A stretch of DNA of 64,000 bases from Methylomarinovum caldicuralii (GTDB lineage: Bacteria; Pseudomonadota; Gammaproteobacteria; Methylococcales; Methylothermaceae), in assembly GCF_033126985.1 (NCBI RefSeq), contig NZ_AP024714.1:1364001-1428000 (forward strand). Direction: 5' to 3'. A program made the translations under genes and the position numbers. The notes under the pieces were generated by a model. The model saw only the letters and a list, made by a program, of their open reading frames with translations. It did not search any database and was not told where the DNA came from. Positions 1-64,000 of the stretch are shown in pieces; the stretch's first letter is position 1, and every line of letters begins with the position of its first letter.

Positions 1-645
1 CTGCTGCAGGAGTATCTGGGCCGGTACGGTTTTCTGGTGGCGTCGGTGGCGTCGGGACGGGCCGGTTTGGAACGCCTTGAGCGGCAGCCGGCCGATCTTG
101 TGATCCTGGACATCCGCCTGCCGGACGAGGACGGCTTCGAAGTGCTGAGGAAGTTGCGGCAGCGTTGGGAAGTGCCGGTCATCATGCTGACGGGGCTGGA
201 GGACAGCGCCGACCGGGTGGTGGGGCTGGAACTGGGGGCCGACGACTATCTGACCAAGCCCTTCGACCCAAGGGAGCTGCTGGCACGGATCCGGGCGGTC
301 CTGCGGCGCTGCCGCCCTGTTCCGGAGATGGCGGCGGAATACCGCTTCGCCGGTTTCCGGCTGCATCCGGAAAGCCGGGAACTGGTCGGCCCGGGTGGCG
401 AGACAGTGCGTCTGTCCCGCAGTGAACAGCGCCTGCTGCTGGCTTTTCTGCAGCATCCGGGACGGACCCTCAGCCGTGACCGGCTGCTGGAGTTGTGCGA
501 ACCCCATGGCGAGGATATTTTCGACCGCGCCATCGACGTGCGGGTGCTGCGCCTGCGTCGCAGGCTCGGGGAGGCCGGTGCCCTGATCGTCACCGAACGC
601 GGCGAAGGCTATCGCTTCGCCGCGGCGGTGGAGCGGTCCGGTTAG
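1..645 (+). CDS. OmpR/PhoB-family response regulator (5' end outside window)
   Basis: The frame is open from base 1, so the gene starts upstream of the window; 214 residues are visible. The receiver domain has the phosphoacceptor Asp in the ILDIRLPDEDG motif (visible residue 37) and the conserved Lys in DDYLTKPFDP. The C-terminal winged helix carries the RALD/IDVRVLRLRRRL recognition region and ends in a GEGYRF wing typical of OmpR/PhoB regulators. The missing N-terminus should hold the paired acidic residues and first beta strand. It is a DNA-binding two-component regulator. Its kinase may lie upstream of the window; the sensor kinase at 3394-4881 is another candidate but is on the opposite strand. 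The stop overlaps by 4 bases the stop of the convergent cytochrome gene. Confidence 0.93.
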   Translation: MLQEYLGRYGFLVASVASGRAGLERLERQPADLVILDIRLPDEDGFEVLRKLRQRWEVPVIMLTGLEDSADRVVGLELGADDYLTKPFDPRELLARIRAVLRRCRPVPEMAAEYRFAGFRLHPESRELVGPGGETVRLSRSEQRLLLAFLQHPGRTLSRDRLLELCEPHGEDIFDRAIDVRVLRLRRRLGEAGALIVTERGEGYRFAAAVERSG

Positions 646-1031
646 TGCTTGCCCGGGGCCAGGGGCACCCCGCGGCGCTCCCAGACGATATAGGCCTCCA
701 GGGCGATCATCTCGTCGCTGTCCAGGGGCAGGGGCTTGCCTTCCAGGGGGTTCTGCAAGCACCAGTTGATCATCTCCCGCAGGGTGGCCACCTTGCCCAG
801 CTGCTTCTGAAACTTGGGATAGGTCTCCGGGTGGGTATTGGCGCCGTTAGGATGGCACTGGTCACAGGAAACCTGGTTGGTTCCCAGAGTCGAGTGGAAC
901 AGCTTTTCGCCCTTCTGCATCACCTTCATGTACTCGGCCTGCCAGCGCTTGAGATCCTCTTCGGTGAATTCGTCGCTGTAGGCGGGTGTCGCCGCCAATC
1001 CCGCCAGCAAAAGCCATATGCCTGGTTTCAT
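642..1031 (-). CDS. small periplasmic mono-heme cytochrome c
   Basis: 129 residues with an N-terminal signal peptide (hydrophobic stretch, cleavage near AYS-D) and one heme c site, CDQCH, at residues 56-60. A lone Cys at residue 91 sits in the segment REMINWCLQNPLEGKPL, which resembles the C-terminal part of SoxA-type cytochromes, where a Cys is a distal heme ligand; that comparison is from memory and tentative. A GAGGAG ribosome site lies 7 bases before the ATG. It starts 10 bases after the metallophosphoesterase stop and is probably the last gene of the operon pqqA, di-heme peroxidase, phosphoesterase, cytochrome, acting as periplasmic electron donor or acceptor for the peroxidase. Confidence 0.85.
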   Translation of the reverse strand: MKPGIWLLLAGLAATPAYSDEFTEEDLKRWQAEYMKVMQKGEKLFHSTLGTNQVSCDQCHPNGANTHPETYPKFQKQLGKVATLREMINWCLQNPLEGKPLPLDSDEMIALEAYIVWERRGVPLAPGKH

Positions 1032-1041
1032 ATCGGTCTCC

Positions 1042-2115
1042 TCAATAATGGAATTGGGGTGGAATGCGCTTGTCCGGGTCCTGATACTTCAGGTCCACCG
1101 GGTGCTTGAGCTTGAAGTCGAAAGCCACGGTACGGTTCTCGTTCAGCCACAGCTGATAGTGGTTGGTGACGGCGCCGCTGTCGAGGTCGAGGATGTCCCA
1201 GCCGGTACCGTCGCGCTGGTGGAAGGGATCGGCGCGGTTCATGAACACCGTCAGCTTCGGCACCCGGTTGGGTTTCTGCACGTAGCTGACCGGATAGGGC
1301 CAGGGCCAGGCGGTGGCCATCACGGCGTAGAAGGTGATGTTGCCGATCTGGTTGTAGAGCACCTGGTGGACGTGGCCGTGAAGCACGGTGACCCGGTGGA
1401 AGCGCTGCAGCTGTTTTTGGACCTTTTCGGCATCGTCGGTCCAGAAGTTCCATGGCTTGAAGATTTTGTACAGAGGCGAGTGGGACAGCACCACCACCGG
1501 TACGTTGGCGTCGTATTTGGCCAGATCCTCGGCCAGCCAGCGCAGCTGCTCGTCGCCCACCATGAAGGGGGAGCCCTTGGGATTGTCGAGGCGGGCCATG
1601 TTGAGCATCCGCTCCATGGGCGTCGGCCACTGGGCGATCCAGTCCTCGTAGGTGAGGATGCTGTTGAGGACCACGAAGTGGACGCCCTTGTGGTCGAAGC
1701 TGTAGTGCAGGGGGCTGATCTTGTCCTGCCAGTATTCCCCCATGTCCAGGTAGAAGTCGTGCTCGCCGATGACCCACTTGAGGGGCGGGCGCAGGGCCGA
1801 CAGCAGCTCCAGGCCGTGGTCCAGCTCCTCACGCTTGCCCAGCTGGGCCAGATCGCCGCCATAGATGACGAAATCCGGCTTCGGATCCATCAGGTTCACT
1901 TCCATGACCGCCTTGCGCAGTCCTTGGTCGAAATTGCGGGTAAATTGCGTACCCTTGATGTGGGTCAGGTGGGAGTCGGAAATGTAGGCGAAGGTGAAGG
2001 GCTCGTGCTCGGGCGGTTTGCTGCCCATGCCCCAGGCCACTTCCACTAGGCTGAAAGGCAAAGTGGCGCTGAGGCCGGCCAGTCCCATGCCCTTGATGAA
2101 GTTTCTGCGTTTCAT
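1042..2115 (-). CDS. Tat-exported calcineurin-like metallophosphoesterase
   Basis: 357 residues. The N-terminus MKRRNFIKGMG followed by a hydrophobic stretch is a twin-arginine signal, so the folded enzyme is probably exported to the periplasm. The metallophosphoesterase motifs are in order: D47-x-H49, GGD at 86-88, GEHD at 117-120 (GNHD in most relatives), H212 in VLSHSP, and GHVH at 247-250. These build a two-metal centre that hydrolyses phosphoesters; the substrate is unknown. The start ATG overlaps the stop of the di-heme peroxidase gene by 4 bases (ATGA), indicating translational coupling. I chose this start because of the Tat motif and the overlap, although the frame is open further upstream. 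Confidence 0.9.
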   Translation of the reverse strand: MKRRNFIKGMGLAGLSATLPFSLVEVAWGMGSKPPEHEPFTFAYISDSHLTHIKGTQFTRNFDQGLRKAVMEVNLMDPKPDFVIYGGDLAQLGKREELDHGLELLSALRPPLKWVIGEHDFYLDMGEYWQDKISPLHYSFDHKGVHFVVLNSILTYEDWIAQWPTPMERMLNMARLDNPKGSPFMVGDEQLRWLAEDLAKYDANVPVVVLSHSPLYKIFKPWNFWTDDAEKVQKQLQRFHRVTVLHGHVHQVLYNQIGNITFYAVMATAWPWPYPVSYVQKPNRVPKLTVFMNRADPFHQRDGTGWDILDLDSGAVTNHYQLWLNENRTVAFDFKLKHPVDLKYQDPDKRIPPQFHY

Positions 2116-3221
2116 GGCGTTCTCCTTGCTAAACGGGAACTGGTGAGGGATTTGAGGAATTCGACCAGGTCGGTCTTCTCCTGCGGCGTCAGCCCCAGGG
2201 GGCGGATGCCGCCGTCGAGCAGGGGATTGTCGAAACCGCTGATGTCGTAGAAGTCGATGACTTCCTCCAGGGTCTTGAGGCTGCCGTCGTGCATATAAGG
2301 GGCGGTCAGGGCGATGTTGCGCAGGGTCGAGGTCTTGAACTTGCCGATGTCCTCGGTCTCGCCGGTGACCGCGAACTGCCCCAGCTCCGACAATTCCGCC
2401 TGGGTCAATACCGCCTCGTCCACCGGCCTGCCTTCGGCCTTGGCCTTGCGGAAGGCGGCGATGATCTCGGGCAGCCGGGCCTGGATGCGTTCGAAGCCGA
2501 CCCCGAGGTTGTGGAAACGGTTGTCGGTGAACAGCGCGGTGGATTCTTCGATCACGTGACAGCTGACGCAGCGCCCCTTGCCACGGAACACCGCCAGGCC
2601 GCGGATCGCCGCCTCCGACAGGGCGTTCTTGTCGCCGCCGTAGAGATAGCGGTCGAAAGGGCTGTCCCCGGCCACCACGGTGCGCTCGAAGCTGGCGATG
2701 GCCTGGACCACGTGGTCGATGGTGATCTGGTCCGGCGTCAGCCCGAAAGCCTGGCGGAACCGGTTCCGGTAGTCGGGATCGCCGCGCACGATTTCGACGA
2801 TGGGATCGTGGCTCTTCAGGCCGTGCTCGATGGGGTTGACGAAGGGATCCTTGGCCTGCGCCTCCAGGCTGGGGCGGCGCCCGTCCCAGAACTGCCGGGT
2901 GTAATAGGCGGCGTTGATGACCGTGGGGGCGTTGCGGGTGCCCTTCTGTCCCCGGATGCCCTCCGACACCGGCAGGCCGTCCTGGAACGCCAGCTCCGGC
3001 TTGTGGCAATGGGCGCAGCTGACGGTGCCGTCGGCGCTGAAACGCTTGTCCTCGAACAGCTTCCGACCCAGCCGCGCCTTGTCCAGGGTCAGGGGGTTGT
3101 CCTTGGGGACCGGCACCGGCGGCAGGCCGAGCAGGGTCTTGGGGTCCGGCAGCCGGACCTCGCCGGCGGGGAGCGCCGGGCTCAGGGCGGCCAGGGTCAC
3201 GATCAGCACATGGGGCTTCAT
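2112..3221 (-). CDS. di-heme cytochrome c peroxidase (CcpA/MauG superfamily)
   Basis: 369 residues with a signal peptide (MKPHVLIVTLAALSPALPAG). Two heme c sites, CAHCH at 69-73 and CVSCH at 218-222, and the family hallmark APYMHDGSLKTLEE near residue 308. The Met at about 310 is in the position of the distal ligand of the high-potential heme in bacterial cytochrome c peroxidases; MauG itself has Tyr there, so hydrogen peroxide reduction is likelier than MauG-type protein oxidation. It lies 11 bases downstream of pqqA and is coupled to the metallophosphoesterase by an ATGA overlap. Alternative upstream starts would remove the signal peptide from the N-terminus. Confidence 0.9.
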   Translation of the reverse strand: MKPHVLIVTLAALSPALPAGEVRLPDPKTLLGLPPVPVPKDNPLTLDKARLGRKLFEDKRFSADGTVSCAHCHKPELAFQDGLPVSEGIRGQKGTRNAPTVINAAYYTRQFWDGRRPSLEAQAKDPFVNPIEHGLKSHDPIVEIVRGDPDYRNRFRQAFGLTPDQITIDHVVQAIASFERTVVAGDSPFDRYLYGGDKNALSEAAIRGLAVFRGKGRCVSCHVIEESTALFTDNRFHNLGVGFERIQARLPEIIAAFRKAKAEGRPVDEAVLTQAELSELGQFAVTGETEDIGKFKTSTLRNIALTAPYMHDGSLKTLEEVIDFYDISGFDNPLLDGGIRPLGLTPQEKTDLVEFLKSLTSSRLARRTP

Positions 3222-3232
3222 GGCGGCCGTCC

Positions 3233-3307
3233 TCAGCGGTGGTGGATATAAAGGGTGACCTCGAAGCCGAGGCGAAGATCGCGGTAGGTGGGTTTTTGCC
3301 AAGTCAT
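3233..3307 (-). CDS. pqqA: PqqA-type coenzyme PQQ precursor peptide
   Basis: A 24-codon reading frame on the minus strand. The N-terminal half has the W-x-K-P (residues 3-6) and D-L-R (10-12) features of PqqA, and the C-terminal half reads GFEVTLYIHHR. Glu16 and Tyr20 are in the positions that PqqE crosslinks and from which pyrroloquinoline quinone is made. An AGGAG ribosome site lies 7 bases before the ATG. No pqqB-E genes are in the window, so the peptide must be processed by enzymes encoded elsewhere if it is functional. It is followed after 11 bases by the di-heme peroxidase gene and is probably its co-transcribed first gene. The match of length, spacing and motif makes chance unlikely. 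Confidence 0.88.
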   Translation of the reverse strand: MTWQKPTYRDLRLGFEVTLYIHHR

Positions 3308-3316
3308 GGCGCTACT

Positions 3317-3340
3317 CCTGTGTTTCAGATTGGACACAGG
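3317..3340 (-). promoter_or_regulatory. inverted repeat overlapping the pqqA ribosome-binding site
   Basis: Two perfect 7-base arms (CCTGTGT and ACACAGG in minus-strand orientation) are separated by 10 bases. The downstream arm shares its AGG with the AGGAG ribosome site of pqqA, so the RNA hairpin would hide the site; as DNA it could equally be an operator. A TAGAAT hexamer lies just upstream at about 3348-3353 on the minus strand, but I see no convincing -35 element. Confidence 0.45.
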
Positions 3341-3393
3341 TGCCATTCTAAACCCGCGCGGTTACCGGGGGATTTCAAAAAATCCCGGGTTGG

Positions 3394-4877
<1,484 letters not shown>

Positions 4878-4881
<4 letters not shown>

Positions 4882-5783
4882 GGCGGTTTCGGACGCAGGT
4901 AGCGGCCGGTCAGGCTCTTCAGGAAGGCGACGATGGCCTTCACGTCCCGGGGCGGCGGGCGGGTGCCGAGCTGCAGTTCGGCCATCAGGGTGACGGCCTT
5001 TTCCAGGGTCTGTACCCCTCCGTCGTGGAAGTAGGGGGCGGTGAGCGCCACGTTGCGCAGGCTCGGAACCCGGAACACGTCGCGGTACTCCTCCCGGCCG
5101 GTGACGGCGATGCGGCCCGGATCGGCGCTCGGATAGCGCCCGAAGATACCCAGCTTCTGCAGCAGGTTGCCGCCGACGTTGACCCCCTGGTGACAGGCGC
5201 TGCAGCCGTAACGCTTGAACAGGCGGTAACCTCGTTTCTGCGCCGGCGTCAGGGCGGATTCGTCGCCGCGCAGAAAGCGGTCGAAGGGCGCATCCGGGGT
5301 TACCAGGGTGCGCTCAAAGGCCACCAGGGCGTCGATCACCGCCTCCGCGTCGATGTCGCCGTAAAGGGCCGCAAAATCGCGGCGGTAACCGTCGTCGGCC
5401 TTGAGGCGCGCCAGGGACCGGTTCCAGTCCACCCGCATGTCGCGCTGCAGCGCCGTCTCCGCCTGCTGCTTCAGGGTGGCGAGGTCGCCGTACCAGTGCA
5501 GCCGGTAGTTGAAGACGGCGTTGAACACCGTCAGCGTATTGTGGGGATAGGGACCGCTGCGGATGGCCGGCAGGGGGCTGTCGTCGTCGCCGCCGGCCTC
5601 GAGACGGTGACAGTCGGCGCAGCGGATGCGGCCGCTGCCGCTCAGGCGGGGATCGTGGAACAGACGCTCGCCGAGGCGGGCGGAGGGTGTTGGTGCGGGC
5701 GCGGGCGGTAAGGGCAGGATCGGCTCGGTCGCCGAGAGGGATCCCGGCAGCAGGACGATGACGGTGAGAAGCTGTCGGTACAC
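4878..5783 (-). CDS. second di-heme cytochrome c peroxidase-like protein
   Basis: About 301 residues from a GTG start chosen because it gives a signal peptide (YRQLLTVIVLLPGSLSA) at the N-terminus; the frame remains open upstream through the remains of another gene. A proline-rich linker precedes the heme sites CADCH (55-59) and CSACH (194-198). The family motif reads APYFHDGGVQTLE, with Phe252 where cytochrome c peroxidases have Met and MauG has Tyr, so the C-terminal heme may lack that distal ligand. This suggests a MauG-like or non-peroxidase role. The stop overlaps the start of the sensor kinase gene (ATGA). The ribosome site before the GTG is weak (AAGG, 0-2 bases away), so the start is less certain than the product class. 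Confidence 0.8.
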
Positions 5784-5785
5784 CT

Positions 5786-5960
5786 TCAGGCTAGGGCGAT
5801 CCTCAGCAGCATCAGCCCCGCCAGCCCCAGCAGAAAGGCGCCGAACAGCGGCTGGATGCGGTGTTTGTCGATGCGTGTGGTCAGGTGAGCGCCGAGGCGG
5901 GCGCCCAGGAATGCGGCGCCGGCGCAACAGCAGCATCAGCAGCAGATTCAACGGCGTCAC
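5786..5960 (-). pseudogene. TauE/SafE-type sulfite exporter remnant
   Basis: A GTG-started frame gives an N-terminal hydrophobic piece, VTPLNLLLMLLL, that looks like the first helix of a DUF81/TauE permease. One base out of that frame, and ending at the TGA at 5786-5788, about 45 residues read GARLGAHLTTRIDKHR, then IQPLFGAFLLGLAGLMLLRIALA, the last two helices of the same family. Intact members are about 250 residues, so roughly 600 bases of the middle are missing and the reading frame is broken at the join (near 5925). The remnant ends 2 bases before the GTG of the peroxidase gene and may supply its leader RNA. Confidence 0.6.
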
Positions 5961-6023
5961 GGCATGCCCCGAGGGTTTTTTCGTGCAACCGTAGTGGATC
6001 GCCGCCGCCGCTGCAAGTCCGTT

Positions 6024-6052
6024 TTGTCTATGGCGCGGGCGGTGGGTATAGT
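6024..6052 (+). promoter_or_regulatory. sigma-70-type promoter for the sugar kinase gene
   Basis: TTGTCT at 6024-6029 and TATAGT at 6047-6052 are separated by exactly 17 bases. They match the -35 and -10 consensus at 4 and 5 of 6 positions. The start codon of the kinase follows 32 bases after the -10 element. Confidence 0.55.
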
Positions 6053-6084
6053 GATTGCGATTGAGAAATGGGAGTCGTCCTGCC

Positions 6085-7026
6085 ATGCCGATTGCAACCC
6101 TGACCTTGAATCCCGCCATCGACGTCACCTATGACATCGATCGTCTGCTCCCCGACCGCAAGGTCCACGCCGCCGCCACCCGCTACGATCCCGGCGGCAA
6201 CGGCATCAACGTCAGCCGGGCCCTGAAACGGCTGCAGGTGCCGGCGCGGACCTTCTGCGTCCTCGCCGGGGAGACGGGGCTGTTTCTCGAACGCCTGCTG
6301 CAGCGCCATCTCGACGATCCCGCCTACATTCGCATCGCCGGTGAAACCCGCATCAACTGCACCCTGTTGGAGCAGGCCAGCGGCAGCCAGTACGAGGTCA
6401 GCGGCATCGGTCCGCACCTGGGGACGGAGCGGCTCGACGACCTGCTCGATACCTTCGTGGGTTACGTGGCGGAAGGCTACGGGGTCGTAACCGGCTCGGT
6501 GCCGCCGGGAGTGGGGCCGGACGTCTATGCCCAACTGGTAGGTCGCATCCGTGCCCAGGGAGGGTGGCCGGTGCTGGACGCCCACGGCGAGCTGCTGCGC
6601 CTCGGGGTCCAGGCGCGTCCTTTCCTGGTCAAACCCAACCGCTACGAGCTGGAACAGCTGGTGGGACGGCCGCTGCCAGACGCCGACGCGGTGGCGGGCG
6701 TGCTGCCGCAGCTGGAGGAATACGGCATCGACTACTGGTGCGTCTCCCTAGGGGGCGAGGGAGCCGTGCTCTTCGACGGCCACCGGCTGTGGCGCGCCCG
6801 TCCGCCCCGGGTGCCGGTCCGCTCCACCGTCGGGGCCGGGGATTCAATGGTCGCGGCCCTGGTGGCCGGTTTCGCCCGGGAAATGGAGGCGGCCGAGATC
6901 CTGCGCCTGGCGGTGGCCTGCAGCGCCGGCACGGTGATGCAGCCGGGCACCGAGCTGTTCGACCCGGAACGGCTGCTCGAACTCTTACAACAGGTCGAGG
7001 TCACCATCATCGACAGACGGATATAA
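6085..7026 (+). CDS. PfkB-family sugar kinase (1-phosphofructokinase/hexose kinase type)
   Basis: 313 residues. It has both PfkB signatures: DPGGNGINVSRAL at about residues 35-50 and the C-terminal STVGAGDSMVAAL with the catalytic Asp at about residue 253. The N-terminus MPIATLTLNPAIDVTY is typical of the LacC/FruK/Pfk-2 subgroup, which phosphorylates fructose-1-P, tagatose-6-P or fructose-6-P; there is no PTS gene nearby to point to fructose-1-P. The ATG at 6085 was chosen over an upstream in-frame ATG because homologous sequence begins there and GGGAG lies 9 bases upstream. Its own promoter is visible. The marC gene follows after 44 bases. Confidence 0.88.
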   Translation: MPIATLTLNPAIDVTYDIDRLLPDRKVHAAATRYDPGGNGINVSRALKRLQVPARTFCVLAGETGLFLERLLQRHLDDPAYIRIAGETRINCTLLEQASGSQYEVSGIGPHLGTERLDDLLDTFVGYVAEGYGVVTGSVPPGVGPDVYAQLVGRIRAQGGWPVLDAHGELLRLGVQARPFLVKPNRYELEQLVGRPLPDADAVAGVLPQLEEYGIDYWCVSLGGEGAVLFDGHRLWRARPPRVPVRSTVGAGDSMVAALVAGFAREMEAAEILRLAVACSAGTVMQPGTELFDPERLLELLQQVEVTIIDRRI

Positions 7027-7051
7027 CGATAACCCCCCGGAGGCGTGAAAG

Positions 7052-7089
7052 ATGCTGTTTCTGTTCAAAGATGCTGTTTCTGTTCAAGG
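7052..7089 (+). repeat. 19-bp tandem duplication at the marC start
   Basis: ATGCTGTTTCTGTTCAAAG at 7052-7070 is repeated at 7071-7089 with one mismatch (position 18, A to G). Each copy begins with ATG. Only the second ATG is in the MarC frame; the first, which has the well-placed CGGAGG ribosome site, opens a different frame ending at 7246. Confidence 0.95.
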
Positions 7090-7715
7090 CGCTGATCAGT
7101 CTGCTGGTGGTGGTCAATCCCATCGACAGCACGATCTACTTTCTGACCCTGACCGCCGATCGTCCTGCGGAGGAACGCCGGGCCATCGTCCACAAGGCGG
7201 TGACCGCCGCCACCGTCTTCCTGCTGGCGGCGATCTGGTTCGGTGAACTGCTGCTGAGCCTGCTGGGTATCAGTATCGGCGCCTTCGCCGTCGGCGGCGG
7301 CCTGATGATGCTGGTGATGGCGATGGCGATGGCGATGCTGCAGGCCAGACCCAGCGCCCTGGAGCGCACCCCGGCGGAAACCGAAGAAGCGGCCGGACGG
7401 GAAAGCATCGCCATCGTACCGCTGGCGATGCCGTTGATGGTGGGGCCCGGCGTGCTGAGCATGGCGGTCCTGCTGGCGGACCAGGCCGGTGGCATCGGCG
7501 GCAGGATCGGCCTGACCCTGGTGGCCGGTGTGGTCATGGGGATACTGTGGTGGTTGTTGCGCAAGGCCGAGCCGGTCGTCGACTGGCTGGGAGAGACGGG
7601 CGCCAACGTCCTGATCCGAATCGCCGGAATGATTTTGGCGGCGATCTCGGTGCAGATCATCGCCGACGGCCTGGTTCAGCTGTTCCCGGGGCTGGCGGGC
7701 CTGAAAATGGGCTGA
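7071..7715 (+). CDS. MarC-family integral membrane protein
   Basis: 214 residues with about six hydrophobic segments. NPIDSTIYFLTLT near the N-terminus, a central PLAMPLMVGPG and a C-terminal IRIAGMILAAISVQIIADGL are the recurring MarC (UPF0056) landmarks; the family is found in the inner membrane and its transport role is unresolved. The reading frame begins at the second of two duplicated ATGs, 27 bases from the only good ribosome site, so initiation may be poor or depend on re-initiation. The end overlaps the convergent MFS gene by 40 bases. Confidence 0.82.
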   Translation: MLFLFKALISLLVVVNPIDSTIYFLTLTADRPAEERRAIVHKAVTAATVFLLAAIWFGELLLSLLGISIGAFAVGGGLMMLVMAMAMAMLQARPSALERTPAETEEAAGRESIAIVPLAMPLMVGPGVLSMAVLLADQAGGIGGRIGLTLVAGVVMGILWWLLRKAEPVVDWLGETGANVLIRIAGMILAAISVQIIADGLVQLFPGLAGLKMG

Positions 7716-8860
7716 CGCCGGGTCAGCCAGGCCAGGATGGCGGCGGCCAGCGCGGTGACCGCCGCCGAGCACAGGAAGGCGACGGTCGATCCCCACCACT
7801 GCCACAGGGTACCGAACAGCAGCCCGCCGGGCAGGGCAGCCAGTCCCACCACCATGTGGAACAGGCCGTAAGCGGTGGCCCGGCGGGCGGGCGGGGCGTG
7901 ATCGCCGATCAGGGCCCGTTCCGGGCCCTCGGTCAAGGCCAGAGCGCCGGCATAGCCCAGGAACAGGGTCCAGGTCAGCCAGACGCCGTCACGGGCCAGG
8001 GCGAGGGCCACCAGCATCGCCACCCGCACGCCCCAGCCTCCCAGCAGCACGGCCCGGCGGCCGAGTCGGTCCGACGCCTCTCCGCCCAGCAGCGCCAGCG
8101 GGGTCTTGATGGCGCTGGCCGCCGCCCACAGCAGCGGCACCCAGGCGATCTCCAGGCCCCGTCCGGTGGCCCACAGCACCACGAACACTTCCGGCGCCGC
8201 CGCCAGGGCGAGGGCGCCCCCGGCCAGGATCAGCCCTTGAAGATGCGGGTCAAGGGCGCGCCAGCGCAAAGGCGGCGGTTTGGGCGCCACCGCCGGACGG
8301 GCCGGTTCCTTCAGGCCGAAGGCCAGCAGCGCCAGCACCAGCGCTCCCGGCAGCGCCGACCACAGGAACACCTGGGTCATCGGTACGTCCTGCCGCAACA
8401 GGGCGAAGGCCAGCAGCGGGCCGGCCACCGCACCGGCGTTGTCCAGAGCACGGTGGAAGCCGAAGGCCCGGCCGCGCAGCGGCTCGGGGGTGGCGGCGGC
8501 GATGAGGGCGTCGCGGGGGGCGGTGCGCAGTCCCTTGCCGATGCGGTCGAGAAAGCGCAGCCCCAGCACCCACGGCCAGGCGGTCGCCAGGCCGATGAGG
8601 GGGCGGCACAGATTGGAGAGGGCATAACCGCCCAGCACCAGGCGTTTGTGCCGCCAGCCGCGGTCCGCCAGGCGGCCGGAGACGATCTTGAGGAAGCTGG
8701 CGCTGGCCTCGGCCACCCCTTCCACCAGCCCGACCACCGCCGCCCCGCTTCCCAGCACCGCGGTCAGAAACACCGGCAGCAGCGGCGTGATCATTTCGCT
8801 GGCGGCATCGTTGAGGAACGACACCAGCCCGAGAACGATAACGGTGCGCGGCAGCCTCAT
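7676..8860 (-). CDS. MFS-family transporter
   Basis: 394 residues with about 12 membrane segments. The loop motif RLADRGWRHKR after helix 2 and DRIGKGLRTAPRDALIA after helix 4 are characteristic of a multidrug-exporter-like MFS subgroup in which the second motif is highly conserved. The substrate is unknown. The ATG overlaps the stop of the upstream glycosyltransferase gene by 4 bases, so the two form a coupled pair; export of a glycosylated compound or sugar is possible but not shown. The 3' end overlaps marC by 40 bases tail to tail. Confidence 0.85.
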   Translation of the reverse strand: MRLPRTVIVLGLVSFLNDAASEMITPLLPVFLTAVLGSGAAVVGLVEGVAEASASFLKIVSGRLADRGWRHKRLVLGGYALSNLCRPLIGLATAWPWVLGLRFLDRIGKGLRTAPRDALIAAATPEPLRGRAFGFHRALDNAGAVAGPLLAFALLRQDVPMTQVFLWSALPGALVLALLAFGLKEPARPAVAPKPPPLRWRALDPHLQGLILAGGALALAAAPEVFVVLWATGRGLEIAWVPLLWAAASAIKTPLALLGGEASDRLGRRAVLLGGWGVRVAMLVALALARDGVWLTWTLFLGYAGALALTEGPERALIGDHAPPARRATAYGLFHMVVGLAALPGGLLFGTLWQWWGSTVAFLCSAAVTALAAAILAWLTRRQPIFRPASPGNS

Positions 8861-10128
8861 AGCTGGCAGCTGCCCGCTTCGCAGCTTTGGGTCACCAGCG
8901 GGCACAGGCGTCGGCGCAGCACTTCGAAGGAAAAATGGCGCCGCCCCAGTTCGTAATTGGTTTCCACCATCGCCTGTACCTGCTCCGGGTGGTCGAGGAG
9001 TTCCCGTACCGCCGCCACCGTGCGGTCGTCGATGAAATCGTCGAAGGCCAATACCTGGAAGCCCTTGGGCTGGATGTCGATCTTGAAGATCTCGTAACGG
9101 CTCATGAACAGGGGCTTGCGGTAGTAGATCGCCTCCAGGAAGGCGTTGCCGAAGCCTTCCAGGGTCGAGGGATAGGTGACCAGGTCGGCGGCGTGGTAGG
9201 CGTCGGCCAGGGAGAAGATGCGGCGGCCGTCGGCGGTGGTGCCGCGCACGTGATTGAAACGCTCGGCGGCGAACAGTACCTTCACCCCCAGCAGCTCAGC
9301 GTATTCCGCCAGGTACCGGCGGTAGGCGTCCCCCTCGTCGCCGCTGGAATGGGTGATGAGCAGGCAGCACGGCCGTTCCAGCTTGCGGGCCAGCTCGATG
9401 GCGCGCTCGATGCGCTTGCGCGGCACGATGCGGGTGGGCTGCAGCAGCAGGACCTCCCCGGCGCCGATCCCCAGTTCCGCCCGCAGGGAGGCGCTGACCT
9501 CGTCCGGCGGCGGGGGCGGGGTCTCGAACGGCATGACGTTGGGGATCAGGGTGGAACGCATTCCGGTGCGCAGCGCCACCTGCTCGGCGGCGTAGGAGTT
9601 GATGACCACGTGGTGGAGAAATGACATCGCCGGCGGGAAGGCAGCCTTGAGATAGTCCTCGGCGGCGTTGAGGGCGTAACGGCTGCGTTCCCAGTAGAAG
9701 TCGTGATGATGGGCGATGGCGGGGATGCGGGTTTCGGTGATGAATTCGGTCAGGGCCAGTCCCAGGGGCACGTTCATCGGAAGCGACAGAGCGTTCTCGA
9801 CCACGAGCAACTCGATGCGGAAGCGTTCCACGAAGTCCCGCAGCTGTTGCTTCAGGCGCCGGCGCAGGGCGGAGACGGTTTCCGAGGTCGAGGGGCTGCG
9901 GTAAATGTTGTCGAACAGGTCGGCGTTGAGGCGTTGGATCAGGGGATGCTTGAAGTGGGCCTCTGGAACCACGTAACAGCGCTCCGGCGGGCGGTCCAGT
10001 TCGCCGGCGAGATAGAAACAGGTATGGCCGGCCTGCTCCAGAATCCGGGACCATTTGGCCGACTCCAGCGACACCCCGTCGGTGCCGGCCAGGCGGGTGG
10101 AAACGAAACCGATGTGACGTTGCGCCAT
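8857..10128 (-). CDS. GT4-type glycosyltransferase
   Basis: 423 residues. The N-terminal Rossmann half begins with IGFVSTRLAGTDGVSLESAKW, a motif shared by a GT4 subgroup that includes enzymes acting on glycerate-type compatible solutes; assignment to that reaction is only a possibility. The C-terminal half has the donor-binding sequences TRIVPRKRIERAIEL and YPSTLEGFGNAFLEAIYYRKP, the E-x7-E region of retaining GT-B enzymes. No membrane segment is evident. It is first in a two-gene unit with the MFS transporter. A ribosome site AGGACCTGC precedes the ATG. Confidence 0.85.
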   Translation of the reverse strand: MAQRHIGFVSTRLAGTDGVSLESAKWSRILEQAGHTCFYLAGELDRPPERCYVVPEAHFKHPLIQRLNADLFDNIYRSPSTSETVSALRRRLKQQLRDFVERFRIELLVVENALSLPMNVPLGLALTEFITETRIPAIAHHHDFYWERSRYALNAAEDYLKAAFPPAMSFLHHVVINSYAAEQVALRTGMRSTLIPNVMPFETPPPPPDEVSASLRAELGIGAGEVLLLQPTRIVPRKRIERAIELARKLERPCCLLITHSSGDEGDAYRRYLAEYAELLGVKVLFAAERFNHVRGTTADGRRIFSLADAYHAADLVTYPSTLEGFGNAFLEAIYYRKPLFMSRYEIFKIDIQPKGFQVLAFDDFIDDRTVAAVRELLDHPEQVQAMVETNYELGRRHFSFEVLRRRLCPLVTQSCEAGSCQL

Positions 10129-10235
10129 TGCAGGTCCTCCTTGAACACGGGGATGATTTTAACGGAACAGCAGGCCGGAAGGTGCTGGGAAGCAAATCGA
10201 TGCGGTGTTCTCCCAAGAATGCTTCTGTTCCTTGA

Positions 10236-10254
10236 TGAGATATAATGTATCTCA
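10236..10254. promoter_or_regulatory. promoter -10 element within a palindromic operator of the toxin-antitoxin module
   Basis: TGAGATA and TATCTCA form perfect 7-base arms around TAATG. The consensus -10 TATAAT occupies 10241-10246 inside this palindrome. A RelB/DinJ antitoxin binding here would block transcription of its own operon, as is usual for the family. No clear -35 element is visible 16-18 bases upstream. Confidence 0.65.
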
Positions 10255-10279
10255 ATGAATTTGATACAGGTGAGTGCTG

Positions 10280-10555
10280 ATGGCTACGACGATGGTGCAT
10301 GTCCGCATCGACGAGCGAGTGAAAAAGGAGGCCAGCGAAGCTTTGGAAGAAATGGGGCTCTCGGTTTCCGACGCTGTGCGGATGTTGCTGGTGCGGGTTG
10401 CCGCTGAAAAGCGATTGCCGTTCGAAGTGCGGGTTCCCAACGCGGTAACCCGGGCAGCTGTCGAGGAAGCCGCGGAAATCGTCCGCCGACGACAGGCCCG
10501 TTTCCAATCCGGTGACGAGCTGATTCAGAGCCTTGAAGAAACCGGCCGGCCGTAA
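10280..10555 (+). CDS. dinJ: RelB/DinJ-family antitoxin
   Basis: 91 residues. The N-terminal ribbon-helix-helix (TTMVHVRIDERVKKEASEALEEMGLS, shown in part) is followed by the DinJ-type SVSDAVRMLLVRVAAEKRLPFEVRVPNA segment and a charged C-terminal helix. It binds DNA as a repressor and neutralises a YafQ/RelE-type toxin. The ATG at 10280 follows an AGG-containing ribosome site; a GTG two codons earlier is also in frame. The downstream toxin gene is frameshifted, so this is probably an orphan antitoxin now. Its lower GC content compared with neighbours suggests recent acquisition. Confidence 0.88.
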   Translation: MATTMVHVRIDERVKKEASEALEEMGLSVSDAVRMLLVRVAAEKRLPFEVRVPNAVTRAAVEEAAEIVRRRQARFQSGDELIQSLEETGRP

Positions 10556-10854
10556 GCGTACCGAACCTCCCAGAGCCTGTGACTATACCCGGGCTTTCCT
10601 CAAGGACTGGCAGCGCCTGAGTCGCTCAGGCCGTTACAACATGAACCGTCTCAAGGCGGTCATGATGCAGCTGATCGAAGGGCGAACGCCGCTACCGCCC
10701 GAACTGAAGGAGTACCCCTTGTCCGGTGATATGCAGGGGCTGCGGGAATGCCACGTGGGCTTGACACTTATTGCTTTACCGTCTGGTGAATCACAAAGGG
10801 ATGGAGATGGTGGTGTTCGTCAGGACGGGAACCCACGCAGATCTGTTCGAATAG
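10533..10854 (+). pseudogene. yafQ: YafQ-family toxin gene with internal frameshift
   Basis: From a TTG start overlapping the antitoxin end by 23 bases, the frame reads YTRAFLKDWQRLSRSGRYNM, then LPPELKEYPLSGDMQGLRECHVG, clear YafQ sequence. After position about 10761 the family sequence continues one frame over as LLYRLVNHKGMEMVVFVRTG, then THADLFE and TAG at 10852-10854. Seven bases separate the two good blocks where nine (Gly-Asp-Thr type) are expected, so a 2-base deletion or 1-base insertion is likely. The shift removes the C-terminal GTH motif that includes a catalytic His in YafQ ribonucleases. Unless there is programmed frameshifting or a sequence error, the toxin is inactive. Confidence 0.8.
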
Positions 10855-10941
10855 CGCCACCGCTGTATCCCGAAACAAAGCTCGGCGGCAACGGATGTGA
10901 TCGGCTAAACTTGTCCCACGAACTGGAACCGGGACGTTAAT

Positions 10942-12804
10942 ATGGCCGATCTTTATTCCATTCCGGCCCCCCAACCCTCGGGCCTGACGGTTTCCCTGAC
11001 TCCGGAGCAGGCCAACCACCTGCTGCGCCTGCAGCGCGATGTGCTGGCGGAGATCGTCCAGAACGACGATGCCCAGAAGTCTTTGGAACTGCTGTGCCGC
11101 AGTGCCGAAGCCCTGTTGCCTAACGCGGTGGCCTCGGTCATGCTCTACGACGAACGCCGCGAAAGCCTGCAAGTGCGCGCCGCCCCCAGCATTCCCCAGG
11201 AAGCCATAGAAGCCCTGAACGGCCTGGTGCCCGGGGAACGGGCCGGCTCCTGCGGTACCGCGGTGTTCAAGGGAGAGCCCCAGTTCGTGTGCGACACCCG
11301 GGTCGATCCCCGCTGGTCCTCGGAGGATTTCCGCCGTTTCGCCGAGGAATTCAATCTGCGCGCCTGCTGGTCCATGCCGATCCGTATCGGCGGCGAGGTG
11401 GTCGGTTCCATGGCGCTGTCGAGCTTCGAGAAGCGTAAGCCCAGCGAATTCCACCGCCTGCTGCTGGAAACCGCCGCCTATCTGGCGGGTATCGTCCTCC
11501 GGCGCGAGCGCGAGCAGCGGCGCCTGTGGCGGCTGGCCCATTACGACAGTGTGACCGCTCTGCCCAACCGGCGGCTGTTCGAGCGGAATCTTCAGGCCGC
11601 CGTCCAACGGGCACGGCGCCGGAACGAACAGGTGGCATTGCTGTTCATCGATCTCGATCACTTCAAGGACATCAACGAAACCCTCGGGCACTGGGCCGGC
11701 GATGCCGTGCTGCGCCAGGTGGCCGACAGCCTGCGCGCCCTGGTCGAGGACGAAACCGCAATCGCCCGGCTCGGCGGCGACGAATTCGTGCTTCTGCTGC
11801 CGGCGGTGACCGATCCTTTGCAAGTCCATCGTTTCGCCGCCCGGGTCCTGGAGGCCATCAAATTGCCGATGACGGTCCAGGGACGCCAGTACCGTCTGTC
11901 GGCCAGCATTGGCATCAGCCTGTTTCCCGGGGACGGAGAGGATTTCACCACCCTTTACAAGCAGGCCGATCTCGCCCTCTACGAGGCCAAGGCCCAGGGG
12001 CGTGGGCGTTACATCCATTACCGCCGGGAGCTTGCGGCCAGGATCGAGGCCCGCACCGCGCTGGTGGAGGACATCCACCGGGCGCTCGCCGAAGACGAAT
12101 TCCGCCTGGCCTATCAACCCTTGTTCACCCCCACAGGTTACATCGTCGGTTTCGAAACCCTGATCCGCTGGCAGCATCCGCACAAAGGCTGGATTCCACC
12201 GCTGGACTTCATCCCCCTGGCCGAAGAAACCGGCTGGATCGGCGAGATCGGGGACTGGGTGCTGGAAACCGCCTGCCGTCAGTGCCTGGACTGGTGGCGG
12301 CAGGGCGCCGCACCCTTCCGGCTGGCCCTGAACGTGTCAGTCAGGCAGCTGCAAAGCGGTTATGCCGCAGCCTTGCTGACCCGGCTGCGGCGCTGGGGAT
12401 TCCCGCCGGCGCGGCTGGAGCTGGAAGTGACCGAAAGCCTGCTGATGGACAGTGACAGCCAGGCGCTGGAAGAACTGGCACTGCTGCGGGAAGAGCGGGT
12501 CACGGTGGCGATGGATGACTTCGGCACCGGCCATTCCTCCCTGGCGCAACTCAAACGCATGCCCATCGACCGTCTCAAGATCGATCGTTCCTTCGTGCGC
12601 GACATTCCGGCCGACCGCAACGACGAAATCATCGTCCGCACCATCGTCGCCATGGGCCATGCCCTGGGACTGGAGATCGTCGCCGAAGGCGTCGAGACGG
12701 AAGTGCAGCGGGATTTTCTGGTCCGCGAAGGCTGCGATCTGCTGCAGGGCTATTTCTTCAGCCGGCCGCTGGCGCCGGAGGCGGCGGCTGCCTTGCTGAA
12801 GTGA
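10942..12804 (+). CDS. GAF-GGDEF-EAL cyclic-di-GMP signalling protein
   Basis: 620 residues, soluble. A GAF domain (about 45-190, with GERAGSCGTAVF and ACWSMPIRIGGEVVGSMALS), a diguanylate cyclase domain (about 195-355) with intact GGDEF in RLGGDEFVLLL, and an EAL domain (about 365-615) with ETL in GFETLIRW, DDFGTGHSSL and EGVETE. Both catalytic halves keep their core motifs, so synthesis and breakdown are each possible; no RxxD inhibitory site was found by eye five residues before GGDEF. The 3' end overlaps the convergent kinase gene by 47 bases. Confidence 0.92.
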   Translation: MADLYSIPAPQPSGLTVSLTPEQANHLLRLQRDVLAEIVQNDDAQKSLELLCRSAEALLPNAVASVMLYDERRESLQVRAAPSIPQEAIEALNGLVPGERAGSCGTAVFKGEPQFVCDTRVDPRWSSEDFRRFAEEFNLRACWSMPIRIGGEVVGSMALSSFEKRKPSEFHRLLLETAAYLAGIVLRREREQRRLWRLAHYDSVTALPNRRLFERNLQAAVQRARRRNEQVALLFIDLDHFKDINETLGHWAGDAVLRQVADSLRALVEDETAIARLGGDEFVLLLPAVTDPLQVHRFAARVLEAIKLPMTVQGRQYRLSASIGISLFPGDGEDFTTLYKQADLALYEAKAQGRGRYIHYRRELAARIEARTALVEDIHRALAEDEFRLAYQPLFTPTGYIVGFETLIRWQHPHKGWIPPLDFIPLAEETGWIGEIGDWVLETACRQCLDWWRQGAAPFRLALNVSVRQLQSGYAAALLTRLRRWGFPPARLELEVTESLLMDSDSQALEELALLREERVTVAMDDFGTGHSSLAQLKRMPIDRLKIDRSFVRDIPADRNDEIIVRTIVAMGHALGLEIVAEGVETEVQRDFLVREGCDLLQGYFFSRPLAPEAAAALLK

Positions 12805-13810
12805 CCAGTTTCACCACCGGCGGCCGCAGCCGCAGCTCGGCGATCACCTCGTCGTCCTGCTGGAACAGGCGCAGCTGCGCGCTGCCATCCTTGGGAAGCA
12901 GGCCCTGGACCAGCTGCAGGCCGGTACTCAGGGTTTCGGGACGGTTGAGATCCGCTTTCAGCCGCGGCCCTTGGTAGCGGTTGCGGACGGTGACGACGGC
13001 TTCCTCGCTGCTGCGGCGCAGATGCAGGGAAATCCGCGGGGCGGACGTGTGGCCATGTTTGGCGGCGTTGAACAGGAGTTCGTTGAGGACCAGGGCGATG
13101 GCAACCGCATCGTTGTCGTTGACCACGATGTTGCAGTACCGGGGCACGTCCAGCGTCAGGGGGATCGGATGGGTGCGGTCGCTGGCCCGGGCCGCCACCC
13201 GCACCAGGTCGCAGAGGTAGATTTTGTCGTCATCCTGGCAACTGCGCAGACCGTAGGTGAGGGTGATGGAATTGATCTGGCGGATCGGGATTTCCAGAAA
13301 CGGCGCCAGTTCCGGATGCTCGAGCAGCTGATTCTGCAGCAGGCCGACGATGCCCTGGAGGTTGTTCTTGATCCGGTGGTGGACCTCCCGGATCAACAGG
13401 TTGCGCTGGCGGCGTTCGCGCTCCAGCACCTCGGCTTCCCTGGCCCGTTGCCGGCTGATGTCGAGCACCAGCAGCATCACTCGGCCGGGGCCGTTCCTGC
13501 GACCGGAAACCAGGACGGGACAGGGCGGTCCGCCGGCGCGCTGCAGGCAAACCTCCAGCGCCGTGGCCTTGCCTTCCTGCAGCAGCTGCCGCCACCAGTC
13601 GCAGACCGCGTGATATTCTTCCGCCCGGCACAGATCCTGCCAGCGGCGGCCGCACAGCTGTTCGCCGGCTATTCCCAGCAGTTTACGGACGTAAGTGTTG
13701 GCCGCTTCGATCACCCCCGCGTCATTGAGATGGAGGACGCCGATGAGATCGGCATCGTAACAACCGCAGGTCGTAAACGCGTGCTTGGCATCGGAGATCG
13801 CTTTACTCAT
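12758..13810 (-). CDS. PAS-domain sensor histidine kinase of the HisKA_2 type (EutW-like)
   Basis: 350 residues without membrane segments. A PAS domain (about 15-125) is followed by a short coiled coil and the HisKA_2 phosphoacceptor motif EVHHRIKNNLQGIVGLL, then an HATPase region with LVLNELLFNAAKHG. This kinase class commonly phosphorylates ANTAR-domain regulators, as EutW does with EutV, and such a regulator is encoded divergently 34 bases away. I chose the ATG at 13810 because the PAS fold starts there; the longer frame would overlap the regulator gene. The C-terminal tail (RQPPPPAPAAG) is proline-rich and encoded in the overlap with the GGDEF-EAL gene. Confidence 0.88.
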   Translation of the reverse strand: MSKAISDAKHAFTTCGCYDADLIGVLHLNDAGVIEAANTYVRKLLGIAGEQLCGRRWQDLCRAEEYHAVCDWWRQLLQEGKATALEVCLQRAGGPPCPVLVSGRRNGPGRVMLLVLDISRQRAREAEVLERERRQRNLLIREVHHRIKNNLQGIVGLLQNQLLEHPELAPFLEIPIRQINSITLTYGLRSCQDDDKIYLCDLVRVAARASDRTHPIPLTLDVPRYCNIVVNDNDAVAIALVLNELLFNAAKHGHTSAPRISLHLRRSSEEAVVTVRNRYQGPRLKADLNRPETLSTGLQLVQGLLPKDGSAQLRLFQQDDEVIAELRLRPPVVKLVTSARQPPPPAPAAG

Positions 13811-13844
13811 AATGATCCATTTCAACCGCTGGCAAAGTAAGGTA

Positions 13845-14471
13845 ATGACGGAAAAGACACGGCGAAAGATCCTGGTGGTGGACGATGATCGCCTCATCCT
13901 CTCCACCCTGTCCCAGGGGCTGGGGAAGCTCGGCTACGAGGTGATGGAGGCGGCCAATGCCGAGGAGGCGCTGGCACGGGTGAGGCGGCAGCGGCCGGAT
14001 CTGGCCCTGGTGGACGTGCGCATGCCGGGGATCGACGGTCCCGCCCTGGCCCGGCGTCTGCAGGAAGAATTCGGTATCGCCAGCCTGTTTCTGTCCGCCT
14101 ATGACGACCGCGACGCCATCGAGGCGGCCGCTGCGGCCGGCGGGCTGGGTTACCTGACCAAGCCGTGCAACATTCAGGATCTGGTGCCGGCGCTGGAGCT
14201 CGCCATCCACCGGGCCCACGATCTGGCGGCGCTGCGGGAACGGGAGGCGAAGCTGCAGCAGGCTCTGCAACGCAACCGCGAGATCAACGTTGCCGTCGGC
14301 GTGCTCATGGAGCGTTTCCGCCTCTCCCGCCACGTCGCTTACGAACGCCTGCGCCAGCGTGCCCGCCACCACCGCTGCAATGTGCGGGAGCTGGCCGCCC
14401 AGGTGGTGCAGCTGACCGAGGCCATCAACAGCTTTCTCGAAGACCATCGCAGTGCCAAAAGCCAGCGCTGA
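13845..14471 (+). CDS. ANTAR-domain response regulator (transcription antiterminator, EutV/AmiR type)
   Basis: 208 residues. The receiver domain has KILVVDDDRL, the phosphoacceptor Asp in LALVDVRMPGIDG and Lys in YLTKPCN. After a coiled-coil linker comes an ANTAR domain, INVAVGVLMERFRLSRHVAY, then LRQRARHHRCNVRELAAQVV. ANTAR proteins bind paired hexaloop hairpins in nascent RNA and prevent termination. Phosphate donor is probably the divergent HisKA_2 kinase. The ATG at 13845 has AAGG close by; an in-frame ATG at 13812 is an alternative. No target hairpin pair was found by eye in the window. Confidence 0.9.
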   Translation: MTEKTRRKILVVDDDRLILSTLSQGLGKLGYEVMEAANAEEALARVRRQRPDLALVDVRMPGIDGPALARRLQEEFGIASLFLSAYDDRDAIEAAAAAGGLGYLTKPCNIQDLVPALELAIHRAHDLAALREREAKLQQALQRNREINVAVGVLMERFRLSRHVAYERLRQRARHHRCNVRELAAQVVQLTEAINSFLEDHRSAKSQR

Positions 14472-14477
14472 TTCGCC

Positions 14478-17030
14478 TCAGCCCCGTTGCCGCAGTGCGG
14501 CCTCGAACTGCGCCGCCGGCAGGGGCCGGTAGAACAGATACCCCTGCAGCAGATCGCATTCCAGTTTCCTGAGAATCTCCTGCTGGGCTTCGGTTTCCAC
14601 CCCCTCGGCCACAACGTCGAGCCTGAGGGTGTGGCCGAGGCTGATGATGTGACGGGCCAGTTCCCGGTTGCGGTTGTGGTGCAGGTTCTGGACGAAGCTG
14701 CGGTCGATCTTGAGGGTGTCGAAGGGGAACTGGTGCAGATAGCTGAGGGAGGAATAGCCGGTGCCGAAGTCGTCGATCGCCAGCCGCACGCCGCCGCGCT
14801 TGAGGCGGTCGATGTTGGCCAGCGTCGTCTCGCCGCATTCCATCAGGGTGGATTCGGTGATCTCCAGCTCCAGGGCCCGGGGAGGGAAGCCGGTGCGCTG
14901 CAGCAGCGCCAGCACGGTGGCGGCGAAATTGGCATCCTTCAGCTGGACGCTGGAAACGTTGACCGCCAGCTGCAGCTCGCCGCAGCGTTGCCGCCACTGC
15001 TTGGCATGGTGCAGAGCGGTCTGCAGAATCCATTCCCCCACCGCGCCGATCAGCCCGAGGCTTTCCAGTACCGGGATGAAGCGCGGAGGCGCCACGGTCC
15101 CCAGCTTGGCATTGTGCCAGCGCAGCAGCACCTCACAGCCGGCGATGCGGCGGCCGGCGGCTTCCACCTGGGGTTGATAGACCAGGCTCAGCTCGCCCCG
15201 TTCCAGGGCGCGGTGCAGCTCGCTTTCCAGGGTAATCCGGGCATCGGCCTCGGCCTCCATGGCCGGGTCGTAACGGCAGACCCGGTTGCGGCCCTCGAAC
15301 TTGGCCCGGTACATGGCGGTATCGGCGTGGCGCAGCAGGGTGTGGGGATCGGCGCCGTTTTCCGGAAACAGGCTCACGCCGATACTGGCGCGGACGAACA
15401 GTTCCCGGCCGTCGAGCCGGAACGGCTGCTGCAAGGCTTCCAGGAGCTTGGCGGCGATGGGACGCCAGGCCTCGGCGTCATCGAGGTCGGTGACGATGAG
15501 GGTGAACTCGTCGCCGCCGAAGCGGGCCACGGTGTCGCTCTCCCTGAGGGTGTGGCACAGGCGCTGAGCCACTTCCTGCAGCAGCTTGTCGCCCGCCAGC
15601 TGGCCGAGGCTATCGTTGATCTTCTTGAAGTCGTCCACATCCAGGAACATCACCGCCAGATGGTGCGGGTGGCGGCGGGCCCGCACCAGTTCGAGGCGCA
15701 GCCGGTCCAGGTACAGGGCCCGGTTGGGCAGCTGGGTGAGGGGATCGTAGTGGGCCAGGCGCTCAAGGTCGGCCTCGGCCTGTTTGCGCTCGCTGAGGTC
15801 GTGGAGCACCGCCAGATACAGGGGCGGGTCGCTGCTGAGGATGCGGTCCACGGCGATCTCCAGCGGCACCAGCGCCCCGTCGCGGCGCTGGCCGAAGGCT
15901 TCCAGGTGCTGTTTCCGTTCCCGCCACAGGTGTTGCAGCAGCTGGTGGGCGAACAGAGGCCGGTAGCGCTGTTGCAGCAGCAGTTTGCCGATGTCGCAGC
16001 CCTGCAGTTCCTCGCCACGGTAGCCCAGCAGGGTTTCGGCCGCCGGATTCCAGGATGCTACCGTGCCGTCGCCGCGGAATACCAAAATGCCATCGGGGAT
16101 GTTGTCCAGGACCGCTTTGAGGTGGGCGCCGCGCTGCTGGCTGAGGGTTTCCAGTGCGGTCTGCTCGGTCAGATCCTTGAGGCTGAAGATCAAACCGTAA
16201 TGCTCGCTGCCGGCGACCAGATCGCCCAGATCGATGGGTGCGATTTCCATCTGCAACAGCCGCCCGGCGTGTTCGAAGCGCAGTTCATGGTGTTTCTGGG
16301 CCAGCAGCAGATCGGCGCACAACGCTTCCAGACCCGGAACCGGCAGCAGGTCCGTGAGCCGCGTTCCCGGTGCGAGGCTTTCCGTCCCGCACAGTGCGGC
16401 GAATTGCGGATTGGCGCTGAGGATACGCAGGCGGGAATCGGTGACCGCCAGCCCGCAGGGGGCGTCGGTGATGACGCGCTCGGCGAAGGTTTTGAGTTGT
16501 GCGATGTGGTGGCGGTCCGCTTCCACGTAGGTGTCGATTCCCAGGCCCATGTCGAAGAAGACCTTGCGGATCAAAGCGGCGGTGAGGGCTTCGCGGGTTC
16601 CGTCATCGAGGTCGGCATCGCGCCACAGCCGCGGCAGCAGGTGGATGAGATAGTGGGCGTAGACGCCGGTGTACCACTTCAGGTCCAGGCCGATGCGGTG
16701 GTGGACCTCGCCGATGCGGAGGCGGTCGTGGATGTAGGCGGCGTTGCAGCGATCCTGCAACAGGATGCGGAAATAGCGCTGCTGGCTGGCGCGCAGGCGC
16801 TGCAGCCGGGCCGGATCGGACAATAGCTGCTTGAGCGGCGGGAAGCGGCCCAGGTGGCGGTAGAAAGCGCGCACGAAGGTGTGGGCGCAGGGCGGCAGAC
16901 GGTGGCGGTAGCGCCGCAGCAGCGCCTGATCTTTGGCGGTGAATTCCAGAAAGTCCTTGCGCTGACGGATTTCCTCGGCGTTGGGTATTTCCATCTTGGG
17001 ATGGCGTTCGAACGATTTCATTTCCAGCAT
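14478..17030 (-). CDS. globin-coupled sensor with PAS, GGDEF and EAL domains
   Basis: 850 residues. The N-terminal 180 residues form a sensor globin: the IGEVHHRIGL motif supplies the proximal heme His (residue 110) followed by DLKWYTGVYAHYL. Two PAS domains (about 190-300 and 320-435) precede a GGDEF domain with RFGGDEFTLIV and an EAL domain with GCEVLLRW and DDFGTGYSSLSYL. It is expected to bind O2, NO or CO at heme and thereby adjust cyclic-di-GMP. The ATG at 17030 has GGAG 7 bases upstream and was preferred to an open upstream extension. The gene ends 6 bases from the convergent ANTAR regulator stop. Confidence 0.9.
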   Translation of the reverse strand: MLEMKSFERHPKMEIPNAEEIRQRKDFLEFTAKDQALLRRYRHRLPPCAHTFVRAFYRHLGRFPPLKQLLSDPARLQRLRASQQRYFRILLQDRCNAAYIHDRLRIGEVHHRIGLDLKWYTGVYAHYLIHLLPRLWRDADLDDGTREALTAALIRKVFFDMGLGIDTYVEADRHHIAQLKTFAERVITDAPCGLAVTDSRLRILSANPQFAALCGTESLAPGTRLTDLLPVPGLEALCADLLLAQKHHELRFEHAGRLLQMEIAPIDLGDLVAGSEHYGLIFSLKDLTEQTALETLSQQRGAHLKAVLDNIPDGILVFRGDGTVASWNPAAETLLGYRGEELQGCDIGKLLLQQRYRPLFAHQLLQHLWRERKQHLEAFGQRRDGALVPLEIAVDRILSSDPPLYLAVLHDLSERKQAEADLERLAHYDPLTQLPNRALYLDRLRLELVRARRHPHHLAVMFLDVDDFKKINDSLGQLAGDKLLQEVAQRLCHTLRESDTVARFGGDEFTLIVTDLDDAEAWRPIAAKLLEALQQPFRLDGRELFVRASIGVSLFPENGADPHTLLRHADTAMYRAKFEGRNRVCRYDPAMEAEADARITLESELHRALERGELSLVYQPQVEAAGRRIAGCEVLLRWHNAKLGTVAPPRFIPVLESLGLIGAVGEWILQTALHHAKQWRQRCGELQLAVNVSSVQLKDANFAATVLALLQRTGFPPRALELEITESTLMECGETTLANIDRLKRGGVRLAIDDFGTGYSSLSYLHQFPFDTLKIDRSFVQNLHHNRNRELARHIISLGHTLRLDVVAEGVETEAQQEILRKLECDLLQGYLFYRPLPAAQFEAALRQRG

Positions 17031-17171
17031 CTCGGTCTCCGGCACAGAATCCGGGCGGCACTGCACCGGAATTCTTAAAGTAAGTCGGTCTGGAGAACGG
17101 CTGATGCGGGGGCGGGGCATCGGGAAAGACAGGAAAGCGGGGCGGGGGCTTTCCGGAAATTCGGTATCGAA

Positions 17172-18359
17172 TCAGGCCGCTACTTTAAAACGTCCCACCA
17201 GCGCCTGCAACTGGGCCGCCAGCCGCGCCAGCTGCTCGCCGGCGCCGGCGGTCTGCTCGGCGCCGCCGGCGACGTCGTGGGTGAGGTCGTTGATGGTGAT
17301 GACGTTACGGTTGATCTCTTCCACGGTCACGCTCTGCTGTTCCGCCGCCGCGGCGATCTGGCCGCAGCGCTGGGAGATGCGGTCCACCGAGGCCAGGATT
17401 TCCTTGAGGCTGTCGCCGGCTTGGCGCGCCTGCTCGCTGCTGGCCTCCTCTTCGGTCTTGCCGGCTTGGATGGCTTTGACGGCATCGTCGGCGGCAAGTT
17501 GCAGGCGTTCGATCATGTCCTGGATCTCTCGGGTCGATTCCTGGGTCAGGCTCGCCAGGGTGCGGACTTCGTCGGACACCACCGCGAACCCCCGGCCCTG
17601 TTCGCCGGCACGGGCGGCCTCGATGGCGGCGTTGAGGGCCAGTAGGTTGGTCTGTTCGGCGATGCCCTGGATCACCTCCAGCACCCCCTCGATGGCGGTG
17701 CTGTCGGCCTTGAGGCGGTCGATGACGGTGGCGATCTCGGCGGTGCGGCGGGTCAGGTCGCCGATGCTGTCCAGGGTGCGCTCGAACTCGGCAAAACCGC
17801 TGTGGGCCAGGCGGTCGGTTTCCTCGGAGTCTGCCGCGGTGGCGGTAATTTCCTGGGCAATGTCCTGGATGGTGGTGGTCATTTCCGTCATGGCGCTGGC
17901 CAGCTGGGTGGTCTGGTCGTTCTGACCGGTCACCTGCTGGCGGGTCTGGGTGGTGATGGTGGCCAGCTCCTCGGCGGCCGCCGCCAGTTCCTGGGCGTGC
18001 TGCTGGATTTCCGCCATGGCGCGGTTGACCCGGGTGCAGGCACGGCCGTATTCATTGGCCATCCAGGAAAATTCGTCGTTTCCGGGGAGATCGGGGGTGG
18101 TGGTGAAGTCACCGTAGGCCAAGGCCTTGACCGCCTTGACGATGCGTTCGGCCCGCTCGCTGGCGTGACGGCCGAGGTAAACGGCCAGCCACAGCAGCAC
18201 CACGCTGATGCCGAGGGCGGTGGCGAGGATTTCGCCGGCATCAGCGCCGCCGGAAAGGCGCAAGTTGTTGGCGGCCATCAGGCCGATGCCGAGGATGCTG
18301 ACGCTGACCATCAGCCCCATCTGTTTTCCTAAGGAAAGTTTCTCGATCAGGTGCTTCAT
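17172..18359 (-). CDS. methyl-accepting chemotaxis protein
   Basis: 395 residues. Two close hydrophobic segments (about 15-30 and 45-65) with only a very short loop, so there is no periplasmic ligand domain; then a HAMP-like region and a long helical signalling domain. The tip reads [20 protein letters not shown] region, here [20 protein letters not shown], followed by [20 protein letters not shown], the CheA/CheW contact hairpin. A strong GGAGG ribosome site precedes the ATG. It may sense the membrane or an internal signal such as redox state; no pentapeptide tether is seen at the C-terminus. Confidence 0.92.
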
Positions 18360-18538
18360 GGTTGTCCTCCACAAAGGGGTAACGTTGCTGAATCAGGTAA
18401 TATGGTTCTGCGGCAATGGGGGCAGAAGGGAGGAAAACGCCTGCGGGGTGGGGGCAGGTGAACGTCGCGGTGCTACGCCTCGAATAAAAACATAGTCCAA
18501 AAAATCGGTTTTTTTCAGGTCCCATTGAGGAAATAAAC

Positions 18539-19117
18539 ATGTCCAACAACAAAGAAAATGTCTGGTCCCCGACCCTGCGCTGGCTGCACTTTGGCCTGGC
18601 GCTTGCGGTCACCCTGCAACTGTTTCTCAGCCTGGTCATGGAGGAGCCGGGCGAGGCCGAGGGGCTGGAGGCCTGGGCCTTCATGGCCCACGAGCTGTTC
18701 GGCCTGACCGCCTTCGCCCTCGCCCTGCTGCATTGGGGCTGGGTGTTGAGCGGCCACGACGGCGGCTGGCGGCATCTGTTTCCCTGGGACCGGCAGGGGC
18801 GGCAGGCGGTCTGGCGGGAGCTTTCCGGCCTGCTGCGGGGGCGTCTGCCGGAAGGCGGACCGCAGCCCGGCCTGCCGGGACTGGTGGAGGGTGTGGGCCT
18901 GGGGCTGGTGACCCTGCAGGGGGCCAGCGGCTTTGTCATCTTCCTGTTGTTGCCCCCGGAGGGGGAACTGCCGGAGCGCTTCGAGTTCCTGAGCGAGCTG
19001 CACGAGGCGTGCGGCAGCGGCGTGTGGATTTACTGGTTCGGCCATGTGGGCATGGCGCTGTTGCACCGGCTCCGGGGCGATGCGGTGGTGGCGCGGATTT
19101 CGCCTTTCAAGTCCTAG
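18539..19117 (+). CDS. bacterial cytochrome b561-type membrane protein
   Basis: 192 residues with four hydrophobic segments. Histidines in the helices (LRWLHFGLAL, FMAHELFGLTAF, LSELHEACGSGVW, WFGHVGMALLH) are placed as axial ligands for two b hemes, as in the prokaryotic b561/DUF4405-like family. It transfers electrons between quinol and a periplasmic acceptor or cytochrome c. AGGAAA 5 bases before the ATG is the ribosome site. The 180 bases upstream separate it from the divergent chemotaxis gene and include an AT-rich stretch at 18485-18515 with runs of A and T, but I see no clear promoter. Confidence 0.85.
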   Translation: MSNNKENVWSPTLRWLHFGLALAVTLQLFLSLVMEEPGEAEGLEAWAFMAHELFGLTAFALALLHWGWVLSGHDGGWRHLFPWDRQGRQAVWRELSGLLRGRLPEGGPQPGLPGLVEGVGLGLVTLQGASGFVIFLLLPPEGELPERFEFLSELHEACGSGVWIYWFGHVGMALLHRLRGDAVVARISPFKS

Positions 19118-19122
19118 CAGTG

Positions 19123-19227
19123 GATGCAGGGGGTAGTCCATCCGGGGGACGCCGTGAATACATCCCTGTAGGCTTGACGGCGGCCGTCCAGGCCGCCGAC
19201 ACACCCGGATGGACTACCCCCTGCATC
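19123..19227. repeat. 105-bp hairpin element (REP-like) between convergent genes
   Basis: Arms at 19123-19146 and 19204-19227 are perfect 24-base inverted repeats of each other. Inside, GGCGGCC at 19179-19185 and GGCCGCC at 19191-19197 form a second hairpin with a 5-base loop. The inner sequence CGTGAATACATCCCTGTAGG followed by the GGCGGCC hairpin resembles dispersed intergenic repeats found in several gammaproteobacteria; that recollection needs a search. It begins 5 bases after the b561 stop and ends 8 bases before the queG stop, so it may act as a two-way terminator. Confidence 0.75.
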
Positions 19228-19235
19228 GTTCCCGG

Positions 19236-20309
19236 TTAGGCGTTGCCGATTTGGTGGTGGCGCGCCAGCGCCCAGCGGACGTGCTCGCGCACCAGGGGGG
19301 AGGGGTGGTCCAGGCGGGCTTTAAGGGCGGTGACGATTTCCGGGCCGGTGGGAGCGTTTCCCATCGCGACGGCGAGGTTGCGGAGCCAGCGTTCGTGGCC
19401 CAGGCGGCGGATGGCCGAGCCCTCGGTCTTGTGCAGGAACGTGGTTTCGTCCCAGGCGAACAGTTCGGTCAGGGTGGCCCGGTCGAGGCGGTGGCGGGGG
19501 AGGAAATCGGCCTCCGCCGTCGGCCGGGCGCGGCGGTTCCAGGGGCAGACCAGCTGGCAGTCGTCGCAGCCGTAGATACGGTTGCCGATCAGGGGGCGCA
19601 GTGCCTCCGGGATCGGTCCGTGCAGCTCGATGGTGAGGTAGGAGATGCAGCGGCGGGCGTCGAGCCGGTAGGGGGCGACGATGGCGCCGGTGGGACAGAT
19701 GTCGATACAGGCGCGGCAGCTGCCGCAGTGGCTTTTCTCCTGCGGCGGATCGACCGGAAGCGGCAGGTCGGTGTAGATTTCTCCCAGGAAGAACCAGGAC
19801 CCCTGCCTGAAGGCGATCAGGTTGGTATGCTTGCCCTGCCAGCCGAGGCCGGCCTTCTGCGCCAAGGGTTTTTCCAGCACCGGGGCGCTGTCGCAGAAGA
19901 CCCGGTAACCGAAAGGGCCGATTTCCTGTTCGATGCGCCGGGCCAGCTGCTGCAGGCGCTTGCGGATCAGTTTGTGGTAGTCGCGTCCCAGGGCGTAGCG
20001 GGCGATGTAGGCGCGGTGGGTATTGCGCAGGTTTTCCCATAGGGCGTCGTGGGGCTGGGGCAGGTAGTCCATGCGCGCGGAGATCACCCGCACCGTGCCC
20101 GGCACCAGTTCCGCCGGGCGGGTGCGCTTGCGGCCGTGGCGGGCCATGTAGTCCATCTCCCCGTGGAAACCGGCCGCCAGCCAGGCGTTGAAATCGGCCT
20201 CTGCCGCGCCCAGGTCGGTGTCGGTGATGCCGACGGCCTGAAACCCCAGTTCCCGGCCCCAGGTTTTGATGTCCCCGGCCAGTCGTTTCAGGTCGATGTC
20301 GCAAGGCAT
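19236..20309 (-). CDS. queG: epoxyqueuosine reductase
   Basis: 357 residues. Reduces epoxyqueuosine to queuosine in tRNA, using cobalamin and two [4Fe-4S] clusters. The ferredoxin-like part shows CGSCRACIDICPTGAIVAPY and the second set CDDCQLVCPWNR. The N-terminal half has the DUF1730 sequence GFHGEMDYMARHGRKR and the C-terminus a HEAT-like repeat (LGHERWLRNLAVAMGN). Cytoplasmic. The gene is divergent from nnr with a 60-base gap, an arrangement seen in many Proteobacteria where queG lies beside nnr-tsaE. Confidence 0.95.
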   Translation of the reverse strand: MPCDIDLKRLAGDIKTWGRELGFQAVGITDTDLGAAEADFNAWLAAGFHGEMDYMARHGRKRTRPAELVPGTVRVISARMDYLPQPHDALWENLRNTHRAYIARYALGRDYHKLIRKRLQQLARRIEQEIGPFGYRVFCDSAPVLEKPLAQKAGLGWQGKHTNLIAFRQGSWFFLGEIYTDLPLPVDPPQEKSHCGSCRACIDICPTGAIVAPYRLDARRCISYLTIELHGPIPEALRPLIGNRIYGCDDCQLVCPWNRRARPTAEADFLPRHRLDRATLTELFAWDETTFLHKTEGSAIRRLGHERWLRNLAVAMGNAPTGPEIVTALKARLDHPSPLVREHVRWALARHHQIGNA

Positions 20310-20369
20310 TTGGACAACAGGCGGATTTGCCGGACAATGGTGGCGGGAAGGAAAACAGGGAGCAGGTGA

Positions 20370-21854
20370 ATGACGATTGTAACCCAGGATCTACCGCAAG
20401 CATTGTATCGGGCCGCGCAGGTCCGCGCCATGGATCGGTATGCCATCGACACGCTGGGCATTCCCGGCTGGGTGCTGATGCAGCGGGCCGGTGCTGCGGC
20501 CTTCCAGGTGTTGCGCCGGCATTGGCCCGAGGCGCGGCGTATCGCCGTACTGTGCGGCGGCGGCAACAACGGCGGTGACGGCTATGTGGTCGCCCGCCAG
20601 GCCCTCGACCACGGCATCGAGGCGACCGTGTTCGCCCTGAGCCCGCCGGACGGCCTCCAGGGCGACGCCCGGCGGGCGTTCGAGGCCTACAGGGAGGCGG
20701 GCGGTCGGGTGGAGACCGGCCTGCCGGCGCAGCGGGAAGGTTTCGACGTGGCGGTCGATGCCCTGCTCGGCACCGGCCTCGACCGCGAGGTGAGCGGGCG
20801 TTACGCCGACGCCATCGGGTGGTTGCAGGCGTTTACAGGCGGGGTGCTGGCAGTGGACGTTCCCTCCGGTCTAAACGCCGACACCGGCGCGGTGATGGGC
20901 TGTGCGGTGCGGGCCGATGCCACCGTCACCTTCATCGGCCTCAAGTGCGGCCTGTTCACCGGCGAGGGGCCGGCCTGCAGCGGTGCGGTGTGGTATGCCG
21001 ATCTGGCGGTGCCGCAGGCGGTGCTGGAATCCCAGCCGCCGGCGGCGCAACTGTGGCGGGACTACCGCAATCTGCTGCCGCCGCGCCGGGCCACGGCCCA
21101 CAAGGGGCATTTCGGCCACGTGCTGGTGGTGGGCGGCGATGCCGGATTCACCGGCGCGGTGCGGATGGCGGCCGAGGCCGCCGCCCGGGTCGGGGCCGGG
21201 CTGGTGACCGTGGCGACCCGGGCCTCCCACGCCGCCTATCTCAATGTCAACCGCCCGGAGATTATGTGCCACGGGGTGGAAACCCCCACCGAGCTGCAGA
21301 CCCTGTTGGGCCGGGCCACGGTGGTGGCCGTCGGTCCGGGGCTGGGGCAGTCGGGCTGGGCCCGCAGCCTGCTGCAGGCGTGCTGCGACAGCGGGTTGCC
21401 GATGATCGCCGATGCCGACGCGCTCAATCTCCTGGCGCAGAATCCCAAGGTGCGGGAGAACTGGATGCTCACCCCCCATCCCGGTGAGGCCGCCCGTCTG
21501 CTGGGGACGACTGCGGCGGAGATTCAGCAGGACCGTTTCGCCGCGCTGGCGGCGATCACGGAGAAATACGGCGGGATCTGCGTGCTCAAGGGGGCCGGCA
21601 CGCTGGTGGGCGGCAACGGTCAGCTTCCCGGTGTCTGCGCCCTGGGCAATCCCGGTATGGCTTCCGGCGGCATGGGGGACGTCCTCACCGGCACCCTGGC
21701 CGGGCTGGTGGCGCAACAGCTGCCGCTGCCGCAGGCGGCGGAGATGGGCGTCTGTCTCCATGCAGCGGCCGCCGATGCCGCCGCCGGGGAAGGACAGCGG
21801 GGTATGCTGGCGGGAGATCTGATGCCGTGGCTGCGACGACTGGTCAACGCCTGA
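20370..21854 (+). CDS. nnr: bifunctional NAD(P)H-hydrate epimerase/dehydratase
   Basis: 494 residues. The N-terminal YjeF epimerase domain (about 10-215) carries CGGGNNGGDGYVVAR and the C-terminal ribokinase-like dehydratase domain (about 225-490) carries KGHFGHVLVVGGDAGFTGA, LTPHPGEAARLL and NPGMASGGMGDVLTG. It repairs hydrated NADH and NADPH. Its end overlaps tsaE by 28 bases, so the two are probably co-translated. The ATG is preceded by GGGAGCAGG. Confidence 0.95.
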   Translation: MTIVTQDLPQALYRAAQVRAMDRYAIDTLGIPGWVLMQRAGAAAFQVLRRHWPEARRIAVLCGGGNNGGDGYVVARQALDHGIEATVFALSPPDGLQGDARRAFEAYREAGGRVETGLPAQREGFDVAVDALLGTGLDREVSGRYADAIGWLQAFTGGVLAVDVPSGLNADTGAVMGCAVRADATVTFIGLKCGLFTGEGPACSGAVWYADLAVPQAVLESQPPAAQLWRDYRNLLPPRRATAHKGHFGHVLVVGGDAGFTGAVRMAAEAAARVGAGLVTVATRASHAAYLNVNRPEIMCHGVETPTELQTLLGRATVVAVGPGLGQSGWARSLLQACCDSGLPMIADADALNLLAQNPKVRENWMLTPHPGEAARLLGTTAAEIQQDRFAALAAITEKYGGICVLKGAGTLVGGNGQLPGVCALGNPGMASGGMGDVLTGTLAGLVAQQLPLPQAAEMGVCLHAAAADAAAGEGQRGMLAGDLMPWLRRLVNA

Positions 21855-22294
21855 GCGCATTTCTGCCCGATCCGGAGGCGACCGCGGCCTTCGGCAAGCG
21901 CCTGGCCCGCTGTCTCGAGGCCGGCGTGGTGGTCTATTTGGAGGGGCCGCTGGGGGCGGGCAAGACCACCCTGGTGCGGGCGCTGCTCTCCGACCGCGGC
22001 TATCGGGGGCGGGTCAAAAGTCCGACTTACACCCTGGTGGAAACCTACCCCGGGGTGGTCCATCTCGACCTCTACCGCCTGGCCGATCCCGAGGAGCTGG
22101 AGTGGCTGGGGGTCCGCGACTATCTGGACGGGGAGACGATCGTGCTGGCCGAGTGGGCGGAAAAGGGGCGGGGGGTGCTGCCGCCGCCGGATCTGGTGGT
22201 GCGCCTGACGCCCGAAGGGGAGGGGCGGCGGGTGACGGTGACGGCGGCAGGGCCGAAGGGGGAACCCATCCTCCGGTGTCTGGCTCAAATCTGA
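21827..22294 (+). CDS. tsaE: tRNA threonylcarbamoyladenosine biosynthesis ATPase TsaE
   Basis: 155 residues from a GTG start. The P-loop GPLGAGKTTLVRALL is at about 40-54, followed by SPTYTLVETY and HLDLYRLADPEELEWLG, the TsaE signature. It works with TsaB and TsaD to make the t6A37 modification of ANN-decoding tRNAs. GGGAG lies 10 bases before the GTG, inside the nnr coding sequence. Slight length excess at the N-terminus compared with the family is possible. Confidence 0.94.
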   Translation: MAATTGQRLSAFLPDPEATAAFGKRLARCLEAGVVVYLEGPLGAGKTTLVRALLSDRGYRGRVKSPTYTLVETYPGVVHLDLYRLADPEELEWLGVRDYLDGETIVLAEWAEKGRGVLPPPDLVVRLTPEGEGRRVTVTAAGPKGEPILRCLAQI

Positions 22295-22337
22295 TAAAAT
22301 CGCTCAGGTTTTAATCGTCAGTTTCAGAGGTTTTTCC

Positions 22338-22664
22338 ATGGACGTCAAAGAGCGGATTGAAGCGCAACTCAAGTCCCATCCCGTCATCCTTTACATGAAA
22401 GGCACCCCCGACTTTCCCCAGTGCGGCTTTTCCGGCCGGGCGGTGGAAATCCTCAACGCCTGCGGCGTGCCCTACGCCTACGTCAACATCCTCGAGGATC
22501 CGGAGCTGCGCGAGGCCCTGAAGGAATATGCCAACTGGCCCACCTATCCGCAGCTGTACGTCAAGGGCCAGCTGGTGGGCGGCTGCGACATCATGATGCA
22601 GCTGTACGAGAGCGGCGAGCTGAAGAAAATGCTGGAGGAGGCCGGCGCCGCCAAAACCGAGTGA
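22338..22664 (+). CDS. grxD: monothiol glutaredoxin, CGFS type
   Basis: 108 residues. The active site is CGFS at residues 29-32 within MKGTPDFPQCGFSGRAVEIL, with WPTYPQLYVKGQLVGGCDI downstream binding glutathione. Members of this class carry a [2Fe-2S] cluster shared between two subunits and help deliver iron-sulfur clusters. A TTTTTCC-containing leader separates it from tsaE by 43 bases; there is no obvious strong ribosome site apart from AGAGG about 8 bases upstream. Confidence 0.96.
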   Translation: MDVKERIEAQLKSHPVILYMKGTPDFPQCGFSGRAVEILNACGVPYAYVNILEDPELREALKEYANWPTYPQLYVKGQLVGGCDIMMQLYESGELKKMLEEAGAAKTE

Positions 22665-22671
22665 CGCCGGT

Positions 22672-23175
22672 TCAAGGCTCCAGCAGCGGGGCCACGATCG
22701 CCGCGAAGGCTTCCTCGTCGAACACGCCCACCCGGCTGAAGACGAGGCGGCCGTCGCGACCGATCACCACCGTATAAGGCAACACCCCGGCCCGGTCGCC
22801 CCATTGCTGCAGCAACGCCGTCGCCTGCTCCACCGGGCTGTGCAGGACGGGATAGGGTATTTCCAGGGTGCGGGCCACGTTGGCCAGTTTCCTGGGATTG
22901 TCGAGGCCGACGCCGATCACCTGCAGCCCCCTGGAACCGTAACGGCGCTGGAATTCGGCCAGATGGGGCAGCTCGGTCAGGCACGGTCCGCACCAGCTGG
23001 CCCAGAAGTTGAGCAGGATGACCTTGCCGTGCCAGTCGTAGAGGCTGTGGCGCCGTCCCTGAAGGTCGGGCAGGACCAGCGGCGGCAGATCCCAGGCGTT
23101 GGCGGCCGCCGGCGCCCCCGGCCCGAAGGCCAGGAGCGCCAGCAGCAGGATCAGCTTACGGTGCCAGGCCCGCAT
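22672..23175 (-). CDS. TlpA/ResA-like periplasmic thiol-disulfide oxidoreductase
   Basis: 167 residues with a signal peptide or anchor (LILLLALLAFGPGAPAAANA). The thioredoxin active site is WCGPC in NFWASWCGPCLTELPHLAEF at about residues 58-77. AhpC/TSA-Redoxin fold. It overlaps the upstream di-heme cytochrome gene by 20 bases and is last in the ba3 oxidase operon, so reduction of heme-binding or CuA cysteines during cytochrome or oxidase maturation is a reasonable inference. Confidence 0.88.
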   Translation of the reverse strand: MRAWHRKLILLLALLAFGPGAPAAANAWDLPPLVLPDLQGRRHSLYDWHGKVILLNFWASWCGPCLTELPHLAEFQRRYGSRGLQVIGVGLDNPRKLANVARTLEIPYPVLHSPVEQATALLQQWGDRAGVLPYTVVIGRDGRLVFSRVGVFDEEAFAAIVAPLLEP

Positions 23176-23806
23176 AGTAGGATGCCAGCCGCTCGATTTC
23201 CGCGTCGGTGAGCTGCTGCGCGATCAGGCGCATGCGGCTGTAGATGTCGTTGTGGCGCGCGCCGCTCTTGTAAGCCTTGAGGGTCTGTTCCAGGTAAGCC
23301 TGCGACTGGCCGGAGATGCGTGGCGTGTCGATCATTTCCCCCTGACCGTGTTCGCCGTGGCAGACCCGGCAGGGGGGAATGATGCGCTTGCTGTCGCCGT
23401 GATTGATCAGGGCCATGACATCGGCGAAATCGCCGCCCTTGCCGGCCGCTTCGGCAGGTGGCTGGCGGCTGTAGAACGCCGCCAGATCGGCCATGTCCTG
23501 TTCCGACAGGCCGGCGGCGAAAGCCTGCATCATCGGGTTTTCCCGGCTGCCGTCCTTGTAGTCGTGCAGTTGCCGGTACAGATAGGTCGCCAGCTGACCG
23601 GCCAGGTTGGGAAAGATCGGATTGGCACTGATGCCTTTGTCCCCGTGACAGCCGGCGCAACGTTGCGACAGTTCCCGGCCCCGTTCAGGGTTGCCGCTCT
23701 CGACGGTTTCCAGGGTTTCCTCGGTCCAGGCGATTTGGGTCGAGGGGCCGGCTTGGAGGGCGGTGGCCAGCAGCAGGGTGCCCACTCCAACGATCCATCG
23801 GTTCAT
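23156..23806 (-). CDS. di-heme class I cytochrome c (c4-like)
   Basis: 216 residues with a signal peptide. Two similar cytochrome domains: CAGCH at about residue 50 (sequence RCAGCHGDKGIS) and CRVCH at about 144 (PPCRVCHGEHGQG). The spacing and the FPNLAGQ and PRISGQSQAYLEQ motifs fit the cytochrome c4 family. The start is 2 bases after the oxidase subunit I stop (minus strand), so it probably donates electrons to that oxidase. It overlaps the TlpA-like gene by 20 bases. Confidence 0.9.
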   Translation of the reverse strand: MNRWIVGVGTLLLATALQAGPSTQIAWTEETLETVESGNPERGRELSQRCAGCHGDKGISANPIFPNLAGQLATYLYRQLHDYKDGSRENPMMQAFAAGLSEQDMADLAAFYSRQPPAEAAGKGGDFADVMALINHGDSKRIIPPCRVCHGEHGQGEMIDTPRISGQSQAYLEQTLKAYKSGARHNDIYSRMRLIAQQLTDAEIERLASYYAGLAP

Positions 23807-23807
23807 G

Positions 23808-25426
<1,619 letters not shown>

Positions 25427-25430
<4 letters not shown>

Positions 25431-25942
25431 GATTCACCTCCCTTGGGGTGCTGCTTTTCCCAGGTCTGCCTGGCCACTACGGTGACCTTGCTCCACATGT
25501 AGTCGTGACCGAGGCCGCAGTATTCGTTGCACAGCATCGGATAGTCCCCGGGCTTGGGGAAGGTGGTGGTCACCTCGGCCACGTAGCCGGGCACCACCAT
25601 GGTGCTCATGTTGGTCATGGGCATGTGCACCCCGTGGAGCACGTCGATGCTGGCCCAGCGGAAGGTGATGGGAGTATCGGCCGGAACGGTGATGTGGCGG
25701 GGAAAGAAACCGTAGCGGCCCGCCACCATGATGACTGTGATACGGCCGTCCGGCTGGATGTGGACGCCCAGGTTGTCCTCGGCGAACTCCTCACTCAGGT
25801 GCAGCCTGGCCGGATCGATGGTCTCGACGTTGCTGGGCGGTTTGATGCCCACGGCGAGGGAGATGAAGATCGAGCCCAAAAAAAGGGCGACCATCCCCAG
25901 GGCGATATAGAGCCATTTTTTCTCCAACGGATCGATATGCAT
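25427..25942 (-). CDS. cbaB: ba3-type cytochrome c oxidase subunit II
   Basis: 171 residues: one N-terminal membrane helix (about 12-32), then a cupredoxin domain facing the periplasm. The CuA site is CNEYCGLGHDYMW (two Cys, His, Met) with the partner His in VLHGVHMP. The short length and single helix are usual for B-family oxidases. The subunit I gene follows with a 4-base overlap and the small subunit gene precedes it by 8 bases. Confidence 0.94.
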
Positions 25943-25950
25943 GGCTCACC

Positions 25951-26100
25951 TCACTGGACGAAGCCGCGGGGGATGAAGACGCCGAAATACAGGAATACCC
26001 AGGCGACGGCCATGCCCGCCGCGACGATGAGCATGAGCGCCCAGGTGCCCTTGGGCGGGGATTCGAGAATTTCGCGTTTTTCTTCGTCGGATACCGGCAT
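25951..26100 (-). CDS. cbaD: small single-helix oxidase subunit (subunit IIa-like)
   Basis: 49 residues: a charged N-terminus (PVSDEEKREILESPPKG) and one membrane helix (TWALMLIVAAGMAVAWVFLYF, shown in part as TWALMLIVAAGMAVAWVFL). A GGAGG ribosome site lies 8 bases before the ATG. In Thermus-type ba3 oxidases a one-helix subunit IIa is encoded just before subunit II, the same arrangement as here, and this drives the call rather than strong sequence similarity. Confidence 0.75.
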   Translation of the reverse strand: MPVSDEEKREILESPPKGTWALMLIVAAGMAVAWVFLYFGVFIPRGFVQ

Positions 26101-26287
26101 GGCATAACCTCCATCGTGATTGTGTTCAGGGTCACTTTCTGAATTATTATTAAACTCTAATGCTTTGGCAAGCCCGTTTTTCAATTCTAGCGGAATGGCT
26201 GAGGGGGTTGGCGCGATTTTGACGCAGGGCAAAATTCGAATCCCGCTGATGCGGTATCATCAAACCTTTTTGAACCAAGGAGATGCT

Positions 26288-26533
26288 ATGCTTGGTGAAC
26301 ACCACGATCTGGTCCACGAGTTTCCTGAATTTCGCGACCAGATTCATGCGCTGAAGGTTTCCAACAGCCATTTTGCCCGCCTGTTCGACGAATACCACCA
26401 GCTTGACCGTCAGATCCGCCGGATCGAACAGCAGGTGGAAACCGCGTCGGATGAATACGCCGAAACTCTGAAGAGACACCGCCTGCAGCTGAAGGACGAA
26501 CTCTATCGCATGCTGCGCCAGGCGGTCGCCTGA
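26288..26533 (+). CDS. DUF465/YdcH-family small protein
   Basis: 81 residues, almost wholly helical, with the family sequence [20 protein letters not shown] and the C-terminal [17 protein letters not shown]. The function is unknown. AAGGAG sits 6 bases before the ATG, deciding the start over the upstream open frame. It is divergent from the oxidase operon (187-base gap, in which I find no clear promoter) and precedes sodB by 103 bases. Confidence 0.85.
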
Positions 26534-26636
26534 CGGCTTTATTCGGGGGCACGGCAGTGCTAAAGTAAGCGATTCCGAGCATCACGCTGGGGAATTCCTG
26601 AACGTGAAGAACAACCCAATCAGAAGGAGTCGCTCA

Positions 26637-27215
26637 ATGAAACACGAACTACCCCCGTTGCCGTATCCGATGGACGCCCTGGAGCCTTACATCTCCAAGG
26701 AAACCCTGGAATACCACTACGGCAAGCACCACAAGGCCTACGTGGACAACCTCAACAACCTCATCCAGGGCACCGAGTTTGAAAACATGAGCCTGGAGGA
26801 AATCATCCTCAAGGCATCCGGGCCGATCTTCAACAACGCTGCCCAGGTCTGGAATCACACCTTCTACTGGAACAGCCTGGCACCCAACGCAGGCGGGGCG
26901 CCGAGCGGGGCGATCGCCGACGCCATCGACCGTGACTTCGGCTCCTTCGACGCCTTCAAGGAAGCCTTCTCCAAGGCGGCGGTGACCCTGTTCGGTTCCG
27001 GCTGGGCCTGGCTGGTGCTCAACGGCGACAAGCTGGAAATCGTCCAGACCCAGAATGCCGGCAATCCCATGACCGACAACAAGAAGCCGATCCTGACCTG
27101 CGACGTCTGGGAGCACGCCTACTACATCGACTATCGCAACGCCCGTCCCAAATACGTCGAAAACTTCTGGAATCTGGTGAACTGGTCGTTCGCCAACCAG
27201 AATCTGACCGGCTGA
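26637..27215 (+). CDS. sodB: iron superoxide dismutase
   Basis: 192 residues. Metal ligands are His27 (in [13 protein letters not shown]), His73 (in [10 protein letters not shown]), Asp155 and His159 (in [12 protein letters not shown]). The sequences [16 protein letters not shown] and GSGWAWLV indicate the Fe rather than the Mn type. Cytoplasmic; converts superoxide to O2 and hydrogen peroxide. AAGGAG 7 bases before the ATG sets the start 11 codons inside the longest frame. An intrinsic terminator follows. Confidence 0.96.
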
Positions 27216-27241
27216 GCGTCTTCCTGAAAACGCTTCGAGCG

Positions 27242-27266
27242 CGCCCCCGTTCCGGGGGCGTTTTCA
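27242..27266 (+). terminator. intrinsic terminator after sodB
   Basis: CGCCCCCG and CGGGGGCG pair over a 3-base loop and are followed by TTTTCATTT. Confidence 0.88.
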
Positions 27267-27350
27267 TTTGCAAACGGGCCTGCTTGGCCTATGGTTAAGA
27301 AAGGTGCCGCTTGCCAGCGGTGGGAAGAGAACCGGTTAGGAGAGGAATGG

Positions 27351-27722
27351 ATGAACAAGAAGCGCTGGCGCGTCCTGGCGGGCGTGGTTCTGATCTGTCT
27401 GGCAGCTCAAACCCAAGCCGGAGACAGTTACGGTGAGAAGGTGGGACGCAAGCTGGGGATCGGCCTGGCCAATATCGCCACCTCCTGGATAGAGATCCCC
27501 AAATGCATCATCAACGATTACAACCGCAGCCACTTTTTCTTCGGAATCGCCGGCGGGACGGTGCAGGGGCTGATCAATACCGGCGGCCGGGTGCTCACCG
27601 GGGTGCTGGACGTCGTCACCTTCCCGCTGCCGACCAGGCCGATTCCCCAGCCGCCGCTGGTGTGGCAGAACTTCGACAGCGACACGCACTACGGCGAGGT
27701 CTTCCGTCTGGAGCTGGACTGA
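27351..27722 (+). CDS. exosortase system-associated protein, TIGR04073-like
   Basis: 123 residues with a signal peptide (WRVLAGVVLICLAAQTQA). The mature part, KLGIGLANIATSWIEIPKCI followed by GIAGGTVQGLINTGGRVLTG and DVVTFPLPTRP, matches my recollection of the TIGR04073 family found in genomes with exosortase/PEP-CTERM sorting. No exosortase or EpsI gene is in the window. GGAGAGG lies 5-11 bases before the chosen ATG. Probably periplasmic or outer-membrane associated; the molecular role is not known. Confidence 0.8.
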   Translation: MNKKRWRVLAGVVLICLAAQTQAGDSYGEKVGRKLGIGLANIATSWIEIPKCIINDYNRSHFFFGIAGGTVQGLINTGGRVLTGVLDVVTFPLPTRPIPQPPLVWQNFDSDTHYGEVFRLELD

Positions 27723-27729
27723 GGCGTTT

Positions 27730-29007
27730 TCATCGCCGGCTGGCTGCCAGCGCCGCCGGGGGCAGCAGCCGACTTTCCAGTTCCAGTTCCTGTGCCAGGC
27801 GCCGTTGGGCGCGGCGGGCATGGGATTTTTCCGGGTAGGGGCCGACGACCACCCGTCCCTCGAGGAAGCGTGCCGGGTAGGGTGGCCCCTGGTGGCGCAG
27901 GATCGCGGTGACGATGCGGCTTTCCAGAAGCGGGCGCGGTTTGAGAACCAGATACCAGCCGGGCTGCAGCGGCGGCGGCTGGTAGGCGTAGCGCCACCGG
28001 GCGGGGTGGGAAACCCGGGGCAGGGAGGCGAGATAATCGGCCCAGCGAGGGGCGTCGGCCAGGACCGGCAGCGGAATCCCGCGGGCCTCGGCCACGGCGC
28101 GGTCCACCCGCCGCCAGTCGATCGGGCGCCCGGTCTGTGTTTGCGCCTGGCGCAGCCGCCGCTCCAGATCCCGCCACAGGGCGCTCAGGGTGCGGGGGTC
28201 CTGGGACAGGGGGCGGTGGATTTCCAGCAACAGTTCCTTTCCGCGCCAGCCCAGCAGATAGGGCTGATCCACGATCGTCACCGGCGTTCCTTCGCCGACA
28301 CGGGAAAACAGGCGGGCGATGTCCTCCGGATAGAGACGGATGCAGCCGTGACTGATGCGCAGGCCGACCCCGTAAGGCTTGTTGGTTCCGTGGATCAGAT
28401 AACTGCGCCATCCCAGACGCAGGGCGTGGTTCCCCAGCGGGTTCTCCGGGCCGGGCGGCACGATTTTCGGCAGCGGATCGCCCTTGCGGGCGTGTTCGCG
28501 GCGGATGGATTCGGGCACGACCCAGCGCGGATGGGCGATTTTTTCCACGATCCGGGTACGCCCTGTGGGGGTGTTCCAGCCGGCCCGGCCGATGCCCACC
28601 GGATAGGTCGCCACCGTCTGCGGCTCGCCTGCGGAAAAGTGAAACAGCCGCATGGCGGCGAGGTTGACCACGATGCCTTCGCGGGGGGCGTCGGGCAGAA
28701 GGAAGGCCAGCGGCAGCAGGATCTCGCGGCCCGCTTCCGGGGCCCAGGGGTCGATGCCGGGGTTGGCGTCCTGGATCGCCTGCAGGCCGATGTCGAAGTA
28801 GCGGGCGACGTCGGCCAGGGTATCGCCGGGTTGAAGCTGCAGGGTGGCCAGCCGGCCGATTACATCCCCGTCGGGATGACGGTGGATGGGGCCGATCTGG
28901 GGTTCCCGGCCGGCGTTCAGAAGCGGCGGGAACGACTGGCAGCCTGCCGTCAGCAGGACCAGCAGGCTCAGGAGGAATGTCAGCGTTTGTCGATGAGAAA
29001 CAGCCAT
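27730..29007 (-). CDS. LysM-containing L,D-transpeptidase lipoprotein
   Basis: 425 residues. The lipobox LTAGC ends the signal sequence, so it is probably a lipoprotein. A LysM-like segment (LQPGDTLADVARYFDIGLQA) is at about 60-80, the YkuD catalytic domain at about 110-260 with HGTNKPYGVGLRISHGCIRL (catalytic Cys in SHGC), and a SPOR-like region at the C-terminus with RVVVGPYPEKSHARRAQRRL. It forms 3-3 peptidoglycan crosslinks or attaches proteins to the wall. The start overlaps the methyltransferase gene upstream by 28 bases. Confidence 0.9.
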   Translation of the reverse strand: MAVSHRQTLTFLLSLLVLLTAGCQSFPPLLNAGREPQIGPIHRHPDGDVIGRLATLQLQPGDTLADVARYFDIGLQAIQDANPGIDPWAPEAGREILLPLAFLLPDAPREGIVVNLAAMRLFHFSAGEPQTVATYPVGIGRAGWNTPTGRTRIVEKIAHPRWVVPESIRREHARKGDPLPKIVPPGPENPLGNHALRLGWRSYLIHGTNKPYGVGLRISHGCIRLYPEDIARLFSRVGEGTPVTIVDQPYLLGWRGKELLLEIHRPLSQDPRTLSALWRDLERRLRQAQTQTGRPIDWRRVDRAVAEARGIPLPVLADAPRWADYLASLPRVSHPARWRYAYQPPPLQPGWYLVLKPRPLLESRIVTAILRHQGPPYPARFLEGRVVVGPYPEKSHARRAQRRLAQELELESRLLPPAALAASRR

Positions 29008-29546
29008 GGCGGTCTGCGGCGCCCTTGCGGAATCACGGTGCGCCAGGATAACAGATCGGCCGGCTGGCGGTAGAGCCAGTCCCGGACCGTTTCGCATTCC
29101 TGGCGGCCGCCAGGGTGGCCGGTGTAGGCGATGAGGCTGATGCGGCCGCCGGGGGCGAGCAGCGCCAGCGCCTTTTCCAGCGCCGCGGTCGTGGTGGCGG
29201 CTGTCGTGGTCAGGCGCTTGTCGCCGCGGGGCAAGTAGCCCAAGTTGAACATCACCGCCCGCAGATGCGGGCGCCAAGCGTCCGGCACTGCCTGATCCAT
29301 GTGCTCGTGTCCCAGGCAGAGCCAGGTCACCCTGGCTGTCAGCCCTGCCTGCCGGAGCCGCTCCCGGGCCTGCCGGAGGGCCTGGGGCTGGATGTCGAAG
29401 GCCAGCACCCGGCCGTTTTCGCCCACCCGGCGGGCCAGGAACAGGGTGTCATGGCCGTTGCCGGCGGTGGCGTCGATGGAGGCATCCCCGGGATGCAGAC
29501 GGGCGGCGATGGCGCGTTGGGCCAGATCAGTGAGGCAGACGTGCAT
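28980..29546 (-). CDS. class I SAM-dependent methyltransferase, YtqB-like
   Basis: 188 residues. DATAGNGHDTLFLARRVGENG is the SAM-binding motif I, and FNLGYLPRGDKRLTT is the motif IV region typical of the YtqB/putative rRNA methylase family (PF06962). The substrate is probably tRNA in the best-known relatives; not certain here. The start ATG at 29546 was chosen because the family begins there. It overlaps its upstream and downstream neighbours by 20 and 28 bases in a three-gene unit. Confidence 0.85.
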   Translation of the reverse strand: MHVCLTDLAQRAIAARLHPGDASIDATAGNGHDTLFLARRVGENGRVLAFDIQPQALRQARERLRQAGLTARVTWLCLGHEHMDQAVPDAWRPHLRAVMFNLGYLPRGDKRLTTTAATTTAALEKALALLAPGGRISLIAYTGHPGGRQECETVRDWLYRQPADLLSWRTVIPQGRRRPPWLFLIDKR

Positions 29547-30552
29547 GGTAGCGGCGCAGATCGATTTCGGGCGGCAAAGGGGCGTCATGGCACAGGTGCT
29601 CGGCCAAAAGGCGGGTGACGCGCGGTGCCAGCAGGCTGCCCTTGGAGCCCAGGCCGTTGCAGAGCGCAACCCGGGGATGCTGCGGGTGGCGGCCGACGAT
29701 GGGGTGATGGTCGAGGGTGTTGGGGCGGATGCCGGCGCGGACCTCCAGTACTTCGATTTGCGGAGGCGTCTCGAAACAGTCCCGCAGGCGTCCGAGGAGG
29801 GCAGCGGTTTCCTCCGCCCGTACCGTTTCCGTCAGCGGCTGCCAGCGGTAGCTGGCTCCGACGCGCCATTTCCCTTCCTCCCGGGGCTGGAACCAGATGC
29901 CGTAATGGCAGGGAAAGGTGGGCAGCGGCGGGGTGGCGGTCACGGTGAGGATCTGCCCCCGGCTCGGTTGCCACGGCAGCCAGTCGAACCACGGATTGTG
30001 CATCACCCGCCAGCCTTCGCAGAAGACGACTTGGGCGCCGGCTTCGGGCTTGCGGGGATCAAGGCGCTGATGATGAAGGATACCCTGTTGCCGGAACCAG
30101 CGTTGCAGGCAGTCGAGCAGCTTCTCGGTTTCCAGGTGGGCGGTCCGGCGCAGCCAGACGCCGCCATGGGGGGCCTTGAGGCCGCTGCCGACGGCCTCGA
30201 TCTCGTCGCCGAAAAAGGGGGCATAGGCGGGATCCTGCCACCGGCGGCGGGCCTGTTCCCGTTCGCCCGGGTTCAGGTACAGGCGCAGGCGGGGGCGTTC
30301 GACCCAGAAGCGTTGCCCGAACTGCCGTTCCAGCGCCTGATAACAGCGGTGGGCTGCGGCCAGATAGGTTTCGAAGGCCGGGGTTTTCACCCAGCGCCTG
30401 CCCGTCACCGGCGTCACCAGGCCGGCGGCGGTGCGGGAGGCGTTGTCGCCGCCGGCATCGACGATGCGCACCGCCATTCCCCGCTGCAAAAGATGCCAGG
30501 CCAGCAGGCTGCCGGCCAGTCCCTGGCCGACGATGAGGATTTCTTCGCGCAT
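29527..30552 (-). CDS. FAD-dependent oxidoreductase of the DAO family
   Basis: 341 residues. The N-terminal dinucleotide fold ILIVGQGLAGSLLAWHLLQRG and the C-terminal GIRPNTLDHHPIVGRHP with GLGSKGSLLAPR are D-amino-acid-oxidase-like, closest in feel to glycine oxidase and to the oxidase half of MnmC. The substrate cannot be read from the sequence. First gene of the unit with the methyltransferase and L,D-transpeptidase; divergent from surE. Confidence 0.85.
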   Translation of the reverse strand: MREEILIVGQGLAGSLLAWHLLQRGMAVRIVDAGGDNASRTAAGLVTPVTGRRWVKTPAFETYLAAAHRCYQALERQFGQRFWVERPRLRLYLNPGEREQARRRWQDPAYAPFFGDEIEAVGSGLKAPHGGVWLRRTAHLETEKLLDCLQRWFRQQGILHHQRLDPRKPEAGAQVVFCEGWRVMHNPWFDWLPWQPSRGQILTVTATPPLPTFPCHYGIWFQPREEGKWRVGASYRWQPLTETVRAEETAALLGRLRDCFETPPQIEVLEVRAGIRPNTLDHHPIVGRHPQHPRVALCNGLGSKGSLLAPRVTRLLAEHLCHDAPLPPEIDLRRYHARLPH

Positions 30553-30622
30553 GGCGTGATTTCCCAGTTCTTCAGGCGGCTATTTTAGGTACAATTGCAA
30601 CGATTTGTTGTAAAAATACCCT

Positions 30623-31375
30623 ATGCACATTCTCATCAGCAACGACGACGGCTACACCGCCGAGGGACTGGTTCGCCTGGCCCGGGCGTTGAGCACCCAT
30701 GGCCGGGTCACCGTGGTGGCCCCGGACCGTAACCGCAGCGGCGCCAGTAATTCCCTGACCCTGGACCGGCCGCTGCGGGTCGCCCGGATGGACAACGGCT
30801 TCTACCGGGTGGACGGCACCCCCACCGACTGCGTCCACCTGGCCATCACCGGCCTGTTGGACGAGGAGCCGGACATGGTGTTCGCGGGTATCAACCACGG
30901 CGCCAATCTGGGTGACGACGTGCTCTATTCCGGCACCGTCGCCGCCGCCACTGAGGGGCGCTTTCTCGGCCTGCCGGCGATCGCCGTTTCCCTGACCGGG
31001 GAGGATCCCAGGCACTTCGACACCGCCGTGGCGGTGGCGCTGCGCCTGTTCGAGCAGGTCCGACGCCATCCATTGCCGGCGGACACCATCCTCAACGTCA
31101 ACGTCCCCGATCTGCCTTTGGCGCAGATCCAGGGCTTCCGGGCCACCCGGCTGGGCCAGCGCCACAAGGCTGAGCCGGTGATTCAGGACACCGATCCCCG
31201 CGGTCGTCCCATCTACTGGGTGGGGCCGGCCGGCCCGGAACAGGATGCCGGCCCTGGAACCGACTTTCACGCCATCCGCCAGGGTTGTGTGTCGGTGACG
31301 CCGCTGCAGATCGATCTGACCCGTCACGATGCCATCGACACCCTCGCCGCCTGGCTGCCGGAGGAAGAAAAATGA
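30623..31375 (+). CDS. surE: 5'/3'-nucleotidase SurE
   Basis: 250 residues. The N-terminus [15 protein letters not shown] holds the metal-binding Asp pair, followed by [16 protein letters not shown] and [21 protein letters not shown], all family hallmarks. It removes phosphate from nucleoside monophosphates and polyphosphate in the cytoplasm. The 70-base divergent region upstream contains TACAAT at 30590 and a near-palindrome TTGCAAC/GTTGTAA around 30595-30613, possible control sites with little support. The stop overlaps the pcm start. Confidence 0.96.
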
Positions 31376-32031
31376 GCGTTTGCAGAGACGGCATCGGCAT
31401 GACTTCGCGCCGTACCCGCGAGCGCATGGTGGCGCGTCTGCGCCAGCAGGGCATCCGCAGCCTGGAAGTGCTGGAGGCGATGCAGGCGGTGCCGCGCCAT
31501 CTGTTCGTGGAGGAGGCGCTGGCGAGCCGGGCCTACGAGGATACCGCCTTGCCCATCGGCTTCGGCCAGACCATCTCCCAGCCCTATACGGTGGCGCGGA
31601 TGTCGGAACTGGCGGCCGCCGGCCGGCGGCCGCGCAAGGTGCTGGAGGTAGGAACCGGTTCCGGTTATCAGACTGCGGTCCTGGCGCATTTGGCGGATAT
31701 GGTCTATACCGTCGAGCGCATCGAGGCGCTGCAGAAACGGGCCCGCTTCCTGCTCTACGATCTCAAGATCTACAACGTCAAGTACGAGTACAGCGACGGC
31801 GGTTGGGGCTGGGACAAGCACGCCCCCTATGATGCCATCGTCGTCACCGCCGCGGCCCGGGAGATCCCCGACGCCCTGCTGCGTCAGCTGGCCCAGGGCG
31901 GGGTGATGGTCATTCCCATCGAGCAGGCAGGAGGCCAGGTGCTGACCCGCGTGGTCCACACGCCGTCCGGTTTCGAGCTGGAGGAGATCGAGGCGGTGAA
32001 GTTCGTTCCCCTGCTGAGCGGGCTGGGCTGA
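31372..32031 (+). CDS. pcm: protein-L-isoaspartate O-methyltransferase
   Basis: 219 residues from the ATG that overlaps the surE stop (ATGA). [36 protein letters not shown] and [21 protein letters not shown] are the conserved substrate and SAM-binding motifs. It repairs isoaspartyl residues in damaged proteins. The order surE-pcm is common in Gammaproteobacteria, where nlpD-rpoS often follow; here yqaA follows instead. Confidence 0.96.
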
Positions 32032-32609
32032 TGTTCGAGTCGCTTTACTTGAAGGTACTGCGCTACGCCCGTCATCCCCATGCCCCCCGTTATCTGGCGG
32101 CGCTGAGCTTTGCCGAGTCGGCCTTCTTTCCCGTTCCGCCGGACGTGATGCTGATCCCCATGGCCCTGGCCAACCCCAGAGCCGCCTGGCGCCTGGCACT
32201 GCTGACCACGGCAGCCTCGGTGCTGGGAGGCCTGCTGGGATACGGCATCGGCTATTTCGCCCTGGCCGCCATCGAGCCGTGGCTGCAGCAGTGGGGTTAC
32301 TGGGAGGCCTACCAGACCGCCCGGGACTGGTTCGGCCGCTGGGGATTCTGGGCGGTGCTGGTGGCCGGTTTCTCGCCGATCCCCTACAAGGTGTTCACCA
32401 TCGCCGCCGGGGCGCTGGCGATGAATCCGCTCGGCTTCGTCCTCGCTTCCTTTCTGGGGCGCGGCGGGCGTTTCTTTCTGGTCGCCGGCCTGATCGCCTG
32501 GGGCGGCGAGCGTCTGGAGCAGGCCATCTACCGCCACGTGCGGACGATCGGCTGGGCCTCGGTGGCGTTGGTGGCAGTCGCTATCGCCCTGTATCTGCTG
32601 CTGCGTTGA
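32031..32609 (+). CDS. yqaA: YqaA-type DedA-family membrane protein
   Basis: 192 residues with about five hydrophobic segments. AALSFAESAFFPVPPDVMLI and VLVAGFSPIPYKVFTIAAGA are the VTT/SNARE-associated (DedA) landmarks for the YqaA branch. It sits in the inner membrane; related proteins act in lipid carrier flipping and membrane homeostasis. The ATG shares one base with the pcm stop. A hairpin terminator follows directly. Confidence 0.9.
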   Translation: MFESLYLKVLRYARHPHAPRYLAALSFAESAFFPVPPDVMLIPMALANPRAAWRLALLTTAASVLGGLLGYGIGYFALAAIEPWLQQWGYWEAYQTARDWFGRWGFWAVLVAGFSPIPYKVFTIAAGALAMNPLGFVLASFLGRGGRFFLVAGLIAWGGERLEQAIYRHVRTIGWASVALVAVAIALYLLLR

Positions 32610-32636
32610 ATCGGGGTCGGTCGTGCCGACCCCGAT
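32610..32636. terminator. GC-rich hairpin between convergent genes
   Basis: ATCGGGGTCGG and CCGACCCCGAT are perfect 11-base arms around a 5-base loop. It lies between the yqaA stop and the stop of the convergent coiled-coil gene. There is no T run on either side, so termination efficiency is uncertain. Confidence 0.65.
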
Positions 32637-32639
32637 CGC

Positions 32640-33161
32640 TCAGTAGTATTTGGCGCGAATGTCACGTACCCGCTGTTCCAACGTGCGGGCAAGACGGCTG
32701 ATTTGTTTCAGCAGTTTGTCGTAGCGCGCCTTGAGCTGATCGTATTCCTGCTCCAGTTCGACCTCTTCGCCCAGCAGGGCGTTTTCCCGCTCGATGAGTT
32801 CGTCATACTGCTCCCGCAGCCGTTCCAGTTCCCGGAGGCGCTCCTCCAGTTTGACCGCCATTTCATCCCGTTCCTCGAGGATGCGCTGGTATTCGCGTGG
32901 CGCGGTTTTCGGGTCGATCTCCCGGAGCAGGTGGTCGTGTTTCTTTATTTGGTGCCGCAATTCGTTGATTTCATGCTTTTCCTCGCGGATGCGCCGGGCC
33001 AGATCGAGCGCCTCCAGCTCGGTCTTGGTCAGATAGGCGCGGACTTCGTCGAGCTTCTTTTCCAGTTGCACGAGGGAATCGTTGACCTCTTCCAGTGCTT
33101 TCTCCAGCGGGCGAAGGTGTTCCTGAATCTTGTCCAGCGTGCTTTCTGCGGTTGCGACCAT
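32640..33161 (-). CDS. coiled-coil protein of unknown function
   Basis: 173 residues, highly charged, with heptad-like Leu spacing from about residue 10 to 165 (VQLEKKLDEVRAYLTKTELE; ERLRELERLREQYDELIERE). No signal peptide, membrane segment or catalytic motif is seen. A conserved-looking break DPKTAPREYQRIL occurs near residue 85. I do not recognise the family. AGGGAGAAA precedes the ATG. It lies downstream of ettA, separated by a hairpin, and could be a structural or scaffold protein. Confidence 0.8.
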   Translation of the reverse strand: MVATAESTLDKIQEHLRPLEKALEEVNDSLVQLEKKLDEVRAYLTKTELEALDLARRIREEKHEINELRHQIKKHDHLLREIDPKTAPREYQRILEERDEMAVKLEERLRELERLREQYDELIERENALLGEEVELEQEYDQLKARYDKLLKQISRLARTLEQRVRDIRAKYY

Positions 33162-33206
33162 GGTTTTCTCCCTGTTGTGTAATGGATGTCCTGTTTCTAA
33201 TTGGGG

Positions 33207-33237
33207 GCCGGGGCCGTAAAAACCAAGCGGCCCCGGC
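33207..33237 (-). terminator. GC-rich hairpin between ettA and the coiled-coil gene
   Basis: GCCGGGGCCG and CGGCCCCGGC are perfect 10-base arms with an 11-base loop. It starts 6 bases beyond the ettA stop and lacks a T run after the stem, so it may terminate weakly or protect the transcript end. Confidence 0.6.
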
Positions 33238-33242
33238 TGCCG

Positions 33243-34910
<1,668 letters not shown>

Positions 34911-35035
34911 GGATTTTTTACACGCTTTGGTTGGCGGGAATGGAGAGGATTGTACCGGATTTTGCTGGCCGCAGGCGTGCGGCCCGCTTAGAATGGTATG
35001 ATTTTCTCAAGGTTTCTGACAGGGGAAGACGCATC

Positions 35036-36292
<1,257 letters not shown>

Positions 36293-36338
36293 GGTGGTGC
36301 GCCAACGCGCCGAATCTGGTGATGGTTGATCAGCGGTA

Positions 36339-36788
36339 ATGCACTGTCCTTTTTGCGAAGCCCCCGACACCCGCGTGGTGGATACCCGTCTGACGCCGGA
36401 CGGCAAGGTACGCCGCCGGCGTGAATGCGTCCGCTGCAAGGAGCGTTTTACCACTTACGAAACCGCGGAGCTGAATCTGCCCCGGGTGGTCAAGCGCGAC
36501 GGCCGCCGCGAGCCTTTCGACGAGGCCAAGCTGCGCGCCGGGCTGCTGCGGGCGCTGGAAAAGCGGCCGGTGGAAAGCGCGCGCATTGATACGGCGGTGC
36601 AGCATATCATCACCACGCTGATGCGCTCCGGTGAGCGGGAGGTGCCGTCGCGGGCCATCGGCGAGCTGGTGATGGAGGCGCTCAAGGGGCTCGACCGGGT
36701 CGCCTACGTGCGCTTCGCCTCCGTCTATCGCAGCTTCGAGGACGTGGACGAATTCCGCCGGGTCATCGAAGGGCTGGAGCAGGAATGA
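36339..36788 (+). CDS. nrdR: transcriptional repressor NrdR
   Basis: 149 residues. A zinc ribbon [17 protein letters not shown] with the second pair [12 protein letters not shown], then the ATP-cone ([20 protein letters not shown]). It represses ribonucleotide reductase operons by binding NrdR boxes in response to ATP/dATP. Full length for the family. The stop overlaps the ribD start by 4 bases. Confidence 0.97.
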
Positions 36789-37876
36789 CGCCGGCATCCG
36801 ATCACCTGTGGATGGCCCGTGCCCTGCGCCTGGCCGAAAAAGGCCGCTACACCACCGATCCCAACCCCCGGGTCGGCTGCGTGCTTGTCAAGGATGGCCG
36901 GGTGGTGGGGGAGGGTTGGCACCGCCGCGCCGGCGGGCCCCATGCCGAGATCGAGGCTCTGAAGATGGCCGGAGAGGCAGCCCGCGGCGCCGACTGCTAC
37001 GTGACGCTGGAACCGTGCTGTCACCACGGCCGCACTCCGCCCTGCACCGAGGCGCTGATCAAGGCCGGGATCAGCCGGGTGGTGGCGGCGATGGCCGATC
37101 CCAATCCCCGGGTGGCAGGCGGCGGGCTCAAACGCCTGCAGGCGGACGGCATCGAGGCCGTATGCGGCGTTCTGGAAACGGAGGCCGAGGCGCTCAACCG
37201 GGGTTTCGTCAGCCGACACCGCCGCGGCCGCCCCTGGGTGACCGCCAAGCTGGCCGCCAGCCTCGACGGCCGCACCGCCCTGGCCTCCGGGGAGAGCAAG
37301 TGGATCACCTCGCCCCAGGCCCGCGCCGATGTCCACCGTTTGCGGGCGGGAAGTTCGGCGGTTCTCACCGGCATCGGCACGGTGCTGGCGGACAATCCCC
37401 GCCTCGACGCCCGCCTGGGGGATACCGACGTCGTCCAGCCGCTGCGGGTGGTGGTCGATTCCCGCCTGCGGATGCCGCCGACGGCCCGCATGCTCGACCT
37501 GCCCGGCCGAACCCTGATCGCCTGCTGTCATCCCGACCCGGCCCGGCGCGCGGCGCTGGAGGCGGCGGGCGCCGAGATCTGGGTGGCTCCGATCAGGGAA
37601 GGGCGGGTGGATCTGGCGGCCCTACTGGAGGAATTGGCCCGGCGGGAGGTCAATGAAGTGCTGGTGGAAGCCGGTTCCACCCTCAACGGCGCCCTGGCGG
37701 CAGCCGGCTTGGTGGACGAATGGGTGATCTATCTGGCGCCCTGTCTGCTGGGAGACGAAGGCCGCGGCCTTTTCCATCTGCCCGGTATCGGGAAGATGGC
37801 GGACCGTATCGGGTTGAGGTTCGTAGAAACCCGCCGGATCGGTCCGGATTTGCGCATCAAAGTCCAACCCCGATAA
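36785..37876 (+). CDS. ribD: bifunctional pyrimidine deaminase/reductase RibD
   Basis: 363 residues. The deaminase domain (about 1-145) has the zinc motifs [12 protein letters not shown] and [16 protein letters not shown]; the reductase domain (about 150-360) begins [18 protein letters not shown] and has [15 protein letters not shown] and [16 protein letters not shown]. It carries out the second and third steps of riboflavin synthesis. Coupled to nrdR by ATGA. Confidence 0.96.
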
Positions 37877-37894
37877 TTTATACCGTTATCTTGT

Positions 37895-38542
37895 ATGTTT
37901 ACTGGAATCATTCAGGCCGTCGGCACCATCGAAGCTGTCACCCCCCGGGGTGGGGATGTGCGTCTGCGCGTCGCTACCGGCAAGCTCCCGCTCGATGAAG
38001 TCGGGCTGGGCGACAGCATCGCCGTCAGCGGCGTGTGCCTGACCGCCGTGGAACTGGCGGAACGCACCTTCGCTGCCGACGTTTCCCGCGAAACCCTGTC
38101 GAAGACTACCCTGGGGAAAGCCTGGGTCGGCAGCCCGGTCAACCTGGAGCTGGCGATGACGCCCACGACCCGCTTCGGCGGCCACATCGTCTCCGGCCAC
38201 GTGGACGGCATCGGCGAGGTGATCGCCAAGTGGGACGACGGCCGCTCGGTGCGTTTCCGCATCCGCGCGCCGCGCCAGCTGGCGCGTTACATCGCCTCCA
38301 AGGGCTCCATCTGTGTCGATGGCATCAGCCTCACGGTCAACCAAGTCGACGGCGCCGACTTCGAGGTCAACATCGTGCCCCACACTTTGCAGGAGACGAC
38401 TCTGGGAACCACCACCGTGGGCGACAGGGTCAATCTGGAGGTGGATCTGATCGCCCGCTATCTGGAGCGCCTGTTGCTGGGAGACGGGGCCGGCGGCGGG
38501 CTTCAGGACCTGTTGCAACGCAGCGGATTTACGCATCCATGA
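37895..38542 (+). CDS. ribE: riboflavin synthase, alpha subunit
   Basis: 215 residues built of two similar barrels, beginning MFTGIIQAVGTIEAV, with GDSIAVSGVCLTAVEL in the first and SKGSICVDGISLTVNQVDG in the second. It dismutates 6,7-dimethyl-8-ribityllumazine to riboflavin. Also called ribC in some genomes. The 18-base gap to ribD is AT-rich; no FMN riboswitch is seen. Stop overlaps ribBA start. Confidence 0.96.
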   Translation: MFTGIIQAVGTIEAVTPRGGDVRLRVATGKLPLDEVGLGDSIAVSGVCLTAVELAERTFAADVSRETLSKTTLGKAWVGSPVNLELAMTPTTRFGGHIVSGHVDGIGEVIAKWDDGRSVRFRIRAPRQLARYIASKGSICVDGISLTVNQVDGADFEVNIVPHTLQETTLGTTTVGDRVNLEVDLIARYLERLLLGDGAGGGLQDLLQRSGFTHP

Positions 38543-39639
38543 ACACCATCGAAGAAATCATCGGCGATCTGCGCCAGGGCAGGATGGTCATCATCCTCGA
38601 CGATGAAGCCCGCGAGAACGAGGGCGATCTGGTGCTGGCGGCCAGTTTCACCCGTCCCGAGGACATCAACTTCATGGCCCGTTACGCCCGCGGCCTGATC
38701 TGCCTGACCCTGACCCGGGAGCGCTGCCAGCAGCTGCGCCTGCCGCTGATGGTGGACGAGAACCGCACCCCGCACCGGACCAACTTCACCGTCTCCATCG
38801 ACGCCGCCGAGGGGATCACCACCGGCATCTCCGCCGCCGACCGGGCCCGCACCATTCAGGTGGCGGTGGCCCCCGATGCCAAACCCGAGGATCTGGTCCA
38901 GCCCGGCCACATCTTCCCGCTCATGGCGCATCCCGGCGGGGTGCTGAGCCGGGCCGGGCACACCGAGGCCGGCTGCGACCTGGCACGGCTGGCGGGGTTG
39001 GAGCCGGCGGCAGTGATCGTCGAGATCCTCAACGAGGACGGCACCATGGCACGGCGGCCGCAGCTGGAAAGATTCGCCCGCAAACATGGCCTGAAAATGG
39101 GCACCATCGCCGATCTGATCCGCTACCGGCTGGCGCACGAGAAGACCGTCGAACGCGTGAGCGAGTGCCGTTTTCCCACTGAATACGGGGAATTTCGCTT
39201 GATCGCGTTTCAGGACAGCATCGATAATAAACTCCATCTGGCGCTGGTGATGGGCGAGGTGGCCGGCGACAAGCCGGTGCTGGTGCGCGTCCACGCCCGC
39301 AATCTGCTGGCCGATCTGCTCGCTTCCGAACGCGAACCGGGATTGCCGCTGCGGCGGGCGATGCAGCGCATCGCCGAGGAAGGCCGCGGTGTGGTGGTCG
39401 TCATCCGCAACGAGGAAGACACCCGTTCCCTGGTGGAAAAGATCCACCGCTATCAGCTGGAGGACAACGGGGTCGAGATTCCCCAGGAGGAAGCGCCGGA
39501 GGACTGGCGCACCACCGGCACGGGCGCCCAGATCCTCGCCGATCTGGGGCTGAGGAAACTGCGCGTCTTGGGCGCGCCGAAAAAATTCAAGGGCCTGCCG
39601 GGCTTCGGCCTGGAAGTGGTCGATTACGTGGAGATTTGA
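38539..39639 (+). CDS. ribBA: DHBP synthase fused to a degenerate GTP cyclohydrolase II domain
   Basis: 366 residues. The N-terminal RibB domain (about 1-205) is intact: DDEARENEGDLVLAASF, DENRTPHRTNFTVSIDA, HPGGVLSRAGHTEA. The C-terminal RibA domain lacks the zinc cysteines: where active enzymes read VHSEC-(n)-CDCG, this reads VRVHARNLLADLLASEREPG. So 3,4-dihydroxy-2-butanone 4-phosphate synthesis is expected but GTP cyclohydrolase II activity is not, and a separate ribA should exist elsewhere. Such RibB-X forms are known in Proteobacteria. It sits between ribE and ribH. Confidence 0.94.
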   Translation: MNTIEEIIGDLRQGRMVIILDDEARENEGDLVLAASFTRPEDINFMARYARGLICLTLTRERCQQLRLPLMVDENRTPHRTNFTVSIDAAEGITTGISAADRARTIQVAVAPDAKPEDLVQPGHIFPLMAHPGGVLSRAGHTEAGCDLARLAGLEPAAVIVEILNEDGTMARRPQLERFARKHGLKMGTIADLIRYRLAHEKTVERVSECRFPTEYGEFRLIAFQDSIDNKLHLALVMGEVAGDKPVLVRVHARNLLADLLASEREPGLPLRRAMQRIAEEGRGVVVVIRNEEDTRSLVEKIHRYQLEDNGVEIPQEEAPEDWRTTGTGAQILADLGLRKLRVLGAPKKFKGLPGFGLEVVDYVEI

Positions 39640-39645
39640 GAACCG

Positions 39646-40125
39646 ATGAGCGACATCCGGATTTGCGAAGGTCAACTGAATGCTGCAGGGATGCGTTTCA
39701 CCCTGGTGGCGGCCCGCTTCAACGGCTTCATCGTCGATGCCCTGCAACAGGGCGCGATCGACGCCCTGCTGCGGCACGGCGCCGATCCCGGCGACATCCG
39801 CGTGGTGAAGGTGCCCGGTGCCTTCGAAATGCCCCTGGCGATCAAGGCGGTGGCGGAGAAGGGCGACAGCGATGCCGTCATCGCCCTGGGGGCGGTGATC
39901 CGCGGCGCGACGCCGCATTTCGATTACGTTGCCGGCGAGTGCGTCAAGGGCATGGCCCAGACCATGATGCAGCGGGGAATTCCAGTCGCCTTCGGCGTGC
40001 TGACCTGCGACACCATCGAGCAGGCCATCGAGCGGGCCGGCACCAAGGCCGGCAACAAGGGGGCCGAGGCGGCGGTCACCGCCATCGAGATGGTCGATCT
40101 GCTGCGGCGCCTGAAAGCCTCATGA
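39646..40125 (+). CDS. ribH: 6,7-dimethyl-8-ribityllumazine synthase
   Basis: 159 residues. [53 protein letters not shown] and [20 protein letters not shown] are the conserved active-site segments, including His in PHFDYV. It condenses the RibB and RibD products. Stop overlaps nusB start by 4 bases. Confidence 0.97.
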
Positions 40126-40565
40126 GCGAACAGCGCAAGGGCACGCGCACGGGCGCACGCCGCTGCGCCCTGCAGGCGCTGTACCAGTGGCAGCTGACCG
40201 GCCAGCCGTTGGAAGCCATCGAACGCCAGTTCGTTCAGGACCGGCTGGCCGACGGGGCGCGGCTGGATTATTTCTCCCAGCTGCTGCACGGTGTGGTCGA
40301 GCACCTGGACGCCATCGACGCCGCCCTGACCGAATTCTCCGACCGGCCGGTGGATCAGATCGATCCCATCGAACGCGCTATCCTGCGCCTGGCCGCCTAC
40401 GAGCTGCTGTACCGTTGGGAGGTGCCCTACCGGGCGGTGCTCAACGAGGCCATCAACCTTGCCAAGGTCTTCGGCGCCACCCACAAGAGCTACAAATACG
40501 TCAACGGGGTGCTCGACCGCCTCGCCCACAAGGTCCGGGCGCGGGAAATCCAGGCCGCCCGCTGA
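40122..40565 (+). CDS. nusB: transcription antitermination factor NusB
   Basis: 147 residues, all helical. [16 protein letters not shown] near the N-terminus and [20 protein letters not shown] with FVNGVLD-like [11 protein letters not shown] near the C-terminus. It binds boxA RNA with NusE in rRNA antitermination. The ribH-nusB-thiL order is standard. ATGA overlap with ribH. Confidence 0.96.
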
Positions 40566-40567
40566 AC

Positions 40568-41527
40568 GTGGACGAATTCGACCTGATCCGGCGTTTCTTC
40601 CGGCGCCCCGCCGTCCGTTCCCAGACCCGTTTCGGCGTCGGTGACGACGCCGCACTGCTGGATCCGCCGCCCGGCCAGGTGCTGGCGGCGACGGTGGACA
40701 CGATGGTGGCCGGGGTGCATTTTTTCCCTGATGCCGACCCGGCCGCCCTGGGACACAAGCTGCTGGCGGTCAACCTGAGCGATCTGGCGGCCATGGGGGC
40801 CGAGCCGGCGTGGGCACTGCTGGCGCTGGCCCTGCCTGAGGCCAATCCGGACTGGCTGAGCGCTTTCGCCGAGGGATTGTTCGCTTTGGCCGGACGTTAT
40901 CGGGTCGATCTGGTCGGTGGTGACACCATCCGCGGACCCCTGACCCTGTCGCTCCAGGCCCTGGGCTGGGTGCCGGAAGGACAGGCCCTGCGACGCTGCG
41001 GGGCGCGTCCCGGCGACGGAATCTACGTCAGCGGCACCCTTGGAGACGCGGCCCTGGGTCTGAAGATGCTCCGGGGGGAGCTGGGCTGGCGCGATGAGAC
41101 GGCGGTGGAGCGCCTGTTGCGTCCTAGGCCCCGGGTGGCGCTGGGGTTGGCCCTGCGGGGGCTGGCCCATGCCTGTATCGATGTCTCCGATGGGCTGGCG
41201 GCCGATCTGGGGCACATCCTCACCGCCTCCGGCGTCGGTGCGGTGCTCGAGTGGGAGTCCCTCCCCTTGAGTGCGGCAGTGCGCCGCTACGTGGCCGAAA
41301 CCGGCGACTGGCGGCTCCCTCTGAGCGGCGGCGACGATTACGAATTGTGTTTCACGCTGCCGGAAGCCGCAGCCCGGGTGCTGCAGCAGCGCTTGCCAGC
41401 GGGGGCGGTGGCATGGCATCGTATAGGCACTATACAAATAGAACAGGGGCTTAGCATTAAAAAAGGGGGGAAGGCGATACCTCTGCCGCCGGCAGGCTAT
41501 TGCCATTTCGAATATGATGACAAGTGA
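40568..41527 (+). CDS. thiL: thiamine-monophosphate kinase
   Basis: 319 residues from a GTG two bases after the nusB stop. TRFGVGDDAALLDPPPGQVL, AVNLSDLAAMGAEPAWALLA, VGGDTIRGPLTLSLQALG and CIDVSDGLAADLGHIL mark the AIR-synthase-like ATP fold. It makes thiamine diphosphate. The 3' end overlaps pgpA by 14 bases, and the last 30 codons are lower in GC than the rest. Confidence 0.95.
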   Translation: MDEFDLIRRFFRRPAVRSQTRFGVGDDAALLDPPPGQVLAATVDTMVAGVHFFPDADPAALGHKLLAVNLSDLAAMGAEPAWALLALALPEANPDWLSAFAEGLFALAGRYRVDLVGGDTIRGPLTLSLQALGWVPEGQALRRCGARPGDGIYVSGTLGDAALGLKMLRGELGWRDETAVERLLRPRPRVALGLALRGLAHACIDVSDGLAADLGHILTASGVGAVLEWESLPLSAAVRRYVAETGDWRLPLSGGDDYELCFTLPEAAARVLQQRLPAGAVAWHRIGTIQIEQGLSIKKGGKAIPLPPAGYCHFEYDDK

Positions 41528-41996
41528 ATTGCGTTTGCACTGGTCCCGTCCGGACCAGGTGCTGGCTTTCGGCTTCGGGGCCGGACTGGCGCCGGTGGCC
41601 CCGGGTACCTTCGGCACCCTGGTGGCAGTGCCGCTGTACTGGCTGCTGAAGTCGTTGCATCCGGGGCTCTATCTGGCAGCCATCGTGCTGGGGATCGTAG
41701 TCGGCGTCTACATTTGCGGCCGCATTAACCGGGAGCTGGCGCGGGAGGATCATCCGGCCATCGTCTGGGACGAGGTGGTCGGCTATTGGTTGGCGATGAT
41801 CGGCACGCCCCTGAGCCTGCCGGTGGTGGCTGCCGGTTTCGTGCTGTTCCGCCTGTTCGACATCTGGAAACCGTGGCCGATCCGCGCCCTGGAGCGCAAG
41901 GTCGGCGGGGGGCTGGGGATCATGCTCGACGATCTGGTCGCCGGCATCCTGGCGGCAATCGTGTTGCACCTGGGATTGAACTTTTTCCCCGCATGA
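41514..41996 (+). CDS. pgpA: phosphatidylglycerophosphatase A
   Basis: 160 residues with about four membrane helices. GAGLAPVAPGTFGTLVAVPL and the acidic metal motif VWDEVVGYWLAMIG are conserved in PgpA, which makes phosphatidylglycerol in the inner membrane. FRLFDIWKPWPIRALE follows. It ends the riboflavin-thiL operon; about 50 bases later the initiator tRNA promoter begins. Confidence 0.95.
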   Translation: MMTSELRLHWSRPDQVLAFGFGAGLAPVAPGTFGTLVAVPLYWLLKSLHPGLYLAAIVLGIVVGVYICGRINRELAREDHPAIVWDEVVGYWLAMIGTPLSLPVVAAGFVLFRLFDIWKPWPIRALERKVGGGLGIMLDDLVAGILAAIVLHLGLNFFPA

Positions 41997-42048
41997 GCGA
42001 CTAACCCAGCGAAACGGAAACGACCGGGGGCTGAAATGAAAGAGGGTC

Positions 42049-42077
42049 TTGAATTGAGACCGCCATCCAGGTAGAAT
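42049..42077 (+). promoter_or_regulatory. promoter of the initiator tRNA-rimP-nusA-infB operon
   Basis: TTGAAT at 42049-42054 and TAGAAT at 42072-42077 are separated by 17 bases. Transcription would begin near 42084, 6 bases before the mature tRNA 5' end. Confidence 0.75.
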
Positions 42078-42089
42078 AACTAAATCAAT

Positions 42090-42166
<77 letters not shown>

Positions 42167-42170
42167 TTTC

Positions 42171-42198
42171 AAGGCCCCGTTTCGGGGCTTTTTATTTT
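42171..42198 (+). terminator. intrinsic terminator after the initiator tRNA
   Basis: GCCCCG and CGGGGC pair over a TTT loop (42174-42188), flanked by AAG/TTT pairing and followed by TTTTTATTTT. Transcripts that stop here would carry only the tRNA. Confidence 0.88.
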
Positions 42199-42222
42199 CC
42201 CAGCGGAAGGGTGAAGACAAGG

Positions 42223-42244
42223 ATGGGCCTCAGGCCCATTTTTT
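42223..42244 (+). terminator. second intrinsic terminator, in the rimP leader
   Basis: ATGGGCC and GGCCCAT pair over a TCA loop and are followed directly by six T. It ends 22 bases before the rimP ATG, so read-through or antitermination is needed for expression of the whole translation operon from the tRNA promoter. Confidence 0.8.
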
Positions 42245-42266
42245 GTGGCTGTTTTTCTTAAAGCGA

Positions 42267-42752
42267 ATGCGTCAGGTATCGAAAGCATTGATCGAATTGT
42301 TGCAACCGGTGGTGACCGGTCTCGGCTACGAGCTGGTCGGCATCGAATGGGCCGCCGACACCCGCGGCCAGCGGATCCTGCGCGTTTACATCGACGTCGA
42401 AGGCGGCGTCACCGTGGACGACTGCGAGCAGGTGAGCCAGCAGATCAGCGCCCTGCTCGATGTTGAGGATCCGATTCCCGGCCATTACGTGCTCGAGGTT
42501 TCCTCACCGGGGGTCGACCGTCCCCTGTTCACCCTGGACCATTACCGCCGTTTCCGCGGTGAGGAGGCGCGGGTGCTGCTGGCGCGGCCGCAGGACGGCC
42601 AGCGCCGTTTCCGCGGGGTGATCGAAGGGGTCGAAGACGACCGCATCCGGCTCAAGACCCGCCAGGGCACCGTTTCCCTGCCCTTCGACGAGATCGAGAA
42701 GGCCCGCCTGGTCCCCGATTATCAAGCGATCATGAAAGGACAGAGACGATGA
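42267..42752 (+). CDS. rimP: ribosome maturation factor RimP
   Basis: 161 residues. [20 protein letters not shown] at the start and [20 protein letters not shown] in the middle are RimP signatures; the C-terminal SH3-like domain ends near [15 protein letters not shown]. It assists 30S assembly. The ATG at 42267 has only a weak AAAG ribosome site; a GTG 8 codons upstream lies within the terminator T run and is less likely. Stop overlaps nusA start. Confidence 0.94.
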
Positions 42753-44254
42753 CGAACAAAGAAATTCTCCGTGTGGTCGATGTGGTTTCCCACGAGAAGG
42801 ACATCGACAAAGAAGTGATCTTCCAGGCGCTGGAGACGGCGCTGGCGACGGCCACCGTGAAAAAGCACGACGGCCGTATCGACGCGCGCGTGGAAATCGA
42901 CCGGGACACCGGGGAATATAAGACCTTCCGCCGCTGGAAGGTGGTCGAGGCCGACGAGCTGACCGATCCCGACAAGGAGATGACCCTGGAAGAGGCACGT
43001 AAGCTCGACCCCGACGCGGAAATCGGCGGTTATGTGGAACAGCCCATCGAGTCCATCACCTTCGGCCGCATCGCCGCCCAGACCGCCAAGCAGGTGATCA
43101 TCCAGAAGGTGCGCGAGGCCGAGCGCCGCAAGGTCGCCGAAGCCTACAAGGACAGGGTCGGCCAGCTGGTGAGCGGGGTGGTCAAGCGGGTCGAGCGCGG
43201 CAATATCTGGATCGATTTGGGAGAGAACGCCGAGGCCCTGATTCCCAGGGAGGAAACCATTCCCCACGAATCCTTCCGGGTCGGTGACCGGGTGCGCGGC
43301 TACCTCAAGGAGGTGCGCGAGGATGGCCGCGGGCCGATGCTGATCGTCAGCCGCACGGATCCCAATCTGCTGATCGAGCTGTTCAAGCTCGAGGTGCCGG
43401 AGATCAGCGAAGGGCTGATCGAGATCAAGGGCGCCGCCCGCGAGCCGGGGGTGCGGGCCAAGATCGCGGTCAAGAGCAACGACCCGCGCCTCGACCCCAT
43501 CGGCGCCTGCATCGGCATGCGTGGTTCCAGGGTCCAGGCGGTCTCCAACGAGCTGAGCGGCGAGCGCATCGACATCGTCCTGTGGGACGAGAACGACGCC
43601 CAGTTCGTCATCAACGCCATGGCGCCGGCCGACATCGTCTCCATCGTCGTCGACGAGGACAACCATTCCATGGACATCGCTGTCGCCGACGAGAACCTCT
43701 CCCAGGCCATCGGCCGCGGCGGCCAGAACGTGCGTTTGGCGAGCCAGCTGACCGGCTGGGAACTGAACGTGATGTCGGTGTCGGAAATGGAGGAAAAGCA
43801 CCGCGGCGAGGCCGAGAAGGTCAAGGAAATGTTCATGCGCGAGCTGGACATCGACGAGGATCTGGCCGACACCCTGGTGCAGGAAGGGTTCTCCACCCTG
43901 GAGGAGCTGGCCTATGTGCCGGCCAAGGAATTGCTGGAGATCGAGGCCTTCGACGAGGAACTGGTGGAGGAACTGCGGCGGCGCGCCCGCGACGCCCTGC
44001 TGCTCAAGGCCATCGCCAGTGAGGAGCAGGTCGAAAGCGAGCCGCCCGCCGAAGATCTTCTGAACCTGGAAGGCATGGATCGGGATCTGGCTTACAAGCT
44101 GGCCGCCGCCGGCATCCGCACCATGGAAGATCTGGCGGAAATGTCGGTGGACGAGCTCAAGCAAATCGCCCCCGACCTGGATGACGAAAAGGCCTCGCAG
44201 CTGATCATGAAGGCGCGCGAGCCGTGGTTCGCGGAAAGCCAGGCAGGGGAATGA
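42749..44254 (+). CDS. nusA: transcription termination/antitermination factor NusA
   Basis: 501 residues. N-terminal RNA polymerase-binding domain (1-130), S1 domain with [20 protein letters not shown], two KH domains ([39 protein letters not shown]) and two C-terminal acidic helix-hairpin repeats ([37 protein letters not shown]). It controls pausing, termination and antitermination, and could act on the two terminators in its own leader. Length equals the gammaproteobacterial standard. Confidence 0.97.
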
Positions 44255-44267
44255 GAGGGAAAGAACG

Positions 44268-46796
44268 ATGAGTGAAGTAACCGTAAGACAACTGGCCGAA
44301 ACCGTCGGCATCCCGCTGGACCGCCTTCTGAGCCAGCTGAGCGAGGCCGGCCTGCCCAAATCGGGGGCCGAAGACACCCTCAGCGATGAGGAGAAGATCC
44401 GCCTGCTCAGTTACCTGCGCCAGCGCCACGGCAAGGGCGACGGTGAAACCGATCCCCTCGGTCCCCGTCGCGTCACCCTCAAGCGCAAGGAAGTCAAGGC
44501 GCTGCGCCAGGGGCGCACCGGCGGCGCCACCAAGACCGTCAACGTCGAGGTGCGCAAGCGCCGCACCTACGTCAAGCGCACCGAGGCGACCGGTCTGACG
44601 CCGGAACAGCTCGAGGCCGAGCGCGCCCGCCAGGCCCTGGAGGAAGTCAAGCGCCAGCGGGAACTGGAAGAAGCCCGCCGCCGCGAGGAAGAAGAGGCCA
44701 GGCGCCGCGCTGAAGAAGAAGCCAAGCGCCAGGCCGAAGAGGCCGAAGAGGAAGCCCGCCGCCGCGCTGAGGAGGAGGCCAAACAGGCCGAGGAAGCTGC
44801 CGCCGAGCAGGAAGAGGCCGTCACCGAGGCGCCGCCTGCGCCTGAAGAGGTTCCCGCGCCCCAGCCGGTGGTGGAAGAGGCGCCCAAGCCTTCGCCCAAA
44901 AAGGCCAAGAAGAAAAAAGAGGAAGAAAAACGCCAGCGGCCGGCGCGCAAGAAGCTGGAGGCGTCCGACCAACTGCTCGCCGCCAAGGCCAGAAAACGCA
45001 GGAAGGCGAAGGAAACGGTACGCCAGCCGGTGGCGCCGCAGGTGCGCGAGGTGGTGATTCCCGAAACCATCACCGTGGCCGAACTGGCCAAGCGCATGGC
45101 AGTCAAGGCCGCCGACGTGGTCAAGACCCTGTTCCAGATGGGGCAGATGGTCACCATCAACCAGGTGCTGGATCAGGAAACCGCCGCCCTGGTGGTGGAG
45201 GAAATGGGCCACAAGGCCGTGCTGCAGTCGGCCGAGGACCTGGAGCAGCAGCTCATCGAACAGGCGACCCAACCCCTGAGCGACGAGAAGCCCCGGCCGC
45301 CGGTGGTGACCGTGATGGGCCACGTGGACCACGGCAAGACCTCCCTCCTGGACTACATCCGCCGCACCCGGGTGGCGGCCCGCGAGGCCGGGGGGATTAC
45401 CCAGCACATCGGCGCCTACCAGGTCAAGACCGACCACGGCAGGATCACCTTTATCGACACCCCGGGGCACGCGGCCTTCACCGCCATGCGCGCCCGCGGG
45501 GCCCAGGCGACCGACATCGTGGTCCTGGTGGTGGCCGCCGACGACGGTGTCATGCCCCAGACCAAGGAGGCCATCGACCACGCCCGCGCCGCCGGGGTGC
45601 CGATGGTAGTGGCGATCAACAAGATCGACAAGCCCGAGGCCGATCCCGAGCGGGTCAAGACCGAACTGGCGGCGCTGGAAGTGGTGCCGGAGGAATGGGG
45701 CGGCGACACCCAGTTCGTGCCGGTGTCGGCCAAGACCGGCCAGGGGATCGATGACCTGCTGGAAGCGATTCTGCTCCAGGCCGAGCTGCTGGAACTGAAA
45801 GCGCCCACCAAGGGCAGCGCCCGCGGGGTGGTGCTCGAGGCCCGTCTCGACAAGGGGCGGGGCCCGGTGGCGGACGTGCTGATCCAGGCCGGCACCTTGA
45901 AGCGCGGTGACGCGGTGGTATGCGGTGAGCAGTACGGCCGCGTGCGCGCCATGCTGGATGAAAACGGCAAGCAGATCAAGCAGGCCGGTCCCTCCACGCC
46001 GGTGGAGATCCTCGGCCTGTCCGGCGTGCCCAACGCTGGCGACGAGCTGATCGCAGTCAAGGACGAAAAGGTCGCCAAGCAGATCGCCGAGCTGCGCGCC
46101 GAAAAGGCCAAGGCCAAGCGCATGGCGGCCCAGCAGGCGGCGAAGCTGGACCAGGTGTTCGCCAAGATGGAGGAAGGCGAGGTCGTCGATCTCAACCTCA
46201 TCGTCAAGGCCGACGTCCACGGCAGCCTGGAGGCGCTGCGCGAGGCCCTGACCAAACTGTCCAATGACAAGGTGCGGGTCAACGTGGTCGCCGGCGGCGT
46301 CGGTGGGATCACCGAGAGCGACGTCAACCTGGCGTTGACTTCCAACGCCGTCATCATCGGCTTCAACGTCCGCGCCGACGCTGGCGCCCGCCGCCTGGCG
46401 GAAGAGAAGGGCGTGGAGATCCGCTACTACAGCGTGATCTATGACGTCATCGACGACGTCAAGAAGTCGATCAAGGGCATGCTGGCGCCGGAGATGAAGG
46501 AACGCATCGTCGGTGTGGCCGAGGTGCGCCAGGTGTTTCGCCATCCCAAGTTCGGCCAGATTGCCGGTTGCATGGTCAAGGAGGGCGTGGTGCGCCGCAA
46601 CCTGCCGATCCGGGTGCTGCGTGACAACGTGGTGATCTTCGAGGGCCAGCTGGAATCGTTGCGCCGTTTCAAGGATGATGTGACCGAGGTTAAGGCCGGC
46701 ATGGAGTGCGGCATCGGGGTCAAGAACTACAACGACGTGCGCGAAGGCGATCTGATCGAAGTCTACGAGCGCGTCGAAGTGGAAGCGGAGGATTGA
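44268..46796 (+). CDS. infB: translation initiation factor IF-2
   Basis: 842 residues. An N-terminal IF2 domain (about 1-55), a long Glu/Arg/Ala-rich helical linker (about 105-240), a second N-domain with [20 protein letters not shown], then the GTPase with G1 [15 protein letters not shown]3 DTPGHAAF and G4 [10 protein letters not shown], followed by domains II-IV. It places the initiator tRNA on the 30S subunit, in keeping with the tRNA gene heading this operon. Ribosome site GAGAGGGAAAG. Confidence 0.97.
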
Positions 46797-46800
46797 TCCC

Positions 46801-47163
46801 GTGGCCCGTGACTACGAGCGCTCCCAGCGGGTCGCCTCTCAGCTCCAGCGCGAGCTGGCGGATCTGATCCGCCACGAGATCAAGGATCCGCGTCTGGGCT
46901 GGGTGACGGTGGACGACGTGGAGGTCAGCCGCGACCTGTCGGTGGCCAAGGTCTACGTTTCCACCCTGGAAATGGACCGGATCGACACCACCCTGGAGAT
47001 CCTTCAGGGTGCCGCGCCGTTCCTGCGCCACGAACTGGGAAAGCGCCTCCACATCCGCCAGATCCCGGAGCTGCGCTTCTTCAAGGACACCGCCATCGAA
47101 GCCGGCATGCGCATCACCCAACTGTTGGACGAACTCAAGAAGGAAGAACCCAAGGATGAGTAA
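46801..47163 (+). CDS. rbfA: 30S ribosome-binding factor A
   Basis: 120 residues from a GTG 4 bases after the infB stop. RSQRVASQLQRELADLIRHE and DVEVSRDLSVAKVYVS, then LGKRLHIRQIPELRFF, are the KH-like RbfA core. It matures the 16S rRNA 5' end and helps growth in the cold. Overlaps truB by 8 bases. Confidence 0.96.
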   Translation: MARDYERSQRVASQLQRELADLIRHEIKDPRLGWVTVDDVEVSRDLSVAKVYVSTLEMDRIDTTLEILQGAAPFLRHELGKRLHIRQIPELRFFKDTAIEAGMRITQLLDELKKEEPKDE

Positions 47164-48085
47164 ACCGAGACGCCGCAAAGGCGATGCCATCGACGGCATC
47201 CTGCTGCTGGACAAGTCGCCGGGGCTGACTTCCAATCAGGCCCTGCAGCAGGCCAAGCGCCTGCTGGCGGCCCGCAAGGCGGGGCACACCGGCAGTCTCG
47301 ACCCGTTGGCCACCGGCCTGTTGCCGGTGTGTTTCGGCGAGGCCACCAAGATTTCCGCCTTTCTGCTCGACAGCGACAAGCGCTACTGGGTGCTGGTGCG
47401 CCTGGGAACCGCCACCGCCACCGGCGATGCCGAGGGCGAGATCCGGGAACGCAAGCCGGTGCCCGAACTGAGCCGGGAACGGATCGAGGCGGCGCTGGCG
47501 CGCTTCCGCGGCGAAATCATGCAGATTCCGCCCATGTACTCGGCCCTCAAGCAGGGCGGCCAGCGCCTGTACGATCTGGCGCGCCAGGGCATTGAGGTGG
47601 AACGGCCGCCGCGCCGGGTCGTCATTCATGAACTAAAGCTGCTCGATTTCGGCCCCGATTTTTTGGAATTGGAGGTGTTTTGTTCCAAGGGCACCTTCAT
47701 TCGCACCCTGGCCGAGGACATCGCCGGGGCGCTGGACACTCTGGGGCACGTGGAGCAGCTGCGCCGCACCGCGGTGGGCGATTTCGCCATCGATGATGCC
47801 GTGACCCTGGAGGCGCTGGCAGAGATGCCGCTGGCCGAACGCTGCGCCCTGCTGCTGCCCATCGACCGGGCGGTGGCCTCCTGGCCCGAGATCCGGCTGG
47901 GCGATGAGATGGCCTTCTATCTTCTCAGGGGACAGCCGGTGCTGATCCCCAAACTGCAGGCGGAGGGATTCGTGCGCCTGTATAATCGCGAGGGAGCGTT
48001 TATCGGCGTGGGTGAAGTACTCGATGATGGTCGGGTTGCCCCGCGCCGCCTGTTCAATCTATCCAAATCGAAACCATCAGCCTAG
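47156..48085 (+). CDS. truB: tRNA pseudouridine-55 synthase
   Basis: 309 residues. [20 protein letters not shown], then [20 protein letters not shown] with the catalytic Asp, [18 protein letters not shown], and a C-terminal PUA-like domain ([20 protein letters not shown], written in part). It makes pseudouridine 55 in the T loop of tRNAs. The start ATG lies within rbfA behind CAAGG. Confidence 0.96.
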
Positions 48086-48095
48086 GAGTGAAATC

Positions 48096-48365
48096 ATGCC
48101 GTTGACCGCTGAAGAAAAGCGCAAGATCATGCAGGAATACCAACGCAGCGAAGGGGACACCGGCTCCCCGGAAGTGCAGGTGGCGCTGTTGACCGCCCGC
48201 ATCAACCAGCTGACCCCCCACTTCCAGCAGCACAAGAAGGACGTCCACTCGCGCCGTGGCCTGCTGCGTCTGGTCAATCAGCGCCGCAAACTGTTGAACT
48301 ATCTCAAGCGCAAGGACATCGAGCGTTACCGCTCGCTCATCGAGCGCCTGGGACTACGTAAGTAA
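48096..48365 (+). CDS. rpsO: 30S ribosomal protein S15
   Basis: 89 residues, all four helices present: [40 protein letters not shown] and the C-terminal [13 protein letters not shown]. It binds the central domain of 16S rRNA. TAGGAGTG 7 bases before the ATG is a strong ribosome site. The pnp gene follows after 8 bases, with no clear terminator between. Confidence 0.98.
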
Positions 48366-48373
48366 GAAGCCAT

Positions 48374-50464
48374 ATGAAACCGATTCGCAAAGAATTCCAG
48401 TACGGTGACCGCACCGTCGTCATGGAAACCGGCGAGATCGCCCGTCAGGCCGACGGCGCGGTTCTGGTCAACATGGACGGCACCGTCGTCCTGGTGACCG
48501 CGGTGGGCAGCCGAGAGGCGGCCCCCGGCACCGATTTCTTCCCTCTGACCGTCAACTATCAGGAAAAAGCCTACGCCGCCGGCCGCATCCCCGGCGGCTT
48601 TTTCAAGCGTGAAGGCCGGCCTTCCGAAAAGGAAACCCTGACCTCGCGCCTCATCGACCGGCCGATCCGCCCCCTGTTTCCCGACGGCTTCCACAACGAG
48701 GTCCAGGTCATCGCCACGGTGCTGTCCTCCAATCCCGAGGTGGACGGCGACATCCCGGCCCTGATCGGCGCCTCGGCGGCCCTGGCCATTTCCGGCCTGC
48801 CGTTCCACGGACCCATCGGCGCCGCCCGGATCGGCTACAAGGACGGCCAGTACCTGCTCAATCCCACCCTGACCCAGCTGGACGACTCCCAGCTCGATCT
48901 GGTGGTGGCCGGGACCGAGAACGCGGTGCTGATGGTGGAATCGGAAGCCAAGGAGCTGCCGGAAGACGTCATGCTCGGTGCGGTCCTCTACGGCCACGAG
49001 CAGATGCAGGCGGTGATCGGCGCCATCAAGGAACTGGTGGAAATGGTCCAGCCCGAGCCCTGGGAGTGGCATGCCCCGCAGCCCAACCCCGAGCTCGAAG
49101 CCCTGGTGGAATCCCACGCCAAGGACGCCCTGCTGGTGGCCTACCAGATCCGTCCCAAGAAGGAACGCTCCCTCAAGCTCAAGGAGATCCGCAAGGCGGT
49201 GGTCGAGGCGCTCACTGCCGACGAGCGTTTCGAGCCGGCGGCGGTCAAGGAGGCCCTGGAGAAGCTGGAGAAGAAACTGGTGCGCGCCCGCATCCTGCAG
49301 GACCAGGTCCGTATCGACGGCCGCGGCCTGGAGGACATCCGCCCGATCCACATCCGCACCGGCGTGTTGCCCCGGACCCACGGTTCAGCGCTGTTCACCC
49401 GGGGCGAGACCCAGGCCCTGGTGATTGCCACCCTGGGCACCGGCCGCGACGCCCAGCTGATCGACGCCATCGAAGGGGAATACTTAGAGTCCTTCATGCT
49501 CCACTACAACTTCCCGCCCTTCTGCGTCGGGGAGGTGGGGTTCGTGGGCTCGCCCAAGCGCCGTGAGATCGGCCACGGCAGGCTGGCCAAGCGCGCCATC
49601 CAGGCGGTGATGCCCAGGGAGGAGGAATTCCCCTACGTGATCCGGGTGGTGTCGGAGATCACCGAGTCCAACGGCTCCAGCTCCATGGCCAGCGTCTGCG
49701 GCACCAGTCTGGCGCTGATGGACGCCGGAGTTCCCATCAAGGCACCGGTGGCCGGTATCGCCATGGGCCTGATCAAGGAAGGTGACGGGCACGCGGTGCT
49801 GTCCGACATCATGGGCGACGAGGATCACCTCGGCGACATGGACTTCAAGGTCGCCGGCACCGCCGACGGCGTCACCGCCCTGCAGATGGATATCAAGATC
49901 GAGGGCATCACCCCTGAGATCATGGGCAAGGCCATGGAGCAGGCCAAGCGCGGCCGCTTCCACATCCTCGACAGGATGAACCAGGTGCTGGCCGAGCCGC
50001 GGGCGGAGATGTCCGACTATGCCCCCAGGATCACTTCGTTCCGCATCGACCCGAGCAAGATCCGCGACGTCATCGGCAAGGGCGGGGCCACCATCCGCAG
50101 CATCACCGACGAAACCGGCGTCAGCATCGATATCAGCGACGACGGGGTGGTCAAGATCGCCTCGGTGGACAAGCAGGCCGGCCATGAGGCCCGCCGCCGC
50201 ATCGAGGAGATCGTCGCCGACGTCGAGGTGGGCAAGGTGTACGAGGGCAAGGTGGTCCGCATCATGGACTTCGGCGCCTTCGTCAACATCCTGCCGGGAC
50301 GCGACGGCCTGCTGCACATTTCCCAGATCACCGAGGGCCGGCTGGAGAACGTCCGCGACGTGCTCAAGGAGGGTGACGTGGTCCGGGTCAAGGTGCTGGA
50401 AATCGACCGTCAGGGCCGGGTGCGCCTGTCCATGAAGGGCGTGCCGCAGCCGAAGAAGCACTGA
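48374..50464 (+). CDS. pnp: polyribonucleotide nucleotidyltransferase
   Basis: 696 residues. Two RNase PH domains (the first with [18 protein letters not shown]; the second with [20 protein letters not shown] and [19 protein letters not shown]), then KH ([20 protein letters not shown]) and S1 ([20 protein letters not shown]) domains. It degrades RNA from the 3' end using phosphate and is part of the degradosome. Last gene of the operon; a terminator follows. Confidence 0.97.
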
Positions 50465-50494
50465 CCGCCGGCGAAACCAAACCGGTGCGCTGAA

Positions 50495-50529
50495 AGGGGC
50501 GGTGGATCTGCGGATCTGCCGCCTTTTTT
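50495..50529 (+). terminator. intrinsic terminator after pnp
   Basis: AGGGGCGG (50495-50502) pairs with CCGCCTTT (50519-50526), using G-T pairs at the base, over a 16-base loop, and the stem runs into six T. The next gene on the minus strand ends 4 bases later. Confidence 0.75.
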
Positions 50530-50532
50530 GTG

Positions 50533-51471
50533 TCAGGCGGCGGCCGTGACCCGGTTGCGGCCCTGTTCCTTGCTATGGTACAGGGCCACGTCGGCGCGGT
50601 GGATCAGGGTCTTGACGTCCTCGCCGGGGGAGGCGGTGGCCAGGCCGATGCTGACGGTCAGAGGGGCGGGCAGCGGCAGTTCAGGCTGGTTGGCAGCGAT
50701 GGCGTGGCAGAGGCGCTCGGCCAGGCGTTTACCGTCGTGGGAATCGGTGTCAGGCGCAATGACCAGAAACTCCTCGCCGCCGAAACGGCAGGCCACGTCG
50801 CAGCTGCGCAGTGTCTCCCGCAGGATGCGGGCGGAATGGACCAGGACCCGGTCGCCGGCCTCGTGACCCAGGGTGTCGTTGATGCGTTTGAAGTGGTCGA
50901 GGTCCAGGATCATCACGCTCAGGGGGCGACCGCCGCGCCGGCTTTCGGCCAGCTCCTGGTTCAGGCGCTCGATGGCGTAGCGGCGGTTGGGAAGCCCCGT
51001 GAGGAAGTCGGTGTGGGCCAGCTGTTCCAGCTTGCGGTTGAGCAGTTCCAGCTCCCTGGCCCGATGTTCCAGGGCGGCGTGCTCGCGCGTCAGGGCCTCC
51101 TGCAGGGAGACGATACGCTGGGCGCTCTTGATGCGGGCCAACAGCACCCGCAGCGACACCGGCTTGGTGACGTAGTCGTCGATGCCGGCATCGAAGGCGC
51201 GCACCAGCTCGTCCTCGGTTTCGCTGGCGGTGAGCATGATGACATAGATCGATTCCCCCAGGGGGGAGTCGCGCAGGGTGCGGCACAGGGTCAGGCCGTC
51301 CAGGGGTTGCATGTGCCAGTCGGTGATGACCAGCTGCGGCGGGCATTCCAGGATCTTTTTCAGCGCCGCCTTGCCATCCTTGACCGTTTCCACCTGGTGG
51401 CCGGCCTGCTTGAGCTGCTTGCTCAGGCGCAGCAGCAGCATGGCGTCGTCGTCCACCAGCAGGATCTTCAT
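50533..51471 (-). CDS. response regulator with GGDEF domain
   Basis: 312 residues. The receiver domain (1-120) has ILLVDDDAMLLLRLSKQLKQ, phosphoacceptor Asp in LVITDWHMQPLDG and Lys in DDYVTKPVSLRVLL. A coiled coil leads to a diguanylate cyclase domain (about 150-310) with GGEEF in CRFGGEEFLVIAP. It should make cyclic-di-GMP when phosphorylated, probably by the hybrid kinase at 52382-55201. The 30 codons upstream of this ATG are open in the same frame back to the amber stop of the HDOD gene; AGGAG lies 13 bases before the ATG. Confidence 0.92.
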   Translation of the reverse strand: MKILLVDDDAMLLLRLSKQLKQAGHQVETVKDGKAALKKILECPPQLVITDWHMQPLDGLTLCRTLRDSPLGESIYVIMLTASETEDELVRAFDAGIDDYVTKPVSLRVLLARIKSAQRIVSLQEALTREHAALEHRARELELLNRKLEQLAHTDFLTGLPNRRYAIERLNQELAESRRGGRPLSVMILDLDHFKRINDTLGHEAGDRVLVHSARILRETLRSCDVACRFGGEEFLVIAPDTDSHDGKRLAERLCHAIAANQPELPLPAPLTVSIGLATASPGEDVKTLIHRADVALYHSKEQGRNRVTAAA

Positions 51472-51561
51472 GCCGGGCAGTTTCTCCTGCGCGCGTGTGG
51501 CGGGTTTGCGTTCGCCGGCCGGTTTCGCCTTCTTGGGGAGGCGGGTGGGAATCTCGATCAG

Positions 51562-52381
51562 CTAGCCCCAGGCGTGCCATTCAGCTTCGCTCTGGGACAG
51601 GAATTCTTCAATTGCCAGTTCGGGCAGGGCGCGCTGGAGGGGTTTTTCCAGGGCCGCCTGGATTTCCGGCCTGGCTTCCGGTTCTGCCAGGAACCAGCGC
51701 CGGACCTGGCGGGCCAGGGCGAAGACCCAGGCCAGCCGGGCGGGGCGGTCGGTCGGCTGCGGCGGGGGCTTGTAGCTGTGCTGCAGGGCCTCGATGAAGA
51801 CCGTCGGCAGACGCCAGTCGTGGAGCAGCAGCCCTGTGAGGGCGCGGTGGTCGATGGCGAAACGCTCCCGCTCCAGTTCGGTGAGGTTGCGCCCGCCGGC
51901 CCGGCGCAGGCAGTCGGCGTATTCCTCAGGCCAGGCGGTGGCCAGGGCCAGGCGGCCGATGTCGGCCAGAAGCCCCATAGTGAAGGATTCCTCCGGGGCG
52001 GCGATGCGCCCGTGCTTCACCAGCAGGGCGGCGGCGACCCCCTGGGCCAGGGAACCGGCCCAGAAGCGGGGATAGTCGAATCGGTCGCATTTGCCGGTGC
52101 GGTAGTGGCCCACCAGCGACAGCCCCAGCACCAGATTGCGGACACCGTTCATGCCGATACGGGCGACCGCTTCCTTGACGGCGACGATGGGACGGACAGG
52201 GGCGACGAGCGGCGAGTTGGCGAACTTGAGCAGGCGGGCGCTGAGGGCCGGGTCGGCCTGCACCAGACGGGTCAGCTCGTCTAGGTCGGCGTCCTCCTGT
52301 TCCACCAGCTGGAGGATGGCCAGCGCCACCCCGGGCGGGGAGGGGAGGCGGTCGGCGGCTTTCAGCTCCTCGAAATCGAAT

Positions 52382-52392
<11 letters not shown>
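51562..52392 (-). CDS. HDOD-domain protein
   Basis: 276 residues. The HDOD fold is marked by [19 protein letters not shown], the [15 protein letters not shown] segment and [24 protein letters not shown] proteins usually lack HD phosphohydrolase activity and act in signalling, often near cyclic-di-GMP enzymes. The start overlaps the hybrid kinase end by 11 bases. It stops with TAG in the same frame as the following REC-GGDEF gene, 93 bases from its ATG. Confidence 0.88.
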
Positions 52393-55201
<2,809 letters not shown>

Positions 55202-55250
55202 GATTCCTGGTTCCGATATGGGTGGTGTCATCTCAAAGCGTAGTCAAAAC

Positions 55251-56438
55251 TCACTCTCCCCGCAGGCTGGTCACCGGATCGACCCGGGTTGCCTGCCAGG
55301 CCGGGATCGTGCCGGCGGCCACCCCGACGCTTCCGGCCAGCCCCAAGGCGGCCAGGGCATAGCGCCAGTCGATCCGCGCCGGAATTTCCGCCACCTGCCA
55401 GGCGATCAGCCCGGCGCCCGCCAGGCCGGCCAGCAGTCCCAGGAGGGCGCCGGCCAGCGCCAGGGCCAGGGCCTCCCCCAGGAACAGCAGCAGCACCTGC
55501 CGCCGTCTCGCCCCCAAAGCCCGCAGCAGGCCGATCTCGGCCCGGCGCTCCGCCACCGCCACCGTCTGCAGGGTGAGGATGCCGATGCCGCCCACGAGCA
55601 GGGAAACCCCGCCCAGGGCGGCCACCGCCAGGGTCAGGACCTCCAGCACCGAGCCGAGGGTCTCGAGCATCTGGTCCTGGGTGATGAGGGTGAAGTCCTC
55701 GCGGCCGTGGCGTTGAATCAGCAGGCGCCGCACCCGATCCACCACCCGGCGGACATCGGCGTCGCTACGGTAGAGGAGGTCGATCTCCATCAGCCCGTCG
55801 CGGTTGAACAGGGCCAGAGCCCGGCGTACCGGCACATAGACGGCGTCGTCGAGATCAAAGCCCAGCATCTTGCCCTTGGGCTGCATGACCGCGGTGATGC
55901 GATAGCTTTCACCGCCGATGCGCAGCCGCCTGCCCAGCACCGGGCGGCCGCCGAACAACGCCCGCCGCACCGTGGCCCCCAGGGCCGCCAGAGGGCGGTT
56001 GCCGGGCGGGAAGAAGCGCCCGGCGGCCACCGGCAGGCGCCACACCCTGGGCAGGTCGGGACCGACACCGAACAAGGTGGTGCGCCGGCTCCGGCCTGCG
56101 GCCTCCACCTCCACGTTGCCCATCACCATCGGCACCACCCCTTCGATCTGGGGCAGGCGGCGCAGCACCTCGGCATCTTCCACCGTCAGGGGGCGGACGG
56201 TGCCGATCAGCGCCCCGGACAGGCCGAAGGTCTGGCTCTTGCCGGGGGTGACGGCGATCAGGTGGGTGCCGAACTGGGTGAACTGCGCCAGGACGAAGCG
56301 CTGCACCCCGCCGCCGATGGCGGTCAGCAGTATCACCGCGGCGATGCCGATGGCGATGCCGCTGAGGGTGAGCAGACTGCGGCTTCCGTAGGCCCGCAGG
56401 GTTCTGAAAATCAGGCGGAGGTAGTCGGCCGGGCGCAT
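55251..56438 (-). CDS. MacB/FtsX-type ABC transporter permease (second of two)
   Basis: 395 residues: one N-terminal helix (LLTLSGIAIGIAAVILLTAI), a large extracytoplasmic MacB-like domain (about 50-265), then three C-terminal helices with the FtsX coupling motif AEIGLLRALGARRRQVLLLF. It does not import substrate; family members drive lipoprotein or small-molecule export by mechanotransmission. Starts 1 base past the stop of the other permease gene. Last gene in the adaptor-ATPase-permease-permease unit. Confidence 0.9.
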   Translation of the reverse strand: MRPADYLRLIFRTLRAYGSRSLLTLSGIAIGIAAVILLTAIGGGVQRFVLAQFTQFGTHLIAVTPGKSQTFGLSGALIGTVRPLTVEDAEVLRRLPQIEGVVPMVMGNVEVEAAGRSRRTTLFGVGPDLPRVWRLPVAAGRFFPPGNRPLAALGATVRRALFGGRPVLGRRLRIGGESYRITAVMQPKGKMLGFDLDDAVYVPVRRALALFNRDGLMEIDLLYRSDADVRRVVDRVRRLLIQRHGREDFTLITQDQMLETLGSVLEVLTLAVAALGGVSLLVGGIGILTLQTVAVAERRAEIGLLRALGARRRQVLLLFLGEALALALAGALLGLLAGLAGAGLIAWQVAEIPARIDWRYALAALGLAGSVGVAAGTIPAWQATRVDPVTSLRGE

Positions 56439-56439
56439 G

Positions 56440-57645
56440 TCAGCGGGGCTGGAGGGCGGCGACCGGGTCCAGCCGCGCCGCCCTGCGCGCCGGCAGCAGG
56501 CCGAACAAACTCCCGGTGACCAGGGCGACGCCGGCCGCGGCCGGCAGCGACCAGGGGGCGGGACGGAAACCAATGTCGGGCCAGAGGTGGTTCAGGAGCG
56601 CGAGCCCCAGGAAGGCCAGGAGCAGCCCCAGGAGGGCGCCGAGCAGGGCCAGCCCCAGGGCCTCAGTGAGGAACAGGCGCGTTACTTCGGCGGTGGAGGC
56701 CCCCAGGGCCCGCAGCAGGCCGATCTCCGGGGTGCGCTGGCTGACCGCCACCAGCATCACGTTCATGATCAGGATTCCGGCCACCGCCAGGGAAATGGCG
56801 GCGATGCCGGCCACCGCCAGGGTCAGGCTGCGGAGGATGCGGTCGAAAGCATCGAGGAGGGCGTCCTGGGTGAGGACGGTGACGTCCCGTTCGCCCTCGT
56901 GGCGTTTGGCGAGGATGGCCTCGATGTTCCTTTTGGCGGTGGCGATGGCCTTGCGGCTGCGGGCCTGGACCACGACCCGGAACAGCCCAGCGGTGTTGAA
57001 CAGCTTCTGGGCCGAGGCCACCGGGACGATGGCGATCTCGTCCAGCTCCTGGCCGAAGGCGTGGCCGGTACTTTCCAGCAGGCCGATGACCCGGAAGCGG
57101 CGGTCGCCGATGCGGATCCAGCGCCCCAGGGCGGAGGCGCTGCCGAACAGCGCCCGTTTCAGGGTCCGCCCCAGGACGGCCACCGGCCGGCCGCGGTGGG
57201 GGTCCCCGGCGGGGAGAAAACGGCCGGCGGTCAGTTTTAGGTTGCGGACCACGGCAAATTCGGCCGTGGTGCCGATGATGTTGGCATCGCGCAGGCGTCC
57301 CCCGTGGGCCACCGGCGCCTGGCCGACGACGACAGGGGCGACGCGTGCCACCGCCCGGCTGCGCTGCAGCGTCAGGGCGTCGTCCAACGTCAGGTCGCGG
57401 GGTACCTCCCCCAGCAGAGGCGGCGGCCCGCCGCGGGTCTCGTTGCGGCCGGGGAGGACGATCAGCAGGTGGGTGCCGAGACCGGCGAACTGTTCCACCA
57501 CGTAACGGCGGGCGCTGTCCCCCAGGCCGGTGAGGACGACGACCGCGGCGGTGGCCACCGCCATCGCCAGCAGGGTGAGGCCGGTGCGTACCGGGTAAGC
57601 GGCAAGGGCCCCCAGGGCGAAGCGGAAGCGGTCGGCGGCCCTCAT
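56440..57645 (-). CDS. MacB/FtsX-type ABC transporter permease (first of two)
   Basis: 401 residues with the same plan as its neighbour: N-terminal helix (TGLTLLAMAVATAAVVVLTG), periplasmic domain, three C-terminal helices with PEIGLLRALGASTAEVTRLF. The two permeases are clearly related but differ throughout, so a heterodimer is likely. The ATG overlaps the ATPase stop by 4 bases. Confidence 0.9.
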   Translation of the reverse strand: MRAADRFRFALGALAAYPVRTGLTLLAMAVATAAVVVLTGLGDSARRYVVEQFAGLGTHLLIVLPGRNETRGGPPPLLGEVPRDLTLDDALTLQRSRAVARVAPVVVGQAPVAHGGRLRDANIIGTTAEFAVVRNLKLTAGRFLPAGDPHRGRPVAVLGRTLKRALFGSASALGRWIRIGDRRFRVIGLLESTGHAFGQELDEIAIVPVASAQKLFNTAGLFRVVVQARSRKAIATAKRNIEAILAKRHEGERDVTVLTQDALLDAFDRILRSLTLAVAGIAAISLAVAGILIMNVMLVAVSQRTPEIGLLRALGASTAEVTRLFLTEALGLALLGALLGLLLAFLGLALLNHLWPDIGFRPAPWSLPAAAGVALVTGSLFGLLPARRAARLDPVAALQPR

Positions 57646-58316
57646 TCCCGGGTCTCCCGGACGATCGCCCCGTCGCGCATTTCGATGCGCCTTGGCGCCC
57701 GCCGCCCCAGTTCCAGATCGTGGGTGACCAGGATCAGCGTCAGGCCCCGGCAGTTGAGCGCTTCCAGGACCTCCATGACCTCCAGTCCCGTCTTGCGGTC
57801 GAGATTGCCGGTGGGCTCGTCGGCCAGGATGAGGTCCGGTTCCATGGCCACAGCCCGGGCGATGGCCACCCGTTGGCGCTGGCCTCCGGAAAGCTCTGAA
57901 GGCAGGTGTAGGGCCCGGTTTTCCAGGGCGAAGGCCTTGAGCAGTTGCTGCACCCGCCGCCGCCTTGCGGCCGGGGCGATGCCGGCCAGCATCAGCGGCA
58001 GCTCGATGTTCTCCCGCGCCGTCAGGCGGGGAATCAGATGAAACACCTGGAACACGAAGCCGATCCGCTGCTGGCGCAGTCCGGCGCGGGCCTCCTCGTC
58101 CAGCTGAGTGGTTTCGATGCCGTCGAGGCGATAACTGCCGCGGCTGGGACGGTCGAGCAGGCCGAGGATGTGGAGCAGGGTGCTCTTGCCGGAACCGGAA
58201 GGCCCCATGACGCTGAGGTACTCCCCGGCCTCGACCTTGAGGTTGATCCCGCGCAGGGCGTACACCGGCTGACCGCCCACCTGATAGATGCGCCAGACGT
58301 CTTCGAGTTCGATCAC
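57642..58316 (-). CDS. MacB/LolD-type ABC transporter ATPase
   Basis: 224 residues from a GTG start overlapping the adaptor stop (GTGA). Walker A GPSGSGKSTLLHILGLLD, signature LSGGQRQRVAIARAVAMEPD, Walker B LILADEPTGNLDRKTG and the H-loop His in LILVTHDLELG. The sequence is closest in type to LolD/MacB ATPases that power FtsX-like permeases. Confidence 0.95.
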   Translation of the reverse strand: MIELEDVWRIYQVGGQPVYALRGINLKVEAGEYLSVMGPSGSGKSTLLHILGLLDRPSRGSYRLDGIETTQLDEEARAGLRQQRIGFVFQVFHLIPRLTARENIELPLMLAGIAPAARRRRVQQLLKAFALENRALHLPSELSGGQRQRVAIARAVAMEPDLILADEPTGNLDRKTGLEVMEVLEALNCRGLTLILVTHDLELGRRAPRRIEMRDGAIVRETRE

Positions 58317-59464
58317 TGCCGCTCCTCGGCGACGGCATAGGCGCCGGGTTCGACCCCCTCGCGGTCCAGGGACAGCACCACCTGTTCCCCGGCTTCCAGG
58401 CCGCTGCGGACCTCGCTCCAGTCCCAGTTGCTCAGGCCGATTGTTACCTCCCGTTGCACCAGCCTGCCGCTGTCCGGATCCAGGACCAGCACCTTCCCGC
58501 CCTCCATCACCGCCTCGGTGGGAATGCGGAGCACGCCGTCGCGGCGGGCCAGCACGATTTCCACATCGGCGCTGTAGCCGGGCCGCTGCAGGGCGGCATC
58601 CTCCGGGTGGAGGAAGTCCGCCTCCACCTCCACGGTGCGGGCCTGTTTCTCCACCGCCAGCACGTAAGGGGCGATCCGCCGCAGCCGCCCGGGAAAACGG
58701 CGCTCGCCGAAAGCGTCGATGTGAATGCGGGTCTCCAGCCCCGGGCGCAGGCGGCCGGAATCGATCTCGTCGATGGGGGCGGTGATGTAGAAACAGCCGG
58801 TGGCGATCAGATCAACGGCAGGCGGAGTGGCGACGCCGGGCGGGGAGGGGGTCAGGTATTCCCCCACCTCGCCGTGAATCTCCGCCACCACCCCGGCAAA
58901 GGGGGCGCGCAGTTCGGTCTTTTCCAGTTGCGCCCGGGCCGCCGCCACCTGGGCCTGTCTGACCTCGACGGTGGCACGGGCGGCGTCGCACTTTCGGGTG
59001 TGGCTTCGGGCCCGGAAGACAGCCTGTTCCACCGTCTGTTCCGCCGCCAGGTGGCGCTTGCCGAGGCGGCGCAGGCGGTCGGCGTCCCGCCGGGCCTGTT
59101 GTGCCTGCAGGCAGGCGGCGGCCGCCTCCGCCTGGGCCGACCGCCATTGGGCGGAGGCCAGCTGCAGATTGGCCTCAAGATCCCGGTTCCACAGTCGCAA
59201 CAGCAGCTGTCCGGCTTTGACCCGGTCCCCTTCGCGGACATAAAGTTCGGCAATCTGCCCTCCGAGGTTAGGGGACAGTTGGCTGCGGCGGCAGGCCTTG
59301 ACGCTGCCGACCCGGGTGTTGGCGACGGTTTCCTCCACCAGCCCCGGGGCCACCCGATAAACCCGCACCGGGATCGGCTGGGGGCGGCGACCGTACCAGA
59401 GGGCCAGCAGGAAAAGCGCCAGGCCAAAAACCAGGATGGCGAAACGGCGGGATCGCGCTGTCAT
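58313..59464 (-). CDS. HlyD/MacA-type periplasmic adaptor
   Basis: 383 residues. One N-terminal membrane anchor (RFAILVFGLALFLLALWYG), then biotinyl-lipoyl-like halves (LSPNLGGQIAELYVREGDRV; AELRAPFAGVVAEIHGEVGE-like ELRAPFAGVVAEIHGEVGE), a helical hairpin rich in Ala/Gln/Arg (about 105-170) and beta-barrel domains. It bridges the ABC permeases to an outer-membrane channel, which is not encoded here. First gene of the exporter operon; divergent from a methyltransferase gene with a 34-base gap. Confidence 0.92.
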   Translation of the reverse strand: MTARSRRFAILVFGLALFLLALWYGRRPQPIPVRVYRVAPGLVEETVANTRVGSVKACRRSQLSPNLGGQIAELYVREGDRVKAGQLLLRLWNRDLEANLQLASAQWRSAQAEAAAACLQAQQARRDADRLRRLGKRHLAAEQTVEQAVFRARSHTRKCDAARATVEVRQAQVAAARAQLEKTELRAPFAGVVAEIHGEVGEYLTPSPPGVATPPAVDLIATGCFYITAPIDEIDSGRLRPGLETRIHIDAFGERRFPGRLRRIAPYVLAVEKQARTVEVEADFLHPEDAALQRPGYSADVEIVLARRDGVLRIPTEAVMEGGKVLVLDPDSGRLVQREVTIGLSNWDWSEVRSGLEAGEQVVLSLDREGVEPGAYAVAEERQ

Positions 59465-59498
59465 CGCTTCATGGTAATCTAAGCGCTGATCGATTGCG

Positions 59499-60179
59499 AT
59501 GTTGCGGGGAATCGTGTTCTGTTGCGCCCATGACCAGGCCGCCGCCGCGGTCTTCTCCCGCCTGGCGTTCTGGTACCGCCAGCGTTACCGCTGGCTGGGA
59601 CTGGAGCGGACCCAGCGCCAGCTGGTCGCAGGCTTGGCCAAGGTCGGCTATCGAGATGCCCGCTTGCTCGAAATCGGCTGCGGTGTCGGCTGGCTGCACC
59701 AGTGGCTGTTGCGTCACGGCGCCGCTTTCGCGGTGGGGGTGGATCTGTCGCCGCGCATGCTGGCCGAGGCCGAGGCGCTGGCCAGGGCTTACGGGCTCGA
59801 GGGGCGGGTCCGTTATCTGGCCGGGGATTTCCTGGGCCTGGCCGACCGCATCGAAGCGGCCGATATCGTCCTATTCGACAAGGTCATCTGCTGCTATCCC
59901 GACGCAGCCGCCCTGCTGCGCCAGGCCATTGCCAAGGCGGAGCGGGCCGTGGCCCTGATCTATCCCCGCCGTCACCGGCTCAACCGGCTGCTCCACGGCG
60001 CCCTCAACCGCCTGCTGGCCTGGATGGGGAGCGATTTTCACACCTATCTGCACGATCCGGCCGCAGTGGAGCGGCTTTTTCTCGAACAGGGCTGGGAAAA
60101 GCGCTTCGAGGCCAAGACAGTTTCGTGGTTGAGCCAGGTTTTCGTCCAGGTCAAAGCCTCCAGGACGCGGCGGGGATAG
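59499..60179 (+). CDS. class I SAM-dependent methyltransferase
   Basis: 226 residues. SAM motif I is LLEIGCGVGWLHQWLLRHGA, followed by VGVDLSPRMLAEAEALARAY and the acidic VLFDKVICCYPDAAALL. The C-terminal half has helices that may contact a membrane or hydrophobic substrate (HRLNRLLHGALNRLLAWMG). The pattern is loosely like Mg-protoporphyrin O-methyltransferases, but no bacteriochlorophyll genes are present and the substrate is unknown. Confidence 0.82.
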   Translation: MLRGIVFCCAHDQAAAAVFSRLAFWYRQRYRWLGLERTQRQLVAGLAKVGYRDARLLEIGCGVGWLHQWLLRHGAAFAVGVDLSPRMLAEAEALARAYGLEGRVRYLAGDFLGLADRIEAADIVLFDKVICCYPDAAALLRQAIAKAERAVALIYPRRHRLNRLLHGALNRLLAWMGSDFHTYLHDPAAVERLFLEQGWEKRFEAKTVSWLSQVFVQVKASRTRRG

Positions 60180-60266
60180 AATGGGCACAATGAGATGCGG
60201 GGCGGCCGGCTGGAGGGCGTATCCGGAAGACCCGCATCTCTTATCCTGATACAGGTGGTGAAACCG

Positions 60267-60539
60267 ATGATCGAGCCGGTCGCCCTGGAGCATTTCTTCC
60301 TGTCCTTCTTCATCGCTGCGGCGGTGATCGTAGCGGCGCTGTGTTACGCACTGCTCTACGCCTTTGCCCGCTTGTACCGGAAACGGAGTCTGCTTCGGGG
60401 GGCCTGGCTGGCTTACGGGGTGCTGGCGGCGGCGGTGCTGACCCTGGCGCGGCTGGCCAATTTGACCGACTACTGGCGGGTGCTGGTGGTTTTGCTGCTT
60501 TTGGGGATATTATCACACGGGACCCAACATGGTATTTGA
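60267..60539 (+). CDS. small membrane protein, probably 3'-truncated
   Basis: 90 residues with two clear hydrophobic segments (FFLSFFIAAAVIVAALCYAL and WLAYGVLAAAVLTLARL) and the start of a third (WRVLVVLLLLGIL). The last residues, SHGTQHGI, do not continue the hydrophobic pattern, and the following DNA is AT-richer and codes the end of an unrelated toxin-like protein. The gene seems to have lost its 3' end at about 60515-60530. I do not know the function. Confidence 0.6.
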   Translation: MIEPVALEHFFLSFFIAAAVIVAALCYALLYAFARLYRKRSLLRGAWLAYGVLAAAVLTLARLANLTDYWRVLVVLLLLGILSHGTQHGI

Positions 60540-60626
60540 TTCGGGTGGTTGTAGATGTCGATCGGAATCCTGCGGCAGTGGTGACGGTCTATCGGACCAG
60601 CAAGATAGGAAAATACTGGAAAGACC

Positions 60627-60643
<17 letters not shown>
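60530..60643 (+). pseudogene. 3' fragment of a DUF4258-type gene
   Basis: The frame from about 60530 reads WYLIRVVVDVDRNPAAVVTV then YRTSKIGKYW before TGA at 60641-60643. This is like the C-terminal end of DUF4258 proteins, which are RelE-like and are usually paired with DUF2283 genes, one of which follows with a 17-base overlap. The N-terminal part and a start codon are missing; upstream in this frame is antisense-like sequence within the truncated membrane gene. Confidence 0.6.
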
Positions 60644-62580
<1,937 letters not shown>

Positions 62581-62588
<8 letters not shown>

Positions 62589-62865
62589 GCGGCACCGCGG
62601 GTTGGAAGGGTGGCCCGAGATCGTCCGCCGCCAGGTGCGCAATCTGCGCCGCGCCGCCGAGGAGGAGCACCGCTTGCTGGCCCAGCTCGCCTACCTGGGC
62701 ACCGCCGGCCTGGTGCTGGTGCTGCCGGCGGTGGCTGGGGCCTATCTGGGGCGCTGGCTCGACAGCCTGATGCCGGGCTATTCGATCCAGTGGACCCTGA
62801 GCCTGATCCTGGTGGGGCTGGCTATCGGCATCGTCAACGTCTGGCTGTTGTTTCGGGGGGACTGA
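62581..62865 (+). CDS. atpQ: AtpQ/AtpI-like membrane subunit of the N-ATPase operon
   Basis: 94 residues from GTG: a basic amphipathic N-terminus (WPEIVRRQVRNLRRAAEEEH) and two membrane helices (LGTAGLVLVLPAVAGAYLG; TLSLILVGLAIGIVNVWLLF) as in AtpI/AtpZ-type assembly factors. In N-ATPase operons a second small membrane gene, atpR, normally follows; here subunit a starts at the next base. Confidence 0.8.
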
Positions 62866-63558
62866 GTGGAAGCGGAGATCTTTCCGCAGGTTCTGTGGCG
62901 CCTGGGGCCGCTGCAGCTCACCGACACCCTGGTGACCGCGGTGGCTCTGACCTTGGTTCTATGGCTGGCCGGCTGGTGGCTGAGCCGGCATCTGCAGCTG
63001 CATCCGGGGCCGTTGCAGACCGCGGTGGAGGCGGCGGTGCTGGCGATGGAGGATGCGGTGCGCGATCTGGTGCCGCGGTATGTGGAACAGGTCGCGCCGT
63101 TCATCATGGGGTTGTGGTGGTTCCTGCTGGTAGCCAATCTGATCGGGCTGATTCCCGGGCTGCAGTCCCCCACCCGCGATTTGTCCATTACCTCGGCCCT
63201 GGCGCTGCTGGTGTTTCTGTCGGTGCACTGGTTCGGCATCCGCGCCCAGGGGGTGCGGGCCTACCTGCGTCACTATCTGCAGCCGTTCCCCTTCTTGCTG
63301 CCGTTCCACCTGGTGAGCGAGATCACCCGCACCGTGGCGCTGGCGGTGCGCCTGTTCGGCAACATGATGAGCCTGGATCTGGTGGCGCTGATCGTGCTGA
63401 TGCTGGCCGGTTTCCTGGTGCCGGTGCCGGTGCTGATGCTGCACGTGGTGGAGGCGTTGGTGCAGGCCTACATCTTCGGTATGCTGGCGCTGGTGTATAT
63501 CGCCGGCGGCATTCAGGCCCACGAGGCCAAGATGTTACAGAAAGGAGAAACGCAATGA
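62866..63558 (+). CDS. atpB: N-type ATP synthase Fo subunit a
   Basis: 230 residues from a GTG immediately after the atpQ stop. About five or six membrane helices. The essential Arg is in EITRTVALAVRLFGNMMSLD; a polar pair is in LVVEALVQAYIFGMLALVY-like HVVEALVQAYIFGMLALVY. It provides the ion half-channels against the c ring. Overlaps atpE by 4 bases. Confidence 0.94.
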   Translation: MEAEIFPQVLWRLGPLQLTDTLVTAVALTLVLWLAGWWLSRHLQLHPGPLQTAVEAAVLAMEDAVRDLVPRYVEQVAPFIMGLWWFLLVANLIGLIPGLQSPTRDLSITSALALLVFLSVHWFGIRAQGVRAYLRHYLQPFPFLLPFHLVSEITRTVALAVRLFGNMMSLDLVALIVLMLAGFLVPVPVLMLHVVEALVQAYIFGMLALVYIAGGIQAHEAKMLQKGETQ

Positions 63559-63830
63559 CCCACGACATCAGCTGGATCGTCCTCGGCTCCACCGTGGCGG
63601 CGGCCCTCGGCATCGGTATCGGGGTACTGGGGCCGGGGATCGGCATGGGACGGGCCATCGCCCAGGCGCTCGACGCCCTGGCGCGCCAGCCGGAGGCGGA
63701 AAGGATCCTCATGCGCACCCTGTTCATCGGTCTGGCGATGATCGAATCCCTGGCCATCTACTGCCTGGTGATCATCCTCATCATCCTGTTCCGCAACCCG
63801 CTGCTGGAATACGTGCTGCAGGGCGGCTGA
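63555..63830 (+). CDS. atpE: N-type ATP synthase Fo subunit c
   Basis: 91 residues, a helical hairpin with the RQPEAE loop. The ion-binding carboxylate is Glu in AMIESLAIYCLV. The Ser next to it and the Tyr five residues on match the Na+ site of Ilyobacter-type c subunits, but the helix-1 position that is Gln32 there (Glu in typical N-ATPases) is Met here (GPGIGMGRAIAQ). Na+ coupling is therefore doubtful. AAGGAG 7 bases before the ATG. Confidence 0.95.
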   Translation: MTHDISWIVLGSTVAAALGIGIGVLGPGIGMGRAIAQALDALARQPEAERILMRTLFIGLAMIESLAIYCLVIILIILFRNPLLEYVLQGG

Positions 63831-64000
63831 TGGCCATCAATTGGACCACGTTTTTCCTGGAAATCGTCAATTTCCTGGCCCTGGTCTGGCTGCTGAAGCG
63901 TTTCCTGTACCGTCCGGTCAAGGCCATGGTGGAGCGCCGACGCCGGGAGGTCGAGGCCCGTCTGGCCGAAGCCGAAAAACGCCGTCAGGAGGCCGAGGCC
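63830..64000 (+). CDS. atpF: N-type ATP synthase Fo subunit b (3' end outside window)
   Basis: 57 residues are visible before the window ends. A membrane helix (WTTFFLEIVNFLALVWLLKR) is followed by FLYRPVKAMVERRRREVEAR and the start of the charged stator helix. The ATG shares its first base with the atpE stop. atpA and atpG are expected to follow outside the window. Confidence 0.93.
   Translation, partial: MAINWTTFFLEIVNFLALVWLLKRFLYRPVKAMVERRRREVEARLAEAEKRRQEAEA

Follow-up and report, generated by a model that had tools for sequence, protein, structure and literature searches.

We found that the stretch of Methylomarinovum caldicuralii DNA analysed here (the window; 64,000 nucleotides) encodes a genuine PqqA, and that this gene is a conserved second copy, which we call pqqA2. 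It heads a putative minus-strand operon with genes for a MauG-type di-heme enzyme, a metallophosphoesterase (MPE) and a small cytochrome c, next to a two-component system. We think it probable that pqqA2 is an inducible satellite PQQ precursor gene whose peptide feeds the ordinary PqqBCDE proteins and is not a substrate of the MauG-type enzyme, although its regulation and the processing of its product are parts of this reading that we infer.

Results

The pqqA2 gene and the distant pqqABCDE operon

Read on the minus strand, positions 3307-3233 translate to MTWQKPTYRDLRLGFEVTLYIHHR followed by a stop codon, and translation of the plus strand at 3233-3307 does not yield a PqqA peptide. The product scored above the curated cut-offs of both TIGR02107 (38.4 bits, cut-off 20) and PF08042 (37.2 bits, cut-off 21.1). 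The initial annotation had credited this peptide with the PqqA length of 24 residues, a retained Glu16 and Tyr20, and a good ribosome site, and all of these features were borne out by the PqqA models and by direct reading of the DNA (Table 1). The two precursor residues of the E-X3-Y arrangement are kept in all five intact pqqA2 copies that we found, and purine-rich stretches also precede the four copies outside the window's genome (G002, G003, G006 and G007). Because these four other genomes of the genus carry a copy in the same place, with differences that are mostly synonymous, pqqA2 is not a chance open reading frame.

The four-gene order headed by pqqA that had been annotated is also seen on the minus strand, as pqqA2-mauG-MPE-cytochrome c, with 11 bases between pqqA2 and mauG, an overlap of 4 bases between the mauG and MPE genes, and 10 bases before the cytochrome gene. 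For mauG we chose the ATG that lies 11 bases past the pqqA2 stop codon; the mechanical open reading frame opens at a TTG farther upstream. The canonical order, in which pqqA lies directly before pqqB, is not found at pqqA2, where mauG is the next gene.

Table 1 Features of the pqqA2 locus (positions within the window)
Feature	Position	Strand	Basis or remark
pqqA2, 24-residue PqqA precursor peptide MTWQKPTYRDLRLGFEVTLYIHHR	3233..3307	minus	TIGR02107 and PF08042 matches, translation
AGGAG, likely ribosome-binding site of pqqA2	3315..3319	minus	seven bases 5' of the ATG
mauG-type di-heme enzyme, two CXXCH, Tyr325	2112..3221	minus	domain matches; ATG start assumed
Metallophosphoesterase, twin-arginine-type N-terminus, predicted GpdQ/Rv0805-like fold	1042..2115	minus	Tat signal judged by eye
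Small mono-heme cytochrome c, SoxA/TsdA type	642..1031	minus	signal-peptide-like N-terminus judged by eye
Sensor histidine kinase, DAHL + HisKA + HATPase_c	3394..4881	minus	directly upstream of pqqA2
Second di-heme protein, CCP type	4878..5783	minus	overlaps start of the DAHL kinase gene; GTG start assumed
OmpR-type response regulator	1..645	plus	converges on cytochrome gene; start about 47 bases before window
Palindrome GTTACAACGGTAAC (minus-strand reading), candidate operator	3393..3406		overlaps kinase stop codon
Second GGTAAC half-site	3361..3366	minus	32 bases from palindrome towards pqqA2
Window part of 5.86 kb unit, regulator to second di-heme protein	1..5794		absent as a block in G009

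The genome is a single contig of 2,694,844 bases. A genome-wide search for pqqABCDE, suggested alongside the initial annotation, recovered one complete operon with its own PqqA at about 2,566,888-2,570,037, about 1.2 Mb from pqqA2, and all of its products scored over cut-off (PqqA, 46.3 bits; PqqB, 409.7; PqqC, 353.3; PqqD, 94.2 with TIGR03859; PqqE, 560.8). The only PqqE match over cut-off in the genome is the one in this operon, and the earlier statement that no pqqB-E genes lie near pqqA holds for the operon that pqqA2 heads. Because a complete pqqABCDE that includes another PqqA is present elsewhere in the genome, the pqqA of the window is a second copy, and the possibility that the genome has no PQQ synthesis genes is ruled out. 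Within the unit that runs from the regulator to the CCP-type gene we found no PQQ enzyme, which counts against a satellite precursor, and no radical-SAM maturase was present among its genes. We also asked if retention of pqqA2 tracks the number of PQQ alcohol dehydrogenases and rejected this, as genomes with and without pqqA2 have one or two over the family cut-off, a further point against the satellite reading.

Purifying selection maintains PqqA2 as a separate subtype

We read all 66 PqqA matches in 61 genomes. The five mauG-linked copies all read RLGFEVTLYI[HY]H, whereas the 61 other copies, orphans included, all read RFGFEVTMY..N, so that PqqA2 differs from every other copy by the fixed changes F13L, M19L and N23H. 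Substitutions pooled over the five pqqA2 copies gave a pN of 0.109 against a pS of 0.667 for the whole peptide, and of 0.032 against 0.741 for residues 10-24; the corresponding values across the genus, from nine copies of the operon pqqA, were 0.007 and 0.509. The gene is therefore constrained, yet less so than the operon copy pqqA1, which counts against the satellite reading. In a sample of the class that includes just three other genomes of the order, none of the 368 other genomes yielded a PqqA2 match with an E value of 1e-7 or lower, and a DNA pattern for the core RLG[FL]EVTLY, written with some Leu and Arg codons omitted, occurred in 1 of 369 genomes, the window's own. The fixed changes might mean that PqqA2 works with a partner that is not the standard PqqE/PqqD, which would count against the satellite reading. 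Klebsiella PqqA likewise has Leu at both positions (13 and 19); a literature search for a paper that prints the K. pneumoniae PqqA motif found none.

Distribution, loss and rearrangement of the locus

Relatives were examined by a search of the 61 genomes, and the sequence in front of mauG was read directly. The mauG-MPE-cytochrome trio was present in nine of the ten genomes of the genus (not in G009; the G004 contig holds only the end of mauG), and the stretch before mauG was readable in eight, five of which have an intact pqqA2 (G000, the window's own, and G002, G003, G006 and G007). The gene is absent before mauG in G001 and G005, both of which have the trio. G008 has a pqqA2 remnant that lacks a start codon in its frame and in which T and I replace E16 and Y20, and it retains the trio, kinase, regulator and palindrome despite this decay. 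Such relatives, which keep the trio and lose the peptide or its two key residues, are what the initial annotation had said would refute its view of the locus, and they speak against an obligate partnership of peptide and trio. In a tree of the trio, G005 forms the deepest branch of the genus, followed by G002 with G006, then G008, and then a group of G000, G003 with G007, and G001 with G004; support within the genus ranged from 46 to 100 (87 for this last group and 64 for the G001/G004 pair). The simplest reading of this pattern is one gain of pqqA2 and at least two later losses; two or more events of loss or decay in which the trio stayed in place count against the satellite reading.

The sister species G009 lacks the regulator, cytochrome, MPE, mauG, pqqA2, kinase and CCP-type genes as one block, which measures 5,857 bases in G000. 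Sequence to the right of window position 5795 was matched in G009 at 93% identity, the flank to the left of the regulator is a SagB-type dehydrogenase gene (protein 89.8% identical), and 26 bases separate the two flank matches (L219 9475-9502). A 1-phosphofructokinase-like gene adjoins the CCP-type gene in G000, G003, G007 and G008, flanks the regulator end instead in G002 and G006, and in G005 stands roughly 9 kb away from the trio; the locus has also undergone rearrangement. Because the unit occupies the same neighbourhood in other genomes, loss of the block in G009 is likelier than its insertion in G000.

Just past the regulator, locus L004 encodes two near-identical 444-residue proteins (positions 4340-5674 and 7334-8668) that resemble reverse transcriptases of group II introns and flank an IS66-like transposase (names judged from sequence). 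A SagB-family peptide dehydrogenase (L004 9258-9878; 139.2 bits, cut-off 78.4) is divergent from the regulator.

A two-component system and a candidate operator accompany pqqA2

The kinase and CCP-type genes are present in all five pqqA2 genomes and in G008, and no kinase match was found in the roughly 5 kb read 5' of mauG in G001 and G005. GTTACAACGGTAAC is the only exact GTTACN4GTAAC in the window's genome, and the palindrome (N4-5) occurs at this spot in six genomes (G000, G002, G003, G006, G007 and G008). One extra palindrome is present elsewhere in each of G002 and G008, G004 and G009 have one that is elsewhere only, and G001 and G005 have zero matches to GTTACN4-5GTAAC; a reversed control pattern gave 0-12 matches per genome. 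In the alignment, the second half-site is kept as GGTAAC in G000, G006, G007 and G008 and reads AGTAAC in G002 and GGTAAT in G003. The regulator is present in five of the six palindrome genomes (the G003 contig ends first) and also in G004. Our promoter and terminator scan found no consensus sigma-70 promoter on the minus strand, which counts against the satellite reading, and terminators were at background levels. Among the literature excerpts available to us, a search on the DAHL domain returned no occurrence. The neighbouring two-component system, on which the initial annotation was silent, would best account for the arrangement of pqqA2, and the CCP-type di-heme protein might serve the kinase as a redox co-sensor.

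The MauG-type trio is widespread and normally lacks pqqA

Contigs of named genomes were scanned with an MPE alignment, which gave 306 relatives, and the analysis covered the best 80. Among these 80, mauG (whole or in part) precedes the MPE gene in 79 and the cytochrome gene follows it in 79, the two misses being contig ends; 11 loci are truncated within mauG or immediately in front of it, leaving 69 that could be scored. PqqA was encoded within 600 bases before mauG at three of these 69 loci (L100, L101 and L104, all titled Methylothermaceae) and the trio occurs without it at the other 66. Record titles among these best 80 include Deltaproteobacteria, Thermodesulfobacteria and Methylococcaceae, as well as the sulfur oxidisers Thiohalobacter, Thiocapsa and Acidithiobacillus, so that the trio is seen in gammaproteobacterial as well as deltaproteobacterial and thermodesulfobacterial records. 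Likewise, the 700 bases in front of mauG encode no PqqA in G016, G019, G030 and G041, four genomes that have the trio and belong to the order but not to the genus. The trio is thus widespread and normally occurs without pqqA, which rules out pqqA as a fixed part of it and, together with the peptide-free trios of G001 and G005 and the decayed copy of G008, leaves unsupported a tie in which the MauG-type enzyme needs the peptide or processes it.

The mauG product is a CCP_MauG-domain protein with two CXXCH motifs that falls below the cut-offs of the MauG family (TIGR03791; 221.2 against 443.85 bits) and the MbnH family (TIGR04039; 271.7 against 362.85 bits), and the cytochrome, with one CXXCH, falls below that of SoxA (TIGR04484; 60.1 against 110 bits). 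Tyr325 is present in all 84 cassette MauG rows (79 distinct sequences, with five genomes present twice), and the second, CCP-type di-heme protein of the window has Met in this alignment column, which we take to be the axial ligand position. As far as sequence can indicate, Tyr325 matches what MauG/MbnH-like chemistry predicts, as expected. The accessible text of PMC6405878 describes Tyr-His ligation in MauG and the oxidation of protein side chains by MauG-type enzymes. The predicted MPE model is moderate (pLDDT averages 69.7 and drops below 50 in residues 1-36 and 267-304), and we used from it the fold class alone, which appears GpdQ/Rv0805-like. Eight Trp residues are invariant across 51 phosphoesterases (W129, W159, W193, W222, W225, W270, W272 and W306), and the trio is possibly a MauG-type modification system. 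Neither Foldseek nor the literature yielded a function for the trio; the titles and abstract starts searched contained no description of it, and among the papers searched only the Methylacidiphilum infernorum genome paper had both pqqA and MauG, with one mention each.

Other extra pqqA genes

By a count from our table, 24 of 201 genomes of the order have at least two PqqA matches. We examined eight PqqA copies outside the genus, in five genomes, that have no pqqB behind them. Two of these (G030 and G060; L191 and L194) adjoin genes for TIGR03866 PQQ-associated, catabolism-linked beta-propeller proteins, and one in G030 lies some 1.5 kb away from a gene that resembles those for PQQ alcohol dehydrogenases (456.8 bits against a cut-off of 480). 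The recurrence of extra copies and these three placements favour the satellite reading. For five of the eight, two of whose neighbourhoods were scanned, no PQQ-linked neighbour was recognised, which counts against the satellite reading.

Discussion

Because pqqBCDE is present elsewhere in the genome and E16 and Y20 are kept under purifying selection, a supplementary PQQ supply, as the initial annotation had proposed, remains the best reading of pqqA2, although a need of the MauG-type enzyme for the peptide, or processing by it, is unsupported. Upon activation of the DAHL sensor kinase and the OmpR-type regulator, the regulator would bind the palindrome before pqqA2, and a four-gene message, pqqA2-mauG-MPE-cytochrome c, would then be made. 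PqqA2 would stay in the cytoplasm, where it could be cross-linked and processed by the PqqD, PqqE, PqqB and PqqC of the distant operon. The PQQ supply would rise while the exported heme and phosphoesterase proteins are produced, and the extra PQQ may bring some benefit. MauG, MPE and the cytochrome, all three presumably exported, would act in the periplasm and not on the peptide. Since no export signal was seen on PqqA2 and the trio normally occurs without the peptide, PqqA2 is unlikely to meet MauG.

Several other explanations were weighed. That pqqA2 is mainly a leader mini-gene, whose translation delivers ribosomes to mauG with any PQQ role incidental, would fit the start of mauG 8-13 bases past the pqqA2 stop in all five copies and the purine-rich stretch that abuts or overlaps this stop, but selection acts on the amino acids, most strongly in the PqqA core, a leader would not need E16 and Y20, and mauG of G001 and G005 does without such a leader; we therefore regard it as unlikely. 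A specialised precursor, whose changes direct it to another maturase or another end product, either a modified peptide or a compound resembling PQQ, that serves MauG, MPE and the cytochrome, could explain the Leu/Leu/His signature, the occurrence of the core pattern in 1 of the 369 class genomes sampled and the proximity of an enzyme type known to oxidise side chains. Against this stand the retention of E16, Y20 and the remaining PqqA core, the Leu residues shared with Klebsiella, the lack of a radical-SAM maturase in the unit, the 66 of 69 scorable loci (best 80 of 306 relatives) at which the peptide is missing, and the lack of an export signal on a peptide whose heme-protein neighbours look exported, so that we consider this explanation improbable as well. 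We give still less credence to a dedicated precursor under sensor-kinase control, whose product (PQQ or PQQ-like) would be used by, or signal to, the MauG/MPE/cytochrome module; if true, it would constitute a second, signal-driven PQQ route within one cell. A chance duplication into a regulated operon, kept or lost without consequence, accords with the absence of pqqA2 from G001, its decay in G008 and the missing block in G009, but is equally doubtful: in the five copies, which have diverged strongly at synonymous sites, pN is much lower than pS, and an unselected 24-codon gene would be expected to decay, as in G008.

Many methylotrophs keep extra pqqA genes. The satellite gene that we favour offers a candidate regulator and operator, a peptide subtype and natural knock-outs (G009, without the unit, and G008, with a decayed gene), and because these are at hand, the proposal that a satellite pqqA tunes PQQ supply is directly testable. 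pqqA2 thus allows the role of satellite pqqA genes to be tested cleanly, and it also draws attention to the widespread MauG-metallophosphoesterase-cytochrome trio.

Compared with the PqqA of a canonical pqqABCDE operon, PqqA2 shares the length of 24 residues, E16, Y20 and the LR-G-EVT-Y core, but has Leu13 for Phe, Leu19 for Met and His23 for Asn, and no pqqB-E behind it. Its enzymatic neighbour resembles MauG and MbnH in the CCP_MauG domain, the two CXXCH motifs and the Tyr at the position of the CCP Met, but scores below both family cut-offs and has an MPE and a SoxA-type cytochrome as partners. In the available text of PMC5739008, sulfur and C1 bacteria have a comparable mtoX-SCO1-mauG methanethiol oxidase cluster, an operon that pairs a MauG-like gene with one for an exported enzyme, whereas the partner in the window is a metallophosphoesterase and mtoX and SCO1 were unmatched among the unit proteins scanned.

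Extra pqqA genes described in the accessible portions of earlier reports provide the closest parallels. Methylosinus trichosporium OB3b has a strongly expressed pqqA away from pqqBCDE (PMC3615186), Beijerinckiaceae bacterium RH AL1 has three pqqA copies (PMC10848612), and in Hyphomicrobium denitrificans a SoxR/sHdrR-controlled cluster contains second copies of pqqA, pqqD and pqqE (PMC12423496); extra copies are differentially regulated (PMC12423496, PMC10848612), in favour of the satellite reading. As far as these excerpts describe them, such methylotroph genes, like pqqA2, are extra copies or lie apart from pqqBCDE, sometimes with regulation of their own, but pqqA2 differs in heading a MauG-phosphoesterase-cytochrome operon beside a two-component system and in forming its own sequence subtype.
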